From positions 868,001-932,000 of the forward strand of contig NZ_FUZV01000002.1 of assembly GCF_900167565.1 (NCBI RefSeq): a stretch of DNA of 64,000 nt, written 5' to 3'. Position 1 is the first letter of the stretch. The number at the start of each line of letters is the position of its first letter. Positions 1 through 64,000 of this stretch are shown here, piece after piece. The DNA is from Pseudoxanthomonas indica. GTDB lineage: Bacteria; Pseudomonadota; Gammaproteobacteria; Xanthomonadales; Xanthomonadaceae. Below the pieces are notes generated by a model that was not told the origin of the DNA, searched no databases, and worked only from the letters and a program-made list of their open reading frames with translations. The translations under genes and the position numbers were made by a program.

Positions 1-80
1 TGCGCGATGATGATCTGCAGGCGATTCTTCGCGGTTTCGGCGGTGTTCTTCTTGGCTTTGAGGAAATCGAACAGACCCAT
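1..80 (-). CDS. minE: Cell division topological specificity factor MinE (5' part only)
   Basis: Only the first 26 codons lie in the window; the gene runs off the left edge. They begin MGLFDFLKAKKNTAETAKNR and continue LQIIIA, the typical MinE amino terminus: a membrane-targeting helix followed by the MinD-binding segment. MinE displaces MinD from the membrane and drives the pole-to-pole oscillation that keeps FtsZ at midcell. The ATG lies three bases downstream of the minD stop codon, so it is the last gene of a minC-minD-minE operon. Identification is firm although the topological-specificity domain is not visible. Confidence 0.93.
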   Translation of the reverse strand, partial: MGLFDFLKAKKNTAETAKNRLQIIIA

Positions 81-83
81 GCC

Positions 84-893
84 TCAACCTCCAAACAGCT
101 TGCTGAAGAAACCCTTCTTCTCCAGCGAGGTGAAACGCATCGGGCGATCCTCGCCCAGCAGGCGCGCGACGGTATCGTCGTAGGCCTGGCCGGCGGGCGA
201 TTCCAGATCCAGGATCACCGGTTCGCCCTTGTTGGAGGCATTGAGCACGTCGCCCGATTCGGGCACCACGCCGATGGCCTTCAGGCCCAGCACGTCTTCC
301 ACGTCCTTGATGCTCAGCATCTCGCCGCCTTCCACACGCGCCGGGTTGTAGCGCGTCAGCAGCAGGTTGGTCTTGAGCGGCTGGCCGTTTTCGGCGCGGC
401 GGGTCTTGGAATCCAGCAGGCCGACGATGCGATCGGAGTCGCGCACCGAGGACACTTCCGGATTCACCACCACCACCGCCTGGTCGGCGAAGTACATCGC
501 CAGGAACGCGCCCTTCTCGATGCCGGCGGGGGAGTCGCAGACGATGAAGTCGAAGCCGTCGTCAGCCAGATCCTTCAGCACTTTTTCCACGCCTTCCTTG
601 GTCAGCGCATCCTTGTCACGCGTCTGCGAGGCAGCCAGCACGTACAGCGTCTCGAAACGCTTGTCCTTGATCAGCGCCTGCTTGAGCGTGGCTTCGCCCT
701 GGGTGACGTTGACGAAGTCGTACACGACCCGGCGTTCGCAGCCCATGATCAAGTCCAGGTTGCGCAGGCCGACGTCAAAGTCGATGACGGCCACTTTCTT
801 GCCACGACGCGCAAGGCCGCAAGCGAGGCTGGCGCTGGTGGTGGTCTTGCCCACGCCGCCCTTGCCGGACGTGACTACGATGATTTCTGCCAA
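84..893 (-). CDS. minD: Septum site-determining ATPase MinD
   Basis: ParA/MinD-family ATPase of 269 residues that binds the inner membrane as an ATP dimer, recruits MinC and is released by MinE. Visible are the deviant Walker A motif GKGGVGKTT (about residues 10-18), the IVCDSPAG Walker B region, and a carboxy-terminal amphipathic membrane helix ending KKGFFSKLFGG. I chose a TTG start at 893: it gives the canonical MAEIIVVTSGKGG amino terminus, the usual length, and an AGGAG ribosome site 8 bases upstream. An ATG at 953 would add 20 unrelated residues and overlap minC. It sits between minC (43-base gap) and minE. Confidence 0.96.
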   Translation of the reverse strand: MAEIIVVTSGKGGVGKTTTSASLACGLARRGKKVAVIDFDVGLRNLDLIMGCERRVVYDFVNVTQGEATLKQALIKDKRFETLYVLAASQTRDKDALTKEGVEKVLKDLADDGFDFIVCDSPAGIEKGAFLAMYFADQAVVVVNPEVSSVRDSDRIVGLLDSKTRRAENGQPLKTNLLLTRYNPARVEGGEMLSIKDVEDVLGLKAIGVVPESGDVLNASNKGEPVILDLESPAGQAYDDTVARLLGEDRPMRFTSLEKKGFFSKLFGG

Positions 894-936
894 CGGTGTT
901 CTCCTGGATTTCTTCTCGGTTGGTCGGTGCGCCGGC

Positions 937-1773
937 TCAGTCGAGCGCGGCAATTTTCAGTTCTTCCTGGTCCAGCCAGATCTGCACGGCCTTGCCGCGC
1001 AGTTCCTTGGGTACTTCTTCAATCACCTTGTAGTGGCCGGCGATGGCCACCAGCTCGGCGTGGAATTCGCGGCAGAAAATCCGCGCATCCGTATTGCCCT
1101 GTGCGCCGGCCAGGGCGCGTCCGCGCAGCGGACCATACACATGGATCGAGCCGTCGGCGATGACTTCGGCGCCGGCGCCGACGGTGCTGAGCACGGTCAG
1201 ATCGCGGTTGTCGGCGTAAAGCTGCTGGCCGGATCGGACCGGGGTCTTCTGGACCAGGCCGGGCTTGGAAGCCGGGGCGGCTTTGATCTGTGCAGCTTGC
1301 GCAGGAGCGGCTTTAGCCGCGACCGCTTGCCGTGCTGGCGCGTCGGCTGTGGCGGTTGATGTCGGGGCTGAAGCCCCTCCTACGGCCCCTCCTGCAGCGC
1401 CGGAGCCGGCAGATGCGCCGACCGGTTCGTACTGGGCGCGGAACTTGGCCAGCAGGGGCAGGCCGAGCTGCTCGGCCAACTGTTCGATCTCGCGGGTGCC
1501 GTAGGCCAGCGCCACCGGCAGCACGCCGGCCTGGCGCAGGCCGTCGATCAGGGCTTGTGCCGTGTCGGGGTCGGGTGTGCGGCTGAGGCCACCAAAGTCG
1601 ACGATGACCGCGGCGCGACCAAACAGCTTGGGCGCACGCTCGACGCGTTCGCGCATCTCGCGGACCAGCTGGGTCACGTCGAGCGTACGCACGCGCAGGT
1701 TGGCGATGCCCACCTGGCCAATCTTCAGTTCGCCGGCTTGTTCGTAGTCGAGGGAAGCGGAAGGGCTGCTCAT
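937..1773 (-). CDS. minC: Septum site-determining protein MinC
   Basis: Inhibitor of FtsZ polymerisation that works with MinD. The amino-terminal domain (about residues 1-105) holds KIGQVGIANLRVRTLDV and AAVIVDFGGL. The carboxy-terminal beta-helix domain holds the conserved RSGQQLYADNRDLTVLS and GSIHVYGPLRGRALAGAQG motifs and contacts MinD. The Ala/Pro-rich linker between them (VGGASAPTSTA through AAKAAPA) is encoded by two palindromic repeats, listed separately. The start at 1773 gives the MSS...DYEQAGELKIG beginning seen in relatives. An ATG at 1785 would give an ATGA overlap with the GNAT gene and cannot be excluded; neither has a strong ribosome site. Confidence 0.93.
   Translation of the reverse strand: MSSPSASLDYEQAGELKIGQVGIANLRVRTLDVTQLVREMRERVERAPKLFGRAAVIVDFGGLSRTPDPDTAQALIDGLRQAGVLPVALAYGTREIEQLAEQLGLPLLAKFRAQYEPVGASAGSGAAGGAVGGASAPTSTATADAPARQAVAAKAAPAQAAQIKAAPASKPGLVQKTPVRSGQQLYADNRDLTVLSTVGAGAEVIADGSIHVYGPLRGRALAGAQGNTDARIFCREFHAELVAIAGHYKVIEEVPKELRGKAVQIWLDQEELKIAALD
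1301..1383. repeat. Palindromic REP-like repeat pair inside the minC linker
   Basis: Two short palindromes lie head to head: AGGAGCGGCTTTAGCCGC (about 1303-1320) and GGGGCTGAAGCCCC (1364-1377) with a CTCCTAC flank. The second copy, 1362-1383, is identical over 22 bases to the intergenic copy at 41558-41579. Here the pair is translated as part of MinC, with the frame kept open across both copies. This type of element is usually intergenic. Confidence 0.8.
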
Positions 1774-1781
1774 GCGTCCAG

Positions 1782-2378
1782 TCATGTTCCGGTCGGCCGT
1801 TCGGTGCGTGCATCGGCCAGCTGGCGCGTGCGCGCCCAGGGCAGATCGGGAAGGTCGTCGCCGTAGGTCTCGCGCACCCAGGGGTAGCTGCACAGTTCCT
1901 TCATCAGCATGCTGGCGCGCACGCCCACTTCCGGCATCAGGTTCTGGCCCACCTCGCGGAAGCCGAAGCTGCCATGGAACAGCAGGGCCGGGTCGGCGCC
2001 GTGGTCCAGGAACACTTCGCAGGCCAGCTGCGGATGGCGCAGTTCGGCGAAGCTCTGTACGTCGGCGTAGAACGCGCGGCCGACGCCACCGCCACGACGG
2101 CGGCTGGCCACCACGATGCGGTCGATATAGAAAAACTGCGGGTAGCGCTCACGGAACCAGGCGAAGTTGCTGCTGTCGTGATCGGAAGCGGAGCCGAAGC
2201 CGACCAGGAAGCCGGCGAGGTTGCCATCGCGTTCGGCAACGCGGAAATACTCGGCCCGCTCGTAGAAGCGGTGCAGTTTGGCCGAATCCAGCGGCAGGAT
2301 CGCCAGTCCGGCGTTGTTGTTCAGGGCTAGAACGGAATCCAGCTCGTGCTCACGCACGTCGCGGATGACAATCGACAT
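1782..2378 (-). CDS. GNAT family N-acetyltransferase
   Basis: A 198-residue protein with the Gcn5-related acetyltransferase fold: an AGFLVGF beta-strand (about residues 55-61), then IDRIVVASRRRGGGVGRAFY, which carries the acetyl-CoA pyrophosphate-binding R/Q-x-x-G-x-G/A loop, and a late GSFGFREVGQ strand. The substrate cannot be told. It is the first gene of the min transcription unit; its TGA overlaps an in-frame minC ATG (1785) as ATGA, suggesting translational coupling. The family call is solid and the role unknown. Confidence 0.85.
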   Translation of the reverse strand: MSIVIRDVREHELDSVLALNNNAGLAILPLDSAKLHRFYERAEYFRVAERDGNLAGFLVGFGSASDHDSSNFAWFRERYPQFFYIDRIVVASRRRGGGVGRAFYADVQSFAELRHPQLACEVFLDHGADPALLFHGSFGFREVGQNLMPEVGVRASMLMKELCSYPWVRETYGDDLPDLPWARTRQLADARTERPTGT

Positions 2379-2560
2379 TACTCGGCTCCGGGGCGGGAGG
2401 TCTTGCGGGCTTGCAGAGAAGGCCAGCCGCAGAAATCGGCCTGCGCGGGATTATCGCATGGCCGAGCGAGTGTGAGGTTTTTTCCGGCTGGCGCCCGGAA
2501 ATCCCGGGGCCATGACTTTCGGTGGGCGGCGCGGCGGCGGATTCCGCCTAAGATGCGGTC

Positions 2561-3802
2561 ATGTTGGGACGACTGAGCCACACCCGATTGCTTCGCGCGA
2601 CCGGCCTGTACACCTGGGCCCTGGTCGGGATTCCGATCGTCCTGAATGTCTGGTTCCTGCCACCGCCCACCGGCGCGGACGGGCAGCAGGTCAACATTCC
2701 GCTGACCGCGCTGGCCTACTTCACCTTCGGCATCTGCTACTGGATCGCCACCCGCTCGCTGGGCGCGCGCAGTGCGCAGAACAGCGCCTGGAACATCCCA
2801 CTGGCGCTGGTATTGACCCTGACCGCGGTGGCGGTGGGTTTCTACAGCCGCACCGGCCTGAGCGCGCTGCTCATGGTGATCCTGGCCGGCGTACTGCCGT
2901 GGCTGTTGAGCCTGCGCCTGGCCATCGCCTGGTTGTTGCTGGGGCATGCGCCGCTGGTGTGGTCGTTCATGGCGCTGGAAGACTTCAACTTCTGGGAAGC
3001 CCTGTTCCAGTCGGCCTTTTACGTGGGCTTCGCCGCGTTCGTGCTGATCACCGCGTATGTGGCCCGGCAACAGGCCGAGGCGCGGGAAGAACAGCGACGG
3101 CTCAACGCCGAACTGCGCGCCACCCGGGTGCTGCTGGCCGAAAGCGCACGGGTCAACGAGCGCACGCGCATCTCGCGCGAACTGCATGATCTGCTCGGCC
3201 ATCACCTGACCGCGTTGAGCCTGAACCTGGAAGTGGCCGGTCACATCACCGAAGGTCGCGCGCAGGAACATGTGCGGCAGGCGCATACCCTGGCGCGCCT
3301 GCTGCTGACCGATGTGCGCGAGGCCGTCAGCCAGCTGCGTGACAGCGGCGCCATCGACCTGGGCGCGGCCCTGCTGCCGCTGGCCGAAAAGGTGCCGGCG
3401 CTGGCCATCCACATGGACATCGAGGAGCCGCTGATGCTCGATGACCCCCAGCGCGCCCATGTCCTGCTGCGCTGCACCCAGGAAATCATCACCAATGCGG
3501 TGCGCCACGCCGGCGCGCGCAACCTGTGGGTCCATTGCCGCCGCCAGGGCACACACATCCTGATCGACGCACGCGACGATGGCGCCGGCGCCGACCACCC
3601 TGTCGCCGGCAATGGCCTGCGCGGCATGCGTGAACGGCTGGCCCAGTACGGCGGCGAGTTGACCCTGGAAACCCGGCCCGGGAAGGGTTTCAGCCTGGCC
3701 ATACGTCTGCCTTTAGTTGAAAACGCCGGCGGCATCCTGCCGCTGCATGCCGAATCCTTCCCCGAATCGCTGTCCGAGACAGTCCCTGGAGGTAGTCCGT
3801 GA
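2561..3802 (+). CDS. Sensor histidine kinase, DesK/NarX-type HisKA_3
   Basis: A 413-residue membrane kinase. About six hydrophobic segments fill residues 15-168. A coiled-coil linker follows (170-205), then the HisKA_3 box RISRELHDLLGHH with phospho-accepting His209. The HATPase domain has an N box (EIITNAVRHAGARN) and a G box (GNGLRGMRERL). This layout resembles DesK-type sensors whose membrane segments sense the bilayer or a small ligand; there is no periplasmic sensor domain. It overlaps the next gene by four bases (GTGA), so kinase and regulator are a coupled pair. The signal is unknown. Confidence 0.92.
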   Translation: MLGRLSHTRLLRATGLYTWALVGIPIVLNVWFLPPPTGADGQQVNIPLTALAYFTFGICYWIATRSLGARSAQNSAWNIPLALVLTLTAVAVGFYSRTGLSALLMVILAGVLPWLLSLRLAIAWLLLGHAPLVWSFMALEDFNFWEALFQSAFYVGFAAFVLITAYVARQQAEAREEQRRLNAELRATRVLLAESARVNERTRISRELHDLLGHHLTALSLNLEVAGHITEGRAQEHVRQAHTLARLLLTDVREAVSQLRDSGAIDLGAALLPLAEKVPALAIHMDIEEPLMLDDPQRAHVLLRCTQEIITNAVRHAGARNLWVHCRRQGTHILIDARDDGAGADHPVAGNGLRGMRERLAQYGGELTLETRPGKGFSLAIRLPLVENAGGILPLHAESFPESLSETVPGGSP

Positions 3803-4440
3803 TCCGTGTTTGCCTGGTCGATGACCAAACCCTGGTTCGCCAGGGCATCCGTTCCCTGCTGGCGCTGGACGATGGCATCGAGGTCGTGGCCGAAGCCGGC
3901 GATGGCAAGCAGGCGGTGGAACTGATCCCGCAGATCAAGCCCGACGTGGTGCTGATGGACATGCGCATGCCGGTGATGTCCGGGCTGGAGGCGCTGCAGG
4001 CGCTGGCCCGCACCGGCCAGCTGCCGCCGGCGATCATCCTGACCACCTTTGACGACGATCAGCTGGTGCTGGCCGGGCTCAAGGCCGGCGCCAAGGGCTA
4101 TCTGCTGAAGGACGTGTCGCTGGAACAGCTGGTGGGCGCCATCCGCACCGTGGCCGACGGCGGCTCGCTGGTGCAGCCGGCGGTGACCCAGCGCCTGCTG
4201 TCCGGCCTGGAGCACATGCGCAACGACTTCGTCAGCCTGGATCGGCCGGACCCGCTGACCGATCGCGAGACCGAGATCCTGCGCCTGATGGCCAGCGGTT
4301 TCTCCAACAAGGAAATCGCCAATTCCCTGGGCGTGGCCGAAGGGACAATCAAGAACCATGTCTCCAACATCCTGTCCAAGCTGGGCGTGCGCGATCGCAC
4401 CCGGGCCGTGCTCAAGGCTTTCGAGTTGCAGTTGGTCTGA
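3799..4440 (+). CDS. NarL/FixJ-family response regulator
   Basis: A 213-residue two-domain regulator. The receiver domain (1-120) has acidic Asp8/Asp9, phospho-acceptor Asp54 in LMDMRMP, and Lys in the KGYLLKD loop. The LuxR-type helix-turn-helix (about 150-210) reads LTDRETEILRLMASGFSNKE followed by IKNHVSNILSKLGV. Translation starts at GTG 3799, supported by a GGAGG site 6 bases upstream and by the four-base overlap with the kinase gene. It is expected to be phosphorylated by that kinase and to bind DNA as a dimer. Targets are not evident; no obvious regulated gene sits beside it. Confidence 0.93.
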   Translation: MIRVCLVDDQTLVRQGIRSLLALDDGIEVVAEAGDGKQAVELIPQIKPDVVLMDMRMPVMSGLEALQALARTGQLPPAIILTTFDDDQLVLAGLKAGAKGYLLKDVSLEQLVGAIRTVADGGSLVQPAVTQRLLSGLEHMRNDFVSLDRPDPLTDRETEILRLMASGFSNKEIANSLGVAEGTIKNHVSNILSKLGVRDRTRAVLKAFELQLV

Positions 4441-4460
4441 ACGTCGTGGCGGGGCAGGCC

Positions 4461-4484
4461 GCATGCCGCGCAGCAGCGGCATGC
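4461..4484 (+). terminator. Hairpin after the two-component pair
   Basis: A perfect 9-base stem GCATGCCGC with a GCAGCA loop lies 20 bases after the response-regulator stop. No T-run follows, so it may be a transcript-end stabiliser or a weak terminator rather than a classic intrinsic one. Confidence 0.4.
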
Positions 4485-4718
4485 CCGGCTCGGCCCGGTG
4501 AGCAGAAACCGGCCCTGCCAAGCACAGGCCGCCTGCCTCTCGCAAGCCTCCACGCCCCGATTTTCGCGGCGAGTGGCGTGAAAATAGCGTTCAATCGCCG
4601 CTTCGATGGCACGATGTCATCGACCGCGAAAACGGGCTGCCCTGAACGGTTCAAGCCTGATAGGATGCGCGGTGCACATTTTCAATGGCCGAGGCACCGG
4701 CCCCCGGAGACTCCCTGA

Positions 4719-5870
4719 ATGACCCGTTTGATCGAGTTCCTGATTGCGTTGGCGCTGGTCCTGGCGCTGTTTCTGGTAATCGGCCTGGTGTTGCCTTCCA
4801 AGCGTTCGCTGGAAGAAAGCGCCGAGACCAACCGCCGTATGACCATCGTGTTCGACACGCTGAACAACGTGCGCCGATTGAAGGACTGGAACCCGCTGAT
4901 TCCGCATGCGGCCAATGAGCTTTCCTATTCCGGCGGCGATGAAGGCCATGCCGGTGTCGGCGCCCGCGTCGACTACACCTCCACCGGCGCCTGGGGCAAG
5001 GGCAGCTGGGAAATCGTCGAAAACGAGCGTCCTGCTCCCAACGGCGGCACCGGCAAGATCGCGTATGCGATCACCGACAGCAAGCTGGGCACCGACAAGA
5101 AGACCGTCTTCAACCTCGAGCCGACCGGCAAGAACCACCGCAACGTCAAGGTCACCCAGTCGTATGAAGTGACCTATGGCTGGAACCTGGTCGGCCGTTA
5201 CGCCGGCATGTACGTCAGCCGCCACGTCGGCGACGCGGTCAAGGCGGGCCTGTCCAAGCTGACCAACATGCTGGCCACCGTGCCGAACTTCGACTACCGC
5301 ACCGAAGGCAGCAAGCTGACCGATCTGAAGATCGTCGACGTGCCGGCCGAGGATCTGCTGGTGGTCAACGCCGGCAACATCGACCGCACCAACGAAGCCA
5401 TCAAGGCCTCGATCAAGTCGAACCAGGAATGGATCAAGCGCGTGATGGAGGCCAATGGCCTGGAAGCCGCCGGTCCGCTGCGCATCGTCACCACCGACTT
5501 CGGCACCGAGAAGTACGCCTTCGACGTGGCCCAGCCGGTCCGCAAGGCAGGCAGTGCGCCGAAGAACGCCGAAGGCGAAGAGCCGCCGGTCGCCGTGCCC
5601 GCCGCTGCCGCCAGCGCCGGCACCCTGAAGGTCACCATTCCTTCGGGCGCCCCGGTTACCCACGTGGTCGGCAAGGAACACCGTTCGGCCACCGCCAAGT
5701 ACACCGGCTTCGTCGCCGAACTGGATGCGCAGCGCAGCGCCATGCGTGCCTGGGCCGTCACTAACGGCTACGAAGTGGTCGAGCGTCCGTACGAATCGTG
5801 GAAGAGCGGCGTTGACCCGTCCTTCGACAGCGGCACCGCCGAGTTCGATCTGTACTGGGCCATCAAGTAA
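4719..5870 (+). CDS. SRPBCC (polyketide cyclase-like) family membrane-anchored protein
   Basis: A 383-residue protein with one amino-terminal membrane helix (about 5-26, LIALALVLALFLVIGLVLP). A START/SRPBCC-type domain follows (about 35-190, with RLKDWNPLIP and GARVDYTSTGAWGKGSWEI). The second half (about 200-383) resembles a GyrI-like ligand-binding domain: LLVVNAGNIDRTNEAI near its beginning and EVVERPYESW...AEFDLYWAIK at its end. The ligand is unknown. It is a single gene closed by a strong terminator. Confidence 0.7.
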   Translation: MTRLIEFLIALALVLALFLVIGLVLPSKRSLEESAETNRRMTIVFDTLNNVRRLKDWNPLIPHAANELSYSGGDEGHAGVGARVDYTSTGAWGKGSWEIVENERPAPNGGTGKIAYAITDSKLGTDKKTVFNLEPTGKNHRNVKVTQSYEVTYGWNLVGRYAGMYVSRHVGDAVKAGLSKLTNMLATVPNFDYRTEGSKLTDLKIVDVPAEDLLVVNAGNIDRTNEAIKASIKSNQEWIKRVMEANGLEAAGPLRIVTTDFGTEKYAFDVAQPVRKAGSAPKNAEGEEPPVAVPAAAASAGTLKVTIPSGAPVTHVVGKEHRSATAKYTGFVAELDAQRSAMRAWAVTNGYEVVERPYESWKSGVDPSFDSGTAEFDLYWAIK

Positions 5871-5901
5871 ACCGGCGGCGGTTCTCCGCATGCTGACAAA
5901 G

Positions 5902-5937
5902 ACAGCGCGTCGCTTCCTGCGGCGCGCTGTTTTTTTA
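5902..5937 (+). terminator. Intrinsic terminator of the SRPBCC gene
   Basis: The stem ACAGCGCG pairs with CGCGCTGT, extended inside by a further CGC/GCG, and is followed directly by a run of seven Ts. It ends the plus-strand SRPBCC transcript 30 bases after the stop. Confidence 0.9.
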
Positions 5938-5994
5938 TGCCCGCTGTTTTCGTGCCGCACACCCTGACCGCGCCCCGCCGGAGAACCCGCGCCG

Positions 5995-6363
5995 ATGCAC
6001 TACGACCGCCGTCAACGCAAACCTTCTTTCCTGGCCCTGTGCGGCGGCTTGCTGGCCGGCATCGCCGTGGGCCTGTCGGCCTATGCCGCGCACGGCCTGG
6101 CGGACCCGCTGATGCAGTCACGGCTGCAGAACGCCGCCCTGTTCGCGTTCGGCCACGGACTGGCGCTGGCGGCGCTGGCGCCCAGCACCACGCGGCGACT
6201 GGGCAGCCTTGGCCTGTACATGCTGTTGCTGGGCACGCTGCTGTTTGCCGGCAGCCTGACGGCGGCCGTGTTCCTCGGCACACCCACCACGTTTGCCCCT
6301 TACGGCGGCACGGCCTTGATGTTGGGTTGGCTGGCCTGGGCCATTGACGCCGTGCGACGGTAA
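5995..6363 (+). CDS. DUF423 family small membrane protein
   Basis: A 122-residue protein with four predicted membrane helices (about 13-32, 47-66, 72-92 and 98-118) and the family signature FGAH-like AAHGL...QNAALFAFGHGLAL near the middle. DUF423 (YgdD/YwdK-type) proteins are inner-membrane proteins of unknown function. The next gene begins 8 bases after its stop, so the two are probably co-transcribed with no obvious functional link. Confidence 0.82.
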   Translation: MHYDRRQRKPSFLALCGGLLAGIAVGLSAYAAHGLADPLMQSRLQNAALFAFGHGLALAALAPSTTRRLGSLGLYMLLLGTLLFAGSLTAAVFLGTPTTFAPYGGTALMLGWLAWAIDAVRR

Positions 6364-6371
6364 GTGCCGAC

Positions 6372-7046
6372 ATGCCCCGATATACGCGCGGATTCGATAC
6401 CGAAGCGGCCTACGATCATCTGAGCCGGCGTGATCGCAAGCTCGGCACGTGGATGAAGCGGATTGGCTACCTGGAACCGCAGCCGACCTGGAAGAAGGCT
6501 TTCGATCCGGTCGATGCGCTGGCCCGGGCCATCCTGTACCAGCAGCTCAGTGGCAAGGCCGCGGCCACGATCGTCGGCCGCGTGGAAGCCGCCATCGGCA
6601 GCACCCGCCTGCACTACGACACCCTGGGCCGGATTGACGATGTCGCCCTGCGCGCCTGCGGCGTGTCGGGCAACAAGAGCCTGGCCCTGCGCGATCTGGC
6701 CGCGCGCGAACAGCGCGGCGAGATTCCCAACCTGCGGCAGATGTCGACGATGAGCGAAGACGCCATCGTCGAGGCGCTGGTGCCGATCCGCGGCATCGGC
6801 CGCTGGACGGTGGAAATGATGTTGATGTTCCGCTTGGGCCGGCCGGATGTGTTTCCCATCGATGATCTGGGCGTGCGCAAGGGCGCGCAGTTCGTCGACA
6901 AGCTCGAGGTCGCGCCCACGCCCAAAGAACTGCTGGCGCGCGGCGAGCGCTGGGGTCCGTATCGCACCTACGCGGCGCAGTACCTGTGGCGGATTGCCGA
7001 CTTTGGCAGCGACGCGAAGGAAGCTACCAAGCGTTCGCAGGATTGA
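6372..7046 (+). CDS. DNA-3-methyladenine glycosylase II, AlkA-like
   Basis: A 224-residue HhH-GPD base-excision repair glycosylase. The helix-hairpin-helix IRGIGRWTVEMMLMF spans about 139-153, and the catalytic Asp (Asp165) sits in VFPIDDLGVRKG. The amino-terminal half carries the usual AILYQQLSGKAA helix. It would remove alkylated purines such as 3-methyladenine. It is shorter than E. coli AlkA (282 residues) and lacks AlkA's extra amino-terminal domain, as is common in small bacterial and yeast Mag-type enzymes. Confidence 0.88.
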   Translation: MPRYTRGFDTEAAYDHLSRRDRKLGTWMKRIGYLEPQPTWKKAFDPVDALARAILYQQLSGKAAATIVGRVEAAIGSTRLHYDTLGRIDDVALRACGVSGNKSLALRDLAAREQRGEIPNLRQMSTMSEDAIVEALVPIRGIGRWTVEMMLMFRLGRPDVFPIDDLGVRKGAQFVDKLEVAPTPKELLARGERWGPYRTYAAQYLWRIADFGSDAKEATKRSQD

Positions 7047-7138
7047 TCGGCGCGCCGCTCGCCGGATTCAGGCCGGGCTCGCAGGTTCTTCCGTCACTGC
7101 CGTGATGCGCGCAAGCGTGGGGGCCGCCACGGTGCCCG

Positions 7139-8596
7139 TCAAGTCGGCAGGTACGTGTCCCACAACTGGTTGCGGAAACGCCGCTGCGGATCCAGTTGCC
7201 GCTTGAGCGTGGCAAAGGCCTGCGCTTCCGGATAGGCGCGCAGGAATTGCTCGCGCGTGGCATGCAAGCGGTAAGGCAGGTAGTAGCGGCCGCCATGCAG
7301 CAGCGCCGCGTCGATCAAGTGCCGGGTCCATATGCCGGCCCTGTCATCGGCTGCCTGTCCGGCGTCCTGCTTGTGGTACAGCACGAAGGAAAACACCTCT
7401 TCTCGCGCCCACGCCAGCAGGCTGTCGCGGTCGGCCGGAGAATGCCGGATGGAAATGTTCAAGGCCTGCACACGATGCTGTTGCAGGATGGCGGTCATCG
7501 AGCGCGCGAACGAGCCGAAGCCGGCCACCGGGATGAAGTACTCCTGCAGCAGATAGGTCGAGAACTGGCGGGTGCGCGGTTCCAGCGCGGCCGCATCCAG
7601 GCTCGCCTCGCGGTTGCGCAGCTGCACCATCGGCTCGTGCAGCAGCCGTTCGGTCTGGAAACGATCACGCAGCAGGCCACCGGCGGGCAGCTCGGACACC
7701 GCCCAGATCAGGTTCCGCTCACGGTGGTAGTCCAGGCCGCGCGCGATCAGCCGCTGCGGATGCGTCAGCGCGGCTTGGCTGCGTCGCCAACTGATCGCCA
7801 GCGGAGCGTCGAAGTGGGGCGGCACCAGATCGGCGTTGTGCATCAGCACGTCCGCGCGACCGGCCACCTGGCTGCGGAAGTAATCGGGATAGTCGGCCAG
7901 CGGCAGGCGTTCGACATGGCGCTGCATGCGCTGGTTCTCGGCCAGATCCAGTTCCACCTCGGTGACGACACCCAGGCCTCCGTAGCCGCCAATGACTGCC
8001 GCAAACAGTTCCGGAGATTGTTGGCGATCCAGTTCATGCACGCTGCCGTCGGCGCTCACCAACTGCAGCGCACGCAACGAATGCGCGAGCGGACCGGCGC
8101 CGACGTAGCGGCCATGGCAGTTCACCGCCACCGACCCGCCAATCGAAAAATTGCTGTAGCTCTGCATGATCCGCGGCGACAGATCATGCGGGTCCAGATG
8201 ATCCAGCAGGTCGCGCCAGCACATGCCGGCCTGTACCCGCACGCGTTGGCGCGCCGGATCCAGCCAGATCAAGCGGCGCATGCCACGCATGTCCAGATGC
8301 AGCGAGTCGCGTGCGGCGATCTGTCCGCCCATGCTGTAGCGCGCACCGCCGATGCTGATCGCGCTGTCGGCAGAGCGCACTGCCGCCTGCACGCTGGCGG
8401 TGTCGGAAGGGCGGACTATCCGGGCGACCGGCATCGGCGCGATCCGCGCCACGTCTTCCACGAACGCCGGCGCCGTGGCGTCGTTGGAGTCAGCGCAGCC
8501 GCTCAGCAGGCCAAGGCCGGCCAGACCGAGCGTGCGCAAGGCCTCGCGGCGCGCGCTGGAAGCGGGTATGCCTGCGTGATCGGACTCAGCCGTCAT
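7139..8596 (-). CDS. FAD-binding oxidase, aldonolactone oxidase-like lipoprotein
   Basis: A 485-residue protein. The amino terminus has an Arg pair followed by a hydrophobic stretch and lipobox LLSGC (Cys at about 34), so it may be exported, possibly by Tat, and lipidated. The FAD_binding_4 domain (about 55-225) holds ISIGGARYSMGGQ and NFSIGGSVAVNCHGR. The carboxy-terminal part resembles D-arabinono-1,4-lactone or gulonolactone oxidases and ends with LKRQLDPQRRFRNQLWDTYL. The substrate is unknown. The start overlaps the stop of the upstream M15 peptidase gene by 11 bases, so it is the last gene of the SPFH operon. Confidence 0.82.
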   Translation of the reverse strand: MTAESDHAGIPASSARREALRTLGLAGLGLLSGCADSNDATAPAFVEDVARIAPMPVARIVRPSDTASVQAAVRSADSAISIGGARYSMGGQIAARDSLHLDMRGMRRLIWLDPARQRVRVQAGMCWRDLLDHLDPHDLSPRIMQSYSNFSIGGSVAVNCHGRYVGAGPLAHSLRALQLVSADGSVHELDRQQSPELFAAVIGGYGGLGVVTEVELDLAENQRMQRHVERLPLADYPDYFRSQVAGRADVLMHNADLVPPHFDAPLAISWRRSQAALTHPQRLIARGLDYHRERNLIWAVSELPAGGLLRDRFQTERLLHEPMVQLRNREASLDAAALEPRTRQFSTYLLQEYFIPVAGFGSFARSMTAILQQHRVQALNISIRHSPADRDSLLAWAREEVFSFVLYHKQDAGQAADDRAGIWTRHLIDAALLHGGRYYLPYRLHATREQFLRAYPEAQAFATLKRQLDPQRRFRNQLWDTYLPT

Positions 8597-9404
8597 GCCC
8601 GGCGTAACGCCAGTGCCAGGGTTCGTAGACGATGCCGTGCGGATTGCCGCGCGGGTAACTCATGACGAAACCGGCCGCGCCGGCATGCTCGCTCAGCCAG
8701 GCAAAGGCGGCGGTGCCTTCAAAGGTTTCTTCTGCGGGCGGCTCGCCCGGCGTGCCGATATCCAGCGCGCAGCCGCCATGATGCTCGCTGTAACCCGGTG
8801 CGGCATTGACGGTCAGGATTTGCTCCACCGTCTGCCCACGCGCCAGCTTGCGTTCGAAGATGCCCAGTTGGTAATCGTGGCTGCGGTAGCCGGAGATCGA
8901 CTCCAGCACTACGCCGTCGCGCGCGGCCGCTGCACGCATCGCCAGCCAGGCGCGCGCTGCCGACACTTCCAGCCACAAGGGGCGGCGATAGCGATCGAAA
9001 TCCGCAAACACCAGCGTATCCGGCTCGGCCACCAGATCCAGGCCGGTGCGCTCACCGTAGCTGTCATCCAGGCCCAACGCATGCAGGCGATCTCGCAAGC
9101 CATCCAGCGGCAGGTCGGCGGCGTGCCACTCGGGCACGGCGGCCGCCTCAATCTGTTCCAAGCGATCCATCGCCGCTTCCAGGCCCGGTTCGCGGGGCAG
9201 GGAGGGCAGCAACGGCATCACGCCGCTGTCCAGCACCGCCGCCAGATAGCGGCCGTCGCGCTTGCGGCGCAACACCCAGCGTGCGCGCGACAGGATGCGC
9301 GCGTCGCCATTGCCGCGCGCGCGCAGCAGCCGCGCAGGCCACAGTTCAATGGCGCCGGTGTTGAACAGGGCGGTCTTCAGCGGAACGGGGGGCAGGGCGC
9401 GCAT
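8586..9404 (-). CDS. M15-family D-Ala-D-Ala carboxypeptidase (VanY-like)
   Basis: A 272-residue protein. The carboxy-terminal half carries the M15 zinc peptidase motifs: SGYRSHDYQ, the ligand set in YSEHHGGCALDIGTP (H-x6-D) and EPWHWRY (E-x-W-H). Such enzymes trim the terminal D-alanine of peptidoglycan stems. The first 130 residues are an unfamiliar domain, and I see no clear signal peptide from this start, which is odd for a cell-wall enzyme. It is followed directly by the FAD oxidase gene. Confidence 0.83.
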   Translation of the reverse strand: MRALPPVPLKTALFNTGAIELWPARLLRARGNGDARILSRARWVLRRKRDGRYLAAVLDSGVMPLLPSLPREPGLEAAMDRLEQIEAAAVPEWHAADLPLDGLRDRLHALGLDDSYGERTGLDLVAEPDTLVFADFDRYRRPLWLEVSAARAWLAMRAAAARDGVVLESISGYRSHDYQLGIFERKLARGQTVEQILTVNAAPGYSEHHGGCALDIGTPGEPPAEETFEGTAAFAWLSEHAGAAGFVMSYPRGNPHGIVYEPWHWRYAGHDG

Positions 9405-9413
9405 CGGCGCAGC

Positions 9414-9953
9414 TTAGCGAGCCGGGCGTTGGCCTGCCAGTTCAAGCAACTGATCCAGCAGCTCGCGCGGCTTCTCCGGACTGAGCAGCAGGGTCAGTCC
9501 ATCGCGCAGCGGCAGCACCAGCACGCGCGAGCGATCGGTGACCAGGCAGAACGCCTTGGCCAGGTTGCGCATGCGGTAGTGACCGGCGGAAAAGCCGGGC
9601 AGGGTGAAGCCATTGGTCTTCACCATCGGCCGCAGTTCGGTGTGCTCGTCCAGGCTGACCACGCGCGCGTTGTCCAGGTCGATCGCTTCGACCGGTACCT
9701 GTTTGCGGTACAGGGTCGCGGTGATCTGCAGGTCGCGATTGGACAGCACGATGCGGCGCCTGCGGGCGGCCCAGCTCAGTCCGGCGCCGATCACGATCAG
9801 CAGCGGCAGGGCGAGCAGCAGCCCGTGCGCCGGCGTGGTCTGGGCGGGCATGACCGCCACGCCGATGATCACGCCCGCAGCCAGCAGCATCGGCAACCAC
9901 AGCCCGAGCCAGGCGATGCCGGCCAGCGGTGCGACCGGGATGTCCTTCTGCAT
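9414..9953 (-). CDS. PH-like domain membrane protein
   Basis: A 179-residue protein. Two close membrane helices (about 10-30 and 36-55) are followed by a positive cluster (AARRRRIVLSN) and a bacterial PH-like domain (about 58-150) containing DLQITATLYRKQVPVEAIDL. The start at 9953 has an AGGGGA ribosome site 7 bases upstream; an upstream ATG would add 54 unlikely residues. It lies in the same transcript as the SPFH protein, RHH regulator and DUF4177 gene, which suggests a membrane-associated module of unknown role. Confidence 0.7.
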   Translation of the reverse strand: MQKDIPVAPLAGIAWLGLWLPMLLAAGVIIGVAVMPAQTTPAHGLLLALPLLIVIGAGLSWAARRRRIVLSNRDLQITATLYRKQVPVEAIDLDNARVVSLDEHTELRPMVKTNGFTLPGFSAGHYRMRNLAKAFCLVTDRSRVLVLPLRDGLTLLLSPEKPRELLDQLLELAGQRPAR

Positions 9954-9985
9954 GTCAGTTCCCCTTGGGTGAGCACGCCATGCCA

Positions 9986-10164
9986 TCAGGCCTGGCGTTT
10001 GAAGATCAACGTCAGCCCGTAATAGGCGGCGGGCACCACGGTGTTGACCAGTTCCCAGCCCTGCGAGCCCTGGCGGTTCATTCTTCCTGCAGGGCCTTGG
10101 GATCCAGTCCGCCAAAGGTCTTCAGCTTGAACTCGACCACCTGGTAATTCCAGCGCGTACTCAT
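9986..10164 (-). pseudogene. DUF4177 protein, split by a one-base deletion
   Basis: The first 28 codons (MSTRWNYQVVEFKLKTF...LDPKALQEE) stop at 10078. In the next frame the family's conserved second half continues without a break: NRQGSQGWELVNTV then AAYYGLTLIFKRQA, ending at 9986. Adding one base (GAA-GAA-CTG-AAC instead of GAAGAATGAAC) restores a single 59-residue DUF4177 protein. The lesion also creates an ATG at 10081 overlapping the TGA as ATGA, so re-initiation could make the second half as a 31-residue peptide. The cause may be a real mutation or a sequencing error. Confidence 0.85.
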
Positions 10165-10186
10165 GGCGTGCTCCCGGTCTTGAAGC

Positions 10187-10369
10187 TCAGGGTGTTTCTT
10201 CGTCGGAGGCGGCGTCCTGCCTGGGCAGGCGCCCCGCCTTGCGCAGGGCGTCGCGCAACACGTACTCAATCTGCGCGTTGAGCGAACGCAGTTCGTCGTC
10301 GGCCCAACGCTGCACGGCGCTCAGTACATCGGCGTTGATGCGCAGCGGGTAGGCTTTCTTCTCGGCCAC
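10187..10369 (-). CDS. Arc-type ribbon-helix-helix DNA-binding protein
   Basis: A 60-residue protein starting at GTG 10369. The sequence [20 protein letters not shown] gives the beta-strand and first helix, and [20 protein letters not shown] the second, matching Arc/MetJ-like ribbon-helix-helix regulators that bind DNA as paired dimers. It lies 19 bases after the SPFH gene and 22 bases before the DUF4177 gene in the same transcript, so it may regulate this operon. A direct repeat upstream of the SPFH gene is a candidate operator. Confidence 0.8.
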
Positions 10370-10388
10370 GATCCGGTTCCGTGCGGAC

Positions 10389-11270
<882 letters not shown>

Positions 11271-11297
11271 GGGTCGATCCTCTGGGTTCGAGGGAAC

Positions 11298-11316
11298 GAT
11301 ATCAGATTGATATCAG
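11298..11316 (-). promoter_or_regulatory. Helical-phase direct repeat upstream of the SPFH operon
   Basis: GATATCAG occurs at 11298-11305 and again at 11309-11316, an 11-base period, about one helical turn. This lies 28 bases upstream of the SPFH start codon. Tandem half-sites on one face of DNA are what Arc/MetJ-type proteins bind, and such a protein is encoded by the next gene of the operon. The operator role is inferred. Confidence 0.5.
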
Positions 11317-11462
11317 GTTGCAACAGCCGGTTGTCGGGTCAGCCCGCCCGCCAGGCCCGCCCGGGCACCGCTGGATTCCCCCACGGGCCCGACCGCCCCG
11401 GCCGAGCCGGCAAAGGGACCGGCTAGAATTTCGTCCTTACTTGCTGACGGCCCTTGCCCCCC

Positions 11463-12647
11463 ATGACCACGATTGGAACCCCGCTCACCGCCCATGCCAC
11501 CCGCGTCCTGCTGCTCGGCTCGGGCGAACTGGGCAAGGAAGTGGCGATTGAGCTGCAGCGGCTGGGGGTGGAGGTGATCGCGGCGGATCGCTATGCCGAT
11601 GCGCCGGCGATGCAGGTGGCGCATCGTTCGCATGTGCTGGACATGCTCGACCCGGCGGCGGTGCGTGCGTTGATCGCGCAGGAGCAGCCACACCTGATCG
11701 TGCCGGAGATCGAGGCCATCCATACCGAGACCCTGGTGGCGCTGGAAAGCGAAGGCGTGGCGCGGGTCATTCCGACCGCGCGCGCGGCGCGCCTGACCAT
11801 GGATCGCGAAGGCATCCGCCGGCTGGCCGCAGAGACGCTGAAGCTGCCCACCTCGCCCTATCGTTTTGTCGACAGCGAAGCCGAATATCGCCAGGCCGTG
11901 GCGGAGATAGGCCTGCCGTGCGTGGTCAAGCCGGTGATGTCATCGTCGGGCAAGGGCCAGAGCACCTTGCGCAGCGAGGCCGACATCGGGCCGGCGTGGG
12001 AGTACGCGCAGACCGGCGGCCGTGCCGGCGCGGGTCGCTGCATCGTCGAAGGCTTCATCGATTTCGACTACGAGATCACCCTGCTGACCGTGCGCCATGC
12101 CAATGGCACCTCGTTCTGCGAGCCGATTGGTCATTGGCAGAAGGACGGCGACTATCGCGAAAGCTGGCAGCCGCAGCCGATGACGGACCTGGCCCTGCAA
12201 CGCGCGCAGGACATTGCCGGCGCGGTCACCGATGACCTCGGTGGCTGGGGGCTGTTCGGCGTGGAGTTGTTCGTCAAGGGCGACGAGGTGTGGTTCAGCG
12301 AAGTCTCGCCACGCCCGCACGATACCGGCCTGGTCACGCTGGTCTCGCAGGATCTGAGCGAGTTCGCGCTGCATGCGCGCGCGATTCTCGGCCTGCCGAT
12401 TCCGGTGATCCGCTCGCAGGGGCCATCGGCCTCGTGCGCGGTACTGGCGCATGGCCATGGCGTGCCGGTGTTCTCGCAGGTGGATGCGGCGCTGACCGCA
12501 CCGGATACGGCGCTGCGCCTGTTCGGCAAGCCGCGGGTCGAAGGCCATCGCCGCGTCGCGGTGACGCTGGCACGCGCCGCCGATATCGAAGGCGCGCGTG
12601 CCATCGCCCGTGACGCCGCCGAAGCCCTGCAGATCGCACTCAAATAA
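11463..12647 (+). CDS. purT: Formate-dependent GAR transformylase PurT
   Basis: A 394-residue ATP-grasp enzyme of purine synthesis that makes formyl-GAR from GAR, formate and ATP. Diagnostic stretches run throughout: [20 protein letters not shown] (nucleotide fold), [32 protein letters not shown] (ATP-grasp loop), [16 protein letters not shown] and [23 protein letters not shown] metal-site residues near 285-305. The ATG at 11463 gives the normal MTTIGTPL beginning; a TTG three codons earlier is unlikely. The small gene at 12658 follows by 10 bases. Confidence 0.97.
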
Positions 12648-12657
12648 GGACACCGCC

Positions 12658-12951
12658 ATGAACGGCAACGAAGGTTATGCGGTGTTCTTCTTCCCGGAAG
12701 CGCTCAACGCGCTCGGCGAGATAATCAAACCCTACCTGGTGCAGGCCGAAGGCAAGGAGCCGCACATCCTCTGCCGCGAAATCGACACCGCCGGCGCCTT
12801 GATCGAGATGACCCTGGAAGGCCTGGCGCCCGACGGCAAGACTGTACAGATTGAACTGATGGTGCCCGGCAGCATGGTCAAGATGATTGTCTCGGCGCGC
12901 AGCGACGGCAATATCGGCTTCAGTCCGCGCACCACGGTGCTGGGCGGGTAA
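12658..12951 (+). CDS. Conserved hypothetical protein downstream of purT
   Basis: A 97-residue acidic protein of unknown function. It begins MNGNEGYAVFFFPEALNALG and ends with a beta-rich segment (TVQIELMVPGSMVKMIVSAR then IGFSPRTTVLGG). There is no signal peptide or membrane helix. It begins 10 bases after purT, has codon use typical of the window, and is probably co-transcribed with purT. I do not recognise a domain. Confidence 0.7.
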   Translation: MNGNEGYAVFFFPEALNALGEIIKPYLVQAEGKEPHILCREIDTAGALIEMTLEGLAPDGKTVQIELMVPGSMVKMIVSARSDGNIGFSPRTTVLGG

Positions 12952-12952
12952 G

Positions 12953-13005
12953 ACGACAGGCGCGTCCACGACAGGCGCGTCGATGCGCCGCGTCCGACGA
13001 CGCGG
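12953..13005. repeat. Tandem 14-base repeat and hairpin between convergent genes
   Basis: ACGACAGGCGCGTC occurs at 12953-12966 and 12968-12981, followed by a 7-base perfect hairpin (CCGCGTC, loop CGAC, GACGCGG) at 12988-13005. It fills the gap between the convergent stops of the purT partner and the EEP lipoprotein gene, and may act as a shared transcript end although no T-run is present. Confidence 0.45.
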
Positions 13006-13011
13006 CCCGGC

Positions 13012-14220
13012 TCAGGGCTGCAGATCCACCCACACCAGATGATGATCGCTGCCGTCGGCGATGGCGGCGTCGGGGTCGCTCTTCTTCGGCCAGAACACGC
13101 CATTGCCGATCAGCGCGAAGCCGGTGGAGGGCAGCACGTAGTCCAGGCGCATGGCGCCGTTGCGCGGGCCGAAGTCGCCGGTGACATGCGCGGGCGCGCC
13201 GCGATGCTCGATGCCGGCAGCGGCGTAGGTGGTCGCCGTTTCCTCGCCGCCTTCGCTGCGCGGCGTCGCCTGGCGCAGCACGCGCGGGTGTTCCAGCAGT
13301 TCCAGGATGGCGTCGTGGTGGCCGTCGCCGTCGACGGGGTCGTTGTTCAAATCGCCGGCAATCACGAAACGCTCGCCTGCGGCCAGCCCCCCGCACACGC
13401 CTTGGTCATCGCAGATCCACGCCGCCTTGTCTGCGCTCAGGTAGTCATGCCACAAACGGATTTCGTCATGGTTGCGCGCGCCATTGCGATCTTCCGGACC
13501 ATCGAACACCGGCGGCGTGGGGTGCGAGACCAGGAAATGCACCGTCGTACCCGCGATCTGCACGGGTACATCCCAGTGCGACTTGGATGACAGCCGCAAC
13601 TGCGACCACACCTCATCGCGGTACCAGGACTTGCCGGTGGCCGGATCCATCGGCCGCTTCGCACCCGGCATCTGGCTCCATCGCAGCAACTGGAACGTGC
13701 GCACCTGCGTCGCATCGATGGGGAAGCGCGACAGCACCAGCATGCCGTATTGACCCGGATGCAGACCGTAGCCCCAGGCATCGTTGCCGCGTGCGCGGCC
13801 GTCACCGCCGGCGACGCCGTTGTTGTCCAGATCCAGGCCGCTGGGCACACCGGTGTTGACCGGCGCCAGGTAGCGATAGGGATACGTCAGTGCTTCGCCG
13901 CCGCCCGGCTGCGCCACCGCCAGATAGCGCTGCTGGAACAGATCCGCGGCGCGATGGGCATCGTCGTAATCGAACTCGTTGAGCAGCACCAGATCCGGCC
14001 GCACCTTCTGCAGCACCGCGGCGATCTTGCGCGCGTGCGCGCTGTCGCCTGCCAGCTCGGCGATGAGGCCACCAGCGTCGTCCGAGTACAGCGAGGTGTT
14101 GTAGGTAGCCACGCGCACGGTCTGCGCGGAGGAAGATTCGGTCACGGGTGCGCTCACGCAGGCAGTCAACACGGCGGTGGGGAGCAGCAGGGCCAGCCAG
14201 GGCAGGAGGATTCGGCGCAT
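13012..14220 (-). CDS. Endonuclease/exonuclease/phosphatase family lipoprotein
   Basis: A 402-residue protein with a lipoprotein signal ending AVLTAC (Cys at about 21), so it is placed in the periplasm or outer membrane. The EEP fold is marked by RVATYNTSLY, LVLLNEFDYDD (metal Glu), FLVSHPTPP, VIAGDLNNDPVDGDG and the catalytic ADGSDHHLVW near the end. Such exported enzymes are metal-dependent phosphodiesterases or phosphatases; the substrate is unknown. The start at 14220 directly precedes the signal peptide; an ATG at 14244 is possible. It lies 41 bases after bpt. Confidence 0.85.
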   Translation of the reverse strand: MRRILLPWLALLLPTAVLTACVSAPVTESSSAQTVRVATYNTSLYSDDAGGLIAELAGDSAHARKIAAVLQKVRPDLVLLNEFDYDDAHRAADLFQQRYLAVAQPGGGEALTYPYRYLAPVNTGVPSGLDLDNNGVAGGDGRARGNDAWGYGLHPGQYGMLVLSRFPIDATQVRTFQLLRWSQMPGAKRPMDPATGKSWYRDEVWSQLRLSSKSHWDVPVQIAGTTVHFLVSHPTPPVFDGPEDRNGARNHDEIRLWHDYLSADKAAWICDDQGVCGGLAAGERFVIAGDLNNDPVDGDGHHDAILELLEHPRVLRQATPRSEGGEETATTYAAAGIEHRGAPAHVTGDFGPRNGAMRLDYVLPSTGFALIGNGVFWPKKSDPDAAIADGSDHHLVWVDLQP

Positions 14221-14261
14221 CGGCAAATTCTCGCACGCCCGCATGACTGCCGTGCGACGCA

Positions 14262-14987
14262 CTACATCCGTGCCGGCACCCATTGGCGGCCATTGAACTG
14301 TTCCAGCGGGCGGAAGCGTCGCTTGTAATCCATCTTGCGGTGGCCGTCGATCCAGTAGCCCAGGTAGATATGGCTCAAGCCGTCGCGACGCGCCCATTCG
14401 ATCTGCCGCAGGATCGCCAGCGTGCCCAGGCCGCGCTCGACCAGCGCCGGATCGTAGAACGTGTACACGGCCGACAAGGCCTGCGGCAGCAGATCCGTCA
14501 CCGCCACCGCCAGCAGCCGGCCTTCTTCGCGCAGTTCGACGAAGCGGCCGCGCGCCCAACTGCCAATCAGGAACTGATCAAACTCGATGGCGCCGTGATC
14601 ATCCATGCCGCCCAGTGGGTGGCGCGCGCTCAGGTAACGCCGGTACAAGGCCAGGTGTTCTTCGCTACGCACCGCGGCCACGATGCGCGTGTCGACATGC
14701 GCATTGCGCTGCGCACATCGGCGCTGGCTGCGATCCGGCTGGAAGCTCGCCACCGGAATCCGCACCGCCACGCAGGCCTGGCAGCCCAGGCAGTGCGGCC
14801 GATAGACGATGTCGCCGGAGCGGCGGAAGCCCCAGCTCAGCGCGGTGGGATAGAACGAAGGCAGCCGCGCGTCGCGCGGATCCAGCACCAGATCGCGCGC
14901 ATTCCGCTCCGGCCAGTAACCGCACGGATGCTCGCCGGTATGGAACAGGCGCAGGTCGTCGGCCGGCACGGGGCTGTCATTGCCCAT
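14262..14987 (-). CDS. bpt: Aspartate/glutamate leucyltransferase Bpt
   Basis: A 241-residue transferase of the bacterial N-end rule. It moves leucine from Leu-tRNA to proteins with amino-terminal Asp or Glu, marking them for ClpAP. Family marks are [38 protein letters not shown] (cysteine cluster), [28 protein letters not shown] and [19 protein letters not shown] chose the ATG at 14987 because GGGAG lies 8 bases upstream; a GTG/ATG pair at 15008/15005 would add seven residues. Confidence 0.94.
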
Positions 14988-15203
14988 CGCCTGGCTCCCG
15001 CCCATCACGTGCGCATAGGTAACTCATGTACCGAGCATACTGCGCGGCGCGTGTTCGTGCGTACGGCCCGCCCGGGCAGGGCGCGCCGGTGGCGCTGCTG
15101 CCGGCTGTTGCCTGAACGCGCGCGGCTACGGGTCAACCGCTGCCGGTCGCGGACGTTTTCCCTGGCAGTGGCGCAACCGCGCCGCCTGCACCGGAGACAA
15201 CAC

Positions 15204-15812
15204 ATGAACCGCAACAAGACCTTGCTGACGCTGACCATCCTGGCGGCCCTGGGCGCGGGCTCGGCCTTCGCCGCCACCCAGTCGTCGGCGGACCCGGACA
15301 CCCGCCCCGCGCGTGCCTCTCTGGACGTCAATGGCGACGGCGTGATTGATCGCACCGAAGCGGCCGCGCATCCGCGTCTGGCCGAGCATTTCGACACGCT
15401 GGACAAGAACAAGGACGGCAAGCTCAATGCCAACGAGCGTCCGCAGCACAAGGGCGGCCGCCATGGTCGCGGACCGCGCGGCGAAGGCATGGCCCGCTTC
15501 AGGCAGCTGGACAAGGACGGCGATGGCCGCATCAGCCAGGCCGAAGCCGCCGCCGAGCCGAAGTTCCAGCAGCGCTTCGCCGACATGGACGCGAACAAGG
15601 ACGGCTTTGTCGATCGCGCCGATCGCGAGCTGCGCGGCAAGCAGCGCCGTGACCAATGGTTCGCGCAGGCCGACACCGACAAGGACGGCAAGCTGAGCCG
15701 CGCCGAGTACGACCAGGCCGCAGCGAAGCGTGGCGAGGATTTCCGCCGCAAGTTCGATGCCCGCGGCGATGGCAAGCGCGCGACCGACGTGAAGCCGCAG
15801 ACCCAGCAGTAA
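15204..15812 (+). CDS. Secreted EF-hand calcium-binding protein
   Basis: A 202-residue protein with a cleavable signal peptide (cut after AFA, about residue 23). Five EF-hand loops can be read: DVNGDGVIDRTE, DKNKDGKLNANE, DKDGDGRISQAE, DANKDGFVDRAD and DTDKDGKLSRAE. The protein is otherwise charged and low in complexity, so it is probably a periplasmic calcium buffer or sensor. It is a single gene with its own terminator, facing away from bpt. The length and repeat arrangement are common in Xanthomonadaceae. Confidence 0.88.
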   Translation: MNRNKTLLTLTILAALGAGSAFAATQSSADPDTRPARASLDVNGDGVIDRTEAAAHPRLAEHFDTLDKNKDGKLNANERPQHKGGRHGRGPRGEGMARFRQLDKDGDGRISQAEAAAEPKFQQRFADMDANKDGFVDRADRELRGKQRRDQWFAQADTDKDGKLSRAEYDQAAAKRGEDFRRKFDARGDGKRATDVKPQTQQ

Positions 15813-15864
15813 GCCGCAAGCCCGTAGTGAAGTAATCCTGTCGTGGACCTCTCAAGGTCCCTTG

Positions 15865-15900
15865 TCCCTCCTTCGATGTTTCGGAGGAGGGATTTTTTTT
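15865..15900 (+). terminator. Intrinsic terminator of the EF-hand gene
   Basis: TCCCTCC pairs with GGAGGGA and is followed directly by eight Ts. The T-run ends exactly at the last base before the convergent sigma-factor stop codon, so the two transcripts meet here. Confidence 0.9.
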
Positions 15901-17046
15901 TCAGAACACCAGGCGACCGCTGAGAATCAGCCCGACCACCAGGCCGATCGTGGCCAGCACCATGCCCAGCACCAGGCCAATCCGGCTGCGGATGCGTTGG
16001 CGACGCAACAGCGCGGCGGTGCCGACGGGATCGCGCAGCATGTCGCGCGCGCGGCGACGCGCCAGGATCCGCGGCAGCCACTGGCCACAGGTCAGGCTGA
16101 TACCCAGCATGTAGGCCAAGGTCACCGCCAGGTGCGGCTGCCAGCCCGGTACGCGCGCCAGATAGCTGATGCCCACCACGAAGGCCAGGATCAACAGCGT
16201 GTTGGTCGCGCCGTACTTGAGCAGTGATTGGCGCTCCTGCTCGTCGAGCGGATCCCGCAGGTACTTGCGGATGCCGTACCAGACCGAGCCGACGCCGGCG
16301 ATCACGCCAAAGGCGATCGCGCCGAACGAGGCGCCCATCACCTTCAGCAGGCCCTTGCCGGCAATGGCGGTGCCGGTGCTCAGCACCGCCGCCGCTGCGG
16401 TCGGCGGCGCAGCCATCGCCAGCGCGCCGATCACCACCGAGGCAAACGCCGCGCCCGGCGCGCTGCTGCGGGCGAAATCGCTGAAGTGCTTCATCAATTC
16501 GTCGCGCACCGTGCCGCGTGCGCGTGACAGGCGCTTGCGCACCGCCGCGTCGGTCAGGCCGAGCAACTGCGCCACCTGCTGCGAGCTCTGGCTTTCGCGA
16601 TAGAACAACAGCAACAGTTCGCGGCTGTCTTCGGGCAGGGCGGAGATGATGTCCGCCGCCACCTGCTCCTGTTCGGTGCGCAACAACAATTCCGCCGGCG
16701 TCGGCGCGCTGTCGGCGGCCAGGCTGATCGCCACTTCCGCGCTTTCGCCGGACAGCGGCCGGTACTGCGCGGCGCGCAGATGATCGCGGGCCAGGTTGCG
16801 GGTGATCTGGCGCAGCCAGGGCAGCAGGCTGTCGGGGTTCTTCAGGCTGCCCAGGTGCTTCCAGGCTTTCAGGAAGGCTTCCTGGGCGATGTCCTCGCTG
16901 GCCTGCACGTCGCGGGTGATCGCCAAAGCGATGGCGGTGATCGCGTTCTGGCAGGCCAGCACGATGCGGCCATAGGCGTCGCGGTCACCGCGCTGGGCGG
17001 CGGGAAATTCCTGGCGCAGGGTCAGTTCGAGGGTGGCGGCGGTCAT
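15901..17046 (-). CDS. ECF sigma factor fused to a C-terminal membrane domain (copy 1)
   Basis: A 381-residue protein. The first half is an ECF sigma-70: region 2 (about 20-90, DVQASEDIAQEAFLKAW and LLPWLRQITRNLARDHLR) and region 4 (about 130-185, ALPEDSRELLLLFYRESQSS and AVRKRLSRARGTVRDELMKH). The second half has at least four hydrophobic segments (about 200-220, 235-255, 285-303, 352-376), so the sigma factor should be membrane-tethered. No separate anti-sigma gene is present. It lies 65 bases after its paralogue (17112-18359) and has its own GTCACA/CGTC promoter-like element and a GGGAG ribosome site. Confidence 0.87.
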   Translation of the reverse strand: MTAATLELTLRQEFPAAQRGDRDAYGRIVLACQNAITAIALAITRDVQASEDIAQEAFLKAWKHLGSLKNPDSLLPWLRQITRNLARDHLRAAQYRPLSGESAEVAISLAADSAPTPAELLLRTEQEQVAADIISALPEDSRELLLLFYRESQSSQQVAQLLGLTDAAVRKRLSRARGTVRDELMKHFSDFARSSAPGAAFASVVIGALAMAAPPTAAAAVLSTGTAIAGKGLLKVMGASFGAIAFGVIAGVGSVWYGIRKYLRDPLDEQERQSLLKYGATNTLLILAFVVGISYLARVPGWQPHLAVTLAYMLGISLTCGQWLPRILARRRARDMLRDPVGTAALLRRQRIRSRIGLVLGMVLATIGLVVGLILSGRLVF

Positions 17047-17080
17047 GGCGTCGTGTTCTCCCGGTGGCTATGGAAACACA

Positions 17081-17106
17081 GACGCGCGGGCAGGGGCCAT
17101 GTGACA
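17081..17106 (-). promoter_or_regulatory. ECF-type promoter of sigma gene copy 1
   Basis: On the minus strand, TGTCACA (17106-17100) is followed after 15 bases by CGTC (17084-17081), 35 bases upstream of the start codon. The -35 element begins just after the stop codon of the upstream sigma gene. The pair resembles the TGTCACA/CGTC promoters known for ECF41-type sigma factors, and the same element with identical spacing precedes the paralogue. Autoregulation is inferred. Confidence 0.65.
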
Positions 17107-17111
17107 GGCGC

Positions 17112-18359
17112 TCAGAGCCGCCCGGCCAGCCGCAGCGCGAACAGCAGCGCCACCAGCACGAACAGCGACGCCCAGACCACGCCCAGCCAGCCGTACAGGC
17201 TTTCGTAGCACCAGTGGATTCGCTTGCCGGGTTGGCCGCGGCGGGCGGCGCGGCGCGCCAGCAGCGGCAGCATCAGCCGGCGCAGCGGCACCAGGCACTG
17301 GTAGTTGACGATCGCCATGCCCACCACGGCCACGCCAAAGACGGCCAGCCAGCCGGTGGTCAGCAGCACGGCCAGGTTGAGCGCGATGCCGACCAAGGCG
17401 GCGGTGCTGGTGTTGATCAGCACGAAACGGCGCAGCGCGCTGCGTTCGGCTTCGGTGTCGGCGTAGCTCAGCAGATAGCGGCCACCGGCGTAGGCGCCCA
17501 GCGCGCCGCCGATGATCGAGCCGAGCACGGTGCCGGTGGCGAAGCCGGCGTTGAAGCTGGCCTGCGCGCCACTTTCCTGCAGCACGCCAAACACGCCGGC
17601 AAAGGATCCAAAGGCGGTGCCGCCGGTCGCGGACACCGCCCCCAGGCCACTGGCGCCCAGCTTGCCGCCGCCCACGGTGGCGGCGGTCGCGCCAATCGCG
17701 ATGGCCGCGCTGGCCACCGGCGCGGTGGTCATCAGGCTGGCCGCCACCAGTACGGTGAAGGCGGTGCCCGGCGCGCTGCGGCGGGCGAAGTCGCCGAAGC
17801 GGCGCAGCATCTCCTCGCGCACCAGGCCGCGCGCGCGCGACAGGCGCTTGCGCACCGCGGCATCGCTCAGCCCCAGCAGGTCCGCCACCTGTTGCGAACT
17901 CTGGCCTTCGCGGTAGTACAGCAGCAGGGTTTCGCGGCTGTCTTCCGGCAGTGCGGAGATGATGTCGGCGGCGGCGATTTCTTCTTCGGTGCGCAGCAGC
18001 TGTTCTTCCGGCGCCGGCGAAGGATCGGCGGCGATGCCGATGGCAAGCTCGGCCGCTTCGCCCGACAACGGCTTGTGGTGCTGCGTGCGCAGATAGTCGC
18101 GCGCCAGGTTGCGGGTGATCTGGCGCAACCACGGCAGGAAGCTGGTGCTGTTCTTCAGCCGATCCAGCCGCTGCCAGGCGCGCAGGAAGGCTTCTTGCGC
18201 GATGTCCTCGCTGGCCTGCACATCGTGGGTGATGGCCAGCGCGATGGCGGTGATGGTGTTCTGGCAGGCCGAGACGATCCGGCCATAGGCTTCCTGGCTG
18301 CCGCGCCGTGCCGACGGCAGTTCCTGCGCCAGCATCAGTTCCAGCGGTTGTGCGCTCAT
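17112..18359 (-). CDS. ECF sigma factor fused to a C-terminal membrane domain (copy 2)
   Basis: A 415-residue paralogue of the next gene, alike through regions 2 (DVQASEDIAQEAFLRAWQRL) and 4 (LPEDSRETLLLYYREGQSSQ and AVRKRLSRARGLVREEMLRR). The membrane half differs: a Gly/Ala-rich stretch (about 195-290) with several weak hydrophobic segments, then strong helices near 318-350 and 390-413. The matched sigma halves and divergent tails suggest a duplication followed by specialisation of the tether or sensing part. It lies downstream of tesB and DUF2007 but has its own promoter-like element. Confidence 0.87.
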   Translation of the reverse strand: MSAQPLELMLAQELPSARRGSQEAYGRIVSACQNTITAIALAITHDVQASEDIAQEAFLRAWQRLDRLKNSTSFLPWLRQITRNLARDYLRTQHHKPLSGEAAELAIGIAADPSPAPEEQLLRTEEEIAAADIISALPEDSRETLLLYYREGQSSQQVADLLGLSDAAVRKRLSRARGLVREEMLRRFGDFARRSAPGTAFTVLVAASLMTTAPVASAAIAIGATAATVGGGKLGASGLGAVSATGGTAFGSFAGVFGVLQESGAQASFNAGFATGTVLGSIIGGALGAYAGGRYLLSYADTEAERSALRRFVLINTSTAALVGIALNLAVLLTTGWLAVFGVAVVGMAIVNYQCLVPLRRLMLPLLARRAARRGQPGKRIHWCYESLYGWLGVVWASLFVLVALLFALRLAGRL

Positions 18360-18370
18360 GGCGGTGTGCT

Positions 18371-18390
18371 CGAGGAGAGGATGTCTCCTC
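18371..18390 (-). promoter_or_regulatory. Inverted repeat in the leader of sigma gene copy 2
   Basis: CGAGGAGA and TCTCCTCG form a perfect 8-base inverted repeat with a 5-base spacer (18371-18391). It falls between the CGTC element and the start codon, so it would be in the 5' leader, where the hairpin would bury an AGGAG sequence. It could be an operator or a translation-control hairpin. Confidence 0.45.
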
Positions 18391-18416
18391 GACGAGATCC
18401 GCCAGGAAATGTGACC
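18391..18416 (-). promoter_or_regulatory. ECF-type promoter of sigma gene copy 2
   Basis: On the minus strand, GGTCACA (18416-18410) is followed after exactly 15 bases by CGTC (18394-18391). It sits in the 67-base gap between the DUF2007 stop and the sigma start. Six of seven -35 bases, all four -10 bases and the spacing match the element of copy 1. Confidence 0.65.
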
Positions 18417-18426
18417 GCGCCGGAAT

Positions 18427-18987
18427 TCAATGCGTTGGCGTGGCGGGCTGGATGCGCACGCGCTCGCTGTCGTCCTGCTGTTCGGCGGGTTGCGCCGGCG
18501 TGGCAGGCGCGGTGGCTGGTGCCGCTGCGGGCGGCGTGGCCGGATCGGACGCCGGCGCAGTGACCGGCGTCGCCACCGGCGGCGCCGCGGCTGGCTTGGC
18601 CTGGCGGTGACGCATCACCGTCACGAACGCGGCCACCGCAATGATGATCAGCAGCACCACGCGGATCCGCCAGGCCCAGGCGCCACGCTTGGGTTCGTCT
18701 TCCTGCGTGCTGCTGAAGGCCAGGGTCGGACCCGCACCCGGGCGGGTGGTTTCCAGCAGGCCGGCCTCGCGCAGGATTTCGCGCGCGCGCGGCTGATCTT
18801 CCGGATGGCGGATCCACACCGACGGCTGCAGGCCCTTGGGCAGCGGCTCGGTATAGCGGAACTGGCTGTTGCGCTGGCCGCGATAGGAGCGCGCATTGGC
18901 CACGTGCACGTCGATGCCGGCGTCGGTGAGCATCTTGGCCACGCCTTCCACGGTTTCCATGCGTTGGCTGGTGAATATCTGGCGCAT
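18427..18987 (-). CDS. DUF2007 'pathogenicity-like' membrane protein
   Basis: A 186-residue protein. The DUF2007 domain (about 1-72) begins MRQIFTSQRMETVEGVAKML and carries GIDVHVANARSYRG and PSVWIRHPEDQPRAREIL; related folds occur in PII-like signal proteins. One membrane helix (about 108-125, VVLLIIIAVAAFVTVM) leads to a Pro/Ala/Thr-rich tail. In Xanthomonas such genes carry the name 'pathogenicity-like protein', but a direct role is not established here. It starts 11 bases after the tesB stop and is probably co-transcribed with it. Confidence 0.8.
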   Translation of the reverse strand: MRQIFTSQRMETVEGVAKMLTDAGIDVHVANARSYRGQRNSQFRYTEPLPKGLQPSVWIRHPEDQPRAREILREAGLLETTRPGAGPTLAFSSTQEDEPKRGAWAWRIRVVLLIIIAVAAFVTVMRHRQAKPAAAPPVATPVTAPASDPATPPAAAPATAPATPAQPAEQQDDSERVRIQPATPTH

Positions 18988-18998
18988 CGTCGTAGCCC

Positions 18999-19913
18999 TC
19001 AGTCCTTGGCCGGCACCAGCGCGGCGGCTTCGGCATCCGGCACGACCCGGATCAAGCCTTCCTGCGCGGTGCTGGCGACCAGGCGGCCATGGCGATCGAA
19101 AATCTGCCCGCGCGCCAATCCGCGCGAACTCTGCGCGCTGGGGCTGTCGATGGAATACAGCAGCCAGTCGTCGGCACGGAACGGGCGATGGAACCACAGC
19201 GCGTGATCCAGCGAGGCCATCTGCACGTTGGGCTGGTAATAGCTGATGCCATGCGGATAGGTCGCCGTGCCGAGCAGCTGGAAATCCGAGGCATACGCCA
19301 GCAGGGCGCGATGCAGCTCGGGCGAATCGCCGACCTTTTCCGCCAGCCGGAACCACACCTGCTGGAACGGCGGGCGCTTGGGCGGATTGAGTTCGTCGCG
19401 CGGATACACGTGGCGGAACTCGAACGGCCCGCGTCGCGACAGCCAACGCTGCACCTTGATCGGCAGGGTCGCCATCACTTCGGCCGGCACCTGCGGCGAA
19501 GGGTCCACGTCTTCCGGCTGCGGCACTTCCGGCATGCCCAACTGGTGCTCGGCGGAGGGTTCTTCGGCCTGGAACGAGGCGGCGCAGAAAAACACCACCC
19601 GCCCATGCTGGATGGCGGTGACCCGGCGCACCGAGAAACTGCCGCCGTCGCGGGTGCGGTCGACCTCGTAGACGATCGGCGCTTCGATATTGCCGGCGCG
19701 CAGGAAGTAGGCGTGCAGCGAATGCGCGCGGCGCTCGCCTTCACCGGCCACCGTGGCCTGCGCGGCCGACAGCGCCTGGCCCAGCACCTGCCCGCCAAAC
19801 ACGTACTTGGTGCCGATGTCGCGGCTCTGGCCACGGAACAGGTTGTCTTCCAGGCGCTCCAGCGAGAGCAGGTCGATCAGCTCGCTGACTACGGGTTCAG
19901 GCGTCGGGGACAC
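18999..19913 (-). CDS. tesB: Acyl-CoA thioesterase II
   Basis: A 304-residue double-hotdog thioesterase that hydrolyses medium- and long-chain acyl-CoA to free fatty acid and CoA. Conserved regions are RGQSRDIGTKYVFGGQVLGQ (about 28-47), HSLHAYFLRAGN, YEVDRTRDGGSFSVRRV and the carboxy-terminal active-site segment MASLDHALWFHRPFRADDWL with SSRGLARGQIFDRHG. Length matches E. coli TesB (286) with a short extension. The start at 19913 is in frame with the first conserved helix. Confidence 0.93.
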   Translation of the reverse strand: MSPTPEPVVSELIDLLSLERLEDNLFRGQSRDIGTKYVFGGQVLGQALSAAQATVAGEGERRAHSLHAYFLRAGNIEAPIVYEVDRTRDGGSFSVRRVTAIQHGRVVFFCAASFQAEEPSAEHQLGMPEVPQPEDVDPSPQVPAEVMATLPIKVQRWLSRRGPFEFRHVYPRDELNPPKRPPFQQVWFRLAEKVGDSPELHRALLAYASDFQLLGTATYPHGISYYQPNVQMASLDHALWFHRPFRADDWLLYSIDSPSAQSSRGLARGQIFDRHGRLVASTAQEGLIRVVPDAEAAALVPAKD

Positions 19914-19965
19914 GGCGGCTCGCAGCGAAGGGAATGGCCCGGATTATAGAGGTCCGCGCGACCCG

Positions 19966-20547
19966 CTATCGCGACGGCAGGCGGCCGCGCTGCAGATCCG
20001 TCGCCGCCAGCACCTGCGGCCAGGGGAAGTGCGGACCCGGATCCAACTTGCGTTGCACCTGCACCGAGGGGTCATCACTGGCCGGCTCGGTGGTGGTGTC
20101 CAGATCCTCGTGGCCCTCGATATGGCGCAGCGAGGGATAGCGTTCGCACAGCCAGCGCAGCAGGGCAATCAGCGCCTGGATCTGGGCGTCGGGATAGGTT
20201 TCGTCCATCTGCTGCGCATCCCGCGCCAGCCAATTCGGGCAGCGCCCGCTGTTGACCAGCTCGATGCCGATGGCGCGCGGGTTGTAGCCACGCACGTGGT
20301 GGGCGATGAAGGCCGGGTCCACGTACTGGTGCAGGCTGCCGTCGCGATCGATGTAGTAGTGGCCGCTGTTGCCGGTGCCGGAGGGGTAGCGCACTTCCTC
20401 GCCAAACTGCCGCGCCATCGCCAGGTCGGGCAGCTCGGTGCAGTGGATGACCACCAGATCGATGCTGGCGGGATCGCGCGGCTCCAGTCGATCCTGGTAC
20501 GGCAGCGGATCCACGTGCAGCGGCAAGGACAGGGCAGGCTCGGGCAT
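19966..20547 (-). CDS. N-acetylmuramoyl-L-alanine amidase, AmpD/amidase_2 type
   Basis: A 193-residue zinc amidase that cuts the bond between muramic acid and the peptide stem. The zinc site is formed by His35 in VVIHCTELPD, the His in IEGHEDLD, and the late Asp/His region DPGPHFPW. GHYYIDRDGSLHQYVDPAF and NPRAIGIELVN complete the core. There is no signal peptide, which suggests a cytoplasmic AmpD-like recycling role, but the substrate form (anhydro-muropeptide or wall) cannot be read from sequence. Confidence 0.85.
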   Translation of the reverse strand: MPEPALSLPLHVDPLPYQDRLEPRDPASIDLVVIHCTELPDLAMARQFGEEVRYPSGTGNSGHYYIDRDGSLHQYVDPAFIAHHVRGYNPRAIGIELVNSGRCPNWLARDAQQMDETYPDAQIQALIALLRWLCERYPSLRHIEGHEDLDTTTEPASDDPSVQVQRKLDPGPHFPWPQVLAATDLQRGRLPSR

Positions 20548-20573
20548 GGCCGAATGCTAGCAGGGCGCCGACG

Positions 20574-20621
20574 TACCCTCATCCGCCCCTGCGGGCACCT
20601 TCCCCCGGGGGGAGAAGGGGG
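20574..20621. repeat. Palindromic intergenic repeat, CCTTCTCCC type, copy 1
   Basis: CCCTCATCCGCCCCTGCGGG then CACCTTCCCCCGGGGGGAGA and AGGGGG, lying between the amidase and MOSC genes. It shares its order of small stems (CATCCGCCC...GGGC, then CTTC-CCC...GGG-GAAG) with copies at 31306, 48668, 55508 and 55606. The central GCAAGCG loop of other copies is missing here. Confidence 0.75.
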
Positions 20622-20674
20622 CGTCGCAGCGGGTCCGGTAAACTTGCGGCCCGCCTCCCGTCGCGTCCAAGCCC

Positions 20675-21166
20675 ATGCCACTCAATCCCGAATCGCCCCT
20701 GGCCAAGCTGATGGCCGAACTGCCGCGCCAGGGCCAGGTGCTGTGGATTGGCCTGCGGCCGTCGCGCGAAGCGCCGATGGTGGCGGTCGAGCAGGTGCAG
20801 GCCCATGGTGGCGGCGGCCTGGAAGGCGACCGCTACAAGGGCAGCAATGGCAAGCGTGGCATCACCCTGATCCAGGCCGAGCACCTGCCGGTCATCGCCG
20901 CGCTGGCGGCGCGACCGGATCTGCAGCAGGCCTGGCTGCGCCGCAACGTGGTGGTGTCGGGCATTCCGCTGGTCGCGCTCAAGGGTCGTCGCTTCCGCAT
21001 TGGCAACGTGGTGCTGGAAGGCACCGAAGACTGCGACCCCTGCTCGCGCATGGAAGATGCGCTCGGCCCGGGCGGTTACAACGCCATGCGCGGCCACGGC
21101 GGCCTGTGCGCGCGGATCATCGAAGGTGGCGACTTCCGCATCGGCGATCCGGTCGAGGCGCTGTGA
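20675..21166 (+). CDS. MOSC domain protein
   Basis: A 163-residue stand-alone MOSC domain, the fold that takes sulfur or binds Moco at the end of eukaryotic Moco sulfurase; bacterial YiiM-like members detoxify N-hydroxylated bases. Visible are GGGGLEGDRYKGSNGKRGIT, LIQAEHL, NVVVSGIPL and ALKGRRFRIGNVVLEGTEDC. The sulfur-carrying type of Cys is present (Cys120, with Cys123 in DPCSRM). Its TGA overlaps the next gene's ATG by one base, so the two genes are coupled. Confidence 0.85.
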   Translation: MPLNPESPLAKLMAELPRQGQVLWIGLRPSREAPMVAVEQVQAHGGGGLEGDRYKGSNGKRGITLIQAEHLPVIAALAARPDLQQAWLRRNVVVSGIPLVALKGRRFRIGNVVLEGTEDCDPCSRMEDALGPGGYNAMRGHGGLCARIIEGGDFRIGDPVEAL

Positions 21167-21690
21167 TGCGCGGCCACTGCATCCTCTCGCATGGCTTTGA
21201 AAGCGGCCCCGACGCAACCAAGGTCACCGCGCTGGCCGAAGTGGCCGAGCGCCTGGGCTGGACCCACGAGCGCCCGGACTACACCGATCTGGATGCGCGC
21301 CGCGACATCAGCTCGCTCGGCGATGTGCCGGCGCGGCTGGAACGCCTGCATGCCCTGGCCAGCGCCGCCGCCGCGCGCGGCCCACTGGTGCTGGCCGGCT
21401 CCAGCCTGGGCGCCTACATCGCCGGACGCGTGTCGCTGCAAGTGCCGGTGCATGGCCTGTTCCTGCTGGCGCCGCCGACCACCATGGGGCCGCTGCCGGA
21501 TCTGGATGCCGCGCCCATCCCGATCTCCATCATCCATGGCTGGGATGACGAACTGATTCCCGCGCAGGCCGTGGTCGACTGGGCGCTGCCGCGCCGCGCG
21601 CGCCTGCTGCTGGTGGATGACAGCCATCGCCTGTCCAGCCATGTCGAAGCCTCCGCACAGCTGTTCTCGCAGTTGCTGGCCTCGCTGTAA
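21166..21690 (+). CDS. YqiA-like alpha/beta hydrolase
   Basis: A 174-residue small esterase of the YqiA/UPF0227 kind. It has [13 protein letters not shown] near the start, the nucleophile elbow [10 protein letters not shown] (about 82-91), the Asp in [10 protein letters not shown] and the His in LVDDSHRLS. The ATG at 21166 shares its first base with the MOSC stop codon. The natural ester substrate is not known. It lies directly before rlmKL. Confidence 0.85.
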
Positions 21691-21739
21691 GCCACCTTTT
21701 TCGCCCGTCGCTGCCGACGGGCCCTGTATCGGAGTTGTC

Positions 21740-23878
21740 GTGAAGTTCTTTGTCTCCTGCGCCAAGGGTCTGGAATACCTGCTCGCCGACGAGCTGCAAG
21801 CCTTGGGCGTGGCGCGTGCCACCGCGACCATTTCCGGTGTCAATGCCGAAGGCGAACTGGCCGACGCCCAGCGCGCCGTGCTGTGGTCGCGCCTGGCCAG
21901 CCGCGTGCTGTGGCCGATCGCCGACTTCGACTGCCCCGACGAGCAGGCCATGTACGACGGCGTGTTCGCGATCGCCTGGGAAAAACACCTGCGCCCGGAA
22001 CTGAGCCTGGTCGTGGATGCGCATGTGTCCGGCGAGGCCATCACCCACGCGCGCTATGCCGCGCAAAGGATCAAGGACGCGGTGGTGGATCGTCTCCGTC
22101 AGCAGGGCCTGGAGCGGCCTTCGGTGGATGTGGACCAGCCCGATGTGCGCATCAACTTCTCGCTGCGCAAGGGCCGCGCCACAGTCTCCATCGATCTCGG
22201 CGGTGGCCCCATGCACCGCCGCGGCTGGCGCAAGGATCAGACCGAAGCACCGTTGAAGGAAAACCTGGCCGCAGCAGTGCTGATGCGCGGTGGCTGGCCG
22301 GCGTTGTATCGCGAAGGCGGCGCGCTGCTGGATCCGATGTGCGGCAGCGGCACCCTGCTGATTGAAGGCGCGCTGATGGCCGCCGACGTCGCGCCTGGCC
22401 TGCAGCGGCATGGCAACGTGCTGCCCAGCCGCTGGCTGGGCTTCGACGTCGACCGCTGGCGTGAGCAGTTTGCCGAGGCGGTCGCGCGCGAGTCGGCGGG
22501 TCGCGCGGCGCTGCGTCCGGCGTTCTTCGGCAGCGACATTGACAGCCGCGCCATCCGCGCCGCCAACGAAAACGAAGTGCTGGCCGGACTGGCCGGACAG
22601 ATCCAATGGCAGACCCGCGACATCGCGCAACTGGCTGCACCGGTGGCCGATGACGTGCCGGGCCTGGTGGTCTGCAATCCGCCCTACGACGAACGCCTTG
22701 CCGCCGATGCGGACCTGTACCGCCTGATCGGCGATGCGCTCAAGCGCGCGGTGCCGCAATGGCGCGCCAGCCTGTTGTGTGGCAACGCCGATCTGGCCTA
22801 TGCCACCGGCCTGCGCGCGCAGAAGAAGTACCAGCTGTTCAATGGCACCATCGAGTGCTCGCTGATTGTCTGCCAGCCGATTGCACCGCCGCAGCGCGAG
22901 CGCAGCGAGCCGCGCGTGCTCAGCGAAGGCGCGCAGATGGTCGCCAATCGCCTGCGCAAGAACTTGAAGAAATTCAAATCCTGGCGTGCCCGCGAAGGCG
23001 TGGACTGCTATCGCGTCTACGATGCCGACCTGCCCGAGTACGCCGCGGCGATTGACGTCTACCAGCAGGAAGGCGAGGGCGCGGTTTATCTGCATGTGCA
23101 GGAATACGCCGCCCCGGCGACGATTCCCGAAGCCGATGTGCGCCGCCGATTCAGCGAGCTGCTGGCCGCGGCGCGCGAGGTGTTCGGTCTGCCGCAGGAA
23201 CAGGTCGCCATCAAGTCGCGTGCGCGCGGCAAGGGCGGCAGCAAGTACGGCCGCTTCGACGAACGCGGCCAGGCGCTGTGGGTCAACGAGAACGGCGCGC
23301 GGCTCAAGGTCAACCTGTTCGACTACCTCGACACCGGCCTGTTCCTCGATCATCGCCCGCTGCGCAGGCGCATGGCGCAGGAAGCGCGCGGCAAGCACAT
23401 GCTCAACCTGTTCTGCTACACCGGCGTGGCCAGCGTGCAGGCGGCGGTGGCCGGTGCGGCCAGCACCACCAGCGTGGACCTGTCGGCCAACTATCTGGAA
23501 TGGTGCGCGGAAAACCTGAAAGGCAATGGCCTGACCGGCACCGCGCACGAACTGGTGCATGCCGATGCCATGCGCTGGCTGGAAGCCGAACGCGCGCAGT
23601 TCGATCTGATCTTCTGCGACCCGCCGACCTTCTCCAACTCCGCGCGCGCCGAGGACTTCGACGTGCAGAAAGAACACGTGCGCCTGCTGCGCGCGGCGGT
23701 CAACCGGCTCGCGCCGGGCGGTGTGCTGTACTTCAGCAACAACTTTCGCCGCTTCCGCCTGGATGAGAATGCCGTGGCCGAGTTCGCCCGCTGCGAGGAC
23801 ATCAGCGCACAGACCATCCCGCCGGATTTCGAGCGTAATGCGCGTATCCACCGTTGCTGGAAATTGCAGCGCTACTGA
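21740..23878 (+). CDS. rlmKL: Bifunctional 23S rRNA methyltransferase RlmKL
   Basis: A 712-residue fused enzyme making m2G2445 (RlmL half) and m7G2069 (RlmK half) in 23S rRNA. A THUMP domain (about 45-155) leads into the first methyltransferase with [20 protein letters not shown] and NPPYDERL. The second (about 400-712) has [17 protein letters not shown], the [12 protein letters not shown] loop after FCDPP, and NFRRFRLDE near the end. The GTG start at 21740 follows GGAG by 5 bases and gives the family's [18 protein letters not shown] beginning; E. coli RlmKL has 702 residues. Confidence 0.95.
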
Positions 23879-23951
23879 GCCGGGCCCGGCACTTGAAAGC
23901 CGACCCCGGCCTTGCAACCATGCGGGCCGGGGAAGCCACGGAAGCAAGCGC

Positions 23952-24707
23952 ATGAAACGGATCAGTCTGTTTTGCCTGTTGTGGGCAGGCGCCACCGCGC
24001 ACGCCGCCGAGCCGGCACCGGCGCAGCGCCCACCTACCGTGCTGAACCTGCCGCTGGACGTCGGCGTGGACGCACAAGGCAAGGTCACGGACGTGGTGCC
24101 GGATGCGACCGTGCCGGAACCCCTGAAGCCCGGGCTGGTGCGGCGCGCCAGTGAGTGGCAGTTCGCCCCGCCGATGTGGCAAGGCCAACCTGCTGCCTTG
24201 CGCGGTCGGGTGCTGGTGCGGGTGCAGTTCGCCGCCACCACCGATGGCAAGACCGTGGCGCAGATTGTCGACGCCAAGGGCAGCGAGCCCATCAAAGCCT
24301 TCCTGGGCACCGAGGTGCCGCAATTTCCGCAGTCGGCCGCCAAGCGTGGCGTCGGCGGAACGTTCGTGCACACCATGCGACAGGGAGCGGACGGCTCCCT
24401 CAGCGACATGCAACTGCTGTGGTCCGGTGGCGAAGGCAGCAAGAAGAAATGGGCGACGCAGTTCGACGGGTCCCTGCGCGAGGTATACGCCAAGGCGCGG
24501 CGACAGCCGGTGATCATCAACGGTCAGCCCATGGCCTGCCACGGGCAGCTCACGTTCCACTTCAGCGCCATTGGCCCCCAGGAGCCGCCGGAGCCGGCCA
24601 GCGAACGCGAGGCACGCGAAGCCGCGATCGCGGCATGGCGTGCGGCGACGCCGGACGAATGTCCGATGCTGACCTTGACCACCGACGTGTCCGGTCAACT
24701 GCTCTGA
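23952..24707 (+). CDS. Secreted hypothetical protein with TonB C-terminal-like region
   Basis: A 251-residue protein with a signal peptide cut near AHA|AEP (about residue 18). The stretch EWQFAPPMWQGQPAALRGRV followed by VRVQFAATTDGK looks like the strand pattern of the TonB carboxy-terminal fold ('W.F.PA...G.P'). There is no membrane anchor, so it is not a working energy transducer by itself. The start has GGAAG 7 bases upstream. Function is unknown. Confidence 0.62.
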   Translation: MKRISLFCLLWAGATAHAAEPAPAQRPPTVLNLPLDVGVDAQGKVTDVVPDATVPEPLKPGLVRRASEWQFAPPMWQGQPAALRGRVLVRVQFAATTDGKTVAQIVDAKGSEPIKAFLGTEVPQFPQSAAKRGVGGTFVHTMRQGADGSLSDMQLLWSGGEGSKKKWATQFDGSLREVYAKARRQPVIINGQPMACHGQLTFHFSAIGPQEPPEPASEREAREAAIAAWRAATPDECPMLTLTTDVSGQLL

Positions 24708-24734
24708 GCGCAGCCGCGCAGCCGCGCAGACGCT

Positions 24735-25472
24735 TTACTCGAACTTTGGCTGGCAGATCGGGCAGTAGAAGCTGCGGCGATGGGTCTTGCCCAGATGCGC
24801 CCGCACCAGCTTGCCGTGGCCCTTGGCGCATTGGCCCTTGTTGTGCACCAGCCAGTGTTTGCGCAATACGTGCGCCTGCTTCCAGGCCAGTGAGTCGAAG
24901 GCGTACTGGCGGGCTTGGGTGATCAGTTCCGTCAGCTTGCGCGCTGGCAATGCGCCGACGCGGCTGCAGGGATGTACGCCGATGCGATACAGCACTTCGT
25001 TCTTGATGTAGTTGCCGACGCCGGAAAAAATCGACTGGTCGAGCAGGGCGTCGCAGGCCCAGGCGTCGGGCAGCTTCTTCAACTTGCGCCGCGCCAGCGC
25101 CGGATCCCAGGCATCGGACATCACGTCCACGCGCCAGTCGTAGACCTCGTCCAGCGGCTCGTCGATGAAGCGCAACGAGCAGGCGTAGAAGTTGAACTCG
25201 CCGTTGTCGAACACCAGGCCGAGTCTCAGCCGGGACGGCGGCGGCCGGCGTTCGTCGATGCGATAGCTGCCGTACAACATGAAATGCACGCGCAGGGTGA
25301 AATTGGAGAACTCAATCAGCAGGTGCTTGCCCCAGGTGCGGAGGGCGACCACCTTGCGCCGACGCATGCGCTGGATGTCGATGCTGCTGTTGCCGCCCAC
25401 CTCGCGCACCGTGCGGCCGACGAACTTCGCCGCTTCCTCGCGGACGATGATGAGAGAGGGGCCTTCGGGCAT
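24735..25472 (-). CDS. nei: Nei/Fpg-family DNA glycosylase with a variant zinc finger
   Basis: A 245-residue base-excision enzyme. It starts MPEGPS: Pro2 is the catalytic nucleophile and Glu3 the acid of the family. The helix-two-turn-helix includes LLDQSIFSGVGNYIKNEVLY. The carboxy-terminal zinc finger reads CAKGH...YCPIC, so His replaces the usual second Cys. It would remove oxidised pyrimidines with lyase activity; assignment to Nei rather than MutM rests on overall appearance (no MPELPEVE start). It is divergent from xth, another base-excision enzyme. Confidence 0.82.
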   Translation of the reverse strand: MPEGPSLIIVREEAAKFVGRTVREVGGNSSIDIQRMRRRKVVALRTWGKHLLIEFSNFTLRVHFMLYGSYRIDERRPPPSRLRLGLVFDNGEFNFYACSLRFIDEPLDEVYDWRVDVMSDAWDPALARRKLKKLPDAWACDALLDQSIFSGVGNYIKNEVLYRIGVHPCSRVGALPARKLTELITQARQYAFDSLAWKQAHVLRKHWLVHNKGQCAKGHGKLVRAHLGKTHRRSFYCPICQPKFE

Positions 25473-25630
25473 GGAGTGAAAGACGCGCGGGGGGAGAAGT
25501 CAGACTGCCCGCTCGGCTGCGGTGCCGTCGTGAAGCCGCCGGGATGACGAGCCCGGCCGTATTGGTGCTTCACCCGTGGCTGATGGCGTGATCGCTAGGC
25601 TGGCCGCAACGTTCCCGATGCGGCCTTGCC

Positions 25631-26461
25631 ATGCCCCGGCGCAGCACGCTTTCCATCGCCACCTTCAACGTCAACGGCATCCGCTCGCGCCTGCCGCATC
25701 TGATTACCTGGCTGCGCGAAGAGAAGCCGGACATCGCCTGCCTGCAGGAACTGAAGTCGGTCGACCAGGGATTTCCGCGCTCGGATCTGGAGGCCGAGGG
25801 TTATCACGCGCGCTGGGTCGGGCAGGCGTCATGGAATGGCGTGGCGGTGCTGGTGCGTGGCGAGGAATCCAGCGAAGTGCGGCGGGTGTTGCCAGGTGAT
25901 CCGTCTGACTCCCATGCGCGTTATCTGGAAGTGGATGCGCTTGGCCTGCGCGTGGTCTGCATCTACCTGCCCAACGGCAACCCGCAGCCCGGCCCCAAGT
26001 TCGACTACAAGCTGAAGTGGTTCGACCGCTTCAATCGCCACGCCAAAAAGTTGTTCGCGCTGGACACGCCGGTGGTGATGGCGGGCGACTACAACGTGGT
26101 GCCGACCGACTTCGACATCTACAACCCGCGATCGTGGTTGAAGGATGCATTGCTGCAACCGGAGAGCCGCGAGCGTTACGCCAAGTTGTTGAAGATGGGC
26201 TGGGTGGATGCGATTCGGGAGCTGTATCCGGAGGAGCAGATTTACACCTTCTGGGATTACTTCCGCCAGCACTGGGAGCGGGATGCCGGCTTGCGCATCG
26301 ATCATCTGCTGCTCAACGAAGCCGCCGCAAAGCGCCTGAAAGAGGGTGGCGTGGATCGGTGGGTGCGCGGCCTGCCCAAGCCCAGCGATCACGCGCCGAC
26401 GTGGGTCAAGCTGAAGCACGTAGCCATGGCGAAGAAGCCTGCAAAGAAATCGGCGAAGTGA
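25631..26461 (+). CDS. xth: Exodeoxyribonuclease III family AP endonuclease
   Basis: A 276-residue EEP-fold nuclease that cuts abasic sites and trims 3' ends. It has the metal and catalytic residues in ATFNVNGIRSRL (Asn), CLQELKSVD (Glu), VVMAGDYNVVPTDFDIYNP (Asp/Asn), and SDHAPTWV (Asp-His) at the end. The Lys-rich tail (AMAKKPAKKSAK) is an extension. It is divergent from the Nei-family gene across a 158-base gap, so two steps of base excision repair are side by side. Confidence 0.93.
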   Translation: MPRRSTLSIATFNVNGIRSRLPHLITWLREEKPDIACLQELKSVDQGFPRSDLEAEGYHARWVGQASWNGVAVLVRGEESSEVRRVLPGDPSDSHARYLEVDALGLRVVCIYLPNGNPQPGPKFDYKLKWFDRFNRHAKKLFALDTPVVMAGDYNVVPTDFDIYNPRSWLKDALLQPESRERYAKLLKMGWVDAIRELYPEEQIYTFWDYFRQHWERDAGLRIDHLLLNEAAAKRLKEGGVDRWVRGLPKPSDHAPTWVKLKHVAMAKKPAKKSAK

Positions 26462-26462
26462 T

Positions 26463-26486
26463 GTATGTGGGACTTCAGCCCCGACC
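26463..26486. repeat. Short palindromic repeat, GACTTCAGCCCCGAC type
   Basis: TGTGGGACTTCAGCCCCGAC occurs between the convergent stops of xth and mmsA. It is a diverged copy of the repeat type found at 1301-1383 and 41558-41580, which share the core GGGGCTGAAG(T/C). Confidence 0.55.
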
Positions 26487-26533
26487 ACACGCGTTACTTC
26501 CACCATTGAGCCAGCGCGTGACGAAGCGGCGCA

Positions 26534-28027
26534 TCACTTCATCGTCGGCATCACGAACTCGGCGTGGCGTGCGCCCTCGGGCCAACGCGCGGTGATGGTC
26601 TTCAGCCGCGTGTAGAAGCGCACGCCATCGGGACCATGCACATGCAGCGGGCCGAACAGCGAGCGCTTCCAGCCGCCGAAGCTGTGGAAGGCCATCGGCA
26701 CCGGAATCGGCACGTTGATACCGACCATGCCGGCCTGCACCCGATGGGCGAATTCGCGTGCGGCGCCGCCATCGCGGGTGAACAAGGCGGTGCCGTTGCC
26801 GTATTCGTGTTCGTTGACCAGCGCGAGCGCGGTCTCGAAATCCGGCACCCGCACCACGCACAACACCGGGCCGAAGATCTCTTCCTGGTAGATGCGCATG
26901 TCCGGGGTGACGAAGTCGAACAGGCAGCCACCCAGGTAGAAACCGTCGGCATGATCGTCGATGGCCAGGCCGCGGCCATCGATCACCAGCTTCGCGCCTT
27001 CCTCCACGCCGAGATCGACATAGCCCTGCACCTTGGCGCGATGGGCGGCGGTGACCAGTGGCCCCATTTCCGGATCCTTCGCGCCCGGGCCAATCTTCAG
27101 CGCGGCAACCTTGGGCGCAAGCTTCTCCACCAGCGCATCCGCGGTGGCCTCGCCCACGCACACCGCCACCGAGATCGCCATGCAACGCTCGCCGGCCGAG
27201 CCGTAGCCCGCGCCCAGCAAGGCGGCGACGGCGCCATCGATATCGGCGTCCGGCAGCACCACCATATGATTCTTGGCGCCGCCCAGCGCCTGCACGCGCT
27301 TGCCGTTGGCGCTGCCGCGCGCGTAGATGTATTCGGCGATCGGCGTGGAGCCGACAAAGCTCACCGCCTGCACGCGCCGATCATCGAGCAGAGCGTCCAC
27401 CGCTTCCTTGTCGCCATGCACCACGTTGAACACGCCATCCGGCAGGCCGGCCTGCTTGAGCAGATCCGCCATCAGCAGCGACGCCGAGGGATCGCGCTCG
27501 GACGGCTTGAGCACGAACGTGTTGCCGCAGGCCAGCGCCACCGGAAACATCCACAGCGGCACCATCGCCGGAAAATTGAACGGGGTGATGCCAGCGCAGA
27601 CACCCAGCGGCGCGTATTCGGTCCAGGAGTCGACCTCGCGGCCCACGTTCATCGAATGCTCGCCCTTGAGCAGATGCGGGATGCCACAGGCGAACTCCAC
27701 CACTTCCAGACCACGGGTCACTTCGCCGCGTGCGTCGGACAACACCTTGCCGTGTTCGTAAGTGATGCGCAGCGCGACATCGTCGGCGTGGCGTTCCAGC
27801 AGTTCCTTGAAGCGGAACAGCACGCGCGCGCGATTGAGCGGAGTGGTCTCGGCCCACGCGGGAAAGGCGGCGTGGGCGGAGGCGACGGCGTGTTCCACTT
27901 CCGGCCGCGAGGCCAGCGGAACGAAGGCGCTGACGTGGCCGGTGGCGGGATCGAACACCTCGGCCGAGCGCCCGCTGTTGCCGGCGATGGGATGGCCGTT
28001 GACGTAGTGATGGAGAGGTTCGGGCAT
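26534..28027 (-). CDS. mmsA: CoA-acylating (methyl)malonate-semialdehyde dehydrogenase
   Basis: A 497-residue aldehyde dehydrogenase that converts malonate semialdehyde (or methylmalonate semialdehyde) with CoA and NAD+ to acetyl-CoA (or propionyl-CoA) and CO2. MmsA-specific traits are the [15 protein letters not shown] cofactor region, [15 protein letters not shown], and the active Cys in [16 protein letters not shown]. The ATG at 28027 gives [11 protein letters not shown]; a longer start adds an unlikely leader. It is last in the bauA-ald-mmsA unit, which points to malonate semialdehyde from beta-alanine as a substrate. Confidence 0.93.
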
Positions 28028-28080
28028 CGGGGGAACCCTTGAAAGCCCCTGGCATTCGCGCAGGGGCGGTGGTGCGGGAA

Positions 28081-29196
28081 TCAACCCAGCGCTTGCGCTG
28101 CGGGAACGTAGGGGTAGCCAAGGTCTTCTGCGACGGCGCGGTACGTCACCTGGCCCGCATGCACATTCAGTCCATTGAGCAGATGCGGGTCGTCCAGCAG
28201 GGCGCGGCGTGCGCCCTTGTTGGCCAGCTGCACGGCAAACGGCAGGGTGGCGTTGGTCAGCGCGAAAGTGGACGTTCGCGCCACGCCGCCGGGCATGTTG
28301 GCCACGCAGTAGTGGATGATGCCGTCGACTTCGTAGGTGGGATTCTGGTGGGTGGTGGCCTTGCTGGTTTCGAAGCAGCCACCCTGATCAATGGCCACGT
28401 CCACCAGCACCGATCCCGCACGCATGGACTTGAGCTGCTCGCGCGAGACCAGCTTGGGCGCCGCCGCGCCGGGAATCAGCACCGCGCCGATCACCAGATC
28501 CGTGTAGGGCAGGCGCTCTTCAATCGCATCGCGGGTGGAGTAGATGGTGGTCAGGCGATCGCCGTACAGCTCGTCGATGTATTTGAGCCGGTCGATGGAG
28601 CGATCCAGGATGGTCACGTGTGCGCCCAGGCCCATCGCCATGCGTGCGGCATTCAGGCCGACCACGCCGCCGCCAATCACCAGCACTTCGGCTGGCTTCA
28701 CGCCCGGCACGCCGCCGAGCAGGATGCCGGAGCCGCCCTGCGCCTTCTCCAGCGCATGCGCACCGGCCTGGATCGACATGCGGCCTGCCACTTCGCTCAT
28801 CGGCGCCAGCAGCGGCAGACCGCCACGGCTGTCGGTGACGGTTTCGTAAGCGATGGCGGTAACGCCGGAAGCGAGCAGGGCGCGGGTCTGATCCGGGTCC
28901 GGTGCCAGGTGCAGGTAGGTGTAGAGCACCTGGCCGGAACGCAGCATCGCGCACTCGGCCGGCTGCGGTTCCTTGACCTTGATGATCATGTCGGCGCGGC
29001 GGAAGATTTCCTCCGCCGTGTCGACGATCTCCGCGCCTGCGCGCTTGTACTGATCGTCGGTCAGGCCAATGGCCTTGCCGCCATCCTTCTGCACCATCAC
29101 CTGGTGGCCGTGCGAGACCAGTTCGCGCGCACCGGCCGGGGTCAGGCCGATGCGGTACTCGTGGTTCTTGATCTCCTTGGGAACGCCGATCAGCAT
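28081..29196 (-). CDS. ald: L-alanine dehydrogenase
   Basis: A 371-residue NAD-dependent enzyme that oxidises L-alanine to pyruvate and ammonia. The amino terminus [20 protein letters not shown] carries the substrate Arg/Lys set, [13 protein letters not shown] the central region, and [20 protein letters not shown] the NAD-binding fold (about 170-190), with Asp in DVAIDQGG. It stands between bauA and mmsA with gaps of 46 and 53 bases. In that place it can regenerate pyruvate, the amino acceptor, from the alanine the transaminase produces. Confidence 0.95.
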
Positions 29197-29242
29197 GGTT
29201 CTCTCCGTTGCGGGTTGGGTGCGCGTGGGGAGCGCCGGGCGG

Positions 29243-30619
29243 TCAGGCAGTGGTGCGGATGATGTCGCTCAGGATGCCGAAGATCTGGTCGATGTGCTGG
29301 CGCTCCACAATCAATGGCGGCGACAGGGCAATCACGTCGCCGGTAACGCGGGTCAGCAGATTGCCTTCGTGGAAGGCGCGGGTGAACACCTCGTAGGCGC
29401 GCGTGCCGGGAGCGCCGGGCCGCGGCGCCAGTTCAATTGCGCCGACCAGGCCGAAGTTGCGGATGTCGATGACGTTGGGCAGCCCGCGCAGGCTGTGGAT
29501 GGCGTCTTCCCAGTAATCGCCCAGCTCGATCGCGCGATCGAACAGGTTCTCTTCGGCGTAGGTATCCAGCGTCGCCAACGCGGCGGCGCAGGCCAGCGGA
29601 TGGCCGGAGTAGGTGTAGCCGTGGAAGAGATCGATGGCGCCGTCCGGGCCATGGGTAAACGCATCGTGGATCTTCTCCGAGACAAACACCGCGCCCATCG
29701 GCACGCAGCCGTTGGTGATGCCCTTGGCGGCGGTGATGATGTCCGGGGTGACATTGAAGCGTTGCGAGCCAAACGCGTGGCCGACGCGGCCGAAGCCGGT
29801 GATCACTTCATCGAAGATCAGCAGGATGCCGTACTTGTCGCAGATTTCGCGGATGCGGCGCAGGTAGCCGTCCGGCGGAATCACCACACCGGCCGAACCG
29901 GAGATGGGTTCGATGATCACCGCCGCAATCGTGGAGGCATCATGCAGCGCGACCATGCGTTCCAGATCCTCGGCCAGCTCGATGCCTGACGGCGGCAGGC
30001 CGCGCGAGAACGCATTGCGCTCCAGATCCAGCGTATGCCGCAGGTGGTCCACGCCCGGCAACAACGGACCGAACCACTTGCGGTTGTTGGGCAGGCCACC
30101 GACCGAGATGCCGCCGAAGCCGACGCCGTGGTAGCCCTTCTCGCGGCCAATCAGGCGGGTGCGCTGGCCTTCGCCGCGCGCGCGGTGGTAGGCCAGGGCG
30201 ATCTTCAAGGCCGAGTCGACCGACTCGGATCCGGAGTTGGTATAGAACACATGATTGAGATCGCCGGGCGTCAGTTCGGCCAGGCGCTCGGCCAGCACGA
30301 ACGGCAGCGGCGAACTCATCGAAAAATTGGGGGCGAAGTCCAGTGTCTCGATCTGCTGCTTCACCGCTTCCACGATGCGCGGACGCGCATGGCCGGCATT
30401 GCAGCACCACAGCCCGGCGGTGCCATCGAGCACCTCGCGGCCATCGACCGAGCGGTAATGCATGCCCGAGGCGCTGGCCAGCAGACGCGGCGCGGCCTTG
30501 AACTGCTTGTTGGCGGTGAAGGGCATCCAGAAGGCCTTCATCGAATCCGGCGCCGCCTGGGCTTGGGCGCTGTAATGCTCGGCCAGGGCGCGGGAGGAGG
30601 GAGAGGCGTCTGCGCTCAT
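29243..30619 (-). CDS. bauA: Omega-amino acid:pyruvate (beta-alanine) transaminase
   Basis: A 458-residue class III PLP aminotransferase. Family marks are WMPFTANKQFKAAPRLL near the start, APNFSMSSPLPFVLAERLAE, FYTNSGSESVDSALKIAL, the PLP Asp in LIFDEVITGFGRVG, and the Schiff-base Lys in DIITAAKGITNG. These match omega-amino acid:pyruvate aminotransferases. The likely reaction is beta-alanine plus pyruvate giving malonate semialdehyde and L-alanine, which the two downstream genes would use. It is divergent from the PuuR-like regulator. Confidence 0.85.
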   Translation of the reverse strand: MSADASPSSRALAEHYSAQAQAAPDSMKAFWMPFTANKQFKAAPRLLASASGMHYRSVDGREVLDGTAGLWCCNAGHARPRIVEAVKQQIETLDFAPNFSMSSPLPFVLAERLAELTPGDLNHVFYTNSGSESVDSALKIALAYHRARGEGQRTRLIGREKGYHGVGFGGISVGGLPNNRKWFGPLLPGVDHLRHTLDLERNAFSRGLPPSGIELAEDLERMVALHDASTIAAVIIEPISGSAGVVIPPDGYLRRIREICDKYGILLIFDEVITGFGRVGHAFGSQRFNVTPDIITAAKGITNGCVPMGAVFVSEKIHDAFTHGPDGAIDLFHGYTYSGHPLACAAALATLDTYAEENLFDRAIELGDYWEDAIHSLRGLPNVIDIRNFGLVGAIELAPRPGAPGTRAYEVFTRAFHEGNLLTRVTGDVIALSPPLIVERQHIDQIFGILSDIIRTTA

Positions 30620-30665
30620 GGCGACTCCGGTTGGCGGGGGTGGGGGCAGCTTACCTCGTTGAATA

Positions 30666-30720
30666 AACTTTACAACCGGCGCGACAGGGCTATCAATGCC
30701 GCTGCCTCGGTGTAAAGTAT
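30666..30720. promoter_or_regulatory. Divergent bauA/puuR control region with inverted TGTAAAG
   Basis: CTTTACA (30668-30674) and TGTAAAG (30711-30717) form an inverted pair with centres 43 bases apart. On the minus strand TTGATA and TAAAGT, 18 bases apart, form a plausible sigma-70 promoter for bauA, whose -10 is part of GTTGTAAAGTTTATT. The plus-strand copy GGTGTAAAGTAT would be the -10 region of puuR. A GTTGTAAA sequence also occurs at 46316. Confidence 0.55.
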
Positions 30721-30739
30721 CCGCAACATTCGCAGCGGT

Positions 30740-31300
30740 ATGCCTATCGGGATGGACATCGGCGCGCGCCTGCAACTGGTCCGGAAATCCAAGCAACTGA
30801 GCCAGCGCGAGCTGGCCAAGCGGGTCGGGGTGACCAACAGCACCATTTCCCTGATCGAGCAGAACAAGGTCAGCCCCTCGGTCAGCTCGCTGAAGAAGGT
30901 GCTGGACGGGATTCCGATCTCGCTGGCCGACTTCTTCACCCTGGATCTGGATGTCGGCCTGCCCGACAACCCGTTCTACCCGGCGGCGGATCAACCGGAC
31001 GTGGGCAGCAATGGCGTCCACTATTTCCTGGTCGGCCAGCACCGCCCGCAACGGCAGATGTGCATCCTGCGCGAAGTGATGCCGCCCGGCACCGACACCG
31101 GTGAGACCATGCTGCGCCACGACGGCGAGGAAGGCGGCGTGATCATCGCCGGCCATGTCGAGGTGACGGTGGGCGAGCAGATGCGCGTGCTCGGCCCCGG
31201 CGAGGCGTACTACTTTGAAAGCCGGGTGCCACACAGGTTCCGCAATATCGGCGACATCGACGCGGTGATAGTCAGCGCCAACACGCCGGCCACGTTCTGA
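30740..31300 (+). CDS. puuR: XRE-cupin transcriptional regulator, PuuR-like
   Basis: A 186-residue repressor-type protein. The helix-turn-helix (about 10-65) reads SQRELAKRVGVTNSTISLIE and KVSPSVSSLKKVLDGIPISL. A cupin domain (about 110-182) has HDGEEGGVIIAGHVEV, the usual small-ligand sensor. The order and ending (VSANTPATF) match E. coli PuuR, which senses putrescine. It is divergent from bauA and precedes puuC, so it probably controls both. The start could also be the ATG at 30752. Confidence 0.87.
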   Translation: MPIGMDIGARLQLVRKSKQLSQRELAKRVGVTNSTISLIEQNKVSPSVSSLKKVLDGIPISLADFFTLDLDVGLPDNPFYPAADQPDVGSNGVHYFLVGQHRPQRQMCILREVMPPGTDTGETMLRHDGEEGGVIIAGHVEVTVGEQMRVLGPGEAYYFESRVPHRFRNIGDIDAVIVSANTPATF

Positions 31301-31305
31301 AGATT

Positions 31306-31352
31306 CCTTCCCCCGCTTGCGGGGGAAGTCCCCCGAAGGGGGGATGGGGGCA
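31306..31352. repeat. Palindromic intergenic repeat, copy 2 (puuR-puuC gap)
   Basis: A perfect 10-base stem, CTTCCCCCGC/GCGGGGGAAG with a TT loop (31307-31328), is followed by a second small hairpin (CCCCGAAGGGG). It lies between puuR and puuC, where it may act as an attenuating or stabilising hairpin within one transcript. Confidence 0.75.
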
Positions 31353-31387
31353 ACCCCGCCATGCCCAATCAAGTGGAGTCCACACCG

Positions 31388-32887
31388 ATGAACGCCCCCC
31401 GCACCTTCGACGACTGGCAAGTCCACGCCGCCATGCTGGACTTCCGCAGCCAGGCCTTCATCGACGGCCAGTACGTCGACGCCGCCAGCGGCAAGACCTT
31501 CGATTGCATCAGTCCGATTGACGGCAAGGTGCTGGCGCAGGTGGCCGAAGGCAGCAGCGAAGACATCGACCGCGCCGTCGCCGCCGCCCGCCGCAGCTTC
31601 GAAGACGGTCGCTGGGCCAGCGCCAAGCCGACCCACCGCAAGAAGGTGCTGCTGAAGTTCGCCGCCTTGATTGAACAGCATGCCGACGAACTGGCCCTGC
31701 TCGAAGCCCTGGACATGGGCAAGCCGGTCAGTGACGCGCGCAATGTCGACGTCGCCGCGACGATTCGCTGCGTCAGCTGGACCGGCGAAGCGCTGGACAA
31801 AATCTACGGTGAAGTGGCCTCCACCGGCCCGGACGAACTGGGCCTGGTCACCCGTGAGCCGCTGGGCGTGATTGGCGCGATCGTGCCGTGGAATTTCCCG
31901 ATGCTGATGGCGGCGTGGAAGTTCGCCCCGGCCTTGGCGATGGGCAACTCGGTGGTGCTCAAGCCATCGGAAAAATCGCCGCTCAGCGCCATCCGCCTGG
32001 CGGAGCTGGCGCTCCAGGCCGGCATCCCGGCCGGCGTGTTCAACGTGGTGCCCGGCTTCGGCAAGGAAGCCGGCGAGCCGTTGGCCCTGCATATGGATGT
32101 GGACGGGCTGGTGTTCACCGGCTCGACCGCGGTCGGCAAGCGCCTGCTGCAATGCGCCGGCCTGTCGAACATGAAACGCGCCTACATGGAATGCGGTGGC
32201 AAGAGCCCCAACCTGGTCTTCGCCGACGCGCCGGATTTGGCCGCCGCCGCCGAAGCCGCCGCCAGCGGCATCTTCTACAACCAGGGCGAAGTCTGCACCG
32301 CCGCCTCGCGCCTGCTGGTGGAGCGATCGATCAAGGAGGAATTCGTCGCCCGCGTGGTGGAAGCCGGCCGCCGCATGCAGCCGCGCCATCCGCTAGACCC
32401 CGGAGCACCGATGGGCGCGATGGTCGATGAAGGCCAGACCCAACGCGTGCTCGGTTACATCGAAAAGGGCGTGGCCGAAGGCGCGCAACTGGTGCTGGGT
32501 GGCAAGCGCGCCGACACCGTCAGCGGCGGCTGCTATATCGAGCCGACCGTGTTCGACGGCGTGGCCCACGAGCACACCATCTCGCGCGAAGAGATCTTCG
32601 GACCGGTGCTGTCAGTGATCGCCTTCGACAATGAAGAGCAGGCACTGCGCATGGCCAACGACACCGAATACGGCCTGGCCGCCGGCGTCTGGACCCGCGA
32701 CATCAGCCGCGCCCACCGCGTCGCCCGCAAACTGCGCGCCGGCAGCGTCTGGGTGAACTACTGGGACGGCGGCGACATGACCGCGCCGTTTGGTGGTTAC
32801 AAGCAGTCGGGCAACGGACGCGACAAGTCGCTGCATGCGTTTGACAAATACACGGAGATCAAGGCGACCTGGATCAACTTGGGGTGA
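31388..32887 (+). CDS. puuC: Gamma-glutamyl-gamma-aminobutyraldehyde dehydrogenase
   Basis: A 499-residue NAD(P)-dependent aldehyde dehydrogenase. It has VPWNFPMLMAAWKFAPALAM, VLKPSEKSPLSAIRLAELAL, VFTGSTAVGKRLL, general-base Glu in MECGGKSPNLVF and nucleophile Cys in FYNQGEVCTAASRLLVE. It resembles E. coli PuuC along its length (495 residues), including WVNYWDGGDMTAPFGGYKQS at the end. It would oxidise gamma-glutamyl-aminobutyraldehyde made by PuuB. The ATG at 31388 follows GGAG; an ATG at 31361 is less likely. It lies 10 kb from puuB. Confidence 0.9.
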   Translation: MNAPRTFDDWQVHAAMLDFRSQAFIDGQYVDAASGKTFDCISPIDGKVLAQVAEGSSEDIDRAVAAARRSFEDGRWASAKPTHRKKVLLKFAALIEQHADELALLEALDMGKPVSDARNVDVAATIRCVSWTGEALDKIYGEVASTGPDELGLVTREPLGVIGAIVPWNFPMLMAAWKFAPALAMGNSVVLKPSEKSPLSAIRLAELALQAGIPAGVFNVVPGFGKEAGEPLALHMDVDGLVFTGSTAVGKRLLQCAGLSNMKRAYMECGGKSPNLVFADAPDLAAAAEAAASGIFYNQGEVCTAASRLLVERSIKEEFVARVVEAGRRMQPRHPLDPGAPMGAMVDEGQTQRVLGYIEKGVAEGAQLVLGGKRADTVSGGCYIEPTVFDGVAHEHTISREEIFGPVLSVIAFDNEEQALRMANDTEYGLAAGVWTRDISRAHRVARKLRAGSVWVNYWDGGDMTAPFGGYKQSGNGRDKSLHAFDKYTEIKATWINLG

Positions 32888-32959
32888 GGGCGTGCTTCGC
32901 GAGCGCGGCCTCGCCCGGTGTTGCAAGAAGAGCAACGATCGTTGCCTTGTGAGCAACAT

Positions 32960-34027
32960 CTACAGCGCGACCCGATACAACCCCCCACCAAAATGCACGT
33001 ACCAGACACCCTGCAGGTACGCGCTGCCGGTGCCTTCCGCATACGGTGCGACGAGAACCGGGGTGGCGCCGGGTCGGGCCAGGTACAGATAGCCCTTGCT
33101 CACGTACATCACCTGTCCGCTCCACGCGGCCAGGATGTAGGCGTCGACGCCTGCCGGCGACACGGTCGTCACCTGGCCCGAGGGCGAGCGCTGATAGATC
33201 CGCCGGTAGGAGGTGCCCGTGGGCACGGCAGGGCGGGTGAAGGCGACCCAGCCATTGCTGGGAAAGTAATCGAGGTGCGGGCTGAAATAGTCCGAGCTGG
33301 TATCGCGCAGCACCACTTCGCCCAGCGTGTCGTTGTACATGACGATTCGCCAGCTCGAGTCCGTGACCTGCTTGCGGTAGACCACATTGATGCCATCGGT
33401 CAGCGGATTGAAGTGGTGCGACCCGTCATTGGTCAGCTGCACGGTCTGCCCGTTGCGGTAGCGGAATATGTTGTAGGGCGCGGGTCCCTCGCTAAACACC
33501 ACTTCGCCCGAGTCGGTGACATCGGCCGTGTCGATCACCTTGCCGCTGCCGATCAAGGTGTCCTTGTAGTCCTGCACGTCGCGCAGGTTCAGATAGCGGC
33601 CCGGGCGCCAGGTCGGCCAGATGACGTAGCGTTTGTTGTTGGGACTGACGAACATGCCGCGCGGCGTGCCGTCATTCCATATGGGCGCTGTGCCGCCGTT
33701 CCACTCATAGACGGAGTTCTCATCGTCTTCGGTGACGCCGTAGACGATGCCGCGCGCGGTGAGCTTTTCGTAGCCGGGCGTATGGCCGGTCTGGTCAGGC
33801 ACGGTGCGCAGGCTGCCGGTCACGCGGTTGTAGACCCGCAATACCGGCCGCCCATCCTCGACCACGAAAAACAGGATGCGCTGCGAGGTCACGTCGGTGA
33901 TGGTGCCGTCCACCCCCGTGACGTACTCCAAGTGCGCCGCCTTGCTGGGGAAGGCAGTGGCCGCAGCCAGAACACAGAGGACGAGAGCGAAACCACGGGC
34001 CTTGCGATGAGCGGCGACAGTTTGCAT
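32960..34027 (-). CDS. Secreted TolB-like beta-propeller protein
   Basis: A 355-residue protein with a signal peptide (hydrophobic run at about 13-25, cut near SKA|AHL). The remainder is made of repeated strand blocks typical of a beta-propeller (for example NIFRYRNGQTVQLTNDGSHH, WRIVMYNDTLGEVVLRD, GQVMYVSKGYLYLARPG). No catalytic motif is seen. I chose the ATG at 34027 because it directly precedes the signal peptide; longer starts run into the divergent promoter. Function is unknown. Confidence 0.65.
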   Translation of the reverse strand: MQTVAAHRKARGFALVLCVLAAATAFPSKAAHLEYVTGVDGTITDVTSQRILFFVVEDGRPVLRVYNRVTGSLRTVPDQTGHTPGYEKLTARGIVYGVTEDDENSVYEWNGGTAPIWNDGTPRGMFVSPNNKRYVIWPTWRPGRYLNLRDVQDYKDTLIGSGKVIDTADVTDSGEVVFSEGPAPYNIFRYRNGQTVQLTNDGSHHFNPLTDGINVVYRKQVTDSSWRIVMYNDTLGEVVLRDTSSDYFSPHLDYFPSNGWVAFTRPAVPTGTSYRRIYQRSPSGQVTTVSPAGVDAYILAAWSGQVMYVSKGYLYLARPGATPVLVAPYAEGTGSAYLQGVWYVHFGGGLYRVAL

Positions 34028-34188
34028 GACGGACTCGGCGGCAGCGTGTAATGGAAGCCGAGCGTGTGTGCGCATTTGTGAAACCCACGTCAACCTTCTC
34101 CGGGAAGACCGCCTGCGAGGGATAACGTAAGATCCCGCTGGCGGCCTCAACGTGTAGAACGCGCGAAAGCAGCCACCTCGGAGGACAG

Positions 34189-34701
34189 ATGATTCAACTT
34201 CCCACCAGAGATCCTTGTGACCTGTGCGAAGTGACCGCGCGCGAGGAGACCTGGAAGGTCATCGAAGTGGGCGAACACACCCTGACGATCATCAACCCCT
34301 GGCAGTTCGAAGTGGGCCAGTGCTGCGTCATTAGTCGCCGGCATGTGGCGACGCTGCTGGATCTTTCCGATGACGAATGCAGGGCCATCATGATCGCGGC
34401 CAAGCGCGTCGCCGAAGCATTGGTGAAGTCCTACCAGCCACTGGGCATCCTGACCTTCCAGAACAACGGCGTGTACAGCGGGCAGGAAACGCCGCACTTC
34501 CACTTCCACGTGGTGCCGCGGCAGCAGGGCAGTGACTGGGGGATTGGACCACCGCAGCTGGCGACGTTTGAGGGTGCGGGGCGGGAGCGCGGGACGACGC
34601 ACGATGCGGGTGGCGATGCGCAGCGGCGCGAGCGGGTCAGAGCTTCGGTCGAGCAGATGACTGAAAGGGTTGAGTTGATTCGATCACACCTGCCGGGATA
34701 G
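34189..34701 (+). CDS. HIT family nucleotide hydrolase/transferase
   Basis: A 170-residue HIT-domain protein. The active-site triad TPHFHFHVVPR (H-x-H-x-H) is at about 101-111, preceded by ILTFQNNGVYSGQ. An early CDLCEV pair could bind zinc, as in many HIT proteins. The start has CGGAGGAC close upstream. The tail after residue 125 is charged and not part of the fold. It probably hydrolyses a nucleoside phosphoramidate or dinucleotide; the substrate is unknown. Confidence 0.88.
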   Translation: MIQLPTRDPCDLCEVTAREETWKVIEVGEHTLTIINPWQFEVGQCCVISRRHVATLLDLSDDECRAIMIAAKRVAEALVKSYQPLGILTFQNNGVYSGQETPHFHFHVVPRQQGSDWGIGPPQLATFEGAGRERGTTHDAGGDAQRRERVRASVEQMTERVELIRSHLPG

Positions 34702-34736
34702 CCAGATATTTTCATTTAGCTGGGAAGGAACCCTCT

Positions 34737-35720
34737 ATGTCACAGCATCACAAGAATTCGCGATCCAGCAGCTCGCCGCCATACCTTTGGCAGCCTGGTG
34801 TCGGCCCCGATACCCGCTGCCTCGAGACGATGCGCGATCATTTCCGACGCCCGGCTGAGCCGATGGGCGAAGCCTGGTTCATGGCCGATAGGCGGCGGGT
34901 GTTCGATGACCTGCGTGGAAATCTCGATGATTGCTCGCTCGAGCAACTGACCCGGCCGCTGGGGGAGATCGCGTCAGGAAACAGCTGCTTTGGCCCGATG
35001 CAGGAGTGGACGCTCTGGTATCGCTACCTGTTGGCGCAGCTCATCCCCCGCCATGCGGAACGATCCTACGAGAGCCTGTTCCAGCACTTGGTCGCCGCGT
35101 TCATTGCCGTGCATCCTCGTGGCATTGAAGGGGGGTATGCGGGGTTTGCGGATGACGCGATGCAGACGTTGGGCCGGTGCCTCATGGATCCTTCGCGCTG
35201 GAAAGGCGATCAGCTGGCAGTACCGGCGCCTGAGGATCCTTTCGCCGGCGGAAGAGATGCTGCCTTCGAGTGGCATGTGGCCTGCGGAGATTCTTCTGCG
35301 GCCATGTTCCTGTGCGCGAAGTACCTGCCTGAGGACGACCTCGACAGCTGGCTCGGCTCAGTCTTCGCCATACGCTGCCCGAAATGGACTACGCAGATCT
35401 ACTGCTGGCTGCTGGACGCTTACCCGTTGCTCTCGGGACGGGTCCTGGAGTTGGCCAAGCTGGTAACCGACGCGCAATCCGAAGTTGTCTGGCATGGCGC
35501 GCTCGTGCTGCAGGGAGACTACTCCGGCATCTACACGCCCGACCGTCAGCCTCTTCCCCTGTTGTCGCCATCGCGTTGTGACGCCGTGCTTGCGGCGGCG
35601 AAGAGACATGTGTCGGAAGCCAGCTACTTCGCCTGGCTGGATGGGATCAAGCAGTACGCGTACCTGGAGACTTCGCTAGGTGACAAGCCGATTCGTTTCG
35701 CAGAGCTGCTTGCGATGTAG
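34737..35720 (+). CDS. Hypothetical protein, 327 residues
   Basis: I do not recognise this protein. It has no signal peptide or membrane helix, and is mostly helical with many Trp and Cys residues (for example MQEWTLWYRYLLAQLIPRHA, CPKWTTQIYCWLLDAYPLLS). Its GC content is visibly lower than that of neighbours, and it lies in the accessory interval between puuC and the DUF4242 genes. GGAAGGA upstream supports the start. It could be cytoplasmic and act with the next gene, but nothing in the sequence proves that. Confidence 0.65.
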   Translation: MSQHHKNSRSSSSPPYLWQPGVGPDTRCLETMRDHFRRPAEPMGEAWFMADRRRVFDDLRGNLDDCSLEQLTRPLGEIASGNSCFGPMQEWTLWYRYLLAQLIPRHAERSYESLFQHLVAAFIAVHPRGIEGGYAGFADDAMQTLGRCLMDPSRWKGDQLAVPAPEDPFAGGRDAAFEWHVACGDSSAAMFLCAKYLPEDDLDSWLGSVFAIRCPKWTTQIYCWLLDAYPLLSGRVLELAKLVTDAQSEVVWHGALVLQGDYSGIYTPDRQPLPLLSPSRCDAVLAAAKRHVSEASYFAWLDGIKQYAYLETSLGDKPIRFAELLAM

Positions 35721-35805
35721 GGGCGCGGCTTCGGGGAATCGCTGGAACCGTTGAAACGATGCATCAGGAAGTGCTTGCAGTTCAACCAACTCAGGGGGAG
35801 TCGCG

Positions 35806-36819
35806 ATGAAAGCCTTGTTGCTCGCAGTTTGCACCGCCGTGCTCGTCTGTCTTGCCGGCACTGGCCATGCGCAAGACGCAAAACGGGTTGCCTACACGGA
35901 TATCCGAGTTGCACAGTTCCGTCCCGGTAGCCACATATCGAGTGACCACCCCTGGACGAACGTGCCCATTGCCGAGCAATGCCGCGCTGCGCCACCCGGA
36001 ACACCCACCACCTCGACGCCGCCGGTGGCGCCTCTGGTGGCCGCTGTCGGCGGCATCATCATCACCTGGCTGTTCGAACGCGCGGTAGGTGCCGTCAGCA
36101 AGCGGGCGAAGGAGGCGATCAAGAAGTACACGGCCACCTCCGCCAATGAACCGGTCTACGCCAACATGCTCGATGGGCGCTTGTGGAAGGACGGCGAGTC
36201 CTGTGTCCTGATGCAGCGCGTCCATTGCAGCGCCCCAGCGGCTGATGTTGAAGCCGGGCGCGCGCGGTGCCTGGATGGCAAGGTGGGATTGACCCTGGGC
36301 CTGCGGCTGAAACAGCAAGCCGACTACCTGCGCGTGCTGCCGTATGCCGAGGAACTTGCCGGGCTGCAGCCAGGCAAGCCGGCACATGACGGCGGCGATG
36401 TCTCGCTCGCCGCGACTTTCAGGATCGAGGCCTTTGGCCGCAATGCCGACGGTTCCGGCACGCCGTGGAAATCTCCTGACCTGGTGGTCGCTTCGATCGA
36501 CTGCGACACCCCCGGTGACCGCGAGCGGCGCAAGAGTCGCAAAGATGCCAAGGACGTGGACACATTCCGCGCGGTGACCACGACCTGTGCCAAGGATCAC
36601 CTGCAGGGCCTGAGCTGGGAAGACAGGTGGAAGTACGCCCACCTGGTCCTGCCGAATCCGCCGGCGACAGAGCAGGCGTTTGTCTTCACGCTCGCCGAGG
36701 TGGGCAAGCCATCGCGTGGTCTGAAGTATCTTGATGAGTTCCTGGATGCCTCTGGGTCGGACGTGTCCGCCGCCTTGAGCGAGGCATTGCAGAAAAAGGT
36801 CAAGTTGAAGGAAGAGTAG
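35806..36819 (+). CDS. Hypothetical exported protein, 337 residues
   Basis: This has a signal peptide (cut near GHA|QDA, about residue 22), then one further hydrophobic segment (about 72-90, PLVAAVGGIIITWLFERAVG) that could anchor it in a membrane. The rest is soluble, with several Cys (MQRVHCSAP, CLDG, DCDTPGD, TTTCAKDH) that could form disulfides outside the cytoplasm. No known domain is recognised. It has a GGGGGAG ribosome site 5 bases upstream and ends in a long GC hairpin. Confidence 0.65.
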   Translation: MKALLLAVCTAVLVCLAGTGHAQDAKRVAYTDIRVAQFRPGSHISSDHPWTNVPIAEQCRAAPPGTPTTSTPPVAPLVAAVGGIIITWLFERAVGAVSKRAKEAIKKYTATSANEPVYANMLDGRLWKDGESCVLMQRVHCSAPAADVEAGRARCLDGKVGLTLGLRLKQQADYLRVLPYAEELAGLQPGKPAHDGGDVSLAATFRIEAFGRNADGSGTPWKSPDLVVASIDCDTPGDRERRKSRKDAKDVDTFRAVTTTCAKDHLQGLSWEDRWKYAHLVLPNPPATEQAFVFTLAEVGKPSRGLKYLDEFLDASGSDVSAALSEALQKKVKLKEE

Positions 36820-36831
36820 GGTGCTGCCGAA

Positions 36832-36860
36832 GCGCGGCCCTGCCTTGCACAGGGCCGCGC
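36832..36860 (+). terminator. Perfect 11-base hairpin after the exported protein
   Basis: GCGCGGCCCTG and CAGGGCCGCGC enclose a 7-base loop, 12 bases after the stop of the upstream gene. There is no T-run, but its strength and position between convergent genes support a transcript-end role. Confidence 0.55.
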
Positions 36861-36898
36861 AGACGGGCGTTTGACGGGTAGCGTTGCTTGCTGACGAT

Positions 36899-37633
36899 CT
36901 AGCGACGCTTGATGCCCGGCACCAGCATCGGCACCGTCCGCTGATACTCCCGATACGCCTCCCCATGCGCGGCCACCAGGTCGCGCTCCTCGAGGAACTT
37001 CACCGCCACGAAGATGTAGCCGGTGACCACGCCTGAAAACAGCAGATGCCCCAGCGTCATGGACGGCGTGGCCCAGAACGCAATCAGGAAGCCCAGCATC
37101 AACGGATGGCGCACAATCCGGTACATGGCGCGAAGTACGAAGGGTTCATCCTTGGCCTCGCGCCCACGCACGAACAGCCACACCTGGCGCAAGCCGAACA
37201 GTTCGAAGTGGTTGATGGTGAACGAACTGGTCAGCACCATCAGCCAGCCGAGCAGGGAGACGGCCATCAGCGACCATTCCGCCCAGCCGGGCTGTAGCTG
37301 CCAGACCACCTGCGGCAGCGGACGCCATTGCCAGAACAGCAGCAGCAACACCAGGCTGCTGACCAACACGAAGGTGCTGCGTTCAATCGCCTGCGGTACG
37401 AAGCGCGTCCACCAGCGCTTGAACGCGGGTCGCGCCATGCCGCTGTGCTGCACGGCAAACAGGGTCAGCAGGGCGAGGTCCACCGCCAACGCGGCCAGCA
37501 GCGACGCGCTGGCCCCGTTGTCGATGTGCTTGGGCACGCCCACGCCCGCAACGAAGGCCATGGCATACAGGAACGTGGCCAGGAATATCGCGTAGCTCGC
37601 GCTGCCATAAAGCAGGGTCAGTAAGCGGGACAT
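36899..37633 (-). CDS. mddA: Isoprenylcysteine methyltransferase-like membrane protein, probable MddA
   Basis: A 244-residue protein with about six membrane helices. It belongs to the NnrU/ICMT-like group. The HSGMARPAFKRWWTRFVPQA segment, FTINHFELFGLRQVWLFVRG, and the SAM-site YRIVRHPLMLGFLIAFWATP followed by EERDLVAAHGEAYREYQ look like methanethiol S-methyltransferases (MddA), which make dimethyl sulfide from methanethiol and SAM. That assignment is by resemblance only; a general ICMT-like methyltransferase is the alternative. It ends the minus run that includes the DUF4242 pair. Confidence 0.6.
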   Translation of the reverse strand: MSRLLTLLYGSASYAIFLATFLYAMAFVAGVGVPKHIDNGASASLLAALAVDLALLTLFAVQHSGMARPAFKRWWTRFVPQAIERSTFVLVSSLVLLLLFWQWRPLPQVVWQLQPGWAEWSLMAVSLLGWLMVLTSSFTINHFELFGLRQVWLFVRGREAKDEPFVLRAMYRIVRHPLMLGFLIAFWATPSMTLGHLLFSGVVTGYIFVAVKFLEERDLVAAHGEAYREYQRTVPMLVPGIKRR

Positions 37634-37649
37634 GATCGTGGCCTCGGCG

Positions 37650-37922
37650 TCAGCGGTAGAAGTAGGGCGCCAGCACGTTCACCTGGGTGATGCGCTCCAG
37701 CGGCAGGTTGTTGTCGCCGGCCGCGCGGCGGATGGCTTCGGGATCGGGACCGTCGTAGACGCAGAAGGTGCTGGACTTGTCCGTGCTCACGTAGGAGTGC
37801 ACCCAGGTGACGCCTTCCTTGGCATTGGTGGCGACCACGCCCAGGCAGGCGCGGGCGCCGACTTCGTTCATGGGGATGTTGAGGCCGGTGGGGAATTTGC
37901 GTTCGATGATGTAACGGGGCAT
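37650..37922 (-). CDS. DUF4242 small protein, cytoplasmic
   Basis: A 90-residue protein of the DUF4242 (SCO4226-like nickel-binding) family. It begins MPRYIIERKFPTGLNIPMNE and carries VTWVHSYVSTDKSSTFCVYD and PDPEAIRRAAGDNNLPLERI. The ATG at 37922 has GGAG 8 bases upstream; a longer frame would add 18 residues. The family is a ferredoxin-like dimer with possible metal binding; no catalytic role is settled. Its partner at 37986 is the same fold with a signal peptide. Confidence 0.82.
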   Translation of the reverse strand: MPRYIIERKFPTGLNIPMNEVGARACLGVVATNAKEGVTWVHSYVSTDKSSTFCVYDGPDPEAIRRAAGDNNLPLERITQVNVLAPYFYR

Positions 37923-37985
37923 GGGAATGTCTCCGGAGAAAATGTCGGAAGGTGGCGCGACCTTGCGGTCGCGCACCGGGTCGGC

Positions 37986-38351
37986 TCAGTGGGATTCGAG
38001 GGTGACGGGGACTTCGGTGATGGTGTCGACCGGCAGGTGGTTGGCCTTGGCGGCCAGGCGGATTGCTTCTTCGGTCGGGCCTTCGTAGATGCAGAAGGTC
38101 TTGGTCTTGTCGCCATTGGCGAAGGACATCAGCCACTTCACGCCGAAACGGGCGTTGGTCTGGTTGACCTGGGCCTTGGCATCGGCGTCCAGGCCGTCCA
38201 GCGCGCCGGCGGGGAAGCTGCGCTCGATGACGTAGCGGTGGGTGGCGTTGGCCGCCAGGGTGGAAGCGCTGGCGATGGCCAGGCCGCCCAGGGCGGCGGC
38301 GCACAGGGCGGCGCAGGCCAATGCGCGCAGGGGATTGATGGAGATGTTCAT
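37986..38351 (-). CDS. DUF4242 protein with signal peptide
   Basis: A 121-residue protein. The first 34 residues are a signal peptide (hydrophobic about 10-28, cut near TLA|ANA). The DUF4242 domain follows: HRYVIERSFPAGALDGLDAD, VKWLMSFANGDKTKTFCIYE and PTEEAIRLAAKANHLPVDTI. It is the exported twin of the next gene (63 bases away). It starts 105 bases after the end of the LuxR-ATPase gene. Confidence 0.83.
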   Translation of the reverse strand: MNISINPLRALACAALCAAALGGLAIASASTLAANATHRYVIERSFPAGALDGLDADAKAQVNQTNARFGVKWLMSFANGDKTKTFCIYEGPTEEAIRLAAKANHLPVDTITEVPVTLESH

Positions 38352-38370
38352 GAGGGATTTCCGTAGTGGT

Positions 38371-38387
38371 CACAGCGGATTGCTGTG
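38371..38387 (-). promoter_or_regulatory. Inverted repeat upstream of the DUF4242 pair
   Basis: CACAGC-GGATT-GCTGTG is a perfect 6-5-6 inverted repeat (within GGTCACAGC...GCTGTGCC). It lies 20-36 bases upstream of the DUF4242 start codon and 70 bases after the regulator gene. It may be an operator for the adjacent LuxR-type protein or a leader hairpin. Confidence 0.45.
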
Positions 38388-38456
38388 CCGAAAAGGTTAC
38401 GGAGACCCCTTCTGCGCCGCGTCGGCGGCTTTGCCCAGATTGGGCGCGGCCGCTAC

Positions 38457-41042
38457 CTATTTTCTGGCGACGATGCCCAGCGCCAGCGCGGCGGCCATGG
38501 CTTCGGTGCGGGTGGCCACGCCCAGCTTGGCGAAGACAGCGGCGACGTGGTGATCCACCGTGCGCACCGAGCGTGAAAGGCGTTCGGCAATCTGCGCGTT
38601 GCGCAGGCCACCGCACAACAGCTGCAGGATTTCGATCTCGCGCGCGGTCAGACCGTGCGGATTGGCCTGGGTCGACGCACGCTGTCCGCGCGGCACGCCA
38701 CGCGCGCCGGATTCGCGCAGTTCGCGGCGCAGGCGCGCGACCATGGGGCTGGCGCCCAGACCCTCGAAAATCTGCAGCGCGCTGCGTTGAGCTTCCTCAT
38801 CGCCTTCGGCCAGCGCGCGGGCCTGCTCATACGGACAGCCCAAGGCCCGCCATACCTCGGCAGCTTCACGCCACTGGCCGGCCAGCTGCAAGGCATAGGG
38901 TGCAGCGCGTACGGAAGGTTCGTCGTCGATCGGGGTCTGACCCACGTAGTACGAAATCTCGCCGTTCAACCAGCGGTGGTAGCGGGATCGGGAATGGGTC
39001 GATACCAGTGAGGCGGTGGCTTCGATGGCGCGCGCATCATCGCCCTTGAGCCAGGCCGCCTCGACCTGCGCGGCCACCACTGGCGCAATGCGCAGGAAGG
39101 ACTGTGTGGGCAAGGCAAGCGCCAGCACTTCTTCGAGCAGGGGCAGGGTATCCGGGTCGCCGCGTCGAACCCGCACATGCGCCAGCACGGTGAGCGCCAT
39201 GATGCGGCTGATGGGCGCCAGGTGCGGCGTGCGCAGCAGATGGGTCGCCTGGCTCGCCGCCAGTTCCCACTCGCCCATGGCGAAGCGGGCGGTGGCCTGC
39301 ATGCCGGCCAGGTAGCCGGTCCACGCGTCCAGATCGCGCGCTTCGCAGTACGCCAGGCCGCGTTCGAGCCAGTCCTGCGCGGCGGCGAAGCGTTTGCACA
39401 TCACCGCGTCCCAGCACAGGTTCACGTAGGCGCGCGCGGCATGCTCCTCGAAATCGTTGGCCAGGGAATCCTGCAGGCTCCTTTCCAATGCGATGGCGCC
39501 CGCCTCGTCGTCGCCATCGAGCTGTGCGGTGCCGATGTTGTTCAGCGCATGGACTTCAATCGCCTTGTCACCCAGCTCGCGCGCCAATGCCAGAGCGCGA
39601 TGGCCCCAGTCGACCGCCTCGCTGCTGGTCCCCTGCAACATGTGTAGTTGTGCGCGATTGCTGTAGGCCATGGCCAGTTCGCGACCCGGTGGCAGCTCGG
39701 CGAGCAGTTCGACGGCTACATCGGCATACGCCTGCGCCGGCGCGGTCTGGCCGTTGTACCAGCTCAGGCGCGAGAGCCAGCGGGTGGCATCGCCTTGCTT
39801 GCGCCCGTCGCCCAGCTGGCGCCAGAGCGCGCACGCGGCCTGGCGTGCCTGCAGCGATTCGGCAATCTGGTCGGTCAGGTAGGATTCGTAGGACAGGCGT
39901 TCCAGCAACTCGGCGCGGTCCGATTCCGGTTGCTGCCCGGCATGCTCCAGCGCCGTGCGCAAGTGCGCCGCCGCTTCTCGATGTGCGCCGCGTCGCTGGG
40001 CTTCCTCTGCCGCCGCGGGCGCCAAGCGCAGCACGGCCTCGCCATTGCCGGCACGCGCCGCATGATGCACGCGCCAGGCCAGCGGCGCGCGGGTTTCGGA
40101 CTCCTGTTCCAAGGCGGCGAGTACGCGCGCGTGCAACTTCTGCGCGCGCGGGCCGGACAGCGAACGTTCCACCGCCACGCGTGCCAGCTCATGCCGGTAC
40201 GCGAGCACGCCCTGGCGTTCGATCAGCAGGCCCGCGTCCAGGCATTCCTCGATGGCGCTGACCGACGGCGCAAGCACGGCGTCCATCAGCCAGCCCTGGA
40301 TATGCCGGGGCACGATGGCGGTCAGCTGCGCCACCTCCTGCGCTGACGGGCCCAGTTTGGCGAAGCGCGCCAGCACCAGATCTTCCACGCCGTGCGGCAC
40401 GACTTCCGTTCCCCGTTGCAGCATTTCACTGACAAAGAACGGGTTGCCCTGGGTGACTTCGTACAGGCCCTCGTGCGCGTGCAGAGCGCCTTGCGCCATG
40501 GCTTCCACTGCGTGCAGGCTCAGGCGCGGCAGTTGCATGCGGGTGGCGCAGGCGCGCGGCAGATCGCCCATCATCTTGCGCAGCGGATGCTGCGCGGAGA
40601 TCTCGTCATCGCGATAGGTCACCACCAGCAGGCAGGACACGGCCTGCAGGCGCCGGCCGAGGAACCTGAGCAGATCCAGCGTCGCCTCGTCGGCCCAATG
40701 CGCGTCTTCGACCACGAACAGGGTCGGCGCGGCCTGCAGCTCGGCGAGCACGGCTTCGAAGAGCGGCATGCGCGCCAGCGTGTCGATGCGCGCACCAAAG
40801 CTGACCGGCTGGTTGCGCACGATGTCGTGCAGCGGCGCCAGCGGATGCGGCGTCTGCAAGGCATCGCAGCCACCCCACCACAGCGCCATGCCGCCGCGTT
40901 GCTGTGCCAGCGCGGTGACCAGGCTGGTCTTGCCGATGCCGGCCTCGCCACCGATCAGCACGACGCTGCCGGTCCCGCCTTGTGCGCCTTCAAGCAGGCG
41001 CTGCAGGGACGCAAGCTGGGTTTCGCGTTCGAACAGGTTCAA
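38457..41042 (-). CDS. LuxR-family regulator with AAA ATPase domain (LAL/MalT type)
   Basis: An 861-residue large ATP-binding LuxR regulator. The Walker A motif GGEAGIGKTS is at 31-40 and Walker B is TLFVVEDAHWAD near 105-118. A long middle region (about 330-780) is rich in TPR-like helices. The carboxy-terminal helix-turn-helix (about 795-855) reads HGLTAREIEILQLLCGGLRN and SVRTVDHHVAAVFAKLGVAT. Such proteins bind a signal in the TPR part and activate nearby genes. The adjacent DUF4242 genes and possibly mddA are the natural targets. Confidence 0.88.
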   Translation of the reverse strand: MNLFERETQLASLQRLLEGAQGGTGSVVLIGGEAGIGKTSLVTALAQQRGGMALWWGGCDALQTPHPLAPLHDIVRNQPVSFGARIDTLARMPLFEAVLAELQAAPTLFVVEDAHWADEATLDLLRFLGRRLQAVSCLLVVTYRDDEISAQHPLRKMMGDLPRACATRMQLPRLSLHAVEAMAQGALHAHEGLYEVTQGNPFFVSEMLQRGTEVVPHGVEDLVLARFAKLGPSAQEVAQLTAIVPRHIQGWLMDAVLAPSVSAIEECLDAGLLIERQGVLAYRHELARVAVERSLSGPRAQKLHARVLAALEQESETRAPLAWRVHHAARAGNGEAVLRLAPAAAEEAQRRGAHREAAAHLRTALEHAGQQPESDRAELLERLSYESYLTDQIAESLQARQAACALWRQLGDGRKQGDATRWLSRLSWYNGQTAPAQAYADVAVELLAELPPGRELAMAYSNRAQLHMLQGTSSEAVDWGHRALALARELGDKAIEVHALNNIGTAQLDGDDEAGAIALERSLQDSLANDFEEHAARAYVNLCWDAVMCKRFAAAQDWLERGLAYCEARDLDAWTGYLAGMQATARFAMGEWELAASQATHLLRTPHLAPISRIMALTVLAHVRVRRGDPDTLPLLEEVLALALPTQSFLRIAPVVAAQVEAAWLKGDDARAIEATASLVSTHSRSRYHRWLNGEISYYVGQTPIDDEPSVRAAPYALQLAGQWREAAEVWRALGCPYEQARALAEGDEEAQRSALQIFEGLGASPMVARLRRELRESGARGVPRGQRASTQANPHGLTAREIEILQLLCGGLRNAQIAERLSRSVRTVDHHVAAVFAKLGVATRTEAMAAALALGIVARK

Positions 41043-41158
41043 GGTGTGGCGTCCGCGTCGACGGGCCGGAGGATCCGGCGGGAGCTTCCCAATGCGTCAA
41101 CAACAACGCACAGCGGCGGCGGCCCCGGACACGCGCGGAGACGTCTGCACGCCACGCG

Positions 41159-41464
41159 TCAGTCTTCTCCAAACTCCTTGCCATTGCGCGGCGCCTCCGG
41201 CAACTGCGCATCCAGCGATTGCCGATAGCGGATGCAGCCACGCAGGAACTGCGGCCACTCGGGCACGCTCGGACGCGGATCGGATTTCTCCGGCAGCAAG
41301 GCCCACAGATCCGGATGGTGCCAACACAGCTCATGGCCGCTGCTGTCACGATGCACGCGGATGCCGGCGCGCAGGCGCTGGACTTCGACGATCAGTTGAT
41401 CGCGGGTGAGGCTTTGCAGGTCTTCGTCCACGGGGGCGCTCCTGGTCCGGCGGGCGGGCGCCAT
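41159..41464 (-). CDS. Small conserved hypothetical protein
   Basis: A 101-residue protein with a predicted amphipathic helix (LTRDQLIVEVQRLRAGIRVH) followed by GHELCWHHPDLWALLPE and a positive/aromatic segment (PEWPQFLRGCIRYRQSLD). The Trp/His cluster looks conserved in family relatives I recall, but no function is known. It lies between the LuxR-ATPase gene and an MFS gene. The start could be internal. Confidence 0.6.
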   Translation of the reverse strand: MAPARRTRSAPVDEDLQSLTRDQLIVEVQRLRAGIRVHRDSSGHELCWHHPDLWALLPEKSDPRPSVPEWPQFLRGCIRYRQSLDAQLPEAPRNGKEFGED

Positions 41465-41557
41465 GCTAGCGCTTGTGCGGTGGGGGCGGAGTCAATCCAT
41501 CGCGTCCGTTGCACGGGGCTGGATTGCGGGGATCGCGTGGCGGGCGGGCCCCTAGCT

Positions 41558-41580
41558 TCGGGGCTGAAGCCCCTCCTACA
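41558..41580. repeat. Short palindromic repeat, GGGGCTGAAGCCCC type
   Basis: This stands alone, 29 bases upstream of the MFS start codon. Its first 22 bases are identical to the copy at 1362-1383 inside minC; the last adds an A. The CTCCTACA tail is typical of the repeat family. Confidence 0.75.
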
Positions 41581-41608
41581 ATCGGGCGGTCAGCTGCCGA
41601 AGGTCCTT

Positions 41609-42892
41609 ATGCCCGCCACTGCCCTGGATTCGCCCAAGCCGCTCAATTCGCCCGGACGCGTGCTGTTCGCCAGCCTGATTGGCACCACCATCGAGTTCTT
41701 CGATTTCTACATCTACGCCACGGCGGCGGTGCTGGTGTTTCCGCACCTGTTCTTCCCGGAAGGCAATGACCAGGTCGCCACGCTGCAATCGCTGGCCACC
41801 TTTGCGCTGGCGTTCTTCGCCCGCCCGGTGGGCTCGGCGGTGTTTGGCCACTACGGCGATCGCATCGGCCGCAAGGCCACGCTGGTGGCGGCGTTGCTGA
41901 CCATGGGTCTGTCGACGGTAGCCATTGGCCTGCTGCCGACCTACGCGCAGATCGGGATTGCCGCGCCCATCCTGCTGGCGGTGTGCCGGTTCGGCCAGGG
42001 CCTGGGCTTGGGCGGCGAGTGGGGTGGGGCGGTGCTGTTGGCGACCGAGAACGCGCCGCCGGGCAAGCGCGCCTGGTACGGGATGTTTCCCCAGTTGGGG
42101 GCGCCGATTGGCTATCTGTGTGCCAGCGGCATTTTCCTGCTGCTGGCCGAACTGCTCAGCGATGCGCAGTTCCTGGCCTGGGGCTGGCGCATTCCGTTCG
42201 TGGCCAGCGCGGTGTTGGTGATCGTCGGATTGTGGGTGCGCCTGACCATCACCGAGACGCCGGCCTTCCAGAAAACCCTGGAGCGCGAAGAGCGCGTGCG
42301 CATGCCGATGATCAGCGTGATCACCCAACATCCGCGTGCGCTGATCGCCGGCACCTTCGCGGCCATGGCCACGTTCGTGCTGTTTTACCTGATGACGGTG
42401 TTCTCGCTCAGTTGGGGCACCAGCCAACTGGGTTACTCGCGCCAGGAATTCCTGCTGCTGCAGATGATCGGCGTGCTGTTCTTCGCCGCCGGCATTCCGA
42501 TATCGGCGCTGTATGCGGACAAGCGTGGGCGCCGCCGCGCGATGATCATCGCCAGCCTGGCGATCATCGGCTTCGGACTGGTGCTGGCGCCGCTGTTCGG
42601 TTCCGGCAGCACCGCCGGCGTGATCGTGTTCCTGGCGCTGGGCCTGGGCATCATGGGCCTGACTTACGGACCCTGCGGCACGATTCTTTCGGAAATGTTT
42701 CCGACCGAAGTGCGCTACACCGGCGCGTCGCTGTCTTTCAATCTGGCCGGCATCTTCGGCGCCTCGCTGGCGCCGTTGCTGGCCACGCATCTGGCCTCGC
42801 ACTACGGCCTGGCCTCGGTAGGCGGTTACCTCAGTGTCGCGGCGGTGCTGACCCTGCTGGCGCTGCTGTGGATGCCGCCACCCCAGCAGTAG
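41609..42892 (+). CDS. MHS-family MFS transporter (metabolite:H+ symporter)
   Basis: A 427-residue transporter with twelve predicted helices. MHS-type marks are SLIGTTIEFFDFYIYATAAV near the start, HYGDRIGRKATLV (loop 2-3 motif), FGQGLGLGGEWGGAVLLATE (helix 5), and YADKRGRRRAMIIA (loop 8-9). MHS members carry organic acids, shikimate, proline/betaine or similar; the substrate cannot be read. Its location near polyamine genes is only suggestive. The tail ends three bases before the hemerythrin stop. Confidence 0.9.
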   Translation: MPATALDSPKPLNSPGRVLFASLIGTTIEFFDFYIYATAAVLVFPHLFFPEGNDQVATLQSLATFALAFFARPVGSAVFGHYGDRIGRKATLVAALLTMGLSTVAIGLLPTYAQIGIAAPILLAVCRFGQGLGLGGEWGGAVLLATENAPPGKRAWYGMFPQLGAPIGYLCASGIFLLLAELLSDAQFLAWGWRIPFVASAVLVIVGLWVRLTITETPAFQKTLEREERVRMPMISVITQHPRALIAGTFAAMATFVLFYLMTVFSLSWGTSQLGYSRQEFLLLQMIGVLFFAAGIPISALYADKRGRRRAMIIASLAIIGFGLVLAPLFGSGSTAGVIVFLALGLGIMGLTYGPCGTILSEMFPTEVRYTGASLSFNLAGIFGASLAPLLATHLASHYGLASVGGYLSVAAVLTLLALLWMPPPQQ

Positions 42893-42895
42893 GTT

Positions 42896-43360
42896 TCAGC
42901 CGCCAAACAGGCGGTGCACCGTGCGTCGCAACCAGCCCCCTTGCTGGTGCTCGCGGGCAAACACATTGAGGTGCCGCCTGACCGCCTCCGAGTAGGCCTT
43001 GTCGTCGTTGCGGATGTGGTTGAACAGCCAGCGCGACAACATGCTGCGCAGCTCGTCGACGATGTCCTCGCCGGCCTCGAAGCGCAGACGGTATTCGCCC
43101 ACGCGCTTGGTGAAGACCTCATGCACGCGCTTGTGCGCGGCGCTGAAGGGATAGCCGGCTTCCTTCATCAGCTCTTCTTCGAAAGCGAAATGCGAGAGGG
43201 TGTAGTCGATCAACTCGTCAATGACCTCGGCTACGGCCATGCGCTCCATCATCTTGTTGCTGACGTGCAGGCGATTGATCATCTCGACGATGCGCTGGTG
43301 CTGCGTATCGATGATGTCGATGCCCGTGTTGAGATCGTCCTGCCAGATGAGCAGCGCCAT
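42896..43360 (-). CDS. Bacteriohemerythrin
   Basis: A 154-residue non-heme diiron O2-binding protein. The iron ligands are readable in order: [18 protein letters not shown] (H-x3-E), HKRVHEVF (H-x3-H) and FNHIRNDD (H-x4-D). The start at 43360 has GGGAGGG 8 bases upstream and gives [20 protein letters not shown], the family beginning. It could store or sense O2, or scavenge it. A perfect FNR/Anr box lies 69 bases upstream, pointing to low-oxygen control. Confidence 0.92.
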
Positions 43361-43428
43361 GGTGAATCCCTCCCGCGCCGCGTGGTGGGCGCGCGAGGCC
43401 AATCTAGGGGGCGGGGGGAACTGTCACA

Positions 43429-43442
43429 TTGATCGCGATCAA
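43429..43442 (-). promoter_or_regulatory. FNR/Anr box upstream of hemerythrin
   Basis: TTGATCGCGATCAA is a perfect palindrome equal to the TTGAT-N4-ATCAA consensus of FNR/Anr/CydR-family regulators. Its centre is about 75 bases from the hemerythrin ATG, which fits a class II site (about -41.5) with a 35-base leader. The neighbouring puuB gene ends at 43484 facing it, so hemerythrin is the only plausible target. Confidence 0.75.
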
Positions 43443-43483
43443 TACGCGCCGGGAAGGAGGGTGCGACCGGTTGCCTCAGGCGA

Positions 43484-44764
43484 TCACCACAACACGTCGC
43501 GCAGCTTGTACCAGGCCATTGCCGCGACCAGCATCGGTGTGCGCAGCAGGCGGCCGCCGGGGAAGGGCCGATGCGGAATGCGGGCGTAGGCATCCAGCCG
43601 CTCGGCCTGGCCGCGAATCGCCTGCGCGATCACCTGGCCGGCCAGGCCAGTAGACGCCACGCCATGGCCGCTGAAGCCTTGGGCGAAGTACACGTTAGGT
43701 TCCAGCCGGCCCCAGTGCGGGGCGCGGTTGAGCGAGATGTCGACGTAACCACCCCACACATATTCAATGGCGACATCGGCCAGCTGCGGAAACACCCGTC
43801 GCATGCGCCGGCTCATGGTGCCGCGCAGGTTGGGCGGCGGCAGGGTGGAATAGCTGGCGCGACCGCCGAACAGCAGGCGGTGATCGCGGCTGAGGCGGAA
43901 GTAATCCAGCGCCCAGTTCACGTCGGCCACCGCCATGTCGTTGCGGATCAGGTCGCGTGCGCGTTGCTCGCCCAGCGGCGTGGTCGCGCCGATGTAGGTG
44001 CCGACCGGCATGATCCGCGATTCCAGCTCCGGTGCGATGCCGTGCAGCCAGGCATTGCCGGCCAGCACCACATAGTCCGCCTTCACCTGCGCCTGCGCGG
44101 TATGCAGCACCGCACGCGCACCGCGTTGCAGGCGCGTCACCGGCGAATGTTCGTGGATCACCACGCCCGCGGCGAGTGCGGCGCGGGCCAGACCGAAGGC
44201 GTAGTCAAGCGGATGCAGATGGCCGGACTGCGGATCGAATACCGCGCCCAGATAGCGATCACTGGCCAGTTGCGCGCGCAGTTGATCGCGGTCCCACCAC
44301 GCCATCGGGTAGTCGTACTGCTGCTGCATGTGCGCCTGCCACTGGCGCAGCTGGCGTTCCTGGCGCGGCTTGATCGGCACGCTGGCATGGCCGTCGCGCC
44401 AGTCGCATTCAATGGCGTGGCGCTGGATGCGGTCGCGCAGCAGCTGCATGCCCTCGCGCGACCAGTCGAACAGCCGGCGCGCATCGTCGCGGCCGACCAG
44501 CTGTTCCAGCGTGTCCACTTCGCAGCCGTAACCGACGATGGCCTGGCCGCCGTTGCGTCCCGACGCGCCCCAGCCGATCCGCTCGGCTTCCAACAGCACG
44601 ACCTTGAAACCGGCTTCGGCCAGTTCCAGCGCCGCACTCAGGCCGGTGTAGCCGGCGCCGAGGATCGCCACGTCGGCCTGGATGTCGCCGCGTGCCGGCG
44701 CCTGTTCCGGCAGCGGCGAGGCGCTGGCGGCGTACCAACTGGGCGGGTAGGGGGAAGCGGCCAT
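43484..44764 (-). CDS. puuB: Gamma-glutamylputrescine oxidase
   Basis: A 426-residue FAD-dependent DAO-family oxidase, the length of E. coli PuuB. The nucleotide fold is VAILGAGYTGLSAALELAEA (about 32-51), followed by LLEAERIGWGASGRNGGQAI. The carboxy-terminal part has GGYVDISLNRAPHWGRLEPN and FAQGFSGHGVASTGLAGQVI. It would oxidise gamma-glutamylputrescine to the aldehyde with release of ammonia and H2O2. The ATG at 44764 is two bases after the puuA stop, so both are one transcript. Confidence 0.9.
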   Translation of the reverse strand: MAASPYPPSWYAASASPLPEQAPARGDIQADVAILGAGYTGLSAALELAEAGFKVVLLEAERIGWGASGRNGGQAIVGYGCEVDTLEQLVGRDDARRLFDWSREGMQLLRDRIQRHAIECDWRDGHASVPIKPRQERQLRQWQAHMQQQYDYPMAWWDRDQLRAQLASDRYLGAVFDPQSGHLHPLDYAFGLARAALAAGVVIHEHSPVTRLQRGARAVLHTAQAQVKADYVVLAGNAWLHGIAPELESRIMPVGTYIGATTPLGEQRARDLIRNDMAVADVNWALDYFRLSRDHRLLFGGRASYSTLPPPNLRGTMSRRMRRVFPQLADVAIEYVWGGYVDISLNRAPHWGRLEPNVYFAQGFSGHGVASTGLAGQVIAQAIRGQAERLDAYARIPHRPFPGGRLLRTPMLVAAMAWYKLRDVLW

Positions 44765-44766
44765 GC

Positions 44767-46161
44767 TTACACCGCGCGCAGGTACCAGTCGTATTCCAGG
44801 TTGCTCACCTCGGCATAGAAGCTGTGCATCTCCTTGAGCTTCTGCTGGCCGTAGATGTGCTGGAACCTGGCGCCGAACTGCGTTCGGATGAAATCGCTGG
44901 CGAGGAAGTCGCGGATCGCCTCGCGCCAGAACGGCGTGCGGTTCTCGGTTTGTTCGTAGGCGTTGCCGGTAATCGGCGGACCGGGATCGCGCTGTTGTTC
45001 CAGCCCTTCCAGCATGCCGGCCAGCACCGCGGCGGTGACCAGGTAGATGTTGGCGTCGGCACCGGCGATGCGATGCTCGATGCGGGTATTGGCCTCGTTG
45101 CTGTGCGGAATGCGCATGGCCACGGTGCGGTTGTTGTAGCCCCAGCATTCGTTCAACGGCACGAACGCGTTGAGCACGAAGCGCCGGTAGCTGTTGGCAT
45201 GCGGGGCGAACAGCAGCAGGCAGTCGCTGGCGTTGTGCTGCAGGCCGCCGATGGCGTGCTTGAGCGCCTCGGCCGGCGCATCCACTGGCGAAGCAAAAAT
45301 ATTCTTCCCTTCGCGATCCAGCACGCTGACATGGATATGCATGCCGCTGCCGGCCTGGTCGACCCGCGGCTTGGCCATGAAGCTGGCCATCGCGCCCTGT
45401 TGCTGCGCCACCGCCTTGATCGCGCGCTTCAGATACACCGCGTCATCGCAGGCCTGCAGGGCGTCATCGCGGTGCTTGAGGTTGACCTCGAACTGGCCGG
45501 GCGCGTACTCGGCTACCGCGGTGTCGGCGGGAATCTTCTGCGCGCGGCAGGCGGCTGCCACTGCGTCGGTGAAACCGCGGTAGTCGTTGAGGTCTTCCAT
45601 GTAATAGACCTGCGTGCTGCGGTTGCGCACGCCAGTCACCGGATTGATCGTGGCCTCGGGGCGGCCGTCGCTGTCGGGGCGCTGGTCGAACAGATAGAAC
45701 TCCAGTTCCACCGCCACCACCGGGGTCAGTCCGCGCTCGGCATAGCGGGCCAGCACGCGCCGCAACACTTCGCGCGGGTTGGCTTCGAACATGCCGCCGT
45801 CGGCGTCTTCCATCGCCAGCAACACCTGCGCCATCGGCCGCGGCGACCACGGCACCGCGCGCAGCGATCCGGGCACGGGCCGGCAGATGCGATCCTCGTC
45901 GCCGATGTCGTAACCCAGGCCGGTTTCTTCCACCGTGTTGCCGGTGATGTCGGTGGCGATCAGCGACATCGGCAGGCACACGCCGTCGCTGTAGACCTTT
46001 TCCAGCGCATCGCGGGTGATGCGCTTGCCGCGCAGCAGGCCATTCATGTCGGGCAGCAGCAGGTCGACCATTTCGCAGCCGTCGATGGCCTGCACGGTGG
46101 CCGCGTCTTCAACGGGAATCGCGGCAACGGCGGCAGTGTCGGCGGTCGGGCTGGGGCGCAT
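44767..46161 (-). CDS. puuA: Gamma-glutamylputrescine synthetase PuuA (copy 1)
   Basis: A 464-residue glutamine-synthetase-fold ligase that joins glutamate to putrescine using ATP. Readable motifs: LPDMNGLLRGKRITRDALEK (near the start), VVAVELEFYLFDQ (metal Glu), GQFEVNLKH, GSGMHIHVSVLD (HxH site), NSYRRFVLNAFVP and YNNRTVAMRIPHS. It lacks the regulatory adenylylation loop of true GlnA. It is first of a puuA-puuB pair, divergent from puuD and the rest of the uptake/catabolism operon. Confidence 0.88.
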   Translation of the reverse strand: MRPSPTADTAAVAAIPVEDAATVQAIDGCEMVDLLLPDMNGLLRGKRITRDALEKVYSDGVCLPMSLIATDITGNTVEETGLGYDIGDEDRICRPVPGSLRAVPWSPRPMAQVLLAMEDADGGMFEANPREVLRRVLARYAERGLTPVVAVELEFYLFDQRPDSDGRPEATINPVTGVRNRSTQVYYMEDLNDYRGFTDAVAAACRAQKIPADTAVAEYAPGQFEVNLKHRDDALQACDDAVYLKRAIKAVAQQQGAMASFMAKPRVDQAGSGMHIHVSVLDREGKNIFASPVDAPAEALKHAIGGLQHNASDCLLLFAPHANSYRRFVLNAFVPLNECWGYNNRTVAMRIPHSNEANTRIEHRIAGADANIYLVTAAVLAGMLEGLEQQRDPGPPITGNAYEQTENRTPFWREAIRDFLASDFIRTQFGARFQHIYGQQKLKEMHSFYAEVSNLEYDWYLRAV

Positions 46162-46188
46162 GATGGGCTTCCGGGGAGGGCCGGCGGC

Positions 46189-46215
46189 AGCTTATCAGAG
46201 CCGGGCCAGTGTCAA
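46189..46215 (-). promoter_or_regulatory. Candidate sigma-70 promoter of puuAB
   Basis: A consensus -35 TTGACA lies at 46215-46210 on the minus strand. The following CTGATAAG region (46198-46191) offers a -10, but the spacing is only 13-15 bases, so an activator or a different -10 may be needed. It ends 28 bases from the puuA start codon. Confidence 0.45.
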
Positions 46216-46264
46216 GAATACTCAACGAAGTTGGGCCCATCCGGCAAGCCCGTCGCCTGATAAC

Positions 46265-46280
46265 GGTGCATTTGTGCACC
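46265..46280. promoter_or_regulatory. Perfect 6-4-6 palindrome in the puuA/puuD intergenic region
   Basis: GGTGCA-TTTG-TGCACC lies near the middle of the divergent 212-base gap between puuA and puuD. It is either an operator shared by both directions or a hairpin. No second copy was noticed in the window. Confidence 0.45.
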
Positions 46281-46315
46281 CGGGCGGGGCGTGCGCCGGA
46301 TCACTGCAGGCTCGT

Positions 46316-46331
46316 GTTGTAAAAATAAAAC
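46316..46331 (+). promoter_or_regulatory. GTTGTAAA element upstream of puuD
   Basis: GTTGTAAAAATAAAAC stands out as the AT-rich point of the gap. It shares GTTGTAAA with the bauA promoter (minus strand, 30675-30668). It lies 42-58 bases upstream of the puuD start, so it can be an extended -10, an operator, or both. Confidence 0.5.
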
Positions 46332-46373
46332 GGCCGGGTTAAGTTGGCCGCACGTCCTCCCGAGTCCCCTCGC

Positions 46374-47192
46374 ATGGCCAGCCTGCCGCTGGTCGGACTG
46401 CCGACCGATCACAAACAAATCGGCGCGCACCCCTTCCTTGCCGTGGGGGAGAAGTACGTCCGCGCCGTGGTCGACGGCGCCGGCGCGATGCCCCTGCTGC
46501 TGCCCACGCTGGAACCGGCGCTGCCGCTGCGCCAGTTCCTCGAAGGCGTGGACGGCGTGCTGCTGACCGGTTCGGTGAGCAATATCGAGCCGCATCATTA
46601 CAGCGACGAGTCCAGTTACGAAGGCAACCTGCTGGACCCGCGCCGCGACGCCACCAACTTGGCGCTGATTCCGCTGGCGGTGGAGCTGGGCGTGCCGGTG
46701 CTGGCGATCTGCCGCGGCTTCCAGGAGGTCAACGTGGCCTTTGGCGGCAGCCTGTATCAGAAGGTGCATGAGCAGCCGGGGTTGATGGATCACCGCGAGC
46801 GCCCGGAGGATCCGCTGGATATCCAGTACGGCCTCGCCCACGACCTGGCGCTGACGCCCGGTGGCCTGCTCGCCGGCATGGCGGGAACGACGTCGGTGCG
46901 GGTCAACTCGCTGCATGGCCAGGGCGTGAAGCGCCTGGGCCGCGATCTGATTGTCGAGGCCACCGCACCGGATGGCTTGATCGAAGCCTTCCGCCACGAT
47001 GGCCCGGGTTTCCTGCTCGGCGTGCAGTGGCATCCGGAATGGAAGGTGCGCGAGAACGCGTTCTACCTGGCGATCTTCGAAGCGTTCGGCGCCGCCTGCC
47101 GCGCGCGCATGCAGATGCGCCAGTTTGTCCCTCGGCAACCGGGCACGGGAACGGAACAGCGGCTGGAACCGGATCGTCCTCCTCCACAGTGA
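46374..47192 (+). CDS. puuD: Gamma-glutamyl-GABA hydrolase
   Basis: A 272-residue class I glutamine amidotransferase-like hydrolase that releases GABA from gamma-glutamyl-GABA. The nucleophile Cys is in VLAICRGFQEVNVAFGGSLY (about 112) and the catalytic His/Glu in VQWHPEWK. PTDHKQIGAHPFLAVGEKYV near the start and VLLTGSVSNIEPHHY are also PuuD-like. E. coli PuuD has 254 residues; the extra length is a tail (about 250-272). It is first of the plus-strand operon. Confidence 0.9.
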   Translation: MASLPLVGLPTDHKQIGAHPFLAVGEKYVRAVVDGAGAMPLLLPTLEPALPLRQFLEGVDGVLLTGSVSNIEPHHYSDESSYEGNLLDPRRDATNLALIPLAVELGVPVLAICRGFQEVNVAFGGSLYQKVHEQPGLMDHRERPEDPLDIQYGLAHDLALTPGGLLAGMAGTTSVRVNSLHGQGVKRLGRDLIVEATAPDGLIEAFRHDGPGFLLGVQWHPEWKVRENAFYLAIFEAFGAACRARMQMRQFVPRQPGTGTEQRLEPDRPPPQ

Positions 47193-47239
47193 GGGCGTTG
47201 CGAGTTTCCGCCATACCTTTCCGACCTCCCGAGCCGACC

Positions 47240-48628
47240 ATGACCCAGCCCCGACGAAAACCGAGCAAAGCCAAGACCGCGCAGACCGAAGAACACGCCC
47301 TGCGCCGCTGGCTCAAAGAACGCCGCATCACCGAAGTCGAATGCCTGGTGCCGGACATCACCGGCAATGCGCGCGGCAAGATCATCCCCGCCGACAAGTT
47401 CTCGCATGACTACGGCACGCGCCTGCCGGAAGGCATCTTCGCCACCACCGTCACCGGCGACTATCCGGACGACTATTACGATCTGACCTCGCCGTCGGAC
47501 TCGGACATGATGCTGCGGCCGGATCCCGACACCGTGCGGATGGTGCCCTGGGCCACCGATCCCACCGCGCAGATCATCCACGACTGCTACACCAAGGCCG
47601 GCCAGCCGCACGAGCTGGCGCCGCGCAACGTGCTGCGCCGGGTGCTGGCCGAGTACGAGGCCATGGGCCTGCGCCCGGTGGTGGCGCCGGAGCTGGAATT
47701 CTTCCTGGTGCAGAAGAACACCGACCCGGATTTCCCCTTGCTGCCGCCGGCCGGTCGCTCCGGGCGTCCGGAAACCGCGCGCCAGTCGTACTCCATCGAT
47801 GCGGTCAACGAGTTCGATCCGATCCTGGATCTGATGTACGACTACTGCGAGGCGATGGAGCTGGACGTGGATACCTTGATCCACGAATCCGGCGCCGCCC
47901 AGCTGGAAGTCAATTTCACCCACGCCGATGCGCTGTCGCTGGCCGATCAGGTGTTCCTGTTCAAGCGCACCATGCGCGAGGCGGCGATGCGCCATGGCAT
48001 CTACGCCACCTTCCTGGCCAAGCCGATGGAGAACGAGCCCGGCAGCGCCATGCATATCCACCAGAGCGTGGTGGACAGGAAGGGTCACAACGTCTTCGCC
48101 GGCAAGACCGATGGCAAGTTCACGCCCATCTTCGGCCACTACCTGGCCGGCTTGCAGAAGTACGTGCCGATGGCGATGGCGTTCTTCGCGCCCAACGTGA
48201 ATTCCTACCGCCGGCTGATGTTCGGCGAGGTCTCGCCCAGCAACGTGCAGTGGGGTTTCGACAATCGCACCTGCGGCCTGCGCGTGCCGATGGACACGCC
48301 GGAAAACCAGCGTGTGGAAAGCCGCTTTGCCGGTTCCGATGCCAATCCTTACCTGGCCATGGCCGCCACCCTGGCCTGTGGCCTGCTGGGCATCCGCGAA
48401 AAGCTGAAGCCCACCGCGCCGATTTCCGGCAGCGCCAAGGAAACCGGCTACGACCTGCCGCGTTCGCTCGGCGAGGCGTTGGATGGCCTGGAAGGCTGCG
48501 CGCCGCTGCAGGACATGCTCGGCCCGCGCTTCGTCCGCGCCTACGTGTCGGTCAAGCGCAAGGAATATGAAACCTTCTTCCGCGTGATCAGTTCGTGGGA
48601 GCGGGAATTCTTGTTGTTGAACGTCTGA
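47240..48628 (+). CDS. puuA: Glutamine-synthetase family protein, PuuA-like (copy 2)
   Basis: A 462-residue member of the same family as copy 1 but clearly diverged. It has a Lys/Arg-rich 20-residue leader, then LVPDITGNARGKIIPADKFS, VVAPELEFFLVQ, ESGAAQLEVNFTHADALSLA, GSAMHIHQSVVD, NVNSYRRLMFGEVSPSN and FDNRTCGLRVPMD. Copy 2 is closer to the type sometimes named glutamylpolyamine synthetase, and may favour another polyamine such as spermidine or cadaverine. It follows puuD by 47 bases. Confidence 0.85.
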   Translation: MTQPRRKPSKAKTAQTEEHALRRWLKERRITEVECLVPDITGNARGKIIPADKFSHDYGTRLPEGIFATTVTGDYPDDYYDLTSPSDSDMMLRPDPDTVRMVPWATDPTAQIIHDCYTKAGQPHELAPRNVLRRVLAEYEAMGLRPVVAPELEFFLVQKNTDPDFPLLPPAGRSGRPETARQSYSIDAVNEFDPILDLMYDYCEAMELDVDTLIHESGAAQLEVNFTHADALSLADQVFLFKRTMREAAMRHGIYATFLAKPMENEPGSAMHIHQSVVDRKGHNVFAGKTDGKFTPIFGHYLAGLQKYVPMAMAFFAPNVNSYRRLMFGEVSPSNVQWGFDNRTCGLRVPMDTPENQRVESRFAGSDANPYLAMAATLACGLLGIREKLKPTAPISGSAKETGYDLPRSLGEALDGLEGCAPLQDMLGPRFVRAYVSVKRKEYETFFRVISSWEREFLLLNV

Positions 48629-48667
48629 AGCAAGAGTTGGGCGCAAGCGGACGGATGACCGGCCGGC

Positions 48668-48718
48668 TTGCCCCCATCCGCCCTTCGGGCACCTTCCCCC
48701 GCAAGCGGGAGAAGGGGA
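48668..48718. repeat. Palindromic intergenic repeat, copy 3 (puuA2-spuC gap)
   Basis: TTGCCCCCATCCGCCCTTCG followed by GGCACCTTCCCCCGCAAGCG and GGAGAAGGGGA. It stands between two co-directional genes of the same operon, so its hairpins would be in the mRNA. Confidence 0.8.
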
Positions 48719-48738
48719 CTTACGCATCGAGGAATGTC

Positions 48739-50103
48739 ATGACCCAGCTTGATTACAAAACCCTGCAGAAACTCGACGCCGAGTACCACCTGCATCCGTT
48801 CAACGACAACGCGGCGCTGGCCAAAAAGGGCACGCGCATCCTCACCCGCGGCGAGGGTTGCTACGTGTGGGATGCCGAGGGCAACCAGTTGCTCGATGCC
48901 TTCGCCGGCCTGTGGTGCGTCAACATTGGCTATGGCCGCAAGGAACTGGGCGAGGCGGCGTCGAAGCAGATGACCCAGCTGGCCTACTACAACAGCTTCT
49001 TCCAGTGCACCACCGAGCCGACCATCGAACTGGCGGCCAAGCTGGCCGAGCTGGCGCCGGCCGACATCAACCATTCGTTCTTCGTCAATTCCGGTTCCGA
49101 GGCCAACGACACCATCCTGCGCATGGTCCGCCACTTCTGGGCGGTGCAGGACCAGCCGCAGAAGAACATCTTCATCGGTCGCCATGACGGTTACCACGGC
49201 ACCACCATGGCCGGGGCCAGCCTGGGTGGCATGAAGGGCATGCACAAGCAGGGCGGGCTGCCGATTCCGGACATCCACCATATCGATCCGCCGTTCTGGT
49301 TCGCCGATGGCGGTGATCTGTCCGAAGACGAGTACGGCCTGCTGGCCGCGCGCCGGCTGGAAGCGAAAATCCTGGAACTGGGCCCGGAGCGGGTGGCGGC
49401 CTTCATCGGCGAGCCGATCATGGGCGCGATCGGCGTCTACATCCCGCCGCGCAGCTACTGGCCCGAGATCGAACGCATCTGCCGGCAGTACGACGTGCTG
49501 CTGGTGGCCGACGAAGTCATCTGCGGCTTCGGCCGCACCGGCCAGTGGTTCGGCTCGCAGTATTTCGGTTTCACCCCCGACATCATGACCGTGGCCAAGG
49601 GCATCACCTCCGGTTACATCCCGCTCGGCGCGGCGATGTTCAACGACCGCGTGGCCACCGTGCTGAAAGAGCAGGGCGGGGAACTGGCGCACGGCGCCAC
49701 CTACTCCGGCCACCCGGTCTGCGCGGCGGTGGCGCTGGAGAACATCCGCATCCTGCAGGAAGAGAAAATCGTCGAGCGCGCCAACAGCGAAGTCGCGCCG
49801 TACCTGGCGCAGCGCTGGGCCGAGCTGGGCGAGCATCGCCTGGTCGGGCAGGCGCGCATCGCCGGCATGGTCGGCGCGCTGGAACTGGTGCCGGACAAGC
49901 GTAAGCGCGCGTTCTTCCCCGAGCGCGGCACGGTCGGGCCGGTATGTCGCGACTTCGCGCTCAAGCACGGGCTGATCCTGCGCGCGACTTGGGATGCGAT
50001 GTTGCTGTCGCCGCCGCTGATCATCAGCAAGGCACAGGTGGACGAGTTGTTCGACAAGACCTGGAAGGCGCTGGAGGAAACCGCCGGAGCCCTGGGCCTG
50101 TGA
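48739..50103 (+). CDS. spuC: Putrescine/polyamine aminotransferase (class III)
   Basis: A 454-residue PLP enzyme. Its marks are HLHPFNDNAALAKKGTRIL, GLWCVNIGYGRKEL, FVNSGSEANDTILRMVRHFW, the PLP Asp in LLVADEVICGFGRTG, and the Schiff-base Lys in IMTVAKGITSGYIPLGAAM. These match SpuC-type putrescine/polyamine:pyruvate aminotransferases. It would offer a transaminase route from putrescine to 4-aminobutanal, or GABA to succinate semialdehyde, beside the PuuA route. GAGGAA lies just upstream of the ATG. Confidence 0.88.
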   Translation: MTQLDYKTLQKLDAEYHLHPFNDNAALAKKGTRILTRGEGCYVWDAEGNQLLDAFAGLWCVNIGYGRKELGEAASKQMTQLAYYNSFFQCTTEPTIELAAKLAELAPADINHSFFVNSGSEANDTILRMVRHFWAVQDQPQKNIFIGRHDGYHGTTMAGASLGGMKGMHKQGGLPIPDIHHIDPPFWFADGGDLSEDEYGLLAARRLEAKILELGPERVAAFIGEPIMGAIGVYIPPRSYWPEIERICRQYDVLLVADEVICGFGRTGQWFGSQYFGFTPDIMTVAKGITSGYIPLGAAMFNDRVATVLKEQGGELAHGATYSGHPVCAAVALENIRILQEEKIVERANSEVAPYLAQRWAELGEHRLVGQARIAGMVGALELVPDKRKRAFFPERGTVGPVCRDFALKHGLILRATWDAMLLSPPLIISKAQVDELFDKTWKALEETAGALGL

Positions 50104-50194
50104 CCACCACGCGGATCAGCCTGCGACGGGCTTCCCGGATTCACATCGGGGCGTATCATGATGCCTATCCCCCTTCGGTTTCAGGAGAAACCCC

Positions 50195-51322
50195 ATGAAG
50201 CTTCGAACCCTGGCGGTTGTGATGGCAGCGTGCACCGTGGCGGCCTGCGGCGGCGGCGGCAAGGAAGACAAGGCGGCGGCGCCGAAACAGTCGGCCGAGA
50301 AAGTCGTCAATGTCTACAACTGGTCCGACTACATCGCCGAAGACACCATTCCCAACTTCACCCAGGCCACCGGCATCAAGGTGACCTACGATGTGTTCGA
50401 CAGCGACGAGATGGTGGAAACCAAGTTGCTGACCGGTTCGACCGGCTACGACGTGGTGGTGCCCTCGTTGAGCTTCCTGGGCCGGCAGATCCAGGCGGGC
50501 GTGTTCCTGCCGCTGGACAAGTCCAAGCTGCCCAACCTGAAGAACGTGGATCCGGAACTGCTCAAGCGCATCGCGCTGCAGGATCCGGGCAACCAGTTCG
50601 CCGTGCCGTACCTGTGGGGCACCAGCGGCATCGGCTACAACGTGGACAAGATCACCGCCGTGTTCGGCAACACCGACGTCACCCAGAGCTGGGACCTGGT
50701 GTTCAAGCCGGAGAACCTGTCCAAGCTCAAGGACTGCGGCGTGACCGTGCTGGACACGCCCTCGGAACTGATCCCGATTGCGCTGAACTACCTGGGCGAA
50801 GACCCGCACAGCTTCGATCCCAAGGTGATCGACAAGGCCGCTACGCTGCTCAAGACCATCCGGCCCTACATCCGCAACTTCCATTCCTCGTCCTACATCC
50901 AGGACCTGGCCAACGGCGACATCTGCCTGGTGGTGGGCTGGTCGGGCGACATCATCCAGGCCCGCGATCGCGCTGCCGAAGCCGACAACAAGGTGAAGGT
51001 GGCGTACTCCATTCCCAAGGAAGGCGCGCCGCAGTGGTTCGACATGATGGCCATCCCCAAGGATGCCCAGCACGTGGACAACGCCTACGCCTTCATCAAC
51101 TACATGCTGGATCCGAAGGTGGCCGCGGCCAACACCAACTTCGTGACCTATCCCAACGCCATCCCCAGCTCCAAGCCGATGGTCGACCCGGAAATCGCCA
51201 ACGATCCCACCATCTATCCGCCGCCGGAAGTGGACGCCAAGTTGTTCACCTTCGCGGTGCTGCCGCCGGAAATCGATCGCCAGTACACCCGCATCTGGAC
51301 GGAGTTGAAGACCGGTAAATAA
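50195..51322 (+). CDS. potF: Polyamine-binding lipoprotein PotF (copy 1)
   Basis: A 375-residue solute-binding protein of the polyamine ABC importer. The leader ends in lipobox TVAAC (Cys about 18) followed by Gly-rich spacing, so it is lipid-anchored rather than freely periplasmic as in E. coli. The mature part has VVNVYNWSDYIAEDTIPNFT, DVVVPSLSFLGRQIQAG, VPYLWGTSGIGYNVDKI, LDTPSELIPIALNYLG and GWSGDIIQARDRAAE, which are typical of PotF/SpuD. The start has AGGAGAAA 4 bases upstream. Confidence 0.92.
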   Translation: MKLRTLAVVMAACTVAACGGGGKEDKAAAPKQSAEKVVNVYNWSDYIAEDTIPNFTQATGIKVTYDVFDSDEMVETKLLTGSTGYDVVVPSLSFLGRQIQAGVFLPLDKSKLPNLKNVDPELLKRIALQDPGNQFAVPYLWGTSGIGYNVDKITAVFGNTDVTQSWDLVFKPENLSKLKDCGVTVLDTPSELIPIALNYLGEDPHSFDPKVIDKAATLLKTIRPYIRNFHSSSYIQDLANGDICLVVGWSGDIIQARDRAAEADNKVKVAYSIPKEGAPQWFDMMAIPKDAQHVDNAYAFINYMLDPKVAAANTNFVTYPNAIPSSKPMVDPEIANDPTIYPPPEVDAKLFTFAVLPPEIDRQYTRIWTELKTGK

Positions 51323-51388
51323 GCGCGAAACGCTACAACGGATTAGATCGCACACCTCATCACTGTCGTATCACCTGGAGAGAGATTG

Positions 51389-52525
51389 ATGAAACTGCGT
51401 ACCCTGGCAACCGCCGTCTTCCTCTGTAGCGTCGCCACCGCCTGCGGTGGCAAATCCGACGCGGACAAACCTGCCGACGGCGCCGCAAGCGCCGACGGTT
51501 CCAAGGAGGTCAACGTCTACAACTGGTCGGACTACATCGCCGACGACACCGTGCCCAACTTCGAAAAGAAGACCGGCATCAAGGTCACCTACGATGTGTT
51601 CGACAGCAACGAAGTGGTGGAAACCAAACTGCTGGCCGGCTCCAGCGGCTATGACATCGTGGTGCCGACCCTGAACTTTCTGGGCCGGCAAATCCAGGCC
51701 GGGGTGTTCATGCCGCTGGACAAGAGCAGGATTCCCAACTACGCCAATCTCGATCCCGAGCTGATGAAGCGGATCGAGACCCAGGATCCGGGCAACCAGT
51801 ACGCCATTCCCTACATGTGGGGCACCACCGGCATCGGCTACAACATCGACAAGGTTCAGGCGGCGTTCGGCAACACCGAAATCGCCAACAGCCTGGACAT
51901 CGTGTTCAAGCCGGAGAACATCGCCAAGCTCAAGGACTGCGGCGTGACCCTGCTGGACACGCCCTCGGAAATCATCCCGCTGACCCTGAACTACCTGGGC
52001 GAGAATCCCAACAGCACCGACCCCAAGGTGATCGACAAGGCGGCCGCGCTGCTCAAGTCCATTCGCCCGTACATCACCAACTTCCACTCCTCGCAGTACA
52101 TCGACGCCATGGCCAATGGCGACACCTGCCTGGTGGTGGGCTGGTCGGGCGACATCATCCAGGCCCGTGATCGCGCCGAAGAGTCCGACAACGGCGTCAA
52201 GATCGCCTATGCCATTCCCAAGGAAGGCGCGCCGCAGTGGTTCGACATGCTGGCCATCCCCAAGGATGCCAAGCACGTGGACAACGCCTATGCCTTCATC
52301 AACTACCTGCTGGATCCGCAGGTGATGGCCAACAACTCCAACTTCATCCATTACCCCAACGCCATTCCCAAGGCCAAGGCGCTGATGGAGAAGGCGATCG
52401 TCGAGGATCCCACCGTGTATCCGCCGCCGGAAGTGGCCGCGAAACTGTTCCCGCTGGCCATCGTGCCACCGGAAACCGATCGCCAGTACACGCGTATCTG
52501 GACCGAGCTCAAGACGGGCAAGTGA
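51389..52525 (+). CDS. potF: Polyamine-binding lipoprotein PotF (copy 2)
   Basis: A 378-residue tandem paralogue of copy 1, alike from the lipobox (SVATAC, about Cys 19) to the final TRIWTELKTGK, including VNVYNWSDYIADDTVPNFEK, IPYMWGTTGIGYNIDKV and GWSGDIIQARDRAEES. Divergence is found mostly in the residues after the lipobox and on surface segments. GGAG lies 8 bases from the ATG. The two copies probably feed one permease with different preferences (putrescine and spermidine, as with SpuD/SpuE of Pseudomonas). Confidence 0.92.
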   Translation: MKLRTLATAVFLCSVATACGGKSDADKPADGAASADGSKEVNVYNWSDYIADDTVPNFEKKTGIKVTYDVFDSNEVVETKLLAGSSGYDIVVPTLNFLGRQIQAGVFMPLDKSRIPNYANLDPELMKRIETQDPGNQYAIPYMWGTTGIGYNIDKVQAAFGNTEIANSLDIVFKPENIAKLKDCGVTLLDTPSEIIPLTLNYLGENPNSTDPKVIDKAAALLKSIRPYITNFHSSQYIDAMANGDTCLVVGWSGDIIQARDRAEESDNGVKIAYAIPKEGAPQWFDMLAIPKDAKHVDNAYAFINYLLDPQVMANNSNFIHYPNAIPKAKALMEKAIVEDPTVYPPPEVAAKLFPLAIVPPETDRQYTRIWTELKTGK

Positions 52526-52605
52526 TCCACCTGCAGCGGGAGCGGCCGATGCCGCTCCCGCTGCGCATTCCCACCCCATTGCCAACCCACCTCGCAGGAA
52601 TCCGC

Positions 52606-53748
52606 ATGCCGCCCGACAACCCGAGCAACGGACAGAATGGCAATGGCGCCAAGGACAGCACGGACTCGTACCTGCGCATCGTCGACGTGCGCAAGGAGTT
52701 CGACGGCTTTGTCGCCGTCGACGACACCAACCTGACCATCCGCAAGGGCGAGATTTTCGCGCTGCTCGGTGGTTCGGGCAGCGGCAAGTCGACCCTGCTG
52801 CGCTGCCTGGCCGGCTTCGAGAAACCCACCGCCGGCAAGATCTACCTGGACGGGCAGCTGCTCAACGACCTGCCGCCCTACGAGCGTCCGCTCAACATGA
52901 TGTTCCAGTCCTATGCGCTGTTCCCGCACATGACGGTGGAGCAGAACATCGCCTTCGGCCTGAAGCAGGACGGCCTGTCCAAGGAGGCCGTGAAGAAACG
53001 CGTGCAGGAGATGCTGGCGCTGGTGCAGCTGGGCAAGCTGGCCAAGCGCAAACCGCATCAGCTCTCCGGTGGCCAGCAACAGCGCGTGGCGCTGGCGCGT
53101 TCATTGGCCAAGGGGCCCAAGTTGTTGTTGCTGGATGAGCCGATGGGCGCGCTGGACAAGAAGCTGCGCTCGCAGATGCAGCTGGAGCTGGTCAACATCA
53201 TCGAGAAATCCGGGGTGACCTGCGTGATGGTCACCCATGATCAGGAAGAGGCCATGACCATGGCCACCCGCATCGCGCTGATGGACCAGGGCTGGATCCG
53301 CCAGGTCGGCACGCCCGACGAAATCTACGAACAACCGACCAGCCGCTTCGCCGCCGAGTTCATCGGCTCGGTCAACCTGATGGACGGCGTGGTGGAAGAG
53401 GATGAAGCCGACTACGTCACCATCCGCAGCAAGCAGCTGCCCGACGCCATCTACATCGGCCACGGCATTTCCGGCTTCGAAGGCCAGGAAGTGTCCTTCG
53501 CCGTGCGCCCGGAAAAGCTCGGCATCGGCAAGCAGGAGCCGGAGCAGCAGCACAACAAAGCCAAGGGCGTGATCGAGGACATCGCCTACTTCGGCAGCCA
53601 TTCGGTCTATCACGTGCGCCTGCCCAGTGGCTACAAGTTCATGGCCAACTTCGCCAACGTGCAGCGCTGGGCCAGCGAGGCGCTGACCTGGAATGACGAA
53701 GTGTGGGTGTGGTGGGGCGACAACGACGGCGTGGTGCTCACCTCATGA
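52606..53748 (+). CDS. potG: Polyamine ABC transporter ATP-binding protein
   Basis: A 380-residue ATPase of the importer. Walker A GGSGSGKST (about 60-68), Q-loop MMFQSYALFPHM, signature LSGGQQQRVALARSLA, Walker B LLLLDEPMGALD and H-loop VMVTHDQEEAM are all intact. The carboxy-terminal TOBE-like regulatory domain spans about 270-380. The ATG at 52606 follows AGGA; an ATG 57 bases earlier is unlikely. The stop overlaps potH by four bases (ATGA). Confidence 0.95.
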   Translation: MPPDNPSNGQNGNGAKDSTDSYLRIVDVRKEFDGFVAVDDTNLTIRKGEIFALLGGSGSGKSTLLRCLAGFEKPTAGKIYLDGQLLNDLPPYERPLNMMFQSYALFPHMTVEQNIAFGLKQDGLSKEAVKKRVQEMLALVQLGKLAKRKPHQLSGGQQQRVALARSLAKGPKLLLLDEPMGALDKKLRSQMQLELVNIIEKSGVTCVMVTHDQEEAMTMATRIALMDQGWIRQVGTPDEIYEQPTSRFAAEFIGSVNLMDGVVEEDEADYVTIRSKQLPDAIYIGHGISGFEGQEVSFAVRPEKLGIGKQEPEQQHNKAKGVIEDIAYFGSHSVYHVRLPSGYKFMANFANVQRWASEALTWNDEVWVWWGDNDGVVLTS

Positions 53749-54659
53749 AACTGCGCGAACTGCTCAAGAAGACGATGCCCGGATCACGCTGGGCCGTGAT
53801 CTCGGTCCCTTACCTGTGGCAGCTGCTGTTCTTCGCGATTCCGTTCCTGATTGTGCTGAAGATTTCCTTCAGCAAGCTCGCCATCGCGATGCCGCCATAC
53901 ACGCCCATCCTGGAGTACGTGGACGAGGCGCTGACGCTCAAGCTCAACCTGGGCAACTACGCGGCGCTGGTCACCGACTCGCAATACGTGCAGGCCTACC
54001 TGAGCTCGATCAAGATCGCCGCCATTTCCACCCTGCTGGCGCTGCTGATTGGCTACCCCATCGCCTACGTGATTGCGCGGATGCCGCCTTCCAGCCGCAA
54101 CATCGCGATGATGCTGGTGGTGCTGCCATCGTGGACTTCGTTCCTGATCCGCATCTACGCGTGGATCGGCATCCTCAAGAACAACGGCCTGCTCAACAAC
54201 TTCCTGATGAAGCTGGGCATCATCGATGCGCCGCTGCAGATTCTCTACACGCCGATGGCGGCCTACATCGGCATTGTCTATGCCTACCTGCCATTCATGG
54301 TGCTGCCGCTGTACACCAACCTGGTCAAGCACGATCAGCGCCTGCTGGAAGCGGCTTACGACCTGGGCGCCAAACCGTGGAAGGCGTTCTTCACCATCAC
54401 CTTGCCGCTTTCGCGCGCGGGCATCATCGCCGGCTGCATGCTGGTGATGATTCCGGCGGTGGGCGAGTTCGTCATCCCGGAACTGCTGGGCGGACCGGAC
54501 ACCCTGATGATTGGACGGGTGTTGTGGAACGAGTTCTTCAACAACCGCGACTGGCCGGCGGCGTCGGCGGTGGCCATCGTGATGCTGATCCTGCTGATGG
54601 TGCCGATCCTGATCTTCAACCGCGTGCAGCAGCGTGAGCTGGAAGGCAGGCTGACATGA
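53745..54659 (+). CDS. potH: Polyamine ABC transporter permease PotH
   Basis: A 304-residue inner-membrane permease with about six helices. The EAA loop is EAAYDLGAKPWKAFFTITLP (about 206-225), followed by LSRAGIIAGCMLVMIPAVGE. The first helix is near 20-40 (VPYLWQLLFFAIPFLIVLKI). It overlaps potG and potI by ATGA at each end, so the three are translationally coupled. It pairs with PotI to make the pore. Confidence 0.94.
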   Translation: MKLRELLKKTMPGSRWAVISVPYLWQLLFFAIPFLIVLKISFSKLAIAMPPYTPILEYVDEALTLKLNLGNYAALVTDSQYVQAYLSSIKIAAISTLLALLIGYPIAYVIARMPPSSRNIAMMLVVLPSWTSFLIRIYAWIGILKNNGLLNNFLMKLGIIDAPLQILYTPMAAYIGIVYAYLPFMVLPLYTNLVKHDQRLLEAAYDLGAKPWKAFFTITLPLSRAGIIAGCMLVMIPAVGEFVIPELLGGPDTLMIGRVLWNEFFNNRDWPAASAVAIVMLILLMVPILIFNRVQQRELEGRLT

Positions 54660-55498
54660 AGCGACTGCGCCAACGCAGCCTGACCTGGCTGGTGCTGGGT
54701 TTCGGTTTCGCTTTCCTGTACCTGCCGATCCTGATCCTGATGGTGTACTCGTTCAACGAGTCGCGCCTGGCCACGGTGTGGTCGGGCTTCTCGGTGAAAT
54801 GGTATGGCGAGTTGTTCCGCGATCAGCAGATGCTGGCCGCAGCCTGGGTGAGTCTGAAAATCGCCTTCTGGACCGCCAGCGCGGCGGTGGTGCTGGGCAC
54901 GCTGGCCGGTCTGGTGATGACGCGGATGCGGCGCTTCCCCGGCAAGACCCTGTTCGGTGCCTTGATCACCGCGCCGCTGGTGATGCCGGAAGTGATCATC
55001 GGCCTGTCGATCCTGCTGATGCTGGTCTCGCTGGGGCCGCTGCTGCACCTGCCGTCCAAGGGCGTGGTGGCGATCCTGATCGCGCATATCACCCTGACGG
55101 TGTCGTTCGTGACGGTGGTGATCTCCTCGCGCCTGCAGGAGCTGGACAAGTCGCTGGAAGAAGCGGCGATGGATCTGGGCGCCAACCGGATCAAGGTGTT
55201 TTTCTTGATCACCTTGCCAATCATTGCGCCGGCGCTGGTGTCGGGCTGGCTGCTGGCCTTCACCTTGTCGCTGGATGACGTGGTGATCGCCAGCTTCGTC
55301 GCCGGGCCGAGTTCCACTACGCTGCCGATCAAGGTGTTTTCGTCCGTGCGCCTGGGTTTGAGCCCGAAGATCAATGCGCTGGCGAGTTTGATGATTGCGG
55401 TGGTGACGGTGGCCGCGATCATCGGCTGGTGGCTGATGTACCGCGAAGAGAAGCGCAAGCAGCGGGATATGCAGTTGGCGCTACAGGACAACGGCTGA
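54656..55498 (+). CDS. potI: Polyamine ABC transporter permease PotI
   Basis: A 280-residue permease. It has about six helices, beginning SLTWLVLGFGFAFLYLPILI, and an EAA loop EEAAMDLGANRIKVFFLITL (about 170-190) with LPIIAPALVSGWLLAFTLSL after it. NESRLATVWSGFSVKWYGEL is typical of PotI/PotC. It is the second membrane partner of PotH and the last importer gene; a double palindromic repeat follows. Confidence 0.94.
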   Translation: MKRLRQRSLTWLVLGFGFAFLYLPILILMVYSFNESRLATVWSGFSVKWYGELFRDQQMLAAAWVSLKIAFWTASAAVVLGTLAGLVMTRMRRFPGKTLFGALITAPLVMPEVIIGLSILLMLVSLGPLLHLPSKGVVAILIAHITLTVSFVTVVISSRLQELDKSLEEAAMDLGANRIKVFFLITLPIIAPALVSGWLLAFTLSLDDVVIASFVAGPSSTTLPIKVFSSVRLGLSPKINALASLMIAVVTVAAIIGWWLMYREEKRKQRDMQLALQDNG

Positions 55499-55507
55499 CG
55501 GCGCTGG

Positions 55508-55574
55508 CCCTCACCCCGGCCGGAACCCCTTCTCCCGCATGCGGGAGAAGGTGCCCGCAGGGCGGATGAGGGCA
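55508..55574. repeat. Palindromic intergenic repeat, copy 4 (potI-sad gap)
   Basis: CCCTCACCCCGGCCGGAACC, then a perfect CCTTCTCCCGCATGCGGGAGAAGG-type stem in the middle, then GTGCCCGCAGGGCGGATGAG. It is the most complete copy in the window and lies directly after potI. Confidence 0.85.
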
Positions 55575-55605
55575 GGGCAGCACGTACACGCGACCGCTTG
55601 CGCCA

Positions 55606-55648
55606 CTTGCCCCCACCCAACCCTCCCCCGCAAGCGGGAGAGGGCTCA
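55606..55648. repeat. Palindromic intergenic repeat, copy 5 (potI-sad gap)
   Basis: CTTGCCCCCACCCAACCCTC followed by CCCCGCAAGCGGGAGAGGGC. It is in the same gap as copy 4, in the same orientation order as copy 3, so the pair forms a two-element cluster. Confidence 0.8.
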
Positions 55649-55719
55649 AGCGCACGTCGTCCCGGCATTAACACGATCGCGTGCAGACTCCATCCGTTGC
55701 ACTACATGCAGAGCAAAAA

Positions 55720-57081
55720 ATGAACGTCGACACCGTGAACCCCGCGACCGGCCAGGTCGAACACTCGCAGAAGCTGATGGACTCGGCAGAGATAGAAGCC
55801 ATCCTCGCCGCCACCCAGCCCGCCTTCAAGGCCTGGGCCGCGCGGCCGCTGGAGGAACGCGGCCATCTGTTGCGCAATGTCGGCGCGGAACTACGCCGCC
55901 GCCGCGACGACATCCAGCGCACCATGACCGCCGAGATGGGCAAGCTGAAGAAGGAAGCCCTGGCCGAAGTCGACAAGTGCGCCGGCGCCTGTGACTACTA
56001 CGCCGACCACGCGGCCGATTATCTGAAGGACCAGCCGATCAGCACCGATGGCAGCCGCAGCTATGTGCGCTTCGAGCCGATCGGTTGCGTGCTGGCGGTG
56101 ATGCCGTGGAATTTCCCGATCTGGCAGGTGTTCCGCTTCCTCGCACCGGCACTGATGGCCGGCAACGTGGCGGTGCTCAAGCACGCCAGCAACGTGCCGC
56201 GTTGCGCCGACATCATCGCCGACGTGCTGCACGAAGCCGGCATTCCGGCGGGCGTGTTCGCCGCCCTGCATATCGACAACGACCAGGCCGCCGCAGTGAT
56301 CCGCGATCCGCGCATCGCCGCGGTCACCCTGACCGGCAGCGAGCGGGCAGGGCGCTCGGTCGCCGGCAATGCCGGCCAGCAGTTGAAGAAGTGCGTGATG
56401 GAACTGGGCGGCAGCGACGCCTTCGTGGTGCTGGAAGATGCGGACCTGGACAAGACCGTGGCCGGCGCCATCGCCTCACGCTTCGGCAACGCCGGCCAGA
56501 CCTGCATCGCCGCCAAGCGCTTCATCGTGGTCGATGCAATCGCCGACAAGTTCGTCGAGCGCTTCAAGCAGGCGGCGGCCAAACTGGCGCTGGGTGATCC
56601 GGAAGCCGAGAGCACCACGCTGGCGCCGCTGGCACGCCAGGATCTGCGCGACGAGTTGCACAAGCAGGTGCAGGCCAGCATCGCCCTTGGCGCCTCGGCG
56701 CTGCTGGGCTGCGCGCCGGACGCGTCGCATGCGGGCTATCCGGCTTCGATTCTGGATAACGTCGCCCCCGGCATGCCCGCCTACGAAGAGGAACTGTTTG
56801 GCCCGGTCGCCAGCATCCTGCGGGTCAAGGACGAGGCCGAAGCCGTGCAGGTGGCCAACGACACCAACTTCGGCCTGGGCGGCAGCGTCTGGACCGGCGA
56901 CAGCGAACGTGGCAATCGCGTCGCCCGGCAACTGCAGGTGGGCGCGGCCTTCGTCAACGCGATCGTGCGCAGCGATGTGCGGCTGCCGTTTGGCGGCACC
57001 AAGCGCTCCGGCTTTGGCCGCGAGCTGGCCGAACACGGCATCCACGAGTTCATGAACATCAAGTCGGTCTACGTGGCATAG
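55720..57081 (+). CDS. sad: NAD-dependent succinate-semialdehyde dehydrogenase, Sad-type
   Basis: A 453-residue aldehyde dehydrogenase close to E. coli Sad (YneI). It has VMPWNFPIWQVFRFLAPALM, VAVLKHASNVPRCADIIADV, TLTGSERAGRSVAGNAGQQL, MELGGSDAFVVLEDADLDKT and nucleophile Cys in FGNAGQTCIAAKRF. It oxidises succinate semialdehyde to succinate, the last step from GABA to the TCA cycle. The ATG at 55720 gives the usual NVDTVNPATGQ start; a GTG at 55681 is less likely. A double repeat separates it from potI. Confidence 0.9.
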   Translation: MNVDTVNPATGQVEHSQKLMDSAEIEAILAATQPAFKAWAARPLEERGHLLRNVGAELRRRRDDIQRTMTAEMGKLKKEALAEVDKCAGACDYYADHAADYLKDQPISTDGSRSYVRFEPIGCVLAVMPWNFPIWQVFRFLAPALMAGNVAVLKHASNVPRCADIIADVLHEAGIPAGVFAALHIDNDQAAAVIRDPRIAAVTLTGSERAGRSVAGNAGQQLKKCVMELGGSDAFVVLEDADLDKTVAGAIASRFGNAGQTCIAAKRFIVVDAIADKFVERFKQAAAKLALGDPEAESTTLAPLARQDLRDELHKQVQASIALGASALLGCAPDASHAGYPASILDNVAPGMPAYEEELFGPVASILRVKDEAEAVQVANDTNFGLGGSVWTGDSERGNRVARQLQVGAAFVNAIVRSDVRLPFGGTKRSGFGRELAEHGIHEFMNIKSVYVA

Positions 57082-57234
57082 CCGGCGGCTGGATGTGGCC
57101 CCTCGTACAGGAAGCGCCATCCGGGGACCGACGCTGCCCCAGCTTTCCAGCTCTGGAACAGATCGGTGTAGCGCCCCCGGTTTTGTTCCCGAGTCGCCGA
57201 TGCCATCTTCTTCGCTTCCAAGGGAGAACCTGCC

Positions 57235-58095
57235 ATGACCACTTCAATTGCCTCTTCGCCGGCCCGCATCGCGCGCAAGGTGCGCGGGCGCGCCACCTCC
57301 GACGGCGCCGGGGTCAAGTTGACCCGCGTCATCGGTGGCCCGGATCTGCCGGATCTGGACCCGTTCCTGCTGCTGGACGAATTCGGCACCGATCGTGCCG
57401 AAGACTACATCGCCGGCTTCCCGGAACATCCGCATCGCGGCTTCGAGACCGTGACTTACATGCTCGATGGGCGCATGCGCCATCGCGACAACCATGGCAA
57501 CGAAGGCCTGCTGACGCCCGGCTCGGTGCAGTGGATGACCGCCGGCCGTGGCCTGATCCATTCGGAAATGCCGGAGCAGGAATCCGGGCGCATGCGCGGC
57601 TTCCAGCTGTGGGTGAACCTGCCCGCGCGCGAGAAGATGACCGAGCCCAAGTACCAGGAATTCGCGCCCGACCATCTGCCTGTCGCCACCCCGGCCAAGG
57701 GTGTGTCGGTAAAGGTCATCGCCGGTCGCGTGGGCGACACCGTCGGCCCGATTTCGCAGCCGGCCACCGATCCGGTGTATCTGGATATCGCGCTGGAACC
57801 GGGTCAGGCCTGGGACTACACCTTGCCGGACGGACACAACGCGTTTGCCTACGTGTTCGAAGGGGCGTTGAGCCTGGGCGAGGGCGACGAGGCGCGTGCG
57901 CTGGAATCGCAGGAGATGGCGGTGCTCGGTGGCGGCAACCAGGTGGTGTTGCGCGCGGGTAGCCAGCCGACCCGGGTGATCCTGGTGGCGGGGCGTCCGT
58001 TGCGCGAGCCGGTAGTGCGGCATGGTCCGTTTGTCATGAACAGCAAGCAGGAAATCATGCAGGCGTTCGTGGATTTCCAGGAAGGGCGGTTCTAA
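57235..58095 (+). CDS. Pirin family protein (copy 1)
   Basis: A 286-residue bicupin. The metal-site signature EHPHRGFETVTYMLDGRMRH (about 63-82), the HGNEGLLTPGSVQWMTAGRG loop and IHSEMPEQE are intact. The second cupin (about 180-270) has FAYVFEGALSLGEG. Bacterial pirins are iron-binding and some have quercetinase-like or regulatory roles. The start has GGGAG 9 bases upstream. A second pirin lies 1 kb away on the other strand. Confidence 0.88.
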   Translation: MTTSIASSPARIARKVRGRATSDGAGVKLTRVIGGPDLPDLDPFLLLDEFGTDRAEDYIAGFPEHPHRGFETVTYMLDGRMRHRDNHGNEGLLTPGSVQWMTAGRGLIHSEMPEQESGRMRGFQLWVNLPAREKMTEPKYQEFAPDHLPVATPAKGVSVKVIAGRVGDTVGPISQPATDPVYLDIALEPGQAWDYTLPDGHNAFAYVFEGALSLGEGDEARALESQEMAVLGGGNQVVLRAGSQPTRVILVAGRPLREPVVRHGPFVMNSKQEIMQAFVDFQEGRF

Positions 58096-58153
58096 ACCGG
58101 CGCTTCCCGATCCTGCTGCAGCGTACTGCCGCACCTCTTCATCACGCTGGAAA

Positions 58154-58186
58154 AACAACGGTCGCGCAAGGCGACCGTTGTTGTTT
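58154..58186 (-). terminator. Terminator between pirin and aqpZ
   Basis: A perfect 12-base stem (AACAACGGTCGC, loop GCAAG). On the minus strand it is followed by a run of Ts, which makes it a clear intrinsic terminator for aqpZ. On the plus strand the following TTGTTT is weaker, so it may also serve the convergent pirin gene. Confidence 0.8.
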
Positions 58187-58209
58187 GCAGCGATGACGGG
58201 TGCAGCGCG

Positions 58210-58929
58210 TCAGTCGTCCTTGCCCAGCCATTTGTAAATCTGGCCGCCGATCATGCCGCCCAGGATCGGCGCGACCCAGAACAGCCACAACTGGCCGAGG
58301 GCGCCGGAGCCGGCAAACACCGCCACGCCGGTGGAGCGCGCCGGATTGACCGAGGTGTTGGTGACCGGAATGCTGATCAGGTGAATCAGGGTCAGGCCCA
58401 GGCCGATGGCGATGGGCGCAAAGCCGGCCGGCGCACGGCTGTGGGTGGCGCCCATGATGATCAGCAGGAATACGGCGGTCAGCACCACTTCGGTCAGGAA
58501 TGCCGATGCCGCGTCGTAACCCCCCGGCGACAGTTCGTTGTAGCCATTGGTGGCGAAGGCCCCGGCCGCGCCCGGGTCGATGACGAAGGTGCCGGTGCCC
58601 TTGGCGATGTTGAGCAGGATGAAACCGGCGACGATGCCGCCCAGTACCTGGGCGATGACGTAGGGCGCCAGATCGCGCGCCGGGAAACGTCCACCGGCCC
58701 ACAGGCCGAAGCTGACGGCGGGATTGAAATGTCCGCCGGAGATATGGCCGAACGCATACGCACCGGTCAGCACGGTCAGGCCGAAGGCCAATGCCACGCC
58801 GACGAAACCAATCCCCAGTGGATTGCCGTCGCCGCCGAACTTGGCCGCCAGCACGGCACTGCCGCAGCCACCCAGAACCAGCCAGAACGTACCCAGAAAC
58901 TCCGCCGTCAATCGTTTTGCAAGACTCAT
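58210..58929 (-). CDS. aqpZ: Aquaporin Z
   Basis: A 239-residue MIP-family water channel with six helices and both half-helix NPA motifs (HFNPAVS near 65 and VNPARSTG near 190). Its residues (for example NTSVNPARS) are those of water-selective AqpZ, not the glycerol facilitators. The ATG at 58929 has GGAG 5 bases upstream; a GTG two codons earlier is less likely. It ends in a strong terminator. Confidence 0.94.
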
Positions 58930-59002
58930 AAACACTCCGTTGTTGTCACCGCGCTCGGGCGGCGGGCAGGAATCTACGCTATGAGTTGCTGGAAGTATCG
59001 CT

Positions 59003-59035
59003 GTAACTTCGAACAGGCAGCTTAAGTAAAGTTAC
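59003..59035 (-). promoter_or_regulatory. Inverted repeat upstream of aqpZ
   Basis: GTAACTT (59003-59009) and AAGTTAC (59029-59035) form a perfect 7-base inverted pair with a 19-base spacer in the 112-base gap between the second pirin stop and the aqpZ start. It could be an operator for aqpZ; it has no T-run, so it is less likely to be a terminator. Confidence 0.4.
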
Positions 59036-59041
59036 TGAGCG

Positions 59042-59902
59042 TCAGTGATCGGGCAGGGGAATGAACTCGGTCTCACCTTCGATCTTGCCGAAGCGATCAT
59101 TGAGCCAATCCTGTTTGGCCTGCTCGATGCGCTCCTGCGAACTGGAAACGAAGTTCCACCACATATGCCGCGGCGCATCGAGCGGTTCGCCGCCGACCAG
59201 GATGGCCTTGACGGCCGTCTTGGCGCGCAGCTTGGGCTGGGTGCCGCGATCCAGTACCACCAGATGCTTGTCGGGGATATCCACGCCATCCAGTTGCGCA
59301 TCACCTTCCAGGACGTAAAGCGCACGTTCGACGGCCGTGCCATCGATCACGTGTTCGGCGTCCGGTTCCAGATCCAGCGCGACGTTGAAGGTGTCGGCGA
59401 ACACCCGCACCGGCGATTCCTCGCCGTAGCCACGGCCGGCGATCACGCGCAGCCACACGCCCTTGTGGTTCTGCTGCGGCAGGGTGGCGGCCTTGTGGTG
59501 ATGGAACTCGGGCGCCACTTCCTCGAATTCGCGCGGCAGTGCCACCCAGGTCTGCATGCCATGCAGCGGATGCGGATGCGCGCGCACGTCCGGTGGCGTG
59601 CGCTCGGAATGGGCGATGCCACGGCCGGCGGTCATCCAGTTGACGTCGCCGGGCAGAATCACCTGGTCATAGCCCAGGGTGTCCTTGTGCTTGATCGCGC
59701 CGCTCCACAGGTACGTGACCGTCGCCAGGCCGATATGCGGATGTGGACGCACGTCCACGCCGCGTCCTTCGTCGAAGGTGGCCGGCCCCATATGGTCGAC
59801 GAACACGAACGGGCCCACGCTGCGCGCCTGCAGGCTGGGCACGGCGCGGCGAACCTGGAAACCGCCCAGATCATGGACGCGGGGGGAAACGATGAGGGTC
59901 AT
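59042..59902 (-). CDS. Pirin family protein (copy 2)
   Basis: A 286-residue bicupin, the same length as copy 1 but quite diverged. The signature is RPHPHIGLATVTYLWSGAIK (about 51-70), with GDVNWMTAGRGIAHSERTPP after it. The first-cupin metal ligands appear intact. The start at 59902 has GGAG 8 bases upstream. It lies 112 bases upstream of aqpZ on the same strand. Confidence 0.87.
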   Translation of the reverse strand: MTLIVSPRVHDLGGFQVRRAVPSLQARSVGPFVFVDHMGPATFDEGRGVDVRPHPHIGLATVTYLWSGAIKHKDTLGYDQVILPGDVNWMTAGRGIAHSERTPPDVRAHPHPLHGMQTWVALPREFEEVAPEFHHHKAATLPQQNHKGVWLRVIAGRGYGEESPVRVFADTFNVALDLEPDAEHVIDGTAVERALYVLEGDAQLDGVDIPDKHLVVLDRGTQPKLRAKTAVKAILVGGEPLDAPRHMWWNFVSSSQERIEQAKQDWLNDRFGKIEGETEFIPLPDH

Positions 59903-59986
59903 GGCGGCAGCTCCGGGCGAGGTGGCCGCAGCATCGCATGGTTGCGTGCCACTGGTGTGCCAGGCCATGGAACGATGCGGTCCGCC

Positions 59987-60949
59987 TCAGGGTGGCCGCA
60001 GCGGCTCCTCATCGCGCACGCGCAGGAAGCGGGCGAAACGCGGAAGCCCCCGCCGGGTCAGGCCGTCGTAGCGATACGTGACCACGCTGCCGAGGGGCGG
60101 CGGCTGCGCGCGCTGCGCATCGCTGAAGCCACTGCCCAGGCGGAACCGGCGTCCATCGCTGGCCTGCACCGACAGCGCGCCCAGCATGCCGGCGTACTTG
60201 CCCTTGCCGGGCACATGGCCGACCACCCGCGCGTCGCTTTCCAGATGCGGCTTGAGCTTGAGCAGGTGCAGACTGCGCCCGGCCACATAGCGGCCTTGCG
60301 CGTGATGCAGCATCAGGCCTTCGCCGCCTGCGCCCACCACCTCGCGCAGCTTGGCCTGCAACTGCGCCATGTCTGCCAGGCGATGTTGCGGGATGACCTG
60401 CAGCCAGGGCACGCGCGCCGTCGTGACCGCGCGCTGCAAACGACGCAGACGCACATCGAACACCTCGCGCTGTGCAGGTGCATCGAACACCATGAACTTC
60501 ATCTGCCGCCAAGCCGCAGCGTCTTCGCGATAGCGGCGCACCAGGCCACTGGTGGCCTCAAAGCGGCCGCGCCCCAGCCACAACTCCCCATCCAGTGGCA
60601 GATCGGGCCAGCCCCGCACGAACCACGCCGGTACGCTGATGCGCGCGCCGCCGCGGGTGATCAGCTGACGCCCGTCCCAGCGCGCCCGCACGCCATCGAG
60701 TTTCTCGCTGATCCAGTAATCGCGCACATCAATGCCGCCGCGCATCGGCGTGGCCAGCATCATCCCCGGTGCTGCCGGCTGCCGCGCCTCGCCGGGCCCG
60801 AGGGTCTCCTGCAGCAGCCGCATGGCCGGCAACCGGTCACTTGAATGCGCCTGCAAAAGCGCCATCGCGTCGGCCGCGCGCACGCCGGGCAGCCCCGACA
60901 GCATCAGCGCCAGTCCGCCGAACAACATCCACCCGCCACGTACCCGCAT
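59987..60949 (-). CDS. ATP-dependent DNA ligase, LigE-type with signal peptide
   Basis: A 320-residue minimal DNA ligase. The adenylated Lys is in WISEKLDGVRARWDG (motif I, about 85), followed by motif III-like KFMVFDA, motif IV GEGLMLHHAQGRYVAG and motif V LLKLKPHLESDARVVG. The first 25 residues are a signal peptide (cut near VRA|ADA), as in Lig E enzymes, which are placed in the periplasm and linked to DNA uptake or biofilm DNA. The ATG at 60949 has an AAGGA/GGGAG site upstream. Confidence 0.88.
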   Translation of the reverse strand: MRVRGGWMLFGGLALMLSGLPGVRAADAMALLQAHSSDRLPAMRLLQETLGPGEARQPAAPGMMLATPMRGGIDVRDYWISEKLDGVRARWDGRQLITRGGARISVPAWFVRGWPDLPLDGELWLGRGRFEATSGLVRRYREDAAAWRQMKFMVFDAPAQREVFDVRLRRLQRAVTTARVPWLQVIPQHRLADMAQLQAKLREVVGAGGEGLMLHHAQGRYVAGRSLHLLKLKPHLESDARVVGHVPGKGKYAGMLGALSVQASDGRRFRLGSGFSDAQRAQPPPLGSVVTYRYDGLTRRGLPRFARFLRVRDEEPLRPP

Positions 60950-61064
60950 GATCCTTCTCCCGCGCCGCACATCGGCGCAGGGAGCAGGTTAGAAAGACGT
61001 CAAGCCACGGCGTGTCGCGACAATCCTCGCTGCAACGTAGGAAAACGCCGCATTCGCGGGTAGG

Positions 61065-61592
61065 TCAATACCGACCGATCTCGACACGGGCCGTGCCGTC
61101 CGCCGCCATGTGGATGCGGGTCAGGCGATCGTATTCGCTGTCCGGCATGGGGTCGGCGAGTTGACCCGACAGCGCGCTGACGATATCCGGCACCGTATTG
61201 CTGTGCCCCACCACCAGCACCGTGCCGCGCTGATGCGCCGCCTTCAACTGCGCCGCCACTTCCGCCGCCGGCCCTTTGGCGTAGTACGGGCGGATGGCCA
61301 CACGATGCGCGTCGGCGGTCGGTTGCCCGGTCTGCCGCGTGCGCTTGTACTCGGTGGCGTATACCGCCACCACCGGCGCCGTGGCCAGCGCCTGCGCCAA
61401 GCGCTGCGCACGCGCCCGGCCCAGCTCGGACAGATCCGGATCCTCCGGGTCGTTGGTGGCCTTTTCCGCATGCCGCACCACCACGAAGGTGAGCGCATCG
61501 CCGCTGGCCGCCGGGGGCGTGGTGCCGCAGCCGCCCAGCAGGCCGAGCGTGAGCAGGGCAAGGACAAACAAGCGCAAACGGGTCATGGCCAT
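61065..61592 (-). CDS. Histidine phosphatase family lipoprotein
   Basis: A 175-residue protein. The leader ends in lipobox LLGGC (about 22). The catalytic RHAEKA (His about 40) and the second His in VVGHSNTVPDI form the branch-1 histidine-phosphatase site, with YATEYKRTRQTGQPTADAHR between. Such lipidated or periplasmic members are SixA/phosphoglycerate-mutase-like and their substrate is open. An ATG at 61586 is an alternative start. Confidence 0.86.
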   Translation of the reverse strand: MAMTRLRLFVLALLTLGLLGGCGTTPPAASGDALTFVVVRHAEKATNDPEDPDLSELGRARAQRLAQALATAPVVAVYATEYKRTRQTGQPTADAHRVAIRPYYAKGPAAEVAAQLKAAHQRGTVLVVGHSNTVPDIVSALSGQLADPMPDSEYDRLTRIHMAADGTARVEIGRY

Positions 61593-61704
61593 CAATCCGT
61601 GGAAAAACCGGCGCCCAGCATAAGGCCTGCGTGCGGCTGACGGTCATGACGGCGTCATCGCGGCCGGGGTGGCTAGAATCCACCCAGCTACCCGGAAATT
61701 GTCC

Positions 61705-63264
61705 ATGGCGCGAAAGCTTCGCTGGTTTGGCCTGATCCTGTTGACGCTGGCGGTGGCCAGCTTTGTTTCCGTCTTCAGCTATGGGCGCTTTGCCGCGCGC
61801 GTGCACGGCCCGCCCTCGCACGCGCTGGCGCTGCAGCCGGCGCAGACGGTGCTGGACCGCAGCCTGTCGCCTCTCACCCAGGGCCGTGGCCAGCGCAGCG
61901 GTATCACCCTGCTGTCCGACAACCTGGACGCCTTCGCCATCCGCGCGCTCACCGCGCAGGCCGCCGGGCGCAGCCTGGATCTGCAGTACTACCTCTGGCA
62001 CGACGACTTCACCGGCCAGCTGCTGGATCGCGAACTGCTGCGCGCGGCCGATCGCGGCGTGCGCGTGCGCCTGTTGCTGGATGACATGAATGGTCATGGC
62101 AAGGATTCGTTCCTGGCCGCGATGGACACCCACCCCAACATCGAAGTACGCCTGTTCAATCCCACCCGCAACCGCGCCGGCGTGCTGGGTCGCGGCGTGG
62201 AGATGCTGCTGCGCGGCTTCAGCCTCAACCGGCGCATGCACAACAAGGCCTGGATTGCCGACGGCCGTGTGGCGGTGGTGGGTGGGCGCAACGTGGGTGA
62301 TGAATATTTCGACGCCGCCACCGATACCAATTTCCTGGATCTGGACGTGGCCCTGCTCGGTCCGGCAGTGCAGCAGACCGAAGCGATCTTCGATGCGTTC
62401 TGGAACAGCCAGGCGGCGATTCCGCTGGGCGCGCTGGTCAAGGTCGAGCCGGACGCGCTGGTGGAACTGCGCACGGAAGTGGAGAAGTCGGTGGCCTCGC
62501 GTCGCGCCGATCCCTATCTGGCGCGGCTGGCGCAGTCGCCTTCGGTGCGTAGCATGGTGGCGGGCGAAGCGCCGTTGTACTGGCTGGATCACGCGCAGGT
62601 GGTGTCCGACCCGCCGGCCAAGCTGGCCGGCGAAGGCCAGGAGCAGTGGCTGATGTTCAAGCTGTTCCCGGCGATGTCGGCGGCCAAGCGCGAGCTGCGC
62701 ATCATCTCGCCGTATTACGTGCCCGGCGATCGCGGCGTGCAATGGGCAGCGCAGTTGCGCGCGCGCGGGGTGAAGGTGGGCGTGCTGACCAACTCGCTCG
62801 CCGCCACCGACGTGATGGCCGTGCACAGCGGTTATGCCCCGTATCGGGTGCCGCTGCTGCGTGCGGGGGTGGAGCTGCACGAACTGATGCCGCAGGGGCA
62901 GCAGGATGGCGGCAGCCTGTTCGGATCCAGCGGCGCCAGCCTGCACACCAAGGCCTTTGCGGTGGATGGCGAGACCGGCTTCATTGGTTCCTTCAATCTG
63001 GATCCGCGCTCGATCAACCTCAACACCGAGATGGGCATCCTGTTCAAGGACAAACAGGCCACCGCACAGTTGCTGGCGCGCTACCGCGAAAAGAGCGGGC
63101 CGGAACAAAGCTACCGGCTGGCGCTGCTGGATGACGGCAGCCTGCGCTGGCACGAAGACGCGCACGTGCCGCCGCGCGTGTGGGAACACGAACCGGGCGT
63201 CGGTTTGTGGCGGCGCAGCGCAGTAAAAGTACTGGAGTGGTTACCGCTGGAGTCGCAGCTGTAG
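61705..63264 (+). CDS. clsC: Phospholipase D family protein, cardiolipin synthase C-like
   Basis: A 519-residue protein with one amino-terminal membrane helix (about 7-25) and two PLD (HKD) motifs: HNKAWIADGRVAVVGGRN (about 188-205) and HTKAFAVDGETGFIGSFN (about 415-432). DLQYYLWHDDFTGQLLDREL is typical of the ClsC (YmdC) group, which makes cardiolipin from phosphatidylglycerol and phosphatidylethanolamine. It starts at the ATG at 61705 rather than a GTG at 61669. No ymdB-like partner is next to it. Confidence 0.88.
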   Translation: MARKLRWFGLILLTLAVASFVSVFSYGRFAARVHGPPSHALALQPAQTVLDRSLSPLTQGRGQRSGITLLSDNLDAFAIRALTAQAAGRSLDLQYYLWHDDFTGQLLDRELLRAADRGVRVRLLLDDMNGHGKDSFLAAMDTHPNIEVRLFNPTRNRAGVLGRGVEMLLRGFSLNRRMHNKAWIADGRVAVVGGRNVGDEYFDAATDTNFLDLDVALLGPAVQQTEAIFDAFWNSQAAIPLGALVKVEPDALVELRTEVEKSVASRRADPYLARLAQSPSVRSMVAGEAPLYWLDHAQVVSDPPAKLAGEGQEQWLMFKLFPAMSAAKRELRIISPYYVPGDRGVQWAAQLRARGVKVGVLTNSLAATDVMAVHSGYAPYRVPLLRAGVELHELMPQGQQDGGSLFGSSGASLHTKAFAVDGETGFIGSFNLDPRSINLNTEMGILFKDKQATAQLLARYREKSGPEQSYRLALLDDGSLRWHEDAHVPPRVWEHEPGVGLWRRSAVKVLEWLPLESQL

Positions 63265-63275
63265 CGCAGTGGCGG

Positions 63276-64000
63276 CTATGGCCGCGCCGCCTGATCCACT
63301 TCACCGGCACGCAAGGTCAGCACCCGCGCACCGTCGCGGGTCACCGCCACCGTGTGCTCGAACTGCGCCGACAGCTTGCCGTCGCGGGTGTAGACCGGCC
63401 AGGTGCCGGGCTCGGATCGGATCGCCGCGCGGCCCTGGTTGATCATCGGCTCGATGGTGAACACCATGCCTTCCTGCAGTGCCAGGCCGGTGCCCGGCCG
63501 GCCGTAGTGCAGGATCTGCGGTTCTTCATGCATCTGCCGGCCAATGCCGTGTCCGCAGTATTCCCTGACCACGCTGTAGCCCTGCGCGCGTGCGTAGTGC
63601 TCGATGGCGTGGCCAATGTCGCCCAGGCGTGCGCCGGGGCGCACGGCGGCGATGCCTTTCCACATCGCGTTGTAGGCCGATGCCACCAGCCGGCGCGCGG
63701 GGTAGGCGACATCGCCGACGAGGTACGTGGTGCTGGAATCGGCGATATAGCCGTTCTTTTCCAGGGTGATGTCGAAGTTGACGATCTGCCCGCTGCGCAG
63801 CACGTCATCGGCCGATGGCACGCCGTGGCAGACCACATCGTCGATGGACGCGTTCAACGCAAACGCATAGTTGTATTGGCCGATGCTGGCCGGGCGCGCC
63901 TTGAGCTCATCGACGATCATGCGCTCGACGAAGGCGTTGATCGCCAGCGTGCTCATGCCTTCCATGGGCAGCTGGCCCAGCGCCTGAAAGACTTGGGCCA
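63276..64000 (-). CDS. map: Methionine aminopeptidase, type I (5' end outside the window)
   Basis: A 241-codon partial gene open to the window end. The reading frame continues upstream of the in-frame ATG at 63965 (AQVFQALGQLPMEG), so that ATG is internal. Metal ligands are NFDITLEKNGYIADSSTTYL (Asp pair), EYCGHGIGRQMHEEPQILHY (His), FTIEPMINQG (Glu) and QFEHTVAVT (Glu). It removes the initiator Met from new proteins. It may be a second map if another gene stands next to rpsB, which cannot be judged here. Confidence 0.93.
   Translation of the reverse strand, partial: AQVFQALGQLPMEGMSTLAINAFVERMIVDELKARPASIGQYNYAFALNASIDDVVCHGVPSADDVLRSGQIVNFDITLEKNGYIADSSTTYLVGDVAYPARRLVASAYNAMWKGIAAVRPGARLGDIGHAIEHYARAQGYSVVREYCGHGIGRQMHEEPQILHYGRPGTGLALQEGMVFTIEPMINQGRAAIRSEPGTWPVYTRDGKLSAQFEHTVAVTRDGARVLTLRAGEVDQAARP

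Follow-up and report, generated by a model that had tools for sequence, protein, structure and literature searches.

How is an ECF sigma factor controlled when its membrane half belongs to the same protein? ECF signalling usually requires a sigma factor, a membrane anti-sigma factor and proteases. The window analysed here, a 64,000-nucleotide stretch of Pseudoxanthomonas indica DNA (NZ_FUZV01000002.1), contains two adjacent paralogues for which the original prediction claimed sigma regions 2 and 4 followed by a hydrophobic half, and open reading frames, Pfam and hydropathy agree with this layout (Table 1). Sigma70_r2 and Sigma70_r4_2 exceed their curated cut-offs in both proteins, and TIGR02937 (NCBIfam) gave 99.9 and 92.3 bits for the two (cut-off 42.9). 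By domain content, both are ECF sigma factors (sigma-70 group 4), with predicted promoter use. No Pfam model scored above its own cut-off in the second half of either protein. The two proteins match each other by BLASTP with E = 1e-104. Their sigma halves are identical in 136 of 185 columns (74%), with 41 of 46 positions identical in region 4, and the remainder in 50 of 192 (26%), in line with the earlier claim of close sigma halves and divergent membrane halves.

Table 1. Positions in the window of the sigma gene pair, its protein parts, predicted promoters and neighbours.
Feature	Position	Strand	Basis
Type A membrane-fused ECF sigma gene (415 aa, upstream member of pair)	17112..18359	-	ORF, Pfam, family matches, alignment
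Sigma-70 region 2, 415-aa protein, residues 29-93	18081..18275	-	PF04542, 55.3 bits
Sigma-70 region 4, 415-aa protein, residues 132-177	17829..17966	-	PF08281, 47.5 bits
Juxtamembrane motif and marginal first helix, 415-aa protein, residues 187-225	17685..17801	-	FxxFARxSAPxxAF...P...AxA; conservation
Four-helix membrane core, 415-aa protein, residues 271-411	17127..17549	-	hydropathy, AlphaFold2
Predicted autoregulatory ECF promoter, 415-aa gene, GTCACA-N15-CGTC	18391..18415	-	motif search
Type B membrane-fused ECF sigma gene (381 aa, downstream member)	15901..17046	-	ORF, Pfam, alignment
Sigma-70 region 2, 381-aa protein, residues 30-94	16765..16959	-	PF04542, 50.2 bits
Sigma-70 region 4, 381-aa protein, residues 132-177	16516..16653	-	PF08281, 44.5 bits
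Juxtamembrane motif and first helix, 381-aa protein, residues 187-225	16372..16488	-	conservation
Remaining membrane segments, 381-aa protein, residues 234-375	15922..16347	-	hydropathy; model weak
Predicted autoregulatory ECF promoter, 381-aa gene, GTCACA-N15-CGTC	17081..17105	-	motif search
DUF2007-like protein gene just upstream	18427..18987	-	21.3 bits, cut-off 25.7; context, kept in sigma-less genomes
Convergent EF-hand protein gene	15207..15812	+	context only

Hydropathy was examined in 86 distinct family proteins by counting separate 19-mers with a Kyte-Doolittle mean of at least 1.6. The second half contains one to five per protein (one in 1 protein, two in 7, three in 29, four in 38 and five in 11), and the sigma half contains none in 84 of the 86. 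With a laxer threshold of 1.0 on family-average hydropathy, five segments were found beyond residue 185 in the 381-residue type and six, one of them weak, in the 415-residue type; each type then also has a segment at 26-44 within the sigma half (mean 1.2-1.3). The AlphaFold2 model of the 415-residue protein places four long helices within residues 271-411 (block pLDDT 72 for 271-280, then 83-97); residues 196-248 have pLDDT below 50, and with a pTM of only 0.45 the domain placement means little. The model of the 381-residue protein is poor (mean pLDDT 60.8) and too weak for use. The several hydrophobic segments originally proposed are borne out by the hydropathy of the 86 proteins together with the 415-residue model core.

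In type B, mean K+R is 5.6 and 10.1 in loops 260-278 and 325-355, and 1.6 and 0.8 in loops 223-240 and 298-305; loop charge alternates in the same way in type A. This alternation supports a topology with the sigma half inside and five crossings. Insertion energy, on a simplified scale, is favourable only for the last segment of the 381-residue protein and the last two of the 415-residue protein, with values of +3.7 and +2.7, respectively, for their first segments, and the number of helices is therefore derived from hydropathy, the core of the model and the positive-inside rule. The best 50 of 151 PDB matches obtained with Foldseek were sigma factors or transcription-complex models, and the best 50 of 369 viral matches were mostly sigma factors, some without a name. 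Sequence searches of the PDB from residue 226 to the end of each protein found nothing convincing, the best E values being 0.093 and 0.23.

Matches at E ≤ 1e-30, counted without a check of the membrane half in each genome, are present in 97 of 198 genomes of the host's family, a conservation that excludes chance, and 12 of the 97 carry a neighbouring pair. Relatives were also found in other gammaproteobacteria, Verrucomicrobiota, Planctomycetota and Hydrogenedentes. After exclusion of 10 partial or broken proteins, 94 were kept for alignment, of which 86 are distinct; alignment A1 holds 50 of 65 type A relatives, L108 was excluded from alignment A3, and L086 has no open frame. The two membrane types diverged long ago (66 versus 20 rows, SH-aLRT 100), whereas the sigma-half tree mixes types A and B, with six changes of which at least three are forced. 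These conflicting trees suggest an older exchange of sigma halves, although the tree of sigma halves, built by a quick method without bootstrap, is weak, with stars on 20 of its 82 inner branches. Recent gene conversion was considered and rejected: four-fold-site identity is 68-77% in 10 tandem pairs and 59-78% in nine hand-chosen cross-species pairs. In hhalign comparisons, where each pair was controlled by one reversal and three block shuffles, type A against type B gave 6.5e-35, and block shuffles still reached 5.4e-17 because whole 19-column blocks survive in them; type B against the distant set beyond residue 218 gave 1.1e-8, compared with 8.3e-6 for the best control.

Upstream of 79 of the 88 distinct family genes lies the motif GTCAC[AG]-N14..18-CGTC, where first-order shuffles predict 0.4 (the pattern was written after viewing the regions); its occurrence before membrane-fused sigma genes is new here. 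It was located before 65 of the 68 type A genes and 14 of the 20 type B genes, the spacer being 15 in 76 of the 79 regions. A related site, GTCA[CT][CG], was found before all 15 distant relatives, several of which are near-duplicates, with a pattern likewise chosen after viewing. Promoter loci were examined at 61 places and reduced to 59, L134 having no central site and L147 no ORF. A strict form, GTCACAT-N14-CGTC, occurs 107 times in 44 genomes as against 13 times for the reversed pattern: 39 sites lie before a sigma gene, 39 before a hydrolase gene and 29 elsewhere. Counting against the motif, the strict site precedes 39 of 55 sigma genes and is absent within 220 bases of the other 16, the relaxed pattern shows no enrichment across the window genome (8 versus 15 reversed), and 13 Xanthomonas-type genomes give a weaker signal (23 sites versus 11 reversed), with the hydrolase absent among their script-assigned downstream genes. 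At four Xanthomonas-type sites (L237, L258, L242 and L243), the assigned start is apparently wrong.

The alpha/beta-hydrolase gene of a hydrolase-ABC exporter operon is present in all 44 genomes. Among 40 genomes that have the sigma gene, 39 show the strict site upstream of this hydrolase gene, against none of the four that lack the sigma gene (Fisher 3.7e-5, uncorrected for relatedness), the fortieth sigma-bearing genome having a site with one mismatch. Exact GTCACA-N15-CGTC was found within 200 bases of a MacA-like exporter gene in 23 of 26 sigma-bearing genomes and 0 of 3 sigma-less ones (Fisher 0.0055); among the fetched strict sites elsewhere, eight precede a MacA-like gene and six a repeat-protein gene. 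Against this, one sigma-less genome retains a one-mismatch MacA site, and in most genomes 9-12 bases separate the MacA site from the start codon, which would make the message almost leaderless (133-134 bases in four genomes). In three of the four sigma-less genomes the hydrolase sits behind a small helix-turn-helix regulator, whereas a reductase-like gene precedes it at the three sigma-bearing loci of the window genus with a readable upstream gene, so site loss may reflect changed context. The four sigma-less genomes represent few independent losses of the sigma gene. At the level of sequence, comparison establishes the architecture, the promoter conservation and the absence of target sites where the sigma gene is missing. 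The proteins are probably autoregulated, membrane-tethered sigma factors that control exporters and couple two membrane inputs to a single class of promoter.

In the juxtamembrane motif, A192, A196, P197 and F201 are present in 86 of 86 aligned rows and invariant in alignments A1 and A2, P214 is invariant in 51 type A rows, and F...P...A-x-A spans the first helix in 81 of 86 rows. Ala-x-Ala is easily met in an alanine-rich stretch, which counts against reading it as a cleavage site.

We hypothesize, with a probability of roughly 0.6, that each protein is a one-protein device: a membrane-held ECF sigma factor, released by proteolysis, with a common promoter for itself and exporters and with two inputs across the pair. 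The C-terminal polytopic inner-membrane domain (about five crossings) would keep the sigma half inactive at the membrane, on its cytoplasmic side. Since the periplasmic loops are short, the signal would probably be read within the membrane itself, and the two membrane types would provide two inputs. Both proteins would recognise GTCACA-N15-CGTC, which would drive their own genes, the operon of the exported alpha/beta-hydrolase and ABC exporter, and the MacA-like exporter operon. The earlier idea of one output wired to two inputs fits the near-identity of region 4 and the shared motif before both genes, as well as the old split of membrane types, the mixed sigma-half tree and the lack of a flanking anti-sigma domain. 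Release would most likely occur at the weak, proline-broken first helix, by site-1 cleavage where the helix ends in Ala-x-Ala, followed by RseP action, or alternatively through a conformational change; the low model confidence (pLDDT <50) and marginal hydrophobicity of this helix count against this best explanation. Inhibition by the membrane half, the nature of the signal and proteolysis are what we infer, and intramembrane proteolysis is the favoured prediction for how the sigma half is set free. The presence of an M50 (RseP-type) protease gene says little, since all 14 control genomes also carry one.

The proteins may instead never be cleaved, a change in the helix bundle exposing the sigma half, which would recruit RNA polymerase while tethered; ToxR and CadC are membrane-bound regulators that act in this state. 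The confident membrane core of the 415-residue model is compatible with such a switch, the invariance of A196, P197 and F201 is as expected for an internal contact, and the five best Foldseek matches are sigma chains solved with anti-sigma factors (AlgU-MucA, SigW-RsiW). However, a tethered sigma factor would need to leave the polymerase during elongation, and the weak, proline-bearing first helix appears to resemble an intramembrane protease substrate, leaving this mode of action possible but rather doubtful. A separate regulator is a more distant prospect. The original prediction of no separate anti-sigma gene held for the six flanking genes (TesB, DUF2007-like, EF-hand, amidase, ATE, EEP), in which Pfam found no anti-sigma domain; an unlinked anti-sigma factor, or one without a Pfam domain, would escape this test. 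Were the adjacent DUF2007-like protein the true anti-sigma factor, the membrane half would be a mere anchor. In all 59 named loci its match lies before the sigma gene, in the same orientation; in 57 of them no other tested gene intervenes, and by eye the protein has one hydrophobic helix. We consider this role improbable: the Pfam score is under the cut-off, the predicted sigma promoter sits between the two genes, and the empty site in sigma-less genomes is flanked by tesB, DUF2007 and the ATE gene in 4/4 (EF-hand in 3/4), a retention on which the DUF2007-like neighbour was rejected as a dedicated partner.

The motif could also belong to another ECF factor, with the fused proteins as its targets and not the regulator. 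The SnoaL_2 extension of ECF41 factors is soluble. These factors share with the pair a fused regulatory C-terminus, and their promoter, TGTCACA-n16-CGTC, is almost identical to the motif, with a spacer one base longer (PMC3426412); they differ in their targets and in SnoaL_2, which Pfam found in neither protein. The window genome has 17 sigma-like matches at E ≤ 10, counting both genes and weak ones. Such an assignment is very unlikely given that the motif precedes nearly all distinct family genes, its related form the distant relatives, near-duplicates included, and that the strict hydrolase site and the exact MacA-like site are missing in 4/4 and 3/3 sigma-less genomes.

ECF factors with a fused membrane regulator are already known (ECF48/52/53, IutY), and a layout of about five helices and no anti-sigma domain is a variant of this theme. 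The fused anti-sigma part of IutY is FecR-like and serves siderophore signalling. According to PMC8999054, IutY of Pseudomonas putida (ECF243) unites the sigma factor with its membrane anti-sigma factor in a single chain, is freed by Prc and RseP, and is active without signal when truncated; the pair shares the single-protein layout, but Pfam found no such anti-sigma domain in either member. The same paper describes actinobacterial ECF48, ECF52 and ECF53 (for example, SCO4117), whose C-terminal extension comprises a zinc finger and one to two transmembrane helices and whose release by proteolysis has been proposed, whereas both proteins here lack HxxxCxxC and a zinc-finger Pfam match and have about five hydrophobic segments. 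Some ECF36 members also have a polytopic membrane part, of three to four helices, but N-terminal and with DUF2275 (PMC8999054), where that of the pair is C-terminal. The predicted cleavage is proposed by analogy with RsiV and RsiP, which are cut by signal peptidase at a small-x-small site beside the helix and then by site-2 protease (PMC8844934); unlike the fused pair, these are separate anti-sigma proteins in Bacillus. Among the listed titles and abstract openings from the open-licence literature, none dealt with this protein or layout in Lysobacteraceae, an absence that is weak evidence.

More tentatively, the family may be an ancient, cross-phylum class of intramembrane-sensing sigma factors, cut at a signal-peptide-like helix and using a GTCAC promoter, with tandem copies that exchange sigma halves. 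If so, its members would sense membrane disturbance with their own helix bundle and turn on themselves and exporters, while distinct sensors are kept. Within the window, the tandem pair is a natural experiment, in which similar sigma halves are joined to two different membrane parts, and one reporter and a few deletions would be enough to test the idea. Sensor and switch seem to be united in one protein, for which both a promoter and an exporter regulon can be predicted, and the cell may thus sense membrane trouble with a single protein.

The 415-aa and 381-aa sigma factor genes lie head to tail in that order, both on the minus strand. In both proteins, sigma-70 regions 2 and 4 exceeded the Pfam cut-offs, and the second half was without any curated Pfam match. 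The two proteins are 74% identical in the sigma half (41 of 46 positions in region 4) and 26% identical in the remainder. The original prediction of two adjacent paralogues, each with sigma regions 2 and 4 followed by a hydrophobic half, is borne out by Pfam together with averaged hydropathy, and the identities uphold its view that the sigma halves are close and the membrane halves different.

Coordinates of the paired sigma factor genes and their predicted promoter motifs
Feature	Position	Strand	Basis
ECF sigma gene, 415 aa, upstream member	17112-18359	-	ORF
ECF sigma gene, 381 aa, downstream member	15901-17046	-	ORF
Predicted promoter motif, 415-aa gene	18391-18415		GTCAC[AG]-N14..18-CGTC match
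Predicted promoter motif, 381-aa gene	17081-17105		GTCAC[AG]-N14..18-CGTC match

A tree of the membrane half separated two types, A (66 rows, the type of the 415-aa protein) and B (20 rows, that of the 381-aa protein), with SH-aLRT 100. The sigma-half tree disagrees with this split, requiring 6 changes, at least 3 of them forced by the starred branches. The conflict may reflect exchange of sigma halves among copies, or too flat a sigma tree; four-fold sites gave no sign of recent gene conversion. Hydropathy averaged across the rows of each type placed hydrophobic segments near residues 205-223, 275-293, 315-333, 341-359 and 392-410 in type A, with an extra weak segment at 239-257, and near 204-222, 241-259, 279-297, 306-324 and 356-374 in type B. 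K/R-rich loops alternate sides, in the order matching a cytoplasmic sigma half and a first segment that crosses the membrane; were the first segment not to cross, the most K+R-rich loops (averaging 7.9 in type A and 10.1 in type B) would be periplasmic. In the AlphaFold2 model of the 415-aa protein, confidence was high over most of the four-helix core but not at the first segment, and most single segments scored unfavourably on a simplified insertion scale. The predicted periplasmic loops of type B are short (about 18 residues past the first segment, about 8 between the third and fourth), and in type A the first segment is followed by some 50 residues rich in Gly, Ala and Ser.

The sigma factor with a fused membrane half is a family, not a one-off. 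In a survey at E <= 1e-30, scoring 9 candidates per genome among the rows listed, matches were found in 97 of 198 genomes of the host's taxonomic family, the membrane half not being confirmed in each, and in 31 of its 54 genera; by coordinates, 12 of the 97 carry two neighbouring copies. The named loci include Stenotrophomonas, Xanthomonas, Pseudoxanthomonas, Lysobacter, Luteimonas and Arenimonas. At all 59 named loci the sigma gene follows tesB and a DUF2007-like gene encoded on its own strand (with an intervening EF-hand match at 2), and EF-hand, ATE and EEP genes are likewise present at 50. Locus L048 (JAHREJ010000043.1) is a Stenotrophomonas-type locus in a record labelled Bacillus subtilis, pointing to contamination or mislabelling. 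The sigma copies at L077, L079, L086 and L088 look broken, with split frames or no open frame across the match, and the second copy at L049 is a fragment only.

The pattern GTCAC[AG]-N14..18-CGTC, drawn up after viewing the upstream regions, occurs upstream of 79 of 88 distinct sigma-family genes (first-order shuffles give 0.4), with a spacer of 15 in 76 of the 79. On its own, this relaxed pattern showed no enrichment in the window genome (8 matches vs 15 reversed), so the case rests on a stricter pattern and on conservation. GTCACAT-N14-CGTC gave 73 sites in 31 genomes of the window's genus (reversed pattern, 10) and 34 in 13 genomes of the Stenotrophomonas-type genus (reversed, 3).

Downstream genes, obtained for 59 of 61 promoter-motif loci examined, comprised an alpha/beta-hydrolase of about 487 aa (22), the sigma gene (17), a MacA-like adaptor (8), a small repeat protein (6) and others (6). 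In the window genome, genes for an ABC ATPase and an ABC-2 permease come after the hydrolase gene (Abhydrolase_1, TAP-like); those after the MacA-like gene (HlyD) encode an ABC ATPase and two permeases of the MacB/FtsX type. Thirteen Xanthomonas-type genomes contained 23 sites vs 11 reversed, mainly before genes for the sigma factor, the MacA-like adaptor and an ABC ATPase; the hydrolase was absent among the genes assigned to sites in these 13 genomes. At loci L244, L246, L255, L256 and L183 (Xanthomonas-type genomes and one Stenotrophomonas-type genome), the gene behind the motif encodes an ABC transporter ATPase. At L120, L132, L171, L173, L176 and L178 the motif lies about 260 bases before a gene for a small secreted-looking protein with repeats of LPAVTVxP or TLATVQVRPAADQL, of which the window genome's copy had no Pfam match.

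Sigma gene and target sites are absent together. The hydrolase gene was present in 44 of 44 genomes and the sigma gene in 40; the strict site, from a motif derived without use of the hydrolase gene, precedes the hydrolase in 39 of the 40 sigma-bearing genomes (the exception has one mismatch) vs none of the 4 sigma-less ones, whose regions show 3, 4, 4 and 2 mismatches (null range 2-5). For the MacA-like gene, found in 29 of 30 genomes searched, the exact relaxed site occurs in 23 of the 26 genomes that carry the sigma gene and in none of the 3 that lack it; the closest matches in those three have 1, 2 and 3 mismatches. Kinship among the genomes lowers the effective sample behind these counts. 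The sigma-less genomes retain the usual neighbours round the empty site, and in three of the four (L188, L189, L190) a small helix-turn-helix regulator gene precedes the hydrolase, as if its control had been rewired. In the window genome and in two further genomes of that genus, a reductase-like gene takes this position.

Distant relatives of 484-585 aa (14 in the alignment) occur in Alteromonas, Teredinibacter, Gilvimarinus and Neiella, and in metagenome bins of Gammaproteobacteria, Verrucomicrobiota, Planctomycetota and Hydrogenedentes. They share the sigma half and a hydrophobic C-terminal half, with an F-T-x-x-V-like motif past region 4. In profile comparison of membrane halves alone, type B matched the distant set at E 3.5e-14, and at 1.1e-8 with the juxtamembrane motif removed (best of four controls, 8.3e-6); beyond that motif, type A matched at 2.6e-6 (four controls, 0.016 or worse). 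Because these values beat the controls, the membrane half is likely homologous to that of the distant set, less surely for type A. At E <= 1e-40, the distant-type profile matched in 27 of 151 genomes within the order, across four families, and both window genes were among the matches. In the upstream regions of all 15 distant relatives inspected, among them several near-duplicates, a GTCA[CT][CG]-N15..17 site recurs whose second element differs; the pattern was chosen after viewing the regions, which makes the chance value of 0.06 overly favourable. The distant relatives L100, L105 and L110 carry glycine-rich C-terminal repeats (e.g. G-x-x-S-V-G) resembling a hydrophobic repeat domain, which the window proteins do not have.

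Since the fused sigma factors have almost no periplasmic domain, their signal is likely sensed within the membrane, as happens in intramembrane-sensing kinases. For release of the sigma half we prefer proteolysis, which would occur at the first helix, because this helix is weak, with a conserved proline and a small-x-small end, and because IutY, said to be the one characterised fused case, is freed by proteases (PMC8999054). The first-helix layout resembles that of RsiV and RsiP, whose pathway runs through signal peptidase and a site-2 protease (PMC8844934).

ECF factors with fused membrane regulators are already known. The available parts of the literature surveyed, the 2021 classification aside, showed no ECF factor whose C-terminal domain has five helices and lacks an anti-sigma domain, and we rate this layout as a new form of that known kind. 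The interpretation in the original prediction is supported in part, inhibition by the membrane half and release of the sigma half being putative steps. It also proposed one output wired to two inputs. Its first element gains support from the shared promoter motif and the very similar region 4, which argue for a common output of both sigma factors; its second follows from the divergent membrane halves, which suggest different inputs. The two proteins would thus have a common output via one promoter class and separate inputs via two membrane types.
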